A DNA stretch of 29,450 nucleotides from a virus: IMG/VR virus record IMGVR_UViG_3300034093_000809, positions 1 to 29,450 of that record. One strand, 5' to 3'. Positions 1-29,450 of this stretch are shown one piece after another (the stretch's first letter is position 1; the number at the start of each line of letters is the position of its first letter). The translations under genes were made by a program, and so were the position numbers. Below the pieces are notes generated by a model, which worked only from the letters and a program-made list of their open reading frames with translations, ran no database searches and was not told where the DNA came from.

Positions 1-127
1 TCGCGCTTTTTACAACCGCATGAACGCGAATCAAACGCATAAATAAAAGGGGTTAATATCCAAACACCATTACCGCCAATTGGACACAATAACGCGCCCT
101 CTAATGTGGCAACAATCGCCGTGCCAC
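1..127. repeat. Terminal direct repeat, left copy
   Basis: Bases 1-127 are identical to bases 29324-29450. Collapsing the copies gives a 29,323-bp circle and fuses two partial frames into one 482-codon gene, so the repeat marks circular closure. An overlap of exactly 127 bases is what a de Bruijn assembler with k=127 leaves on a circular contig, so it is more likely an assembly overlap than a true packaged terminal repeat. Confidence 0.95.
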
Positions 128-602
128 CAACCCCATCGGTAACTAATTGCCAATCCGAACCGTCAAAAAATAAAGTGTACGTAATTGCCCCAACGGTGAA
201 TTCAAAAACGCTTCGTGCATTATATGTTGAAACCTCATTCAACTCAAAGTTATATACAATACTTTCGTTTGTTTCTTGAAATCCAACAACTAAACATTTA
301 CACCCATCGCATTGTTCGGTTGTGAAAACGTCAAATGTTGAACCGGGCAACCAAACCGGAATTTCTGCAATTGGGCATGGGTCGGTGTTGGTTTTTATGC
401 TTGTTACCGCCGGCAAACTTCCCAATGTTGTTGTAACATTCCAATTATCCGCGGCATCATGCCAAATGTAATATGTTGTATCGCCAATTGTAAATTCAAA
501 CGTGTTAAATCCGTTTAATGTTCCCGTTGCGGTTATTTCAATTGTAGTTGATGCGGCGGGGTCATCAATCACATGATAGGTTAATTTTAAGCAATCACAC
601 AT
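1..602 (-). CDS. Tail/adhesin protein spanning the junction, N-terminal part (of 482 aa)
   Basis: The ATG at 602 lies five bases after the stop of the upstream fibre gene. The frame is open to base 1 and continues in phase from base 29323 down to a stop at 28477, giving a 482-residue protein. Residues 2-197 hold two tandem copies of a module of about 98 residues. Each copy has a CxC start (C2/C4 and C101/C103), an FEFT..G strand (from residues 35 and 133), a CPI motif (C76 and C173) and a closing cysteine (C98 and C195). The position after the tail tip and before the fibre gene suggests a virion surface role. The function of the duplicated module is not known to me. Confidence 0.88.
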   Translation of the reverse strand, partial: MCDCLKLTYHVIDDPAASTTIEITATGTLNGFNTFEFTIGDTTYYIWHDAADNWNVTTTLGSLPAVTSIKTNTDPCPIAEIPVWLPGSTFDVFTTEQCDGCKCLVVGFQETNESIVYNFELNEVSTYNARSVFEFTVGAITYTLFFDGSDWQLVTDGVGGTAIVATLEGALLCPIGGNGVWILTPFIYAFDSRSCGCKKR

Positions 603-606
603 TTTA

Positions 607-1251
607 TTAATATATTTTATTTAATACGAAAATATCGCTATAAATTGAATTTAACGCACTATTTGAACTGAATTGAGCGGTAATGTTTAACGTGTTGCCA
701 ATCGTTGTGTTAAACGTTGTATTGTTAACGTAATTCCATGCAAAGCCTTGTTGCGTTCCGGATGCTAATTTAAGAACGTGAAATTGCGATAATGAAACAA
801 TTTCAGCAACGCCCGTTGTTCCAATCGCGCGAATGGTGAAATTTGTTGTTAGCATAAAAACTTGCCCCGTGATTGCGGGCATTGTCAACGCGCCCGAACT
901 TCCTAAATCAACCGCGCCGGATTTTAAACGAATGGTAATTGTATCGTTGTTTTTTGAACTGATTAAACCGCCCATATCCAAACGGAATGAATCACCTACT
1001 TTGAAACCATTTGCCGGAACAATCAAAGAACCAACGCCCCCATCAATTAATGTTCCCTCAGTTGTTGTTGCGGTTATTGGTGTACTATTTCCCGTCTGCG
1101 CAAACAATCCGGGAATAACACCCGCGCGTAATGTTGCACCGCTTATTTTTTTACTTTCAAATGCGGTTCCGTTCCATTGGTCAACATCGAAAAAATCCTC
1201 ATTGTTAATTTCGGTTGCCGTTAATGGATATTGATTTATTTGTATTCCCAT
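607..1251 (-). CDS. Tail fibre / receptor-binding-like protein (214 aa)
   Basis: The protein starts MGIQINQYPLTATEIN, a short segment that probably attaches it to the tail. From about residue 50 it reads as a beta-rich, Thr/Ser/Asn-rich domain with VPANGFKVGDSFR and a terminal SIYSDIFVLNKIY. That kind of C-terminal domain is common in fibre genes of Bacteroidota phages. It has no transmembrane segment and no enzymatic motif. It lies 10 bases after the tail-tip gene and directly before the junction-spanning tail protein, inside the adsorption cluster. Host recognition is inferred from position and composition, not from a recognised catalytic or sugar-binding motif. Confidence 0.7.
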   Translation of the reverse strand: MGIQINQYPLTATEINNEDFFDVDQWNGTAFESKKISGATLRAGVIPGLFAQTGNSTPITATTTEGTLIDGGVGSLIVPANGFKVGDSFRLDMGGLISSKNNDTITIRLKSGAVDLGSSGALTMPAITGQVFMLTTNFTIRAIGTTGVAEIVSLSQFHVLKLASGTQQGFAWNYVNNTTFNTTIGNTLNITAQFSSNSALNSIYSDIFVLNKIY

Positions 1252-1261
1252 AATATTAAAT

Positions 1262-3526
1262 TTAAGATATTATTTTTTGTTCATTATTTGTTGTGAATTT
1301 ATATTGCCCGTCCGTTGTTATTTTATAACTTAAAAATTCGGTTCCCGAACATCCTTTGATTTTGCATGTTATTTTTACGCCGTTTGTTAAATCAATTAAA
1401 TTTGGGTTTAAATAACATTCCATTTGTGCAACATCCCCCGTTGGATAAGTTATCGGAACCAATAACCCGCTCATTGGCGATAATGGATTATTTGGGTTGT
1501 TATCGTATGGAACAACCGAACTAACAATAAAACGTTGGGACGCTTCAAACGGTTCGATTGTAATTTGCCCCCATATTTCGTTAACGTTCCAAAATTCGCC
1601 ATTCATTAATTCATTTGAAACACGAACGCGCATTAATTCGCCCTCAATCACGCTTGTTACAACCGAATTATCCAAATCGCGGATTAATTCAATTGATTGT
1701 TTTATTACCGGGTCGGAATCGTAATCTTTTAAGGTTAAATTATCATTGAATTCATATGTTAAACCGCCTTTAATTAGTTCTAATCTTAATCGAATTGTCC
1801 AATCTCCGGTGTTATCAAAAGGAACCCAATTTTTTGTTTGCTCATTTGGGTAAAAATCGGAATCGGCATTTGTTTGCGGTAACCAATATTCCCAACGATT
1901 AATGAAAGGAAAATATAATGTTGCCCCATATTTGCCAGAAACATCAATTAACGGGTTTAAATACAATGTTCCGTTAATTTTTACCGATGTTGTTGGTAAT
2001 TGTGGAACCAAAATTTGGTTAAAATTTAATAAATGTTTTATGCCGGTGTACGGAACCGCGGTAAAATCAAAGAAAGTTGAAAATAAATTGAATGATTCAA
2101 GCGTTGTTGTGTTAAATGCTTCAATTTTTGCCGTTAAACTTTCGTATTGTTCGCCCTCATTTAACCAAAAATCCATTGCAAACCCTAAATCGTCTTCGGT
2201 GTTTGATTCATAACCACTAATATTTATTGTTGGCGCTGTTAATTGCTCTGAATGGTCAAAAAATTGCGATTGATAAACGTCAATTAAACCCCCAACCGGT
2301 TGTGTTTTTGTCAATTGCCCGCTAAATAAAAGTAAATTTACATTTCCGTACTTTGCCCACAAATAAAACAATCTATTTCCAGATTCCAACGATTCAAAAA
2401 ACGTTTCAAATTGTGCATTTGGTGTAAATTGCAAATCGATTGTGTGTGTTGTTCCAACCGTTGTAATGGTGTTAACCTCTAAATCAAAGCCGGCGCCGGA
2501 TGGATTCAATGCGCTTGTTTCGGGAACGCCAATTGTAAATTCGCGTGTTTCCAAAATCATTGTTAAATCGCTTTGATTAACTAATTGATTTTTATAATAT
2601 GCATCGTCAATTGAAATGTAACAACCGCCAAAACCAAATTCCGTTGATGCTGAATCAATAACAACTTGAAAACCGGTTGATTGATTGTAATATAACTCGT
2701 CAACGCCTTGAATTAATGTTGCATCAATTACGCTTGTATTATGGGCTTGATTAAACCAACCCGTATTTGCGGAATCATTTATTATTTTTTCTGTTTGTCC
2801 GAATGGCTCATTGGCTAATGAAGACCAAACCAATTTAAGGTAAAATTTTAAACAATTTCCGGTGTTAAACCATGTCGAATCGTATGCCCCCGAATTGATA
2901 ACGTACAAATAAAGATAATACGCGCGTTGATCGTTTGGAACGTTTGAAATGCGTTCAAAAATTCCCGTTACATTGAATTGTCCGGATTGATTCCCAACTT
3001 TTACGCCAACAATATCGTCGCCAACAATCATTGAATCAATGCCGTCAAAAACAAGTTTTGTTGGTTCGCCGTCAATTAAACTAAATTCCGATCCTTGCAA
3101 GTTGTTTAAAACGTGATTAACATTTATTTCTAACGTGTCGCGGTCGCGGTCTGTTACGGTAATAACGCAAAATTGACCTAATGTAATATCGAACCATCCC
3201 AACAATGTACTAACTTCAATGTAATCGTTATCAACATAATTGATTGTGGCGGAATAACTATTTAATGGTGTTGAACTTGAATTATCAAAAAACTCAATTT
3301 GCACCGTGTCGCCTAATCTGAAACCCTCATCCAACCAACCAACCGTTGCACTAAAAATTTGATATGTTGAAATGTCCAATGTCAACGGATTATTTAACGA
3401 TGTCATTGAAATATTTGAATGTATCGTTATTTTAATGGCGGTTAAATCGCCCGCGTTACTTTGGTAATAACTTAAATCATTGCCGAATATATCGGTGAAT
3501 TCTTTATTTTGTATCTGAATTGGCAT
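1262..3526 (-). CDS. Large tail-tip / baseplate protein (754 aa)
   Basis: This is the third large gene after the tape measure, where siphoviruses encode tail-tip proteins. It is almost entirely beta-type sequence, rich in Asn, Thr and aromatic residues, with no signal peptide, no coiled coil and no hydrolase motif that I can see. The N-terminus (MPIQIQNKEFTDIFGND) resembles strand-rich attachment domains. The C-terminus (about 690-754) contains several cysteines (YLNPN, ITCKIKGCSG) and may be a separate small domain. Its ATG lies 23 bases inside the preceding 75-residue gene, so the two are probably translationally coupled. I do not recognise a named family; the structural role comes from position. 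Confidence 0.75.
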   Translation of the reverse strand: MPIQIQNKEFTDIFGNDLSYYQSNAGDLTAIKITIHSNISMTSLNNPLTLDISTYQIFSATVGWLDEGFRLGDTVQIEFFDNSSSTPLNSYSATINYVDNDYIEVSTLLGWFDITLGQFCVITVTDRDRDTLEINVNHVLNNLQGSEFSLIDGEPTKLVFDGIDSMIVGDDIVGVKVGNQSGQFNVTGIFERISNVPNDQRAYYLYLYVINSGAYDSTWFNTGNCLKFYLKLVWSSLANEPFGQTEKIINDSANTGWFNQAHNTSVIDATLIQGVDELYYNQSTGFQVVIDSASTEFGFGGCYISIDDAYYKNQLVNQSDLTMILETREFTIGVPETSALNPSGAGFDLEVNTITTVGTTHTIDLQFTPNAQFETFFESLESGNRLFYLWAKYGNVNLLLFSGQLTKTQPVGGLIDVYQSQFFDHSEQLTAPTINISGYESNTEDDLGFAMDFWLNEGEQYESLTAKIEAFNTTTLESFNLFSTFFDFTAVPYTGIKHLLNFNQILVPQLPTTSVKINGTLYLNPLIDVSGKYGATLYFPFINRWEYWLPQTNADSDFYPNEQTKNWVPFDNTGDWTIRLRLELIKGGLTYEFNDNLTLKDYDSDPVIKQSIELIRDLDNSVVTSVIEGELMRVRVSNELMNGEFWNVNEIWGQITIEPFEASQRFIVSSVVPYDNNPNNPLSPMSGLLVPITYPTGDVAQMECYLNPNLIDLTNGVKITCKIKGCSGTEFLSYKITTDGQYKFTTNNEQKIIS

Positions 3527-3731
3527 AACGTTTTGTTAATTCGTTTATCTTATTTGTATCGCCTTTTCGCATGGCTTTTAACGTGCTTTCAATATCTTTT
3601 TGAATTGGTTGCACCTTTTCTTGTAAATCATTCGGCAAATCGGCTAAAAATCGCCTTTGCAATTGCTCCAATTGTTTTAATGACTTAGTTAAGTCCTTGC
3701 CGATTGCATTTAATTGCTCCAAATTTTTCAT
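3504..3731 (-). CDS. Small helical tail-associated protein (75 aa)
   Basis: This short, charged protein is predicted to be helical over almost its whole length (LEQLNAIGKDLTKSLKQLEQ and onward) and has a coiled-coil pattern of Leu, Glu and Lys. It has no cysteine, no membrane segment and no known motif. It begins directly after the tail-hub stop and overlaps the next gene by 23 bases, so it belongs to the tail-tip operon. It may be an assembly factor or a small structural linker. Function unknown. Confidence 0.7.
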   Translation of the reverse strand: MKNLEQLNAIGKDLTKSLKQLEQLQRRFLADLPNDLQEKVQPIQKDIESTLKAMRKGDTNKINELTKRYANSDTK

Positions 3732-5459
3732 TTAATCATTTATTATTAAAGTTTGAACGCGTCCCGTTGCGTAATTATCCGGCGTTTTATAGGTTATTTG
3801 TGCGAAATGCGTTTCATCAATAAACTCAATGCGTAATATTTCACAAATCAAACCGTTAATTTCGGCATAATTGTTATTCAACAAAGTTACAAATTCGGCG
3901 TTTGTTAGCATTACGCGGGCATCATTTTTAATTATTGCATCCCTTAATTGAATTTGGTTGATGTAATGAAAGTTATTCCACAATGATTTTGCGCTAATGT
4001 AATCTGTAAAATCTGCGGTTTGTTTACCGCCAACCGTCCACAATAATTTTGTTTGTGTGAAAAAACTTTGCCCAATCATTAAAACACCAATTCGTTTATC
4101 AATCTGGGATTCGAAATTTGTTCCATTTCCAAAAATTCCGGTTATATTATCAATCAATCCAAAGAATGATTTTGCAACCGCTTCAATGTATGTATACGTA
4201 TTTTTTCGGCGTCCCAATGCAAACGGCGGGTTTACATCGTTTAATCCTTTGATGCTTACCAAATCCGCATTTACAAAACTTGTTGCCTCGGTGCTATATT
4301 CCGCATCATGGTAATTATACATTACATCCATTGTGTGAAAATCGCCTAAATCCAAATTATAATGGATGTAATAACGTTTCCAAATATCATCAACATTATA
4401 ACTGAATGAATCATCGCGTTCGGCTTGCAAATTCAACGCCGGTGTTATTTGGTTGCCCGTTGAATTTTGGTAATAATCCCAACGTTCAGTTTTAACAAGT
4501 CCATCAATTACACGTGTTTCGCCATTGATTAAAGTTGATGCGGCATTAACCAAAGTTCCTAATGTTGAAACGGTATCGGATGAACTCGGAACACCTTTGT
4601 TAAATGGTTGAATTAATGCGTTTGGTGTAATATCAAAAATCGATTCGCGATCCCTAATTAACGGAACCGGTAACACGGTGAAATTTGAAAATGCATCCAA
4701 TGTTGTTGATTCGAATTGATAACCTAAAAAATTGCAACCAATGGTTAATAAATCCTTTAATTTGCATGCTTTTAAATTCCTAATTGGCGGAAATATCAAT
4801 TGAAATAATTGCGTTGCCAAATCTAATATTGCCAAATATAACGCGGCAAAATAAACAACGCGCGCGGCTAACTTAATATACAACGCGATAATATCGCCCG
4901 TGTCAACGGATGGCGGAACGCCCGTATTTAATGTTGATGCTTGCACAATTTCTGCAATGCTTTCTTGAATTTCTTTTGCAACTTGTATAATTTCGCGCGT
5001 GATTCCAAATATTGAAAGGCTTAACGAAATACCAACTTCAAGTTGATTGTCTTTAATCACAACGTATGGCACGTTAAACGTTGGGAAATTTACGCCCTTT
5101 TTTAACATCAATTCAAATGATGTTGCGTTTGCATTTTCAAAAAATGAATCATTTGCCAACCGGCGTTTTATTTTAACCTCGCATTCATGCGTTTTAAATA
5201 TACAACCGGCATCGGTTAAATCAACAAAGTATTCAAGTGATATGCCCGGTTCCATTTCAACCCGGTATGGTATGCCCTCAAATATTCCAATGTTTTGAAT
5301 ATGTTGTTTAACAACATCGTATCCCTCGCGAACCAATGTAATTGAATCAACATTTAATGAAAGCAATTCCGGATTATCTTTAATTGTAAAATCCGAAATA
5401 ACACCAATTTCATTAACGTTTTTTGGGCTTATTTCAATATCATTTATAAAATGTCTCAT
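3732..5459 (-). CDS. Tail hub / distal tail protein (575 aa)
   Basis: The gene follows the tape measure with a 4-base ATGA overlap, the usual place for the distal tail or hub protein. The N-terminal 150 residues are strand-rich. Residues 188-224 form a long hydrophobic stretch (IIALYIKLAAR, VVYFAALYLAILDLATQLF) ending in FPP, unusual in a soluble virion protein and long enough to cross a membrane. The rest is mixed alpha/beta with several aromatic clusters. The arrangement suits a hub that closes the tail tube and may enter the host envelope when DNA is ejected. That role is inference; the family has no name I can assign with confidence. Confidence 0.72.
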   Translation of the reverse strand: MRHFINDIEISPKNVNEIGVISDFTIKDNPELLSLNVDSITLVREGYDVVKQHIQNIGIFEGIPYRVEMEPGISLEYFVDLTDAGCIFKTHECEVKIKRRLANDSFFENANATSFELMLKKGVNFPTFNVPYVVIKDNQLEVGISLSLSIFGITREIIQVAKEIQESIAEIVQASTLNTGVPPSVDTGDIIALYIKLAARVVYFAALYLAILDLATQLFQLIFPPIRNLKACKLKDLLTIGCNFLGYQFESTTLDAFSNFTVLPVPLIRDRESIFDITPNALIQPFNKGVPSSSDTVSTLGTLVNAASTLINGETRVIDGLVKTERWDYYQNSTGNQITPALNLQAERDDSFSYNVDDIWKRYYIHYNLDLGDFHTMDVMYNYHDAEYSTEATSFVNADLVSIKGLNDVNPPFALGRRKNTYTYIEAVAKSFFGLIDNITGIFGNGTNFESQIDKRIGVLMIGQSFFTQTKLLWTVGGKQTADFTDYISAKSLWNNFHYINQIQLRDAIIKNDARVMLTNAEFVTLLNNNYAEINGLICEILRIEFIDETHFAQITYKTPDNYATGRVQTLIIND

Positions 5460-8400
5460 TTGCGTATTTTAAAACGATTGGTTTTAATTGTGTTGCCTTG
5501 CTTTGTAGTTTTAACAATATGCATCATGCTTTGCGTTATTTCGCCCAATTCAATGTTTGTTTCTGGTTTGTTCTTAATGGTATTTTTCAACTCATCAATT
5601 TTATTCACCAAAACCGCCGTTTCAAATGCCGTTCCAACTTGTCCATTTGAACCAATTAAACGCCCGTTATTGTATTGCTGCGCTAACATGGTTAATTGTT
5701 CGTTACTCATGGCGCCAATTTGTTCATTCAATGATTTTGGTATAACACGTTCGTGTGGGTGTAATATTGCATGAAAACCGCCTTTGCCGTCAACACCTTG
5801 TCCATGCGTTCCGGTGTCCTCTGTTCCATCAAAGAACGCCGGCATTTGTGATAATAAAGTATTTGCAAATTGTTGCAATAATACCGTGTCTTTTATGGTT
5901 TCAATTAATGGATTTTCAACGCCTTCAAGAACTTTTGCATTGTACGTTGAATAAACCGCGGATGCCATTTGAATTGCTTGTTGGCGCCGTAATTCCTTTT
6001 CCTTTTTTCGGTTGGCTTCGTTAATGATTCGTTGTTGTTCCGCCAAACTTTCTTTTGCGTTTATATTTCCGTTTTCGGCTAATGTTTTTAACGTGTCGTA
6101 TTGGCTTTGTGCGGCTTCAATTTCCTTGTCCATTTGCTCAATTTTCTTGTTTGATTGATCAATGAAATATTGCGTTAATTGGTCGGCAATACTTTGCAAT
6201 GTTTCCGCGCGTTTAGTTTCAATTTCAATTTCCTTTTGCGTTGCCTCATCGGATGATTCAACCCGCCTATCTAAATAATCATTATATGCTGTATCAACCT
6301 CATCTAACTTTGCCAAATATTCCGTTTGTGTGGCTTCATCATTTTTAACCAATTCTTCATTCGCCTTTGCGTTGATAATTTCCAATTCTGTTTTTAAGTC
6401 CTCAGTCATTTTAACAATGTTGGCGGCTACCTTTTGATTTTCAACTAAATATTGCGCGTCTAAATCTGCCAACGCTTCGGTTTTTTCTTTGTTTATTCTG
6501 GCAATTTCTGTTTTATTTCCCGCGGCGGTTTTTATTTCCTTTGCGGCTTTATCTTCAATGTTCTTTTTGTTATCCTCAAAATCCTTGTTTAAATTGTCCA
6601 TTTCCAATTGCGCTTTGTCAATGTACGTTTGTTTCATTGCGGCAAGTTCATATTGGCGGCGTTGTTCTATATTATCCGCTTCCATTTGTGCTTTCTTATC
6701 CAACAATTCACGCAATTTATTAGTGTCAAATTCTTGCCCGGTTCGGATAAGGTTTTGAATTGATAAAATTTGTGAATCAATTTCACGTGTTATGGCGTCC
6801 AAATCCCTTTGTTGCAATACTTCGGTTAATTGTTGTTGTAATTCAATTTGTTGTGTCAAATAATCGTTTGTTTCCTTTAATGATTGGTTGAATTCATATT
6901 CTTTAATTGTCTTTTTATCAGTACTTTTTGTTAAATCTTTATTCAATTTGTTAATAATACCAAACTTTTTTTCCGTTGTTGTTGCCGAAACCATTAATTT
7001 TTTCGCTTCATTCATGTATGTTGTTTCGCGCTTTTTAGAATTTTTTACAAATTCGGCGGCATTCACTTTTTGCGCTTGATCCATTGCATTAATACTACCT
7101 TGCACCCCGCCCGTAATACCTTGCCATGATGCTAAAACATCCTCATACCACGCCGTTTGATCGTCCATTGACGCGGTTAATTGTTTTGCGGTTTCTTCTG
7201 CGGCTTTACTTATTAATGCTTGCGCTTGCGCTCGCATCCCGGCGGCTTCAATGTATGCATCCGTTTTTTCATTAAATATTCGTTCGGCATCATTTAAATT
7301 TGTCGCTTTGCCGAATGTATCGCCTAATGTTTCATTATAGTATGCAAGCGCCTCATCTTTTGAAATCACGCCTTGTTTAGCCAAATCAAATTGCACGGCG
7401 ACTTCATTCGTTTTTGTGGCGGCTTCGGTTGCCCCGGATTTATACGAATCTAATGTATCATTCAATGCTTTTTGTCCCTCATCAACTCCAAACATTGCCT
7501 CCTTTACTGATTCCCAATTTGAAATTAATGCAACTATTCCCCCAATCAATGCAAATATTGGAATCGCTTTCATTGATTTGCCCAATAAATCCATTGCCTT
7601 TGAACTTCCTTGCGTTGCAACATTTAACCCATTTTGGGCAACCGCTTGCGTTTTTGTTGCGGTTGTGAATAATCCGAATTTCTGCAATGCCGCCGTAAAT
7701 CCGGCGCGAATTTCTGTTAACGTGTCGCCAATTCCCCCCAATGTTTTTAATGCATCCCCCAAACCGGCTAATGCTTGTAAACGCATCATTGTTTGCATTA
7801 CGGCTTCGGATTCAACACCCATTAAAGCCATTGCGCTTTCAACACCTTGAAACGCGGCAACTCCAATTGAACCGGCATTGCCTAATGCACCCGCTAAATT
7901 TTCAACACCGGAACCGGCGGTTGCTTTAATAACGGCGTTTGTGTCGCTTATTTGGTCTTTTAATTCACCGGCTCGCATGCTCATTTCAGCAAATCGCGGG
8001 TCGGTTGTTTCCATTGTTTGCAACGTTTTTGTTAATTGGCGCAATTCCTTTTTTAAATTGGCGGTTCCGCTTTCATAATTACCAACGTTTCGGAAATTAT
8101 CACCAACGGTTTTATCAATTCCCTTTAATGCTTTGTCCCCTTCGCGCGCGGCTAATGTTACCTTTTCGTATTCATCACTCAATTTTTGATAAGCTGATGA
8201 ACTTTGTAAACCCGCGGATTCCATTTGTAGCATTTGCGCCGCCAATTCTTTTGATTGGTTTTTTAATGCTCTTGTATTGGCTTCTAATTGCTTATATGCG
8301 CTTGCCTCATTTTGTGCTTGCTTTGTTGCCTTTTCACTTGCTTTAATTTGTTGTTCCGCAATCTTTTGTTCCTTTTGTGCGGTTTTTAGCTTTTCTTGTT

Positions 8401-8704
8401 TTAATTTTTCCTCTTCTTTTTGAATGGCAATTAAATTCTTTTTAGCGGTTAATTCTTGTTGTTCAATGGTTATGGTGTCTTTTTTTAATTTATTCGCCTT
8501 TTCGGTTGCTGAAATAAATTCACTTATTCCCTTAACGTTGGACAAATCCGCATTCGAAATGGCTTTCTTTGATTCATCCGCCATTTGTTTAAATTCACCT
8601 TTGACCTTTTCAAGAACTTCAATGGTTTTTTCCGCCGATTCCCGGACGCCTTTAAATATATCGTCATTATCGAATAAATCACTTGCTTTTATTTGCCTTG
8701 CCAT
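5456..8704 (-). CDS. Tape measure protein (1082 aa)
   Basis: It is the longest gene in the genome, placed directly after two small tail genes. Residues 20-260 and about 600-930 are long coiled coils with Lys/Glu/Gln/Ala heptads. A glycine- and alanine-rich segment (about 265-375) leads into a hydrophobic stretch at 381-394 (IPIFALIGGIVALI). The last hundred residues carry DGTEDTGTHGQGVDGKGG followed by HAILHPHERVIPK, an ending typical of Bacteroidota phage tape measures. At about 0.15 nm per residue the tail would be near 160 nm. The ATG overlaps the preceding gene by 26 bases. I saw no peptidase or lysozyme motif. Confidence 0.93.
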   Translation of the reverse strand: MARQIKASDLFDNDDIFKGVRESAEKTIEVLEKVKGEFKQMADESKKAISNADLSNVKGISEFISATEKANKLKKDTITIEQQELTAKKNLIAIQKEEEKLKQEKLKTAQKEQKIAEQQIKASEKATKQAQNEASAYKQLEANTRALKNQSKELAAQMLQMESAGLQSSSAYQKLSDEYEKVTLAAREGDKALKGIDKTVGDNFRNVGNYESGTANLKKELRQLTKTLQTMETTDPRFAEMSMRAGELKDQISDTNAVIKATAGSGVENLAGALGNAGSIGVAAFQGVESAMALMGVESEAVMQTMMRLQALAGLGDALKTLGGIGDTLTEIRAGFTAALQKFGLFTTATKTQAVAQNGLNVATQGSSKAMDLLGKSMKAIPIFALIGGIVALISNWESVKEAMFGVDEGQKALNDTLDSYKSGATEAATKTNEVAVQFDLAKQGVISKDEALAYYNETLGDTFGKATNLNDAERIFNEKTDAYIEAAGMRAQAQALISKAAEETAKQLTASMDDQTAWYEDVLASWQGITGGVQGSINAMDQAQKVNAAEFVKNSKKRETTYMNEAKKLMVSATTTEKKFGIINKLNKDLTKSTDKKTIKEYEFNQSLKETNDYLTQQIELQQQLTEVLQQRDLDAITREIDSQILSIQNLIRTGQEFDTNKLRELLDKKAQMEADNIEQRRQYELAAMKQTYIDKAQLEMDNLNKDFEDNKKNIEDKAAKEIKTAAGNKTEIARINKEKTEALADLDAQYLVENQKVAANIVKMTEDLKTELEIINAKANEELVKNDEATQTEYLAKLDEVDTAYNDYLDRRVESSDEATQKEIEIETKRAETLQSIADQLTQYFIDQSNKKIEQMDKEIEAAQSQYDTLKTLAENGNINAKESLAEQQRIINEANRKKEKELRRQQAIQMASAVYSTYNAKVLEGVENPLIETIKDTVLLQQFANTLLSQMPAFFDGTEDTGTHGQGVDGKGGFHAILHPHERVIPKSLNEQIGAMSNEQLTMLAQQYNNGRLIGSNGQVGTAFETAVLVNKIDELKNTIKNKPETNIELGEITQSMMHIVKTTKQGNTIKTNRFKIRK

Positions 8705-9092
8705 ATTGTTCTAATAAATTAAAATACTCCCTTACGGTAATTTGTTTTGTGTTTAACCATGTTCCCAACCATTTTGAAATATAAATTAAACTTTCTTCAA
8801 TTGTCATTCCCTTGCCCCCATTTTCCAACATCGCTTTTAATCGCGTTTCTTCAATTTCGATTTCTGTTAATTTAAACCGGTCGCCCGTTATAACAAAATC
8901 TAATTCCAAAACCGCTTTTTTTTTCATAGCATTTAACATTCTTTTGTATGTTTCGCTTAATCCAAATTCCTTTAAATAATCATTATAAATGGTTTCCCAT
9001 TTTATAACGTCCATTTCCGGCGTTCCGGTGTCATTTTTACGCGTAAATTCCAACTTACCATTGTTGCATTGAATCCAATTAAATAATGGCAT
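8679..9092 (-). CDS. Probable tail assembly chaperone (137 aa)
   Basis: This small gene immediately precedes and overlaps the tape measure, the position of tail assembly chaperones. I chose the ATG at 9092 (MPLFNWIQCNNGKLEFTRK), four bases after the stop of the upstream gene. A longer start at 9176 would be an 80-base out-of-frame copy of the neighbour's C-terminus and looks spurious. The protein is charged and mostly helical, with TGDRFKLTEIEIEE and a C-terminal LIYISKWLGTWLN segment. A lambda-like -1 frameshift with the upstream gene is not supported, because the frames differ by +1. The chaperone role is inferred from position. Confidence 0.72.
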   Translation of the reverse strand: MPLFNWIQCNNGKLEFTRKNDTGTPEMDVIKWETIYNDYLKEFGLSETYKRMLNAMKKKAVLELDFVITGDRFKLTEIEIEETRLKAMLENGGKGMTIEESLIYISKWLGTWLNTKQITVREYFNLLEQYGKANKSK

Positions 9093-9096
9093 GTCA

Positions 9097-9564
9097 TCAA
9101 TCCCCGTGTAATAATTTTGATGTTTCGTTTTGGTATCTAATAATAAGTTCTTCAACCAATTTTTCTTTGCTTTCATCTGTTAAACCAATTATTCCCTCGC
9201 CATATTCGGCGAATAAATCCGTTGTTTGTCCAAATTCATCTATTTTTATTGGGTCGGCGTCAATTTCAATTGCCAAATCCAATATTGCAATACTCATTGA
9301 GCGATAAAATTCGCCGGTATCAAATAACGTGTATGGTGTTCCGGCTTGCTTTTCTGGGTTTAACATTTCCGTATACATTGAATAAGTCCCAATAATTTCG
9401 CCCAATTCATCAACGCCCTCATTATATAATTGATCCCAACGAATCCAATCTAATATTTGCTCTTTAAAATCTGAATCTTTGAAAACTTCGCGCCAAATTT
9501 CCGCATGCTTTATTTGAATTGCACGGCGTAACGCATCCCCTAACAAAGTATTCATTAACTCCAT
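9097..9564 (-). CDS. Tail completion / assembly protein (155 aa)
   Basis: This is the first gene after the terminator that follows the tail-tube genes. The middle of the protein reads AGTPYTLFDTGEFYRSMS and later FAEYGEGIIGLTDESK. This pattern of a DTGxFY motif followed by a (F/Y)GExIxGL motif resembles tail-completion or virion-morphogenesis proteins. It has no membrane segment or catalytic motif. A TAACTTTG box ends five bases before the ATG, so the transcript could be nearly leaderless. A second in-frame ATG lies at 9555. A role as tail-completion protein or as the first of two chaperone genes cannot be separated from sequence alone. Confidence 0.75.
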   Translation of the reverse strand: MELMNTLLGDALRRAIQIKHAEIWREVFKDSDFKEQILDWIRWDQLYNEGVDELGEIIGTYSMYTEMLNPEKQAGTPYTLFDTGEFYRSMSIAILDLAIEIDADPIKIDEFGQTTDLFAEYGEGIIGLTDESKEKLVEELIIRYQNETSKLLHGD

Positions 9565-9568
9565 GAAA

Positions 9569-9576
9569 CAAAGTTA
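9569..9576 (-). promoter_or_regulatory. TAACTTTG -7 box before the tail genes
   Basis: The minus strand reads TAACTTTG, a full match to the Bacteroidota -7 consensus TAnnTTTG. It stands between the terminator hairpin and the ATG at 9564. No clear -33 TTG is present at the usual distance, where the hairpin lies. If used, transcription would start at or within the first codon. Confidence 0.45.
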
Positions 9577-9577
9577 T

Positions 9578-9605
9578 TAAAAAAGGGGTGCATAATTACA
9601 CCCCT
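9578..9605 (-). terminator. Rho-independent terminator after the tail-tube genes
   Basis: On the minus strand AGGGGTG pairs with CACCCCT around an 8-base loop and is followed directly by six T residues. It lies 24 bases after the stop of the 55-residue gene and 14 bases before the next ATG. It should reduce expression of the tape measure and tail tip relative to the abundant head and tube proteins. Confidence 0.85.
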
Positions 9606-9629
9606 AATTTGTTAATAATTAACACGTTT

Positions 9630-9797
9630 TTACACGTTCTTTTTGGCTTTCTTTTTTGTGGTTCCATTAACTTGTTCCCACGCAATTTTAACGATGTCTT
9701 TGCGTAGATAGGCGAATGTTTCGTAACACGTTGTTAACGTATTTTTTGCCAAATAATCAGCATTAAACGTTGTGTTACCTATTTTAACGCAATTCAT
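9630..9797 (-). CDS. Small basic protein after the tail tube (55 aa)
   Basis: The ATG at 9797 shares one base with the stop of the tail-tube gene (TAATG), which indicates translational coupling. The product starts MNCVKIGNTTFNADYLAKNT, contains LRKDIVKIAW and ends in a lysine-rich tail (TTKKKAKKNV). Small basic proteins in this position are common in related phages, and the gene accounts for most of the space between the tail-tube stop and the terminator. Function is unknown; the basic tail suggests contact with an acidic partner or nucleic acid. Confidence 0.78.
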   Translation of the reverse strand: MNCVKIGNTTFNADYLAKNTLTTCYETFAYLRKDIVKIAWEQVNGTTKKKAKKNV

Positions 9798-10699
9798 TAC
9801 ACCTCAAAATAAGACGTTTCACCATCGTAACCATCCTTTGCAACGGATAATGTCAACGAATCACCAACCGTTTGCGCGGTGTACGTAATAACGTATGTTC
9901 CCGCCGGGCTTTCTGTTACTGATAACGGCGTAATTGCCAACGATGTTGTGTTATTAAACAACGTCCAATCAGTACCCAATGTTGCACCTTGATAAATGAT
10001 TGGATTTAACGCCGTTCCATAATCAAATTTTGCATCAAAAGTAATTGAACCGGATGCAATGGTAATGTTTGGAAAATTAACATCAATCAAACCATTCAAA
10101 TCGTTAAAATTAACACCCGCTTCCGTTGGCGTAATCATGTACATTGTTCCCTCATCAAATAAACGGTCAAAATCAAACGCAACCATTATTTTTGAAGTGG
10201 TTGAATCCGTTGCAAACATGTACTTTGGATCGAATGATGGATTATCAACCGGTATTGGATACAATTCCGTCCCAACTTTTGAACCGATTAAATTGCCGTT
10301 TACGTCAACGATATAAACCCCAAAATCAACGCATCTGTTGTTTTGTAGTTTTGAAAGTAACGTTGGCGATGAATCTTCCGCCCAAAGTTCACCAGAAAAA
10401 GAACGTTTTCCTTGTCTCAGGAATACCATTCGCCCGCTGTTTGCCTCTTCAAATTGGCTATCTGCTTTTGGCAATTCAACGTTTTCGAATATTGGCGTTG
10501 GAAACCAACGTTTTGAAGCGTCAATCTCGTTAATTAAATCATTCCATGCTGGCAACGGAGACGTTAAATCAATATAATTTAACGAACCATCATTCGCAAC
10601 CAATGGAACCGTTATTAATTTACTTGTTACCGATTGTATCGGCAAACAATTTGGGCGTCCCGTGTTGGACAATCCCGCTTTACAATTACATCCTAACAT
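9797..10699 (-). CDS. Major tail tube protein (300 aa)
   Basis: This is a beta-rich 300-residue protein lying between the neck genes and the tape measure. The N-terminus carries a cysteine motif (MLGCNCKAGLSNTGRPNC). A central region of about 60-200 residues would be the tube domain (FLRQGKRSFSGELWAED and YMFATDSTTSKIMVAFDF). The C-terminal 90 residues (GATLGTDWTLFNNTTSLAIT onward, ending TSYFEV) resemble a small Ig-like surface domain. The strong terminator after the next small gene suits a highly expressed product. Assignment rests on position, size and fold type rather than one diagnostic motif. Confidence 0.78.
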   Translation of the reverse strand: MLGCNCKAGLSNTGRPNCLPIQSVTSKLITVPLVANDGSLNYIDLTSPLPAWNDLINEIDASKRWFPTPIFENVELPKADSQFEEANSGRMVFLRQGKRSFSGELWAEDSSPTLLSKLQNNRCVDFGVYIVDVNGNLIGSKVGTELYPIPVDNPSFDPKYMFATDSTTSKIMVAFDFDRLFDEGTMYMITPTEAGVNFNDLNGLIDVNFPNITIASGSITFDAKFDYGTALNPIIYQGATLGTDWTLFNNTTSLAITPLSVTESPAGTYVITYTAQTVGDSLTLSVAKDGYDGETSYFEV

Positions 10700-10711
10700 T
10701 TTTTTTATTTT

Positions 10712-11389
10712 TTAACATTTACAATTTTGTTTATATTTCTTTAAGTTGATTCGTAATTCAACCCCGCTTAAATTTGCATCCAATATGTTTTTAAACATCC
10801 CATTTTGTTGTTCAACACCAAACCGGCTAAACGTTATAACCTCATAATTTTCAATTGTTTCAAATGCGCGATCCGATTTAATAACATCAATAAACGCATT
10901 CGATAATTGTTCCATTGGATAAACTACATTATCGCGATGGTCTGAAACATAAAATTGAGTAACATTCGTTTCATCCAAAAAAAACAATCTCAAATCACTT
11001 TCAAAATCAATTGTTGATTCGCGCCCGAACTTTTGATAACGGATTAATTCAACCAACCAAACCAACGGCGTTTTACTCATTACTGAATTATTCGCCTTTG
11101 TCCATTCCATGTTTGCGGCTAACTTTGTTCCGGTTTGCCAATACGGAACAGGTAAAAAACAAATGCCATCTAAATCGTTTGAATGGTTTATTGGTTCCGC
11201 TTTAATCCATTCGTTCGGTTCAATGTTGGTAATCAAATAAATATTGCCGTTATCGTCAATTATTTGCTTGCCTATTCGCGCCCATTTGGTATCGCAAAAT
11301 AGCGTTTTATCAACGTCAAACGTTCCGGTTATTGAATTATCAATTGATAACACTAAATCCTTAACAATATTTGAAATTTCGCCCGTCAT
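10712..11389 (-). CDS. Neck / head-tail joining protein (225 aa)
   Basis: The start is the ATG at 11389, which overlaps the preceding stop by four bases (ATGA). The two codons before it (TTG GTT) are not needed. The protein is mixed alpha/beta, with CDTKWARIGKQIIDDNGNIY and PVPYWQTGTKLAANMEW near the front, and ends NLKKYKQNCKC. The CxC at the very end is notable because the next gene, the tail tube, starts with MLGCNC. Its place between the head-tail adaptor and the tail tube argues for a head-closure or tail-terminator role. I cannot name the family. Confidence 0.7.
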   Translation of the reverse strand: MTGEISNIVKDLVLSIDNSITGTFDVDKTLFCDTKWARIGKQIIDDNGNIYLITNIEPNEWIKAEPINHSNDLDGICFLPVPYWQTGTKLAANMEWTKANNSVMSKTPLVWLVELIRYQKFGRESTIDFESDLRLFFLDETNVTQFYVSDHRDNVVYPMEQLSNAFIDVIKSDRAFETIENYEVITFSRFGVEQQNGMFKNILDANLSGVELRINLKKYKQNCKC

Positions 11390-12399
11390 AACCAATAAAC
11401 CATGTTTTTACGCACTCCATTAAACTTTTTAAAATCGCCCAATCCAACTTTCACGGCTTTTGCCGTTCCCAATGTTCCGGTGTTTGGGTGTGTATTGCTT
11501 GCCAATGTGAAAACATCATTAACAGAATAACCCGAACCCGGCGCATAAATGCCGATTGTTTGTATTTCCCCATTTCCCAATGGCGCGGTAACCGTTATTG
11601 TTTGATCATTATTTCCGCCGTCAATCGTTAAAACATCGCCAATTGAATAACCGGAACCCGGTTCAATTATTTCAATATTGGTTGGAACCCCGGATGGCGT
11701 TGTAAATACGCGAACCGTTGCACCTCCAATTCCAAACAATGGGTAAATTGTTCCGTTAACATAACCAGAACCAACAGAACTTGGCGTAAATGCGCGAATT
11801 CCGTTTATTCCATAGGATGTAAATTCAATTACTCCATTTGTTCCGGTGCCTTGTGTTAAATTGGATAACCAATAGTAACCATCGTAACCATTGCCCTCTG
11901 TTAATAATGCAATATTTAACAATTGTCCAATTGGGGCGTTGTAATTTTCAACAATATACCATTGAACCGCTCGATAAGTTCGGATTGCCTCATTATAACG
12001 CGTATACATCATTGAATAAAGCGTTGTGGCGGTTGTTGAATTCTCATTTGATGGAATTACCAACCCGTTCGGCGTTGTTTGGTTTGTGGTGTCCTTTAAA
12101 TACTCAAAATAAATAAAGCCTTTCAACATTTGCTTAATGCCCTCAGAAATAACAATTTTATTTGGAAACAATATATTTGAATCCATTTCAAACGGATTAA
12201 ATATTGTTACAAAATTTGGTGATTGCGGGACGTTAAACGGGTCTAAATCTGAAATGAATTCATTATATAACGATGCACCAAATAATTCGATTAAATACCT
12301 ACGTTCGTAAATATCAATGTAATCTTGTAATTTGGATTGATCGTATAAACCCGAATGGATTTCATATTTGCCCGTAAAATCTGAAATGTTGATTATCAT
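11386..12399 (-). CDS. Head-tail adaptor with inserted GSGY repeats (337 aa)
   Basis: Residues 1-165 are mostly helical (DFTGKYEIHSGLYDQSKLQ, then YIDIYERRYLIELFGASLY), as expected for a head-tail adaptor that docks under the portal. Residues 170-320 are a glycine-rich beta insertion with three GSGY units at 210, 248 and 288, each followed by a segment such as SIGDVLTID. The short C-terminus (FKKFNGVRKNMVYWL) looks like the original end of the adaptor, so the repeats appear to be inserted rather than appended. The gene starts two bases after the stop of the 100-residue gene. The adaptor role is from position and helical content. Confidence 0.72.
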   Translation of the reverse strand: MIINISDFTGKYEIHSGLYDQSKLQDYIDIYERRYLIELFGASLYNEFISDLDPFNVPQSPNFVTIFNPFEMDSNILFPNKIVISEGIKQMLKGFIYFEYLKDTTNQTTPNGLVIPSNENSTTATTLYSMMYTRYNEAIRTYRAVQWYIVENYNAPIGQLLNIALLTEGNGYDGYYWLSNLTQGTGTNGVIEFTSYGINGIRAFTPSSVGSGYVNGTIYPLFGIGGATVRVFTTPSGVPTNIEIIEPGSGYSIGDVLTIDGGNNDQTITVTAPLGNGEIQTIGIYAPGSGYSVNDVFTLASNTHPNTGTLGTAKAVKVGLGDFKKFNGVRKNMVYWL

Positions 12400-12402
12400 T
12401 TT

Positions 12403-12705
12403 TTATTTTATTAATTTACCAAACCCACGTTTTAAGAACAATTTCAACCTTTCGCCCGTAATTCTGTAAACTTGCCCTTTGATTAAATGCTTTGATTCGC
12501 CGTTTGATTCAAAGTTGTAAAAATCTTTGTCGTTAATGTCAACATCAATGTTTAAACCCTCATCGTTTTTGATCAATTTTGCATCAATTTTTGGGGTTTC
12601 AACTTCAACCGTTAATCCGTTTTCATCGCGTTTTATTTCGATGTCAATGTTTTTGGTATCGATTGAAATATTTACCGGCTTTTTGGTTCGTTTTTTCTTT
12701 TCCAT
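12403..12705 (-). CDS. Small basic head-region protein with internal repeat (100 aa)
   Basis: The gene lies between the capsid and adaptor genes. It begins with a lysine-rich segment (MEKKKRTKKPVN). It then has two tandem copies of an 18-residue strand pair, at residues 19-36 (NIDIEIKRDENGLTVEVE) and 39-56 (KIDAKLIKNDEGLNIDVD). It ends in another basic segment (FLKRGFGKLIK). A hairpin and a TAAATTTG box lie directly upstream. It could be a head-decoration or assembly protein. No family is recognised. Confidence 0.72.
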   Translation of the reverse strand: MEKKKRTKKPVNISIDTKNIDIEIKRDENGLTVEVETPKIDAKLIKNDEGLNIDVDINDKDFYNFESNGESKHLIKGQVYRITGERLKLFLKRGFGKLIK

Positions 12706-12710
12706 ATCTG

Positions 12711-12718
12711 CAAATTTA
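12711..12718 (-). promoter_or_regulatory. TAAATTTG -7 box after the capsid gene
   Basis: The minus strand reads TAAATTTG, matching TAnnTTTG. It sits between the hairpin after the capsid gene and the ATG at 12705. Only five bases separate the box from the ATG, so the transcript would be leaderless or nearly so. No -33 TTG was identified. Confidence 0.45.
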
Positions 12719-12721
12719 AAG

Positions 12722-12739
12722 GGGGCGAATTCACGCCCC
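12722..12739 (-). terminator. GC-rich hairpin after the major capsid gene
   Basis: GGGGCG pairs with CGCCCC around a 6-base loop, seven bases after the capsid stop. Only three T residues follow on the minus strand, so it is a weak or partial terminator, or an RNA-stabilising hairpin that protects the capsid message. Confidence 0.6.
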
Positions 12740-12745
12740 GCTTAA

Positions 12746-13945
12746 TTAATCGTTAATTGCTGCAATATCCGTTGCAATTGTTCCGGTAACGAATGCGTTT
12801 ACATCGTTTGCCTTTACATAATGAACTAATCGCGCCTCTGCAATGATCGATAACATGTTTCTTTGGAAATCGTCTTTGTTATGTCCAACTTGCATGTTTA
12901 CGCCCTCGCGAACTCTTACATTTGACTTGCTGAAATCACCAACTAAATATGTTCCCGCGGCAATGTTTGAAGTTACCACAACCGGCAAATTCGCAACATA
13001 TGAAAGCCCGTTTGCATCCATTAGGAACATTGGGAACGTATATTCGCCCGTTGTTGTTTTGGTTAATTGCATTGCGGCAACATCCATTGGATTTAATACA
13101 ACGTGCGTTGGCTCAAAGTTAGCCGCTTGAATTTGTGCAATTGCAATACGGATAACATCCGATAAATTAGCATTAACAACAGCGCCCGCAAATGAACCCG
13201 GTGCAAAGTTTTGAGCGATATTTATAAGACCGTTCAAAGAAGTACCGCCCGCACCATTCAATAATGCATCTTCAATTGCTTGTTCGATTGATTCCATTAA
13301 ATCGGTGTTAATTTCCGATTGGATAAATGCCAAATCCGCCAACATTTCTTTTGAAACGCGAATCATTGCTGCAACCTTTTTAACTTCTTCTGAAACCTCC
13401 AAATAATTTGGTTGAACCGTTGTTTTTAATTCGCCCTCAGCCGTCCAAGTTGAAACCGTTTCGGTTGTTTGTGCAACATATGTAACAAATTTTGATGTTG
13501 TTGTTCCCGCGTTTACGATGTTACGGATTTTTATAACCGGTCTTTTAACGCGGTTAACACCCGGCTCTAATACGCTCAAAGCAATATTTCCATCGTAATT
13601 TTGTGTTATTGAGGTTTGTTCCGCCTTAACTTCTAAATCAAACGTTTGTCCTTTTTGAACCGCTTCAACAATTTGCGCGTGCTTTTCAGCAAATGCGCTT
13701 GTCATTGCATCCGCTAAATTTTTTGGTGCTGATTTTGGCAATGCTTTTTCGTTCATTGCTTCTAATTTGCCCTCCATTTTTGCGATTGCTTTTACTAACT
13801 CATCGCTTTTCAATTCCAACGATTTGAAACCGTCCAATTGCGTTTTTAAATCATCCATTTCGCTTTTTGTAGCGGCTCCGGATAGCTTTTCTGAAACAAG
13901 GTTGTTTATCTTTTCAACCACTTGTTCCGGTGTTAAATTTTCCAT
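12746..13945 (-). CDS. Major capsid protein, HK97 fold (399 aa)
   Basis: The N-terminal 100 residues are a helical, charged delta-type scaffold domain (MENLTPEQVVEKINNLVSEK onward). This is removed by the protease encoded just upstream in many HK97-type phages. The rest has the layout of the HK97 capsid family: an N-arm region around 115-135, RPVIKIRNIVNAGTTTSKF, the TWTAEGELKTT segment near the E-loop, VSKEMLADLAFIQSEI in the long helix, GAGGTSLNGLI, HVVLNPMDVAAMQ, and a C-terminal GDFSKSNVRVREGV. It contains no cysteine. It starts five bases after the protease stop and is followed by a GC-rich hairpin. The exact cleavage site cannot be read from sequence. Confidence 0.95.
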   Translation of the reverse strand: MENLTPEQVVEKINNLVSEKLSGAATKSEMDDLKTQLDGFKSLELKSDELVKAIAKMEGKLEAMNEKALPKSAPKNLADAMTSAFAEKHAQIVEAVQKGQTFDLEVKAEQTSITQNYDGNIALSVLEPGVNRVKRPVIKIRNIVNAGTTTSKFVTYVAQTTETVSTWTAEGELKTTVQPNYLEVSEEVKKVAAMIRVSKEMLADLAFIQSEINTDLMESIEQAIEDALLNGAGGTSLNGLINIAQNFAPGSFAGAVVNANLSDVIRIAIAQIQAANFEPTHVVLNPMDVAAMQLTKTTTGEYTFPMFLMDANGLSYVANLPVVVTSNIAAGTYLVGDFSKSNVRVREGVNMQVGHNKDDFQRNMLSIIAEARLVHYVKANDVNAFVTGTIATDIAAIND

Positions 13946-13950
13946 TTGTT

Positions 13951-14703
13951 TTACTTTAAATTGTTTATTACTTTACTCCAATTAAACGCATCATTTACCG
14001 GCTTAACATCTGGCGAATGCTTAATTATCTGCGGTTCGCTTTTTGCAAGTGTTACTAATTGCGCGTTTAAATATTTTAATTTCATTTCCATTTCAAATAA
14101 CCGTTCATCCGATCCCTTTCCGTTGCTTAATGCTTTAATGACAACATCAATTTCCCCGGATAACTTTTCGATGTAATCAACTTTGTTTTCGCTTTTCATT
14201 ACATCAACAACGTTCGTATATTCATTGGCTCCAAACGTAACCGCGGAACCCTCAAACAACATCAATTCCGTTATATTCCAATAACCGCCCGCGGGCATTG
14301 TTGGGTCTTCAATCCATTTCATTTTATCCGAAATATATCTGAATCCAATTGAATGTTCGCGAATTATTCCATCGGCGTAATCATTCCATGCATCATTTCC
14401 AACGGTTGAATTGCCCAATTGACCAATTGCAAAAAGCCCTTTTTCATCTTCTTGTAAATCCAAAAATTTACCAATTGGTTTTTCCCAATCATGCCAACGT
14501 AAAAATGCAATTTGGCGATTGGAACCACTATTAACGCCGCGTTCTTGAATTGATTTACTGAATGCACCCCGGCGTATAATATCATTATCTGAATCTAAAA
14601 TATCGAATTTGGATAAATAAACGGCAACTTGTCGTTTTTCTGAATCCATATCCTTTATTTCAAAGGCGTTTTTTATGTCGTATATGCTTTGTTGTTTTTT
14701 CAT
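13951..14703 (-). CDS. HK97-type prohead protease (250 aa)
   Basis: The protein belongs to the caudovirus prohead protease (U35) family. Visible hallmarks are KRQVAVYLSKFDILDSDNDI near residues 23-42, the histidine of FLRWHDWEKPIGKF (H71) and the serine of IIREHSIGF (S118), the expected catalytic pair. ELMLFEGSAVTFGAN follows as the third conserved block. A charged C-terminal region of about 80 residues (from 165) may act in scaffolding. The ATG overlaps the portal stop by four bases, and the capsid gene follows at once. It should process the capsid delta domain and other prohead proteins. It contains no cysteine. Confidence 0.93.
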   Translation of the reverse strand: MKKQQSIYDIKNAFEIKDMDSEKRQVAVYLSKFDILDSDNDIIRRGAFSKSIQERGVNSGSNRQIAFLRWHDWEKPIGKFLDLQEDEKGLFAIGQLGNSTVGNDAWNDYADGIIREHSIGFRYISDKMKWIEDPTMPAGGYWNITELMLFEGSAVTFGANEYTNVVDVMKSENKVDYIEKLSGEIDVVIKALSNGKGSDERLFEMEMKLKYLNAQLVTLAKSEPQIIKHSPDVKPVNDAFNWSKVINNLK

Positions 14704-16130
14704 AATGTTGTTTGTTGTGGTGTTTCTGTTATCATTGATGCGGCGATATTTTCCGCATAACCATAGTAGTTAACCAATGTATTAATTGCCGTTTGTCTTG
14801 TCATTTGACCGGTTGAAACCGCCGTATTTAAACTAATAATTCCATCCAATCCCCCAACGGTTCCGCGCAATTGCGTTTGTGCCTGTTGTAAGCCCGCCGC
14901 CATTGATTCCGTTTTGTCGATTTTTTCAAGCGTTACGCCGAATTCATCCGCATATTGTTGTTGTGTTATAACGCCATCTTGCAACATAACGGAATACGTT
15001 TCAACCCTTGTTTTTTCTGCGGTTGCTTTGCTTTGTTCATCGTCTTGCAATACCGGTAAATGGCTAAAATCCGCTTTCAAATAATAACCCTCATCCGCCA
15101 ATTTCATTTGTTGCATTATAGTGTTATACATTTCTTGCGTTTCCGGAATAATGGTGTCCGTATAAACCATGCGTATTGAATCCCGAACGTTGCTAAATGT
15201 TGATCCCTTATCGTTTGAAAATAGGTTGTAATTCAATCCGTATGCATCAATAATTGCAAGTTTATCCGCGGTCAATTCCTCAAACAACATCAAATCCCGT
15301 GTTGGATATGACATCGGCGTCCAATTAACTTGGCTTTCTGTTATCATTAACTCATCCTTTGAGCGATTATACCAATCTTTTTGAATGGTTCTTTTTTCCT
15401 CAGGTGTCATTGGAATAACGCCCCCCATGTCGGAATTCTGCGCGCTCAATATACCAATTGCACCGATATTTTCAAGTAATACGTTGCGTTTGTGGTAACT
15501 TGCTTTGATATTTGACAAAGGGAATTTTAACGCGTCCAAACGGCTTGTCGGCTTCACGATGCTCATTCCATCCGCCGTTGTTAAATAAATAACATCTTCA
15601 ACGCTTAATGATTCGTATTTATCGCCATCGTATTTGAAACGGAAACCATTTATTAAGCCGTTAACGTCCATTTGTTTTAACGTTGCCCCGCTTAAATCAA
15701 TTTGCATTTTGCCGGATGGCAATGTTATCATTAAATTACGCACGTCCATTGATCGCACGGGCGCATACGCAAACGAATTGGAATATAATGCATCATTCAC
15801 GCTTAAACTATAAACAACATCGCCCCAACTTTGCATGGGGTTTGGCTTTTTTATTAGGTCGTTTAACCAATGATTTGTAACAACGTTTTTATCCGCATCG
15901 TAAAGAACCGGAATGTTTGAACTCATCATTGATGCGCGTTTGTCAATAACCGCGCGTAATTCTGGGATTGATAGGAACCATTCCCACGCATTGTTTGTGT
16001 CAATCCATACGGGCGTTTTAACACCCCACAATTGCGTTTGCCACGGCATTAACCGTTGCATTTGGTTTATATATCGGTTTTGGTAATCGGAATCAATACC
16101 AAAAAATGCTTGCCAAAAATTTAAATCCAT
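14700..16130 (-). CDS. Portal protein (476 aa)
   Basis: Gene order (TerL, portal, protease, capsid) and sequence both fit an HK97-type portal. Recognisable segments are AVIDKRASMMSSNIPVLYD near residue 60, HWLNDLIKKPNPMQSWGD, the ALYSNSFAYAPVRS block, EDVIYLTTADGM, and the stem region VNWTPMSYPTRDLMLFEEL followed by YGLNYNLFSNDKGSTFSN. The C-terminus (ITQQQYADEFGVTLEKID) is the usual portal tail. Twelve copies would form the ring at the capsid vertex through which DNA is packaged. The ATG at 16130 is used; an ATG five bases upstream meets a stop after four codons. There is no cysteine. Confidence 0.93.
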   Translation of the reverse strand: MDLNFWQAFFGIDSDYQNRYINQMQRLMPWQTQLWGVKTPVWIDTNNAWEWFLSIPELRAVIDKRASMMSSNIPVLYDADKNVVTNHWLNDLIKKPNPMQSWGDVVYSLSVNDALYSNSFAYAPVRSMDVRNLMITLPSGKMQIDLSGATLKQMDVNGLINGFRFKYDGDKYESLSVEDVIYLTTADGMSIVKPTSRLDALKFPLSNIKASYHKRNVLLENIGAIGILSAQNSDMGGVIPMTPEEKRTIQKDWYNRSKDELMITESQVNWTPMSYPTRDLMLFEELTADKLAIIDAYGLNYNLFSNDKGSTFSNVRDSIRMVYTDTIIPETQEMYNTIMQQMKLADEGYYLKADFSHLPVLQDDEQSKATAEKTRVETYSVMLQDGVITQQQYADEFGVTLEKIDKTESMAAGLQQAQTQLRGTVGGLDGIISLNTAVSTGQMTRQTAINTLVNYYGYAENIAASMITETPQQTTL

Positions 16131-16152
16131 TTCATATTGATTAGATTTTAAG

Positions 16153-16160
16153 CAAAGTTA
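16153..16160 (-). promoter_or_regulatory. TAACTTTG -7 box before the portal gene
   Basis: TAACTTTG on the minus strand matches the Bacteroidota -7 box. Its first three bases are the TerL stop codon. It precedes the portal ATG by 22 bases, giving room for a short leader. It has the same eight bases as the box before the tail genes at 9569. No convincing -33 element was seen. Confidence 0.4.
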
Positions 16161-17513
16161 TGATAAATTTTTAAACATTGATTGAATAAATAAAGATAAT
16201 CCCGCTAAACAATCTGGGGCATCATCGTTTTTATTTTTCCCCTCTTTGCTAAATGCAACGACATTTTGAATAAATAGTTGGCTTTGTTGATCGTCTTTTT
16301 TGACAAAATGAAACCGATTCATTATCCATGCGCTTTGCATTATTATTCGCGTGATTTTGTTTGTGGTGTTATTCACTTGCAAAATTCTACATTTCGTTTC
16401 TTTTTGCAAATGACGGCTAAACATCGCGCCCATTGAATTTGATTCAACCCGGCAAAAGTTAACATTGTGTTGGTTTAATTTCTGCGCGCATAATGGAATG
16501 GAAATATCGGTATTGTCGCGGGTGAATACGTAATCAATTATATAAATTTGACCTTGTATTATTTGACCAATTGCAAGGGCGGTATAATCGTTTCCTTGGT
16601 CGCTTACATCAATGTAACCAATCGCCCCATCAACACCGCGTTTTTGTATTTCTTTTAATTCGCTTTCATCAATGAAATTAAGTTCGTTAAACAAACGCCC
16701 CTTAACGTCAACCGGTTGTTGCATGTATTCCGCCGCCCATATTTCCGGCGCCGTGCGTTTCTGCTTTTCAATATACTCATTTGTAGACATCACCGATTCA
16801 CAAAACGAATTACCTTGCTCATCCAATGCGGGAATAATAATTGATTTGTTGTAAATAGTTTGTTCCATGTTTCGCCCAATGACATCGTTTAAACTCCAAC
16901 GCGTTCCAATGTCAATACGTGCGCATCCGGTTTCAAATCTGGAATCGTGCGTTGATTCTTTCCATTGAATAATTCGATCGTTTACGGTATCGCTTAACGC
17001 GTCCTCAATGCCCCGGTATAAATCATCCGTAATGGCAACATTTGATGCACCAAAACCAATGATTGTTCCGCCAACACCCGCGCCAAAATAACCAACTTGT
17101 TTACTTGAATTTGTGTTCCAACCTTGCAAATTGGCTTTATCATCTGATAACTTTACATCCGGGAATATCTGTTTAAATTTATCACTTTTGACAATGGCGC
17201 GCACATCGTAACTGAATTTTAAATATAGTGTTGCGGTGCATGTGTTACGCATTACGCTTTTATCCGGATTGCGTCCAATTGTCCACGCGCAAAATAATGA
17301 TGTAATGTAACTTTTACCGGCTCGCGGCGGCATTGATACGCTCAAAGAATTTATCTTTTTTTCTTCAATTTCTTGAAAAGCGTTTGCGATGTGTTCCAAA
17401 AATGGTCGTTCATCAAAGAAAACAGAATCGTAGAAACGGCAAAAAGTCCAAAATTCTCGCCGTGATAATTCCGCGAATAACATTTGTTTAATAATCGTCT
17501 TTTTGTCATTCAT
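16158..17513 (-). CDS. terL: Terminase large subunit (451 aa)
   Basis: This is the packaging motor ATPase and nuclease. The Walker A motif is MPPRAGKSY at residues 61-69. A Walker B-like ITDD lies at 161-164, after GTIIGFGASNVA. The motor-coupling block ARIDIGTRWSLNDVIGR covers about 198-214. The RNase H-like nuclease shows D302 in GYIDVSDQGNDY, E357 in CRVESNSMG and the aspartates of NDDAPDC (D430-D434). The start overlaps the TerS stop by eight bases. The length is normal for the family. The divergence does not let me assign cos or pac packaging. Confidence 0.95.
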   Translation of the reverse strand: MNDKKTIIKQMLFAELSRREFWTFCRFYDSVFFDERPFLEHIANAFQEIEEKKINSLSVSMPPRAGKSYITSLFCAWTIGRNPDKSVMRNTCTATLYLKFSYDVRAIVKSDKFKQIFPDVKLSDDKANLQGWNTNSSKQVGYFGAGVGGTIIGFGASNVAITDDLYRGIEDALSDTVNDRIIQWKESTHDSRFETGCARIDIGTRWSLNDVIGRNMEQTIYNKSIIIPALDEQGNSFCESVMSTNEYIEKQKRTAPEIWAAEYMQQPVDVKGRLFNELNFIDESELKEIQKRGVDGAIGYIDVSDQGNDYTALAIGQIIQGQIYIIDYVFTRDNTDISIPLCAQKLNQHNVNFCRVESNSMGAMFSRHLQKETKCRILQVNNTTNKITRIIMQSAWIMNRFHFVKKDDQQSQLFIQNVVAFSKEGKNKNDDAPDCLAGLSLFIQSMFKNLS

Positions 17514-17886
17514 TGGATTTTAACAATTCTTTGATTTCTGCGGTTGTTAGGTTGCTTAAATCAACGGTTGTTTGTTGTTGTTCAACGTATGCCTGATTCA
17601 ATCGTTTGTGATCATCCGATTCACTTACTATTTTAAACGCGGCAATTTGCAATGTTGCGTTATCTGAATTCATCCATTTTTGCAAAAGGTAATTAACACC
17701 GCGCGAACGGTTTTGCTCAAATGCGCTCTTTATTGTGTCTAATTTATCTAAGTTGTGATTGTATGCGGTTGCCCGGCTAAATGATAACAACGTCCAATCA
17801 ATGTGCGCCCACCTCATCCAATTTTGTTTTTGAATGGTTTCAAGTAATTCATTTTCGTATTGTGTTTGTTTATCTGAATGTTCCAT
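17506..17886 (-). CDS. terS: Terminase small subunit (126 aa)
   Basis: It is a small helical protein directly upstream of, and overlapping, the large terminase gene. An N-terminal helical DNA-binding region (FSRATAYNHNLDKLDTIK) is followed by LQKWMNSDNATLQIAAFKIV and a C-terminal SNLTTAEIKELLKSNE helix likely to contact TerL. The LQIAAFK(I/L) segment is typical of small terminases in Bacteroidota phages. It would select the viral DNA for packaging, and its binding site is expected near this gene. Confidence 0.82.
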   Translation of the reverse strand: MEHSDKQTQYENELLETIQKQNWMRWAHIDWTLLSFSRATAYNHNLDKLDTIKSAFEQNRSRGVNYLLQKWMNSDNATLQIAAFKIVSESDDHKRLNQAYVEQQQTTVDLSNLTTAEIKELLKSNE

Positions 17887-17907
17887 TTTATACCGTGTTT
17901 TCGTTGG

Positions 17908-18093
17908 TTAATTGCTTTCTAACAATTCAACAATTTTATTCAATATTTCAACCATTTTTGCATTGCGTTCAAACATGCTTTGACAAATGGCAAATGCTTG
18001 TTCCGGGCTTTGTGCGGTTCCCTCATTTATAACCATTGGAATACAACGGTTAATAAATTCTTGTTCGGTTTCGTTTTCGTTTGGTGTTGGCAT
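17908..18093 (-). CDS. Small packaging-region protein (61 aa)
   Basis: The N-terminus (MPTPNENETEQEFINRCIP) followed by QSPEQAFAICQSMFE matches a widespread pattern of short phage proteins. These start MPxPxxxExxxxFixRC, have an AxAIC motif, and are usually found beside terminase or portal genes. The C-terminal half is a helix (AKMVEILNKIVELLESN). The gene starts three bases after the upstream stop and lies just before TerS. Function unknown. Confidence 0.72.
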   Translation of the reverse strand: MPTPNENETEQEFINRCIPMVINEGTAQSPEQAFAICQSMFERNAKMVEILNKIVELLESN

Positions 18094-18096
18094 AAC

Positions 18097-18339
18097 TTAA
18101 TTATTAAAATCAATGCAAATGATGGGCGAATTTTCCGCATTTGGTTGCGTCAATGTATTAATTACAAAATCAATTGCCTCGTATTCGTGTAAATCTGTTA
18201 TTTTCTTAACGATTTTTGCCATTTTTCTTGCTGAATATACCGGTCGGTAAGTGTCCGAACAATAGCCGATAATACATGAATCGAATTCGGTTGATAATAC
18301 CCGGTTTAATCCTTGCCATATTTCAAAATAATTATCCAA
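18097..18339 (-). CDS. Hypothetical protein with a TTG start (80 aa)
   Basis: The frame is open from 18396, but there is no ATG before residue 40. I propose the TTG at 18339, whose bases TTGGATAA overlap the stop of the upstream membrane-protein gene. The same eight-base arrangement with ATG (ATGGATAA) is used at 28484 in this genome. The product contains YRPVYSARKMAKIVKKITD and EYEAIDFVINTL, recalling a common short phage family with a YxxxKM helix and an (E/A)AIxF motif. TTG codons at 18387 and 18369 are alternatives. The frame is convincing, the start is not. Confidence 0.55.
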   Translation of the reverse strand: MDNYFEIWQGLNRVLSTEFDSCIIGYCSDTYRPVYSARKMAKIVKKITDLHEYEAIDFVINTLTQPNAENSPIICIDFNN

Positions 18340-18556
18340 TGATCCAACGTAAAAAATGATAAATTCCAATTGATGCCCAAAAACCAACCAATCGAACTAA
18401 TGTGCTGCTCATTGCCTTGTTATTTCGAAACCAATGTTGAATTGATGGTGTTTCCAAATGCGGCAATAATAACATTATTAATTTATCGTTGTAATATGCC
18501 AATATGAATAGCGGCATTAAAGCAATTCCAAAGGCTATTTTAAATCGTTTTTTCAT
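18332..18556 (-). CDS. Small membrane protein (74 aa)
   Basis: The protein has a basic N-terminus (MKKRFK), a first hydrophobic segment IAFGIALMPLFILAYY, a second near KLIMLLLPHL, and a third at the C-terminus (LVGFWASIGIYHFLRWIIG). It looks like a two- or three-pass inner-membrane protein. It is the first gene behind a TAAATTTG box and a leader hairpin. It lies away from the lysis genes, so a role in superinfection exclusion or membrane remodelling is possible but unsupported. Function unknown. Confidence 0.65.
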   Translation of the reverse strand: MKKRFKIAFGIALMPLFILAYYNDKLIMLLLPHLETPSIQHWFRNNKAMSSTLVRLVGFWASIGIYHFLRWIIG

Positions 18557-18574
18557 AGTTTACTAATTTAATAA

Positions 18575-18611
18575 CGGGGAACGGCTCAAAACAGAAAAAA
18601 ACCGCCCCCCG
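18575..18611 (-). promoter_or_regulatory. RNA-strand-specific leader hairpin
   Basis: In the minus-strand transcript CGGGGGGCGG pairs with CCGUUCCCCG over ten positions if two G-U pairs are allowed, around a 17-base loop containing U7. The complementary strand would have two A-C mismatches, so the fold favours the message strand. It lies in the leader of the 74-residue membrane-protein gene. Confidence 0.5.
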
Positions 18612-18631
18612 CTTATCATTGAAACATCGTT

Positions 18632-18639
18632 CAAATTTA
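18632..18639 (-). promoter_or_regulatory. TAAATTTG -7 box before the late-region genes
   Basis: TAAATTTG overlaps the stop codon of the small HTH gene. A transcript from here would have a leader of about 70 bases including the hairpin at 18575-18611, and would lead into the membrane-protein, terminase and head genes. No clear -33 TTG was found. Confidence 0.4.
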
Positions 18640-18852
18640 TGAATTTTTTAATAAGTATTCCCCAATTTTTTGTAACGTGCCAGAATGCAACCCTTTTTTA
18701 TCATTCCCGGAATGTAAATAAAGCCACAATTGATTTTGTTGGATTCCGCATTGTTTTGAAAATTGGTTTTCACTTATTCCCGTTTTATTCAAATGATCAA
18801 TTATCATTTTACGAACAATTGTGTTGATGTTTGCAAGGTGTTTTGGTGTCAT
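18637..18852 (-). CDS. Small HTH (Cro/XRE-like) DNA-binding protein (71 aa)
   Basis: Residues 26-65 read as a compact helix-turn-helix: GISENQFSKQCGIQQNQLW, then LYLHSG, then GLHSGTLQKIGEYL. The spacing of the NQFSK helix, the turn and the recognition helix fits the Cro/C1 family. Nothing else fits in 71 residues, so it is a single-domain regulator, possibly for the early-to-late switch since it closes the early block and a promoter box overlaps its stop. It overlaps the upstream gene by four bases. It is not enough by itself to suggest lysogeny. Confidence 0.72.
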   Translation of the reverse strand: MTPKHLANINTIVRKMIIDHLNKTGISENQFSKQCGIQQNQLWLYLHSGNDKKGLHSGTLQKIGEYLLKNS

Positions 18853-19103
18853 AATTGGTTTATTTCGTGTTTAACTTCCTGCCAGTATTTAAAATAATCA
18901 TCTCCTTGATAACTACCACCAAAAGAAAAATCTGAAGTTTCATTTTGTTCGATTATTCCTAAATAATTTAATATCTCATCAACCGCGATAAGTGCGCATT
19001 GTTTGCTTATATAAAATAATGAAAAATTACTATCTAAATTCCAAGATTGAATAACAGAACAATGTCTATCAACTATTTTTTTTGCTTTTTCTTTTGGAGT
19101 CAT
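18849..19103 (-). CDS. Widespread small accessory protein (84 aa)
   Basis: This soluble protein reads MTPKEKAKKIVDRHC, then ISKQCALIAVDEIL, and ends YFKYWQEVKHEINQL. The KQCALIAVDEI and YWQEVK(x)EI pair recurs in small hypothetical proteins of Bacteroidota phages and prophages. Its codons differ from the neighbours: AGA and ACT are used, CpG is sparse and AT is high. This suggests recent exchange. It lies between the SSB-like and HTH genes with tight spacing. Function unknown. Confidence 0.75.
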   Translation of the reverse strand: MTPKEKAKKIVDRHCSVIQSWNLDSNFSLFYISKQCALIAVDEILNYLGIIEQNETSDFSFGGSYQGDDYFKYWQEVKHEINQL

Positions 19104-19106
19104 GTC

Positions 19107-19475
19107 TTAAATCGGTAAATCGGTATTATCATTCATCCAATTTGGCATTTCTTTTTTATTTAAACCGGCGTTTAATCGCTCATCGAATGAATTTTTATTC
19201 TTTAATTCAATGCTCCAACCCTCAACCGTGTTGAAATACTTTGTTACATTGTCTTTTGTCCATTCACGCCCTCGCAAATTGTAGTTAATTGAAACAAAAT
19301 CGCCAATTCTTAAATTGCTTAATAAATCGCATTTGTCGTTTACAAATTGAATTGTTACAAATTGCGGAAATTTATCCTCTGTTTGAATCACTAATTCCCT
19401 TTTCTTAAATTTTTCGCTCATCACAAACGTTTCGTTTATTACGTGAACGGTTCCATTGATTTTTGTTATTTCCAT
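19107..19475 (-). CDS. DUF3127-type single-strand-binding-like protein (122 aa)
   Basis: The core KKRELVIQTEDKFPQFVTI, FVNDKCDLL, then IGDFVSINYNLRGREW and KYFNTVEGWSIEL is the DUF3127 pattern, an OB-fold family of Bacteroidota that takes the place of SSB in many phages. The C-terminal tail NDNTDLPI resembles the acidic DDLPF tip by which SSB recruits partners. The gene follows the exonuclease by six bases, and an annealing protein is encoded in the same block, so it probably serves phage recombination and replication. Confidence 0.88.
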   Translation of the reverse strand: MEITKINGTVHVINETFVMSEKFKKRELVIQTEDKFPQFVTIQFVNDKCDLLSNLRIGDFVSINYNLRGREWTKDNVTKYFNTVEGWSIELKNKNSFDERLNAGLNKKEMPNWMNDNTDLPI

Positions 19476-19481
19476 GTTTAT

Positions 19482-20192
19482 TTATATTTCGTTATACATT
19501 TTATTGTAAATCGGCTTCAAATAGTCGATTCGTTCAATTATTTGTTCAATCGTGTTTTCATCGTATTGAATTTCGTATTTTTTTATTCTTTTTTCAATTG
19601 GTATTTGCTCAAAATTATGCTTTGACCTAACAACACGTTCCGCAATATCAAAAATTTCATCTTGTGAATAGCGTTCAAATTTTGGATCCGGCAACATTTT
19701 CCACGCTTCTTTATTGATTAGGTCTAAAACCATGCGTTCCGGCGTTGTTAGTAAAATATAAACTAATTCGGATTCCTTTTTGTTTGCAAGCCACATGTAA
19801 CTTTGCATTTGGTAATAATACGCTTTGTTTGTTAGTTGTTTTTGGAACCATGGGAACGTTTCCGCACTAAACGAGCATTTAATATCTGCTAAAACCGTTG
19901 GTGTTAAAACATCCGGTTCGCCGGTAATATAATCGTTTATCATGCGCGTTTTTGTTTCGGATACGTCAAACCAACCCAAAATGTTTTTGCAAATGTCAAT
20001 CGCGAGCGGTTCTAATTCAATTCCTTTTGATGTTGGCATGCTTGAAAAATCGCGTTCAATTCCGTACTTGTCAAATAATACGATTGCCTCTAATTCTTTT
20101 TTCGTTGTTTCGCTGATTAATTCCGATTTTGACCGCGGGTTTGTCATGATGGCGCCAACACCGGACGCCCGAATAATTAATTTATGTTTCAT
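19482..20192 (-). CDS. YqaJ-like PD-(D/E)XK exonuclease (236 aa)
   Basis: The active site of the YqaJ / lambda-exonuclease group is visible: RASGVGAIMT at 8-17, KGIELEP with E59, TGEPDVL with D94, ADIKCS with D103 and K105, and YYYQMQSYMWL at 125-135 as the Q-containing helix. It would resect double-stranded DNA 5' to 3' to give single strands for the ERF annealing protein encoded upstream. The SSB-like gene follows directly. A -7 box of the 26-bp promoter element lies 18 bases before the ATG. Confidence 0.9.
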   Translation of the reverse strand: MKHKLIIRASGVGAIMTNPRSKSELISETTKKELEAIVLFDKYGIERDFSSMPTSKGIELEPLAIDICKNILGWFDVSETKTRMINDYITGEPDVLTPTVLADIKCSFSAETFPWFQKQLTNKAYYYQMQSYMWLANKKESELVYILLTTPERMVLDLINKEAWKMLPDPKFERYSQDEIFDIAERVVRSKHNFEQIPIEKRIKKYEIQYDENTIEQIIERIDYLKPIYNKMYNEI

Positions 20193-20209
20193 TTTGCTTT
20201 GTTTTTATG

Positions 20210-20235
20210 CAAATATATTAATTTAATTTAATATA
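20210..20235 (-). promoter_or_regulatory. 26-bp promoter element, copy before the exonuclease gene
   Basis: The minus strand carries an AT-only stretch that begins TATATTAAATTAAATTAA and ends in the -7 box TATATTTG (20210-20217). It matches the copy at 26044-26069 at 24 of 26 positions. Transcription would begin around 20204, just before the exonuclease ATG at 20192. Confidence 0.6.
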
Positions 20236-20431
20236 CCGGCTTTGATAATTCAATTATTTGTTCATCACCATTATCATTTACAACAATTAATTTTTTAAGT
20301 GTTCCAATATTCCAATGTCCGTAATGAACTTTGTATGTTTCCCAATTAATTTTTAAATGTTTATCGTTTGGTAATTGTTGGCACTTATCAATTTTTAACG
20401 ATTCATTTAATAAACAATTATTTGCTTTCAT
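20228..20431 (-). CDS. Hypothetical protein (67 aa)
   Basis: This short soluble protein starts MKANNCLLNESLKIDKCQQL and contains WETYKVHYGHWNIGTLKKLI. It has no recognised domain. Its ATG lies one base after the stop of the cassette gene, within the second 31-bp direct repeat, so its first codons are shared with the start of that cassette gene. Its stop overlaps the promoter element of the exonuclease gene. Function unknown. Confidence 0.62.
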   Translation of the reverse strand: MKANNCLLNESLKIDKCQQLPNDKHLKINWETYKVHYGHWNIGTLKKLIVVNDNGDEQIIELSKPVY

Positions 20432-20451
20432 TCTATTCTGATTTAAAGGTT
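20421..20451. repeat. 31-bp direct repeat, downstream copy
   Basis: This copy differs from 20773-20803 at one position out of 31. It covers the last codons and stop of the 116-residue gene and the first codons of the 67-residue gene. Confidence 0.92.
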
Positions 20452-20783
20452 AATTCTTCTCCTACCAATGCAAAGTACAAGTTTTGAAGCTGATGAACAT
20501 ATTTTAATTGTATTAAAAATTCACCCTTTCTAAACTGAAAACCAATAGCATCTTTTATTTTAAGTCCGTAAAATAAAAATGATAATTTAAAAAAAGAACC
20601 ATCAATTTTCATAAATCCAAACTTCAACAACCATTCTTCTGTTAGTGGGATAGGTTGACAAAGTTCAACTGATAAATTTCTTTCTTTATCAAACCAAATA
20701 TAATCTTCAATTCCTATTGCTTTTACAGTTTCAATTTCTTTTGCATAAACATAATTTCCAATTCTTAATTCTTTTGCTTCCAT
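20433..20783 (-). CDS. Widespread cassette-borne protein of Bacteroidota phages (116 aa)
   Basis: The sequence reads MEAKELRIGNYVY, then PIPLTEEWLLKFGF, and ends with KYVHQLQNLYFALVGEELT. This combination is a very common hypothetical family in Bacteroidota phages and mobile elements, with no known function. The gene is bounded by 31-bp direct repeats, so gene plus one repeat forms a 352-bp unit. Codons favour AGA, ACT and ACA with almost no CpG, unlike the neighbouring replication genes, which points to recent acquisition. Confidence 0.8.
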   Translation of the reverse strand: MEAKELRIGNYVYAKEIETVKAIGIEDYIWFDKERNLSVELCQPIPLTEEWLLKFGFMKIDGSFFKLSFLFYGLKIKDAIGFQFRKGEFLIQLKYVHQLQNLYFALVGEELTFKSE

Positions 20784-20803
20784 TCTATTCTGATTTAAAG
20801 GTT
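20773..20803. repeat. 31-bp direct repeat, upstream copy
   Basis: It covers the end of the 78-residue gene (encoding TFKSE and the stop) and the first codons of the 116-residue gene. It is 30/31 identical to 20421-20451, so both upstream genes end in the same five residues. Confidence 0.92.
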
Positions 20804-21021
20804 TCGTTACATTCTTTTAATAATTCAATTGTTGTTTCATAGCCTATTATTTCCATTACCTTGCCAATAAATAATTGATATTTTAATTTTTCATTATTTT
20901 CAATTTCTTTTGCCTCATTAAATAGTGCATCAATTTGCATGTAATTATTAGTATAAAATTGTTCAAATTCTCGAAAATATTCAAGTTCTTTTCTTATCCA
21001 ATCAATCGGTGTTTTTTTCAT
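20785..21021 (-). CDS. Hypothetical helical protein (78 aa)
   Basis: The protein is mostly helical and acidic (MKKTPIDWIRKELEYFREF, then MQIDALFNEAKEIEN). It ends TFKSE, the same end as the next gene because a 31-bp repeat covers this point. The ATG overlaps the ERF stop by four bases. Codon use is AT-rich with AGA and few CpG. Short proteins of this type are frequent in Bacteroidota phages. Function unknown. Confidence 0.72.
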   Translation of the reverse strand: MKKTPIDWIRKELEYFREFEQFYTNNYMQIDALFNEAKEIENNEKLKYQLFIGKVMEIIGYETTIELLKECNETFKSE

Positions 21022-21674
21022 TCCAAATTATTTAAGGTGTTTAATTGTGTTTCCGTTAAATCATATTCATTGATTAGGTTTTCTTTTGTAATATCGCCGT
21101 TTTGAATGGCTTTTAAACCACGAATAAATTGATTATCGTTTAATTTTATTTTCTGGTTTGTTATCGGCGTTTGAATGTCGTTTGAATGCGTTTTATCGGT
21201 GTCATCAATTGCGCCGGTTGGAACCATGAAAGAATATAATAAAGCGTTTTTCAATGCGTATGTTGTTGCCTTGCCAGAACTTTTATCCTGAGAATCAACG
21301 CCATGACCATAACCAACAATATCAATTGATTCATTTGTGAAAATATGCGTCAATCTATATTTAACAATAACTTCGGTGAATATTGATTGTTTGGATTTTT
21401 CGCCATAATTGGTTGTTTCCGTCCAACGATCAATTTTTACGGTTGGTTGAATATCAATCGGCAAGCATGTTAAACCATTCTTTGCCATTGCTTGACCAAT
21501 AATAAATTTAACGTCCTTATCAGCAACGCCTTTGTAACTTGCTTTTCCATCGCCAACGGTTAAATTCTTATCAATGTTTTTTACCTCATTCATAACGTTT
21601 ACAATTGCGCCGTGCAATGTTTCCGGGATGCGTTGGATTGGTTCCATTTCTTTAATTTCTGTTTTTGCTTTCAT
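21018..21674 (-). CDS. ERF-family single-strand annealing protein (218 aa)
   Basis: The ERF hallmark is clear: an N-terminal helix (PETLHGAIVNVMNEVK), then KASYKGVADKDVKFIIGQAM, and the signature GYGHGVDSQDKSSGKA at 121-136 followed by YALKNALLYSFMVPTG. ERF proteins form rings on single-stranded DNA and pair complementary strands. Here it would work with the YqaJ-like exonuclease and the DUF3127 protein encoded downstream. The last 60 residues are a variable tail. The ATG overlaps the upstream stop by four bases. Confidence 0.92.
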   Translation of the reverse strand: MKAKTEIKEMEPIQRIPETLHGAIVNVMNEVKNIDKNLTVGDGKASYKGVADKDVKFIIGQAMAKNGLTCLPIDIQPTVKIDRWTETTNYGEKSKQSIFTEVIVKYRLTHIFTNESIDIVGYGHGVDSQDKSSGKATTYALKNALLYSFMVPTGAIDDTDKTHSNDIQTPITNQKIKLNDNQFIRGLKAIQNGDITKENLINEYDLTETQLNTLNNLE

Positions 21675-22147
21675 CGTTTTATCTTTAATATAGTGATTCC
21701 AAATAATTTTAATTCAAATGTTTTTGACGTTTCAACCTTTTTTTCAACTTCATTTGTTATTAGTACGTTGCTCGATACCGTTTTTTGCTCATTTATTTTC
21801 GATTTCCACGCGTTTAAATCGTTTTGAATAGGTTTTATTGGCTCAATGGTTTTAAATTCGTTAGAACGCTTTATTTTGTTTTCTTTATTATTTGTTCGTG
21901 CATCCAAATAAATCAAATCCGCAATTTCAACTTTGGTTTTTGTTTGGTCAATCCATTTATGCCCATTTAAAGAAACGCGAATAATTTGATGTTTTTTCAA
22001 AACGGTTGGTATTGCTTTGCTAACATTGTGCGCTTTGCAAATGTGTTGCAAATTTGCGCGTTCATTGTAATTCAACGCTAAATGAATTTCATTTAATACG
22101 TTAATGTACTTTTTGCGCGTTGTTTCGCGCATGCCTCTTTTTTCCAT
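21671..22147 (-). CDS. Possible DNA-binding protein (158 aa)
   Basis: I chose the ATG at 22147 (MEKRGMRETTRKKYINVLNE) because the longer TTG start at 22174 falls inside the promoter -7 box. Residues 10-70 are helical and contain ANLQHICKAHNVSKAIPTVL, then LKKHQIIRV, like a winged helix with its wing. The middle is charged and poorly ordered. The end (FELKLFGITILKIKR) is short, basic and amphipathic. It is the first gene behind the third copy of the 26-bp promoter element, so it may be a regulator. No family is named. Confidence 0.65.
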   Translation of the reverse strand: MEKRGMRETTRKKYINVLNEIHLALNYNERANLQHICKAHNVSKAIPTVLKKHQIIRVSLNGHKWIDQTKTKVEIADLIYLDARTNNKENKIKRSNEFKTIEPIKPIQNDLNAWKSKINEQKTVSSNVLITNEVEKKVETSKTFELKLFGITILKIKR

Positions 22148-22171
22148 ATCTGTTTTTTTTAGATGTTTCTG

Positions 22172-22197
22172 CAAATATATAATTTAAAGTTAATATA
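22172..22197 (-). promoter_or_regulatory. 26-bp promoter element, copy before the 158-aa/ERF genes
   Basis: The minus strand has TATATTAACTTTAAATTA leading into the -7 box TATATTTG (22172-22179). It matches the copy at 26044-26069 at 24 of 26 positions. It lies in the 56-base gap after the NinG gene. Confidence 0.6.
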
Positions 22198-22203
22198 AAA
22201 CTA

Positions 22204-22737
22204 TTAATCAAAACTTTTTTTCATTTTCTTGTAATATTCCGTAATTTTTTTCAATTCGTCAATGCTCCATTTCTTTGTTTCATAGGCATTATGTCGCAAA
22301 ATGGCGAATTCATCGGCTCCAATTAATTTTTCTAAATTAACGCCGTATTCAATCAAATTACCGTGTAAATGTTGATTACAATAAACGCATTGCCCATTTA
22401 CGTTTAACTCATCAAATCGTATTGAACCATGGTTATGTTTGTTCCAATAATGCCCGGCATCAAATTTTTTGTTTAATGGTTTTTGGCACGAAATACAATT
22501 TTTTCCTTTGTCGCGTTCCCGAATGAATGCGTTAAATGTTTGCTGCGCAATTTTTAGCCAATCGGCATGCGTTAACAATTCTTTTTTCTTTTTGGTAATT
22601 CGTTGCTTTTCTTTTTTCTTGTGATCGTTTAACTTTTGAATGGCTTCAATTGTTTTACAATCTGAATTCCAACAATATTTTTCAAGCGTATTAAAGCGCG
22701 GTTCAAATGGTTGTTTACAATTCTGGCATTTTTTCAT
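22204..22737 (-). CDS. ninG: NinG-like recombination protein (177 aa)
   Basis: The protein matches lambda NinG/Rap in layout. It has a front zinc finger (C4, C7, C22, C27), a basic coiled stretch (KKKEKQRITKKKKELLTHA), then LKIAQQTFNAFIRERDKGK. A second metal site follows, with CISC (81-84), FDAGHYW (H96), GQCVYCNQHLHGN (C117, C120, H123, H125). NinG acts on branched recombination intermediates in lambda-type pathways. Here it accompanies an annealing protein and exonuclease in the same region. The ATG overlaps the upstream stop by four bases. Confidence 0.93.
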   Translation of the reverse strand: MKKCQNCKQPFEPRFNTLEKYCWNSDCKTIEAIQKLNDHKKKEKQRITKKKKELLTHADWLKIAQQTFNAFIRERDKGKNCISCQKPLNKKFDAGHYWNKHNHGSIRFDELNVNGQCVYCNQHLHGNLIEYGVNLEKLIGADEFAILRHNAYETKKWSIDELKKITEYYKKMKKSFD

Positions 22738-23030
22738 AATCCGGCAAATAAATTTTCATTGACCTTTTTTAAATCATCAATTTCCTTTAATTGTTTCATA
22801 ACTTGAATGTGATAATTTAAATTCTCATTCCTTAAAACAATCATTTGTTTTTCAAGGCTTTCAACAATGGCGTAAATATCAACCAAATTTGCAACGTGTT
22901 TTGTCATTCCATCAATGTACGGTTTGCCGTTTGGATGGGCTTTTTGTTTCAACTCATCAATTGAATTGTTCATTGATTGAATAAGCGTTAAAATTGAGGA
23001 TTTCGTAAATAAAATGTTTAATTCATTCAT
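22734..23030 (-). CDS. Coiled-coil protein after the helicase (98 aa)
   Basis: I start at the ATG at 23030 (MNELNILFTKSSILTLIQSM), two bases after the helicase stop; a longer upstream start would run into the helicase gene. The protein is helical, with HPNGKPYIDGMTKHVANLVD in the middle and a coiled coil at the end (LEKQMIVLRNENLNYH, IDDLKKVNENLFAGL). Its place between the helicase and NinG suggests a replication accessory role, but no family is recognised. Confidence 0.7.
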   Translation of the reverse strand: MNELNILFTKSSILTLIQSMNNSIDELKQKAHPNGKPYIDGMTKHVANLVDIYAIVESLEKQMIVLRNENLNYHIQVMKQLKEIDDLKKVNENLFAGL

Positions 23031-23032
23031 AA

Positions 23033-23953
23033 TTAATTGTTTTTTCTGTTTGCAAATTCTGGTTGATCCCAATAATTAAGACAATAGTATTGATATTTTT
23101 GGACATCCAAATAAAATTTATAAATACCGGTTAATGCAACGCCTTTTGGCTTTGCCTTTGCAATTCTAACATGCAATTCGTTATCCTTATAATAACCCGT
23201 TTCATTTTCTGCAATACCGCCCGGCGGACGCCATAACGTTAAAACCGCTAAACCTTTTCTAAACCAAACTTGCCCGCCGGCTAAATCGCGCGCGGATGGG
23301 GGCGGATAATACGTAACGCCGTCTTTTGTTATGGGCGATTGGTCGCGAACATGCGTAATAATACAATTATGCCGGTTCAATTTACGCGCGTTTTTTCTAA
23401 CTTGTCCCAATATTCGGCTCAAATATTTGTCCTCACGTCCCAAATCGGCGGTTTTGTAATCCTCAGTCAATTCATTCCATGGATCAATTAACGTTGTATG
23501 AATGCGCATGCCGGTTTCAATTTCTATTTTATCCACTAAATCGTAAAATTTTTCAAGCGTTAAATCTTCATTTACCGGGTCAATAACAACAAAATGCTCG
23601 TTAATAAAATATTCAGCTTTTGCCCGTTCCATTTCATCCATTGCGTTGTTTCCTTTGATGAATTTTTTACCAATGTATTTATGGCATAATTCTGAAAAAA
23701 TATCTTTTGCATCCCCGGTTTCCGGTGAATAAATAACATGATTCCAACCGTACAAACATGACAAGTTAATAAGGATTTCAAACCAAAATTCAGTTTTACC
23801 AGAGGCGGGCGCGGCTCCAATGTATGTTGTACAACCTAATTTCACGGTGTACGGGAAGCGTTCCCAATCCCAACCAACCAAAACCCCGCGTGCGTTTCCA
23901 TGTTCCCGCAATGCGTCCAATTCTAATTTAACATTTTCTAATCTTTTGTACAT
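23033..23953 (-). CDS. RecA-fold replicative helicase, DnaB-like (306 aa)
   Basis: The start is the ATG at 23953, sharing one base with the initiator stop (TGATG). The RecA core is complete: Walker A YIGAAPASGKTEF near residues 45-57, then HVIYSPETGDAKDI, Walker B TTLIDPWNEL near 153-162, and a NCIITHVRDQSP segment near 197-207. It lacks the DnaB N-terminal domain and resembles single-domain SF4 helicases of phages. It follows the initiator, so the pair probably opens and unwinds the origin. No primase domain is visible. Confidence 0.88.
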   Translation of the reverse strand: MYKRLENVKLELDALREHGNARGVLVGWDWERFPYTVKLGCTTYIGAAPASGKTEFWFEILINLSCLYGWNHVIYSPETGDAKDIFSELCHKYIGKKFIKGNNAMDEMERAKAEYFINEHFVVIDPVNEDLTLEKFYDLVDKIEIETGMRIHTTLIDPWNELTEDYKTADLGREDKYLSRILGQVRKNARKLNRHNCIITHVRDQSPITKDGVTYYPPPSARDLAGGQVWFRKGLAVLTLWRPPGGIAENETGYYKDNELHVRIAKAKPKGVALTGIYKFYLDVQKYQYYCLNYWDQPEFANRKNN

Positions 23954-24627
23954 CAATCAAATATTATTGGATGAAATGCCATTATTTTTTTTGGTTTATC
24001 GGTTAATGTTTCATCATTCCAACATTGACCATTTAACCATGTAAGCGGGTTTTTACGAAATTTTATTTCTGGGGTTGCGTTTTTGTATTCCGTTGCTTTG
24101 TCAATTATCAAATCGAATAATTCCGGATTTATTTTTAAAAACGCTTTATAACATTTTGAGCGATCAACTTTTTTATCGTATGCATTCCAAAATTGCGCGA
24201 AGTAAAAATCAATATCATTGTTAATTGGTGTATTTGTATTATTGTTTATTTGTTTATCTATACTAACAATGCTTTTAACTTGCTTTGTCCCGTGCTTTAT
24301 AATTGCTTTATCAAGTGCTTTGTTAGGTGCTTTATCAAAATTTGATAGGGCAATAATGTTTGAACTATATTGATTTTTACTTTTTTCAATCAATTCAACA
24401 AATCCAAAATTTACTAAATCATTAAGGGTTTTAATGAACGTGTTATAACTTCTTATTCCAATCGCTTCTTTTGACATGGTTGTTGGTAATCCAAATTTTG
24501 ATTTCCAACCTAATCTGTTGCAATGCTCAATAATAAAAAAATAAAGTGCGGTGTGATTAGGATTTATTTTTTCTGGGTTTTCAAAACTCCAATCAAACCA
24601 TTTCCGGCTTAAATCGTATACGTTCAT
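23953..24627 (-). CDS. Winged-helix replication initiator (224 aa)
   Basis: The ATG at 24627 is chosen; a GTG at 24675 would place the start inside a leader hairpin. Residues 22-95 form a winged helix (HTALYFFIIEHCNRLGW, TTMSKEAIGIRSYNTFIK, LVNFGFVELIEKSKNQY). A low-complexity linker (about 95-138) leads to a C-terminal domain with FWNAYDKKVDRSKCYKAF and FRKNPLTWLNGQCWNDE. This is the standard design of phage replisome organisers, in which the origin is often in or near the gene. The start region is preceded by an exact duplicate of itself 94 bases upstream and by a hairpin. Confidence 0.82.
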   Translation of the reverse strand: MNVYDLSRKWFDWSFENPEKINPNHTALYFFIIEHCNRLGWKSKFGLPTTMSKEAIGIRSYNTFIKTLNDLVNFGFVELIEKSKNQYSSNIIALSNFDKAPNKALDKAIIKHGTKQVKSIVSIDKQINNNTNTPINNDIDFYFAQFWNAYDKKVDRSKCYKAFLKINPELFDLIIDKATEYKNATPEIKFRKNPLTWLNGQCWNDETLTDKPKKIMAFHPIIFD

Positions 24628-24721
24628 TGTGGTTGTTATTAAAGAAATAACCCCCGTACGAATAGCCACAACCACGAGGCGTTTTCAATACGAGGGTTAA
24701 TATAAAAATTCTTTGCTTCAT
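24593..24721 (-). CDS. Possible leader peptide overlapping the initiator start (42 aa)
   Basis: The ATG at 24721 lies in the same 17-base context as the initiator ATG (the AATAACAACCACAATGA repeat) and about 12 bases from the predicted transcript start. The 42-codon frame (MKQRIFILTLVLKTPRGCGY onward) crosses the leader hairpin and ends 32 bases inside the initiator gene in another frame. It has a basic-hydrophobic start and a Gly/Tyr/Asn-rich end. Translation could control folding of the leader and thereby initiator expression. It may also be a chance frame. Confidence 0.4.
   Translation of the reverse strand: MKQRIFILTLVLKTPRGCGYSYGGYFFNNNHNERIRFKPEMV
24624..24640. repeat. 17-bp direct repeat at the initiator start
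   Basis: TCATTGTGGTTGTTATT is identical to 24718-24734. It covers the initiator ATG and the 14 bases before it. Its 8-base core GTGGTTGT is the reverse complement of 24668-24675. Confidence 0.92.
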
Positions 24722-24734
24722 TGTGGTTGTTATT
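24718..24734. repeat. 17-bp direct repeat at the leader start
   Basis: This exact copy of 24624-24640 lies 94 bases upstream in transcription order. It covers the ATG of the 42-codon leader frame. Confidence 0.92.
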
Positions 24735-24738
24735 TATG

Positions 24739-24746
24739 CAAATATA
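24739..24746 (-). promoter_or_regulatory. TATATTTG -7 box of the initiator promoter
   Basis: TATATTTG followed by CAT on the minus strand matches TAnnTTTG. It shares the AT-rich upstream sequence of the 26-bp element only loosely. A start near 24733 would place the first 17-bp repeat at the very 5' end of the message. Confidence 0.55.
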
Positions 24747-24751
24747 ATAAA

Positions 24752-25006
24752 TTATAAATTACTTTTGAATATTCTGTAATATTTGCCGTCAATTTGCTTT
24801 TCAATATAATCCGTTGGATTTTTATATTCCATTAAATACCTATATTTATTTAATTTCCATTCGTGTTGAAAGTATTCAACGCCGTTAATTATGTTGTTAA
24901 CCATCTGAAACGTTATTGCGTGCAAATCCTTTAAATCGTTAACCTCAATTTCCATTGTGATTTTCTTTGTTTTCTTTTTTGTCGTTGCTTTTATTTGTAC
25001 TTTCAT
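24752..25006 (-). CDS. Hypothetical early protein (84 aa)
   Basis: The protein starts with a basic segment (MKVQIKATTKKKTKKIT), followed by MEIEVNDLKDLHAITFQM and a C-terminal part rich in Tyr, Lys and Asn (KLNKYRYLMEYKNPTDYIEK). It has no membrane segment and no recognised motif. The start overlaps the preceding small frame by 62 bases. It ends just before the initiator promoter. Function unknown. Confidence 0.68.
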   Translation of the reverse strand: MKVQIKATTKKKTKKITMEIEVNDLKDLHAITFQMVNNIINGVEYFQHEWKLNKYRYLMEYKNPTDYIEKQIDGKYYRIFKSNL

Positions 25007-25118
25007 TTTGTAGCATTTTAATTTGTCTCAATCTATTCATTAAATCAATGTTGTATGTGGTAAAAAACGCCTTGCGTTCAATGTCATTTATATACCAATT
25101 AAATAACGTCTTGTCCAT
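24945..25118 (-). CDS. Small early protein bridging two genes (57 aa)
   Basis: An ATG at 25118 opens a 57-codon frame (MDKTLFNWYINDIERKAF, then IDLMNRLRQIKMLQNE, ending in a Lys/Asn-rich tail). It overlaps the upstream gene by 20 bases and the downstream gene by 62 bases and fills an otherwise empty gap of 92 bases. The amphipathic, helical character and tight overlaps look genuine, but the Lys/Asn-rich end could be an out-of-frame reading of the next gene's start. Confidence 0.5.
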   Translation of the reverse strand: MDKTLFNWYINDIERKAFFTTYNIDLMNRLRQIKMLQNESTNKSNDKKENKENHNGN

Positions 25119-25332
25119 ACTCAAAATGTTGTAATTCGTAAACCGTTTTTAAATACATTACGCGCATGCGCTCAATTTCCTTTTCTGCGCTTGCAATTTC
25201 CGTTTCATGGAATCCAATACCAAATGAATCGTTATTCATTCTCATAATATCCAATTGATCATTTAAATTTTGGATTAACTTTAAATATGTTAACGCCAAT
25301 TCATGCAATCTAATTAATTTTTGTACGTCCAT
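25099..25332 (-). CDS. Small coiled-coil early protein (77 aa)
   Basis: The sequence is nearly all helix (MDVQKLIRLHELALTYLKL, LNDQLDIMRMNND, then IASAEKEIERMRVMYLKTVY) with heptad spacing, so it probably dimerises. It lies two bases after the stop of the 121-residue gene in the early operon. No family is recognised; regulators, host-takeover factors and assembly helpers all look like this. Confidence 0.7.
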   Translation of the reverse strand: MDVQKLIRLHELALTYLKLIQNLNDQLDIMRMNNDSFGIGFHETEIASAEKEIERMRVMYLKTVYELQHFEYGQDVI

Positions 25333-25334
25333 GA

Positions 25335-25700
25335 CTAATTGTTATTTATTCCGGGAAAACCCCATGTATTAAAATATTTTGATTCCTTTGCGCGATCCAT
25401 CCAACATTCCATTTCATCTTCAACGTCGGTTGTGTGGTAATAATTTTCAAGTAACCGGTCGTTTATTTCATCCGTTAACCATTCCATAAAATCCAAATCA
25501 AACCCGTATTTGTGCCAATCGCACGGTTCAATAAATATTTCATCCATTGCCTTATTGTAAAGGTGTATTTGAAACGAAAAGTAAATACATGCGTTGTTTT
25601 GGGTGTCAAACGTTACATTGTAGTAATTTTCATTGTCCTTTAATTCAACCTCTAAATTGTGAACATAAAAATTAATGCTTTCAAATCTGTTTTTTTTCAT
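25335..25700 (-). CDS. Acidic early protein (121 aa)
   Basis: The protein is acidic and aromatic-rich: YNVTFDTQNNACIYFSFQIH in the front half, then DLDFMEWLTDEINDRLLENY and a C-terminal ESKYFNTWGFPG. It has no signal peptide or membrane segment. It follows two very small genes in the first operon of the early region. The charge and position would suit a host-interacting or DNA-mimic protein, but nothing in the sequence proves this. Function unknown. Confidence 0.72.
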   Translation of the reverse strand: MKKNRFESINFYVHNLEVELKDNENYYNVTFDTQNNACIYFSFQIHLYNKAMDEIFIEPCDWHKYGFDLDFMEWLTDEINDRLLENYYHTTDVEDEMECWMDRAKESKYFNTWGFPGINNN

Positions 25701-25710
25701 AATTTATATT

Positions 25711-25785
25711 TTAAATGCTTTCAATAATACCAATAATTAAACCTAATAAATATATCGCCAATGCGAATTTTAAAAAATTTTTCAT
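25711..25785 (-). CDS. Tiny single-pass membrane peptide (24 aa)
   Basis: A 24-codon frame starts at 25785: MKNFLKFALAIYL followed by LGLIIGIIESI. It is a basic start plus one hydrophobic helix, typical of small phage membrane peptides. It lies in the gap between the 56- and 121-residue genes. Such short frames arise by chance, so support is limited to its membrane-like composition and its place in the operon. Confidence 0.4.
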   Translation of the reverse strand: MKNFLKFALAIYLLGLIIGIIESI

Positions 25786-25836
25786 AATTTCTGTTTTTAA
25801 ATTGCGCGTTACGGATGCGCGCCCCCCGTTTATTAA

Positions 25837-26007
25837 TTATAAAATATTAATTCTATATTCTAAACTTTGAATTTCATTAATTAATGATTGCTTTACTTGT
25901 TCAATTTCTTTGCGCTCCCAATTTTCCAAATTAGAATTTAAAGCGTTATTTGTATATTCTAATGCTGCTTTTTTTGTTTTTAAATCTTGGATTAATATTG
26001 TTTTCAT
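25837..26007 (-). CDS. First early gene, coiled-coil protein (56 aa)
   Basis: The ATG at 26007 is the first start codon after the early promoter at 26044-26073. The 56 codons encode MKTILIQDLKTKKAALEYTN, then WERKEIEQVKQSLINEIQSL, a charged protein that is helical throughout and likely a coiled coil. Codons are AT-rich. As the promoter-proximal gene it should be among the first expressed on infection. Function unknown. Confidence 0.65.
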   Translation of the reverse strand: MKTILIQDLKTKKAALEYTNNALNSNLENWERKEIEQVKQSLINEIQSLEYRINIL

Positions 26008-26043
26008 ATTCTGTTTTTTTTGTTTTGTGCCTTATTGACCTTA

Positions 26044-26073
26044 CAAATATATAAATTAAATTTAATATAACAA
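26044..26073 (-). promoter_or_regulatory. Early promoter with -33 TTG and 26-bp element
   Basis: On the minus strand TTG (26071-26073) is separated by 19 bases from TATATTTG (26044-26051), which fits the Bacteroidota -33/-7 promoter layout. The AT-only spacer plus -7 box (26044-26069) recurs, with two mismatches each, at 22172-22197 and 20210-20235. An A/T-tract lies upstream at 26082-26107. Transcription would start near 26038 and enter the early genes. Confidence 0.72.
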
Positions 26074-26115
26074 CACATCAACAAAAAAAAAGTGAAAAAA
26101 AATGCAAATAAATTC

Positions 26116-26141
26116 AAAAACCCCGTGTTTAGTGGGGTTTT
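26116..26141 (-). terminator. Second terminator before the early promoter
   Basis: AAAACCCC pairs with GGGGTTTT around a 9-base loop, with five T residues following on the minus strand. The flanking A and T runs make it bidirectional. Together with the terminator at 26212 it insulates the early promoter from lysis-gene read-through. Confidence 0.85.
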
Positions 26142-26210
26142 CAATTACCTAAAAATACAAAAAAAGGCTTTGAATCGAACGATTCTTGTTAGTCGAAATG
26201 TAAATATAAC

Positions 26211-26281
26211 GAAAAAACCCCAACATTTGCGGGGTTTCTTTTACCTAATTGATTGCGTCAATCTGTGCTTAAAAAAAAGAG
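26211..26281 (-). ncRNA. Possible small RNA of about 70 nt after the lysis genes
   Basis: A TATATTTG box lies directly after the lysis-gene stop and a terminator lies about 50 bases further on, with no start codon of a supported gene between them. The product would contain a run of eight U near its 5' end, a small hairpin (ATTGA/TCAAT, 26248-26262) and the terminator stem. This could equally be a chance promoter match in the tail of the lysis message. Confidence 0.35.
26212..26237 (-). terminator. Terminator after the lysis genes
   Basis: AAACCCC pairs with GGGGTTT around a 9-base loop, and six T residues follow on the minus strand. It lies about 60 bases after the stop of the lysis gene at 26295. 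Confidence 0.87.
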
Positions 26282-26285
26282 TATT

Positions 26286-26293
26286 CAAATATA
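26286..26293 (-). promoter_or_regulatory. TATATTTG box after the last lysis gene
   Basis: TATATTTG begins two bases after the TAA of the lysis gene. A TTG lies 21 bases upstream (26315-26317), within the spacing seen in Bacteroidota promoters. No supported gene follows before the terminator, so it would only serve the possible small RNA. Confidence 0.4.
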
Positions 26294-26294
26294 A

Positions 26295-26867
26295 TTATGT
26301 TTCGCGAATAATTGCAACCGTTAACGGTCTTTTATTCATGTAGGTTAACCATGCATCATATTGTTTGCGTTGGTTCCTTACAAGACATGCCAACGACCAA
26401 CCATCAATTTTAATTGAGTTTTCACCGGCTTTGTGGCAATTGGCTCCAATAATGTTTGAATATTCGATTCCTATTTCATCGCTTTTATTGTCCTTGTTAT
26501 TGTCTCTAAAATAAGGAAATCCTTTATTTTGAATGTATGCATCATATTGCCCGCGATGTTTTCCGAAAATATGCGAATTATACACCATTGTATCGGCTTT
26601 CAATATTGCGCATCCTTTGGAATTGTAGGTGTCAAAGTTTTTTAAACCCTGAGCGCCGGCGTTTGATGTCCCGGAACAAACCATAATAAACCGCGGGCGT
26701 TTGCCATTTTCAATGCATTCAAAAGTATAAACTTTGTCATCAAATTGATTGTAAATGTCCTCATTGGATCGCACCCAAATATCGTAAAGACCAATAAACC
26801 AACCTTTAAACGTTGGCAACTTTTCGATAATTTCGATAAGTTCGATTGCTTTATATTTCCGAACCAT
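26295..26867 (-). CDS. Putative cell-wall lysis protein, YkuD-like motif (190 aa)
   Basis: The gene lies next to a holin-like gene and has no signal peptide, as expected for an endolysin released by a holin. Conserved-looking blocks are KGCAILKADTMVYNSHIFG, KHRGQYDAYIQNKGFPYFRD, NIIGANCHKAG (H145) and GWSLACLVRN (S158, C161, R164). A histidine followed by an SxxCxxR block recalls the H...S(H)GCxR site of L,D-transpeptidase (YkuD) folds, with GC replaced by AC. This family is common in Bacteroidota phages. Peptidoglycan activity is inference. The start lies 17 bases inside the holin-like gene. Confidence 0.62.
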   Translation of the reverse strand: MVRKYKAIELIEIIEKLPTFKGWFIGLYDIWVRSNEDIYNQFDDKVYTFECIENGKRPRFIMVCSGTSNAGAQGLKNFDTYNSKGCAILKADTMVYNSHIFGKHRGQYDAYIQNKGFPYFRDNNKDNKSDEIGIEYSNIIGANCHKAGENSIKIDGWSLACLVRNQRKQYDAWLTYMNKRPLTVAIIRET

Positions 26868-27072
26868 TTACGCGAATTTTTTTGTTTAAAATCGCAACTT
26901 GTTTTGGCGTTTCGTGTTGGCTTAATTCTGTGTTTTGTCTTTTATTGTCCAAACAATTATATAATTTGCCCTCAACTTCGCTTAATCTTAAGTTTGTCCA
27001 AAACAACCATGCAACCAAAACGCCAATTGCACCGTGTTTTTTTATTAGTTCAATCAATGTTAGTGGATTCAT
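26851..27072 (-). CDS. Holin-like protein, one membrane segment (73 aa)
   Basis: A single hydrophobic helix (about 13-27, GAIGVLVAWLFWTN) follows a short helical N-terminus (MNPLTLIELIKKH). After it comes a charged segment RLSEVEGKLYNCLDNKRQN. This layout resembles BhlA/UviB-type holins. It overlaps the upstream gene by four bases and the putative endolysin by 17 bases, so all three are translated from one message. It would permeabilise the inner membrane at the end of infection. A spanin gene was not recognised. Confidence 0.7.
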   Translation of the reverse strand: MNPLTLIELIKKHGAIGVLVAWLFWTNLRLSEVEGKLYNCLDNKRQNTELSQHETPKQVAILNKKIRVNGSEI

Positions 27073-27317
27073 TGCGCCGTGTGATTAAGTAAATAATTAT
27101 AAAATGATCCAATTGTAAAAGGATTATCGTTTTCATCAACAATCAGTTCGTTTTCAATATCGCGTGCGGTAATTTTCAACGTTCCGCCGGTGAATTCATT
27201 TAAAATAAATGTTGCGGTTGTTTTATTAAATTTAAAGATTGTCCATTTCATCGCAAATTCATGCGTTAAACGTTCGCCCTCAAATATTATATAATTACCA
27301 GAAATATAAACTTTCAT
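27069..27317 (-). CDS. Free-standing copy of the fibre N-terminal module (82 aa)
   Basis: The protein (MKVYISGNYIIFEGERLTHE to the end) aligns with the first 85 residues of the fibre protein at 27564-28484. MKVYISGNYIIFE matches MDKLYLQGNYIVIE, and PFTIGSFYNYLLNHT matches PYTVDTFKDFLRQNT. It has no further domain. It is the first gene behind its own promoter box and is coupled to the holin-like gene. It may cap fibre-binding sites or act in assembly; neither is shown. Confidence 0.68.
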   Translation of the reverse strand: MKVYISGNYIIFEGERLTHEFAMKWTIFKFNKTTATFILNEFTGGTLKITARDIENELIVDENDNPFTIGSFYNYLLNHTAQ

Positions 27318-27329
27318 CGTTTTTTATTT

Positions 27330-27337
27330 CAAATTTA
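27330..27337 (-). promoter_or_regulatory. TAAATTTG -7 box of the lysis genes
   Basis: TAAATTTG lies 12 bases before the ATG at 27317. A perfect inverted repeat, ACGTA/TACGT with a 4-base spacer (27337-27350), touches the upstream end of the box and could be an operator. No -33 TTG was found at the right distance, which may mean an activator is needed. Confidence 0.45.
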
Positions 27338-27355
27338 CGTAAAAATACGTATTGA

Positions 27356-27571
27356 TTAAAAATTAATCAAAGCATTTATGCAATCGGTTATTGAATCGTA
27401 TTTAACCCCATCAATTAAACAATCTAAATCAAACAAAATAATGCCTAAATCGGTATAAATATGGAATTGAAAAGGGTTTAATATTTCGTAATCAATCCCC
27501 TCAATTTTTGTAAACATAAATGTTTGATCATTGTAAATAAACCCGCCTTTAATCTTTGTTAAATTATGCAT
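27356..27571 (-). CDS. Small protein after the fibre gene (71 aa)
   Basis: The protein reads MHNLTKIKGGFIYNDQTFMF, then FHIYTDLGIILFDLDCLIDG, and is beta-type. It has the same size and a faintly similar opening (IKGGFIYN) as the fibre N-terminal module, so it may be a diverged member, but the match is weak. Its ATG overlaps the fibre stop by eight bases. No membrane segment or catalytic motif is visible. Function unknown. Confidence 0.65.
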   Translation of the reverse strand: MHNLTKIKGGFIYNDQTFMFTKIEGIDYEILNPFQFHIYTDLGIILFDLDCLIDGVKYDSITDCINALINF

Positions 27572-28484
27572 ATTTCTTTGCCATTAAAAATTGTGCGCGC
27601 GCCGTATCGCCTACATTAAACAATTGAACCGCACAAATTAAATAATAATTGTTTGCCGGATTGAAAGTTAATACGGTATTGGCGCCAGAATTAACATAAT
27701 CAGTTGGAATTGTTGCCCCGGCATTCACAACGGTTAATTGATTGGTTGCCGTATTAATAAAAATCTGGCGTATGCCTTGCGAAAAATAGTTTGTTGATGT
27801 CAACGAACTAAACACCCCTAACAACGTTGCCCCGGTCATTGAATCGCTTGTATTAATGTAAATTTGATGAAAAATAGTTGATGCCGTACCGCTTATTCTT
27901 ATCGCCCTTGAAATTAATTCAATTACCGTTGGCGCCGTTATGCTATTCGCCGGAATTAAAATTGATGCGGTTTTGCTCATTGTTAATGTTCCGGTTATGT
28001 TTACACCCTCGATCAAATCAATCAATGGATTGCTTGCGTTCCAACTTGTTTTTTCGGCATCCGTAACAAAACGATGCGTTGAATCCGTTGTAACTTTTGA
28101 CGCGTTTACATCATTTATTTTGGCATCCGTTACCGCGTTATTGTCAATTGTCCAAATGGAACCGGCGCCCGTTACCGAAATATCGCCTTTGTCCCCATCT
28201 GGCACACCCCCGCTACCGCCCGGGGGCGTCTTAAAACCCGTGTTTTGTCGCAAAAAATCTTTAAACGTGTCAACGGTATACGGAATTAAACCCGTTTCAT
28301 CGTAATAATTTGGAATGTCTGCAATCAAAATTGAACACGTGCGCAATGTTGGGGCGCTTAAATTACCTTGTATTAATACGTTTAAACTTGTTTCGTAATA
28401 CGTACAAAAGTATTTTGAAAAAACAAACGTTTCCGCGCCTTGTTCGATAACAATATAATTGCCTTGTAAATATAATTTATCCAT
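27564..28484 (-). CDS. Tail fibre protein with N-terminal anchor module (306 aa)
   Basis: I start at the ATG at 28484 (MDKLYLQGNYIVIE), which overlaps the upstream stop by eight bases (ATGGATAA). Residues 1-85 are the module shared with the 82-residue gene. A glycine-rich hinge follows (GGSGGVPDGDKGDISVTGAG), then a shaft-like segment (DNNAVTDAKINDVNASKV, then STHRFVTDAEKTSW). The C-terminal 150 residues form a beta-rich tip (TLTMSKTASILIPANSI onward) ending FLMAKKYA. This is a normal fibre plan with anchor, hinge, shaft and receptor-binding tip. Confidence 0.78.
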   Translation of the reverse strand: MDKLYLQGNYIVIEQGAETFVFSKYFCTYYETSLNVLIQGNLSAPTLRTCSILIADIPNYYDETGLIPYTVDTFKDFLRQNTGFKTPPGGSGGVPDGDKGDISVTGAGSIWTIDNNAVTDAKINDVNASKVTTDSTHRFVTDAEKTSWNASNPLIDLIEGVNITGTLTMSKTASILIPANSITAPTVIELISRAIRISGTASTIFHQIYINTSDSMTGATLLGVFSSLTSTNYFSQGIRQIFINTATNQLTVVNAGATIPTDYVNSGANTVLTFNPANNYYLICAVQLFNVGDTARAQFLMAKKYA

Positions 28485-29450
28485 TGTAATATGTTCGTTT
28501 GTTTTTAAATTTATCTTCAACCTTGCAAGTTAAAACGGCTTTTCGGCTAAATTCTTTGTATTCAATTGCCGGGGATTCTGAAACAATAACCGGTAAATCC
28601 AAATATTTATAGCTGAAATTGTGCGCGTTGTAATCTGAAATAAATAATTCGTTTTCGCTCAATAAAAATAATTCAACCATTGGCGTTATTATGCACTCAT
28701 TTTCTGGGTCGGTTGTTATTGTGTAATCAAATAAATTTTCCCGAATGTTGCGTTTAACCTCGCGATTGTTGTAAATTAAATTATCAATTGCGGTGTTTGG
28801 TTGACGATCACCAATAAACCCATAAAAACGATGTGTGCTAACTACATTGGAACCCGTGAAATCAATTCCCTCATTTTCTTGAAATCCATTAAATATTGCT
28901 TTAATTCTCGCGGTTTTTAATGCGCTTTGTATTGAATATTCTTTTAACTGATATTCGCCCCATTCCAACGTTCCGGAAATTCCGGATATTTGATATTCAA
29001 TAACTAATTTATAACATCCAATTCCATCGCTTGCTAAAACATCGCGCCATTCAATAGTTGTAAAATAAGCGTTTGGTTCGTTAACAAAATTTTCAATTGT
29101 TGGGGTGTACGTTGTTATTTGTCCCTCTTTATAAAGAACAAAATTAAATGTGTCCAAATTATCGGAAACTTTTATCCATGCGCTTGTAATGTCATTTTTC
29201 CAACTTTCTTGTTCATTGGACGCCAAAACCATTTGTTTACAACAACAGTCTTTTAAACCGCGGTTTTGTTCAACAAAGGTTGATGGTAATTTAATTGAAT
29301 TGAAAAATTGTTCGTACCTATCTTCGCGCTTTTTACAACCGCATGAACGCGAATCAAACGCATAAATAAAAGGGGTTAATATCCAAACACCATTACCGCC
29401 AATTGGACACAATAACGCGCCCTCTAATGTGGCAACAATCGCCGTGCCAC
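28477..29450 (-). CDS. Tail/adhesin protein spanning the junction, C-terminal part (of 482 aa)
   Basis: This holds about residues 160-482 of the protein that starts at 602; the frame is open to the window edge. After the second cysteine repeat come SCGCKKREDRYEQ, then LKDCCCKQMVLASNEQESW. A conserved-looking region follows with VLASDGIGCYKLVIEY, EGIDFTGSNV, FYGFIGDRQPNTAIDN, and LLSENELFISDYNAHNFSY followed by KYLDLPVI. That C-terminal part is typical of a tail protein found between tail tip and fibres in Bacteroidota phages. The stop overlaps the fibre ATG by eight bases. No enzymatic motif is seen. Confidence 0.85.
   Translation of the reverse strand, partial: GTAIVATLEGALLCPIGGNGVWILTPFIYAFDSRSCGCKKREDRYEQFFNSIKLPSTFVEQNRGLKDCCCKQMVLASNEQESWKNDITSAWIKVSDNLDTFNFVLYKEGQITTYTPTIENFVNEPNAYFTTIEWRDVLASDGIGCYKLVIEYQISGISGTLEWGEYQLKEYSIQSALKTARIKAIFNGFQENEGIDFTGSNVVSTHRFYGFIGDRQPNTAIDNLIYNNREVKRNIRENLFDYTITTDPENECIITPMVELFLLSENELFISDYNAHNFSYKYLDLPVIVSESPAIEYKEFSRKAVLTCKVEDKFKNKRTYYNG
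29324..29450. repeat. Terminal direct repeat, right copy
   Basis: Identical to bases 1-127; it marks circular closure of the contig. The junction-spanning gene runs through it in frame. Confidence 0.95.

Follow-up and report, generated by a model that had tools for sequence, protein, structure and literature searches.

The leader in front of the replication initiator gene in the virus DNA analysed here, an IMG/VR virus record fragment of 29,450 bases (hereafter the window), is probably a transcription attenuator with a kissing-loop lock, and would represent the window's copy of a large family of phage leader RNAs. Comparison with relatives, in which two distant segments of the leader, A and B, remain complementary while their sequences change, points to an undescribed RNA family in the early operons of phages of Bacteroidota-type hosts. 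In the arrangement that we propose, RNA polymerase would start at the promoter box TATATTTG and make segment A first. A terminator hairpin would follow 40-50 nt behind A, with segment B, which is exactly complementary to A, exposed in its loop; the opening gene of the operon begins a few bases behind the U-run and would be expressed by read-through only.

The low coordinates of the window hold structural genes (portal, major head protein and terminase), and the high coordinates hold a replication and recombination block that lies entirely on the minus strand. Behind the leader comes first a gene (23953..24627, minus strand) for a replication initiator of 224 aa that matches PHROG 270, replication initiation protein (E = 4.9e-18), and the next gene (23033..23956, minus strand) encodes a helicase-like replication protein with weak matches to PHROG 239 and 18375 (DNA primase/helicase) and to PHROG 243 (DnaB-like helicase). 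No match was obtained in a Pfam search of the window's early proteins or by megablast of the window region against isolated phages, and an integrase family was absent among the scanned proteins of the window, which is a fragment. The initiator gene contains a perfect 16-nt inverted repeat (24200-24215 and 24367-24382, 151 nt apart), and DNA repeats at 24281-24335, about residues 98-116 of the initiator, encode a conserved linker, SNFDKALDKALDKA..K..TKQ..S...SIDK, that is strongly kept across initiators with an otherwise divergent C-terminal half. Elsewhere on the minus strand, a second promoter-plus-start region, TATATTTGCATAAAAACAAAGCAAAATGAAA (20185-20225), is 80% identical to the promoter region of the leader and lies immediately ahead of an exonuclease gene (PHROG 5715), with no A/B element at that place. 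At 26207-26293 (minus strand), a strong terminator, AAACCCCGCAAATGTTGGGGTTTTTT, stands about 50 nt behind a TATATTTG box, and the interval holds no gene; this unit likely encodes a short non-coding RNA, and similar promoter-to-terminator units (..AAACCCTTRCTTCGGTAGGGGTTTTTT) were observed in L005, L006, L009 and L014, 1.7-1.9 kb upstream of the initiator.

The leader itself is read from the minus strand and opens with a Bacteroidota-type -7 promoter box, TATATTTG (24739..24746), which is enriched in the type III leaders described below. Segment A, ACAACCAC (24723..24730), is the putative 5' partner of the loop-loop pairing, as judged from its sequence and from covariation in relatives. The predicted terminator stem consists of a 5' arm, TAACCCTCGTA (24689..24699), at a position that covaries in relatives, and a 3' arm, TACGGGGGTTA (24648..24658), recognised by sequence and folding; its loop holds segment B, GTGGTTGT (24668..24675), which is complementary to both A and C and falls within a match to the window-independent model R1 (see below). 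Behind the stem lies a U-rich tail, TTTCTTTAA (24639..24647), weaker than that of most relatives, and then segment C (24629..24636), a second copy of A positioned one base upstream of the initiator ATG and part of an exact 18-nt repeat. Thus the repeat at the initiator ATG that a sequence-only reading had described is real and one base longer than stated (TTCATTGTGGTTGTTATT, 24623-24640 and 24717-24734), as is the complementary segment between its copies: ACAACCAC occurs three times in the window, on the minus strand at 24629-24636 and 24723-24730 and on the plus strand at 24668-24675. The 11-pair stem with one G-U pair that it had reported also exists, with arms at 24648-24658 and 24689-24699, the first of which had been misplaced by two bases. 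Both the promoter box (24746-24739) and a frame of 42 codons over the leader (24593..24721, minus strand), which is probably not a gene, are present as claimed.

Taken by itself, the window gives a mixed picture of this arrangement. Markov simulation of the window, run 200 times, never produced a repeat of at least 17 nt spaced within 200 nt, such as the window has. An 8-mer occurring twice with its reverse complement between the copies turned up about twice per simulated window; as this bare triplet layout is so common, the pairing segment carries no meaning from the window sequence alone, and it gains its significance from the relatives. Folding of the window leader alone gave -23.5 kcal/mol, better than shuffled sequences (z = -2.24). 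The fold from 24735 to 24600 suggested by the sequence-only reading was not significant (z = -0.97), since a plain fold cannot hold the kissing pair. Among nested folds of the window, the terminator fold reached -32.6 kcal/mol, the A-B fold -28.6 kcal/mol and the B-C fold -24.1 kcal/mol, and the B:A and B:C duplexes have equal energies of -13.0 kcal/mol each. A 5' hairpin around A, found in relatives, is probably absent from the window leader, because promoter bases would be needed to form it. Without a transcribed 5' hairpin and with a weak U-run, the window leader may be a derived or weak member of the family.

A search with the initiator protein yielded 26 viral relatives, in which a common anatomy was observed: a TATATTTG box, a 5' hairpin with A in its loop, a spacer that often contains AAAGAARTT, a strong hairpin whose loop holds B, again exactly complementary to A, a T run, and then the operon, opening either with the initiator or with a small gene that precedes it. 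The A/B pairs themselves differ, for example CATCTGAC/GTCAGATG in L009, GGCTTCAC/GTGAAGCC in L014, CCTTCGAC/GTCGAAGG in L006 and GTGGAACG/CGTTCCAC in L022. When the set was extended by a wider protein search and by DNA pattern scans that left A and B free, the element was found in more than 100 viral contigs and well over a hundred leaders, with at least three subtypes and at least 79 distinct A strings among the leaders collected. Several contigs carry two elements with different pairs (L068, with GTCTTCAC and CGTCTGAC, as well as L021, L134 and L171). The strict scanner gave 142 unique matches in 4.77 Mb of real sequence and 26 matches in 2.41 Mb of simulated sequence, and some of its weak AT-rich matches are chance; type III pattern matches in L304, L328, L335 and L359 were left out, as they resemble group I intron loops. 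Longer variants with A and B 75-90 nt apart (L035:2868, L085:2845, L086:2595 and L024, the last about 500 nt upstream of the initiator) are possibly a fourth subtype; L085 and L086 share a common frame with different pairs (GTTTGACCA and CTGAAAC).

Two phage isolates carry the element, Flavobacterium phage FL-1 (L290:2436-2546) and Polaribacter phage Danklef_1 (L289:5518-5623); Danklef has an integrase gene (PMC8776804). BLAST of leader sequences against isolated phages and plasmids found almost nothing besides FL-1, as the leader sequence is too variable for such a search. In bacterial genomes, the type I model, which covers that subtype only and has limited sensitivity, matched one of 21 genomes with related initiators and one of 301 Flavobacteriaceae genomes. 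Bacterial chromosomes are thus almost devoid of type I elements, and as judged by this type I search the element is essentially not a host riboswitch.

Evidence for an RNA element comes from covariation, the compensatory change in related phages that the sequence-only reading had named as a check: pairing of A with B is kept while the sequences of both change. Own A/B pairs match over 5-10 bases (median 7-8), and swapped pairs mostly over 4-5. When 45 type I leaders were aligned without structural guidance and with the window left out, the eight A/B pairs were standard in 98.9% of cells, compared with 72.9% in shuffles and 25-46% with a slid partner; 97 cells had changed on both sides, a number reached in none of 500 shuffles, and RNAalifold, given no hint, returned exactly the A/B helix. 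The best match of R1, a window-independent model built from type I leaders, is the window leader (24746-24640, minus strand, E = 2.3e-5). The type III subtype, with the pattern GAGTAGAG[B]CTCGAAA, was compared in 35 leaders and shows the same behaviour in all three helices: A/B is 100% paired with covariation at five of seven pairs and no G-U, the 5' hairpin is 99.3% paired with covariation at all four pairs, and the terminator stem is 99.6% paired with covariation at seven of eight pairs. The geometry predicted for type III is that of two 8-nt loops kissing over 7 pairs. An invariant internal loop around the B loop of type III terminator hairpins, GAGTAG / CGAAA, resembles the loop-E (sarcin-ricin) motif (L134:3569, L303:4306, L391:9420 and about 50 more), and several such hairpins precede NUMOD4-HNH endonuclease genes.

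The promoter and the terminator are likewise kept. Among 53 type III leaders gathered without requiring a promoter, TAnnTTTG lies at most 45 nt upstream of A in 39, mostly 9-10 nt away (random rate, 3.4%), and a U-run is present in 48, with the start codon mostly 4-14 nt behind it. Together with the covariation, these features indicate an RNA element with a promoter and a terminator, and no DNA-binding array. The succession of a promoter, a stable stem plus U-run and then a gene, with little room for another promoter, is that of an attenuator, and it is from the position of the genes just behind a conserved terminator that we infer attenuation, with A/B pairing presumably altering how often the terminator works. 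An alternative antiterminator stem using the terminator arms was not found, which we count against the attenuator reading.

The genes directly behind the leader are replication initiators or helicase loaders of at least five unrelated families (the PHROG 270 type of the window, DUF6291, DnaD-like phrog_2514, Lin1244_N and HTH_36/phrog_4707), and elsewhere NUMOD4-HNH endonucleases, an MT-A70/ParB-like methyltransferase and an ERF annealing protein. The first gene is often one for a protein of 60-77 aa ending in LDK(S/E)TAIK(F/L)(A/S)K.LR (L015:4775-5008, L016:3276-3509, L136:7865-8077, L144:8552-8746 and others); the L015 protein belongs to PHROG 33177, and a protein of this kind could regulate the element. 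The 42-codon frame over the leader was evaluated as a possible coding sequence by comparison with its two closest relatives, both of the same subtype; these differ from the window by 12-15 non-synonymous and 2-3 synonymous codon changes, and no coding conservation was observed. The frame is open in all three members of the window subtype, with 11-15 non-synonymous against 1-3 synonymous codon differences, and the block of the B loop is identical at the DNA level, so that RNA constraint explains the open frame better than coding does. In type I leaders there is no start codon at A. On the codon changes we reject a leader peptide, whether of the repYZ type or as in leader-peptide attenuation.

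How the A/B pairing might act is suggested by its rate of change. Where the flanks of two leaders are nearly the same (difference up to 0.2), the divergence is 26-27% in A/B, 1-12% in the 5' hairpin and 8-21% in the terminator stem, all measured on non-independent pairs. In 79 close pairs of type III leaders, also non-independent, A is identical in 30 and differs by two to four bases in 49, by three in 42 of them, and by exactly one base in none. Faster turnover than in the neighbouring scaffold is not called for in a helix that is purely internal, but it is in a recognition code that different molecules share; the turnover is therefore suggestive, though only suggestive, of specificity for recognition in trans. 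More tentatively, the stopped RNA of about 95 nt may act in trans and use its B loop to capture segment A of new transcripts, in which case the operon would limit itself and would recognise only transcripts of its own specificity. Our preferred guess is negative feedback, in which B of the stopped RNA would catch A of the next transcript before B of that transcript exists. We consider it possible, while holding it doubtful, that each early operon has such a lock-and-key leader, that the terminated RNA recognises nascent leaders with the same loop pair of 6-8 nt and feeds back on output, and that phages of like specificity shut one another down on co-infection. As many of the elements perhaps come from virulent phages, given the single type I match in Flavobacteriaceae genomes, prophage immunity is the less likely setting.

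The third copy at the start codon, C, deserves separate consideration. The sequence-only reading had B pairing with either copy of the repeat and had proposed a search for the triplet upstream of homologous initiators; the B-A half recurs widely in relatives, and the B-C half is confined to a minority. In 6 of 97 elements, the window included, a stretch of A no shorter than 6 nt recurs where the first gene starts; 0.2 would be expected with A drawn from other elements, and never more than three occurred in 2000 draws. Sites complementary to B both upstream and downstream are therefore present in the window and five relatives and not in the other 91. In the type III members L010, L028, L258 and L277, C is the full 6-nt A; in L046 and its relative L299, C is ACAACCAU, which can still pair with B at eight positions, with the AU of AUG covered as well, and in L299 both A and C carry the same base change relative to L046 and the window. 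C is thus outside the common core and yet no accident. In the window and these few relatives, pairing of B with C, which lies over the start region, could additionally block translation, and a start-codon switch is possible as an extra layer in the minority that bears C.

These observations bear differently on the other explanations that can be offered. We think it rather unlikely that the pairing works in cis only, with the kissing pair merely lending stability to the terminator and to the 3' end of a stable short RNA, or forming a leader domain bound by a phage protein, and with neither trans action nor switching. All helices can coexist as one kissing complex, with 7 pairs between the two 8-nt loops in type III, and the internal loop with its conserved AGUA/GAA bases (GAGTAG...CGAAA) looks rigid or protein-bound; however, a purely structural helix would have no need for A/B to outpace the flanking scaffold in rate of change or to jump by several bases at once, and essential replication genes follow the terminator immediately, leaving little space for a further promoter. 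The bistable translational switch envisaged in the sequence-only reading, in which B pairs either with A, leaving the start region free, or with C, covering it, is likewise rather unlikely. The equal energies of the two duplexes and the recurrence of C far above expectation, with an exact copy in the window and partial ones in L046 and L299, speak for it, but most relatives keep A, B and the terminator without C, and in the window the nested B-C fold is 8.5 kcal/mol worse than the terminator fold. With C absent from most leaders and the B-C fold inferior, such a switch could only be an added layer in a minority. What that reading had missed is that the stem is an intrinsic terminator and belongs to the conserved core, so that transcription attenuation is the probable common function instead.

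Explanations that place the control elsewhere than in the leader RNA fare worse. The repeat and its inverted copy stand at an initiator gene, which is a usual place for iterons, and the sequence-only reading had offered origin iterons in both orientations, direct and inverted, as its other possibility; iterons or initiator binding sites nevertheless have hardly any probability left, because phages whose initiators are nearly identical at the N-terminus have different A segments (e.g., GGTCTCAC, CATCTGAC, CCTTCGAC and GAGCAG), the same layout precedes unrelated genes, and the covariation is tied to promoter, stem and U-run, as expected for RNA. We reject iterons on the first two of these grounds. 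Very improbable, too, is a separate antisense RNA from the opposite strand exerting control in the copy-number style of pT181, R1 and ColE1. An attenuator before a replication initiator does resemble pT181, but antisense promoter boxes occur in only 7 of 97 elements, which is the background (random rate, 7.2%), and countertranscript control was rejected on this basis. The kissing-loop attenuator thus remains our preferred reading.

Bacteroidota are a major phylum of bacteria with little-studied phages, and a structured RNA that is rich in covariation, has no entry in Rfam and stands ahead of replication initiators from several unrelated families is a missing piece of how these phages control their early genes. 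Action of the pairing in trans, if it occurs, would amount to RNA-based self/non-self recognition between phages and offer ready-made orthogonal RNA switches. If the lock-and-key proposal is true, recognition would drive rapid replacement of loop pairs, much as in immunity or in the incompatibility groups of plasmids, with the difference that the sense strand would encode the system.

Several known systems share parts of this design. In the repYZ leaders of IncI/IncB plasmids (ColIb-P9, pMU720), a loop pairs with a distant segment before the initiator gene in the presence of a leader frame, and the resulting pseudoknots activate translation, opposed by an antisense RNA from the other strand. 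The element resembles them in this long-range complementarity ahead of an initiator gene and in having a leader frame, whereas its partner is a terminator loop and antisense promoters are not enriched. Attenuators of the pT181 type place a conditional terminator directly before the initiator gene, as is the case here, but in the present leaders neither a countertranscript promoter nor an alternative antiterminator stem was found. The folds of the ZTP (pfl) and fluoride (crcB) riboswitches both contain pseudoknots; in contrast to these, the leaders have no conserved ligand pocket in the pairing segments, and A and B vary freely while matching each other. In the c4 antisense RNA of phages P1/P7 (RF01695), loops recognise complementary sites in the transcript of the same operon. 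The element is likewise a phage RNA with a loop matching a site in its own operon's transcript; for c4, however, the sites lie in a separate downstream region of an antirepressor operon, and there is no pairing of a terminator loop within the same leader. Searches of Rfam, RF01695 included, with sequences from 12 sources gave no match at gathering score, and relaxed E-values, applied to the window and one type III leader, gave nothing meaningful. The available portions of PMC2864571, in which c4 antisense RNA is listed, and of PMC8040213, both surveys of structured-RNA candidates, contain nothing like the element. No earlier description was found in the full-text literature; most subscription papers were outside the scope of that search, so one may exist.

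The closest counterpart is the CI RNA of P4. According to the summary in PMC4825925, the leader transcript of the P4 replication operon holds an RNA factor with seqB together with its targets, seqA upstream and seqC downstream being complementary to seqB, and pairing causes early termination of transcription. The seqA/seqB/seqC layout is the A-B-C order of the window. For a short RNA acting in trans on the replication operon, as in P4, the pertinent observations here are the anatomy and the turnover of A/B. There are clear differences: here B lies in the loop of an intrinsic terminator and A usually in the loop of a 5' hairpin, most members lack C, the hosts are of the Bacteroidota type, and the element is repeated within one genome and also precedes genes other than those for replication. 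Since most relatives have no downstream site, the terminator is intrinsic, and immunity is here only a conjecture, we set the element apart from P4 CI RNA.
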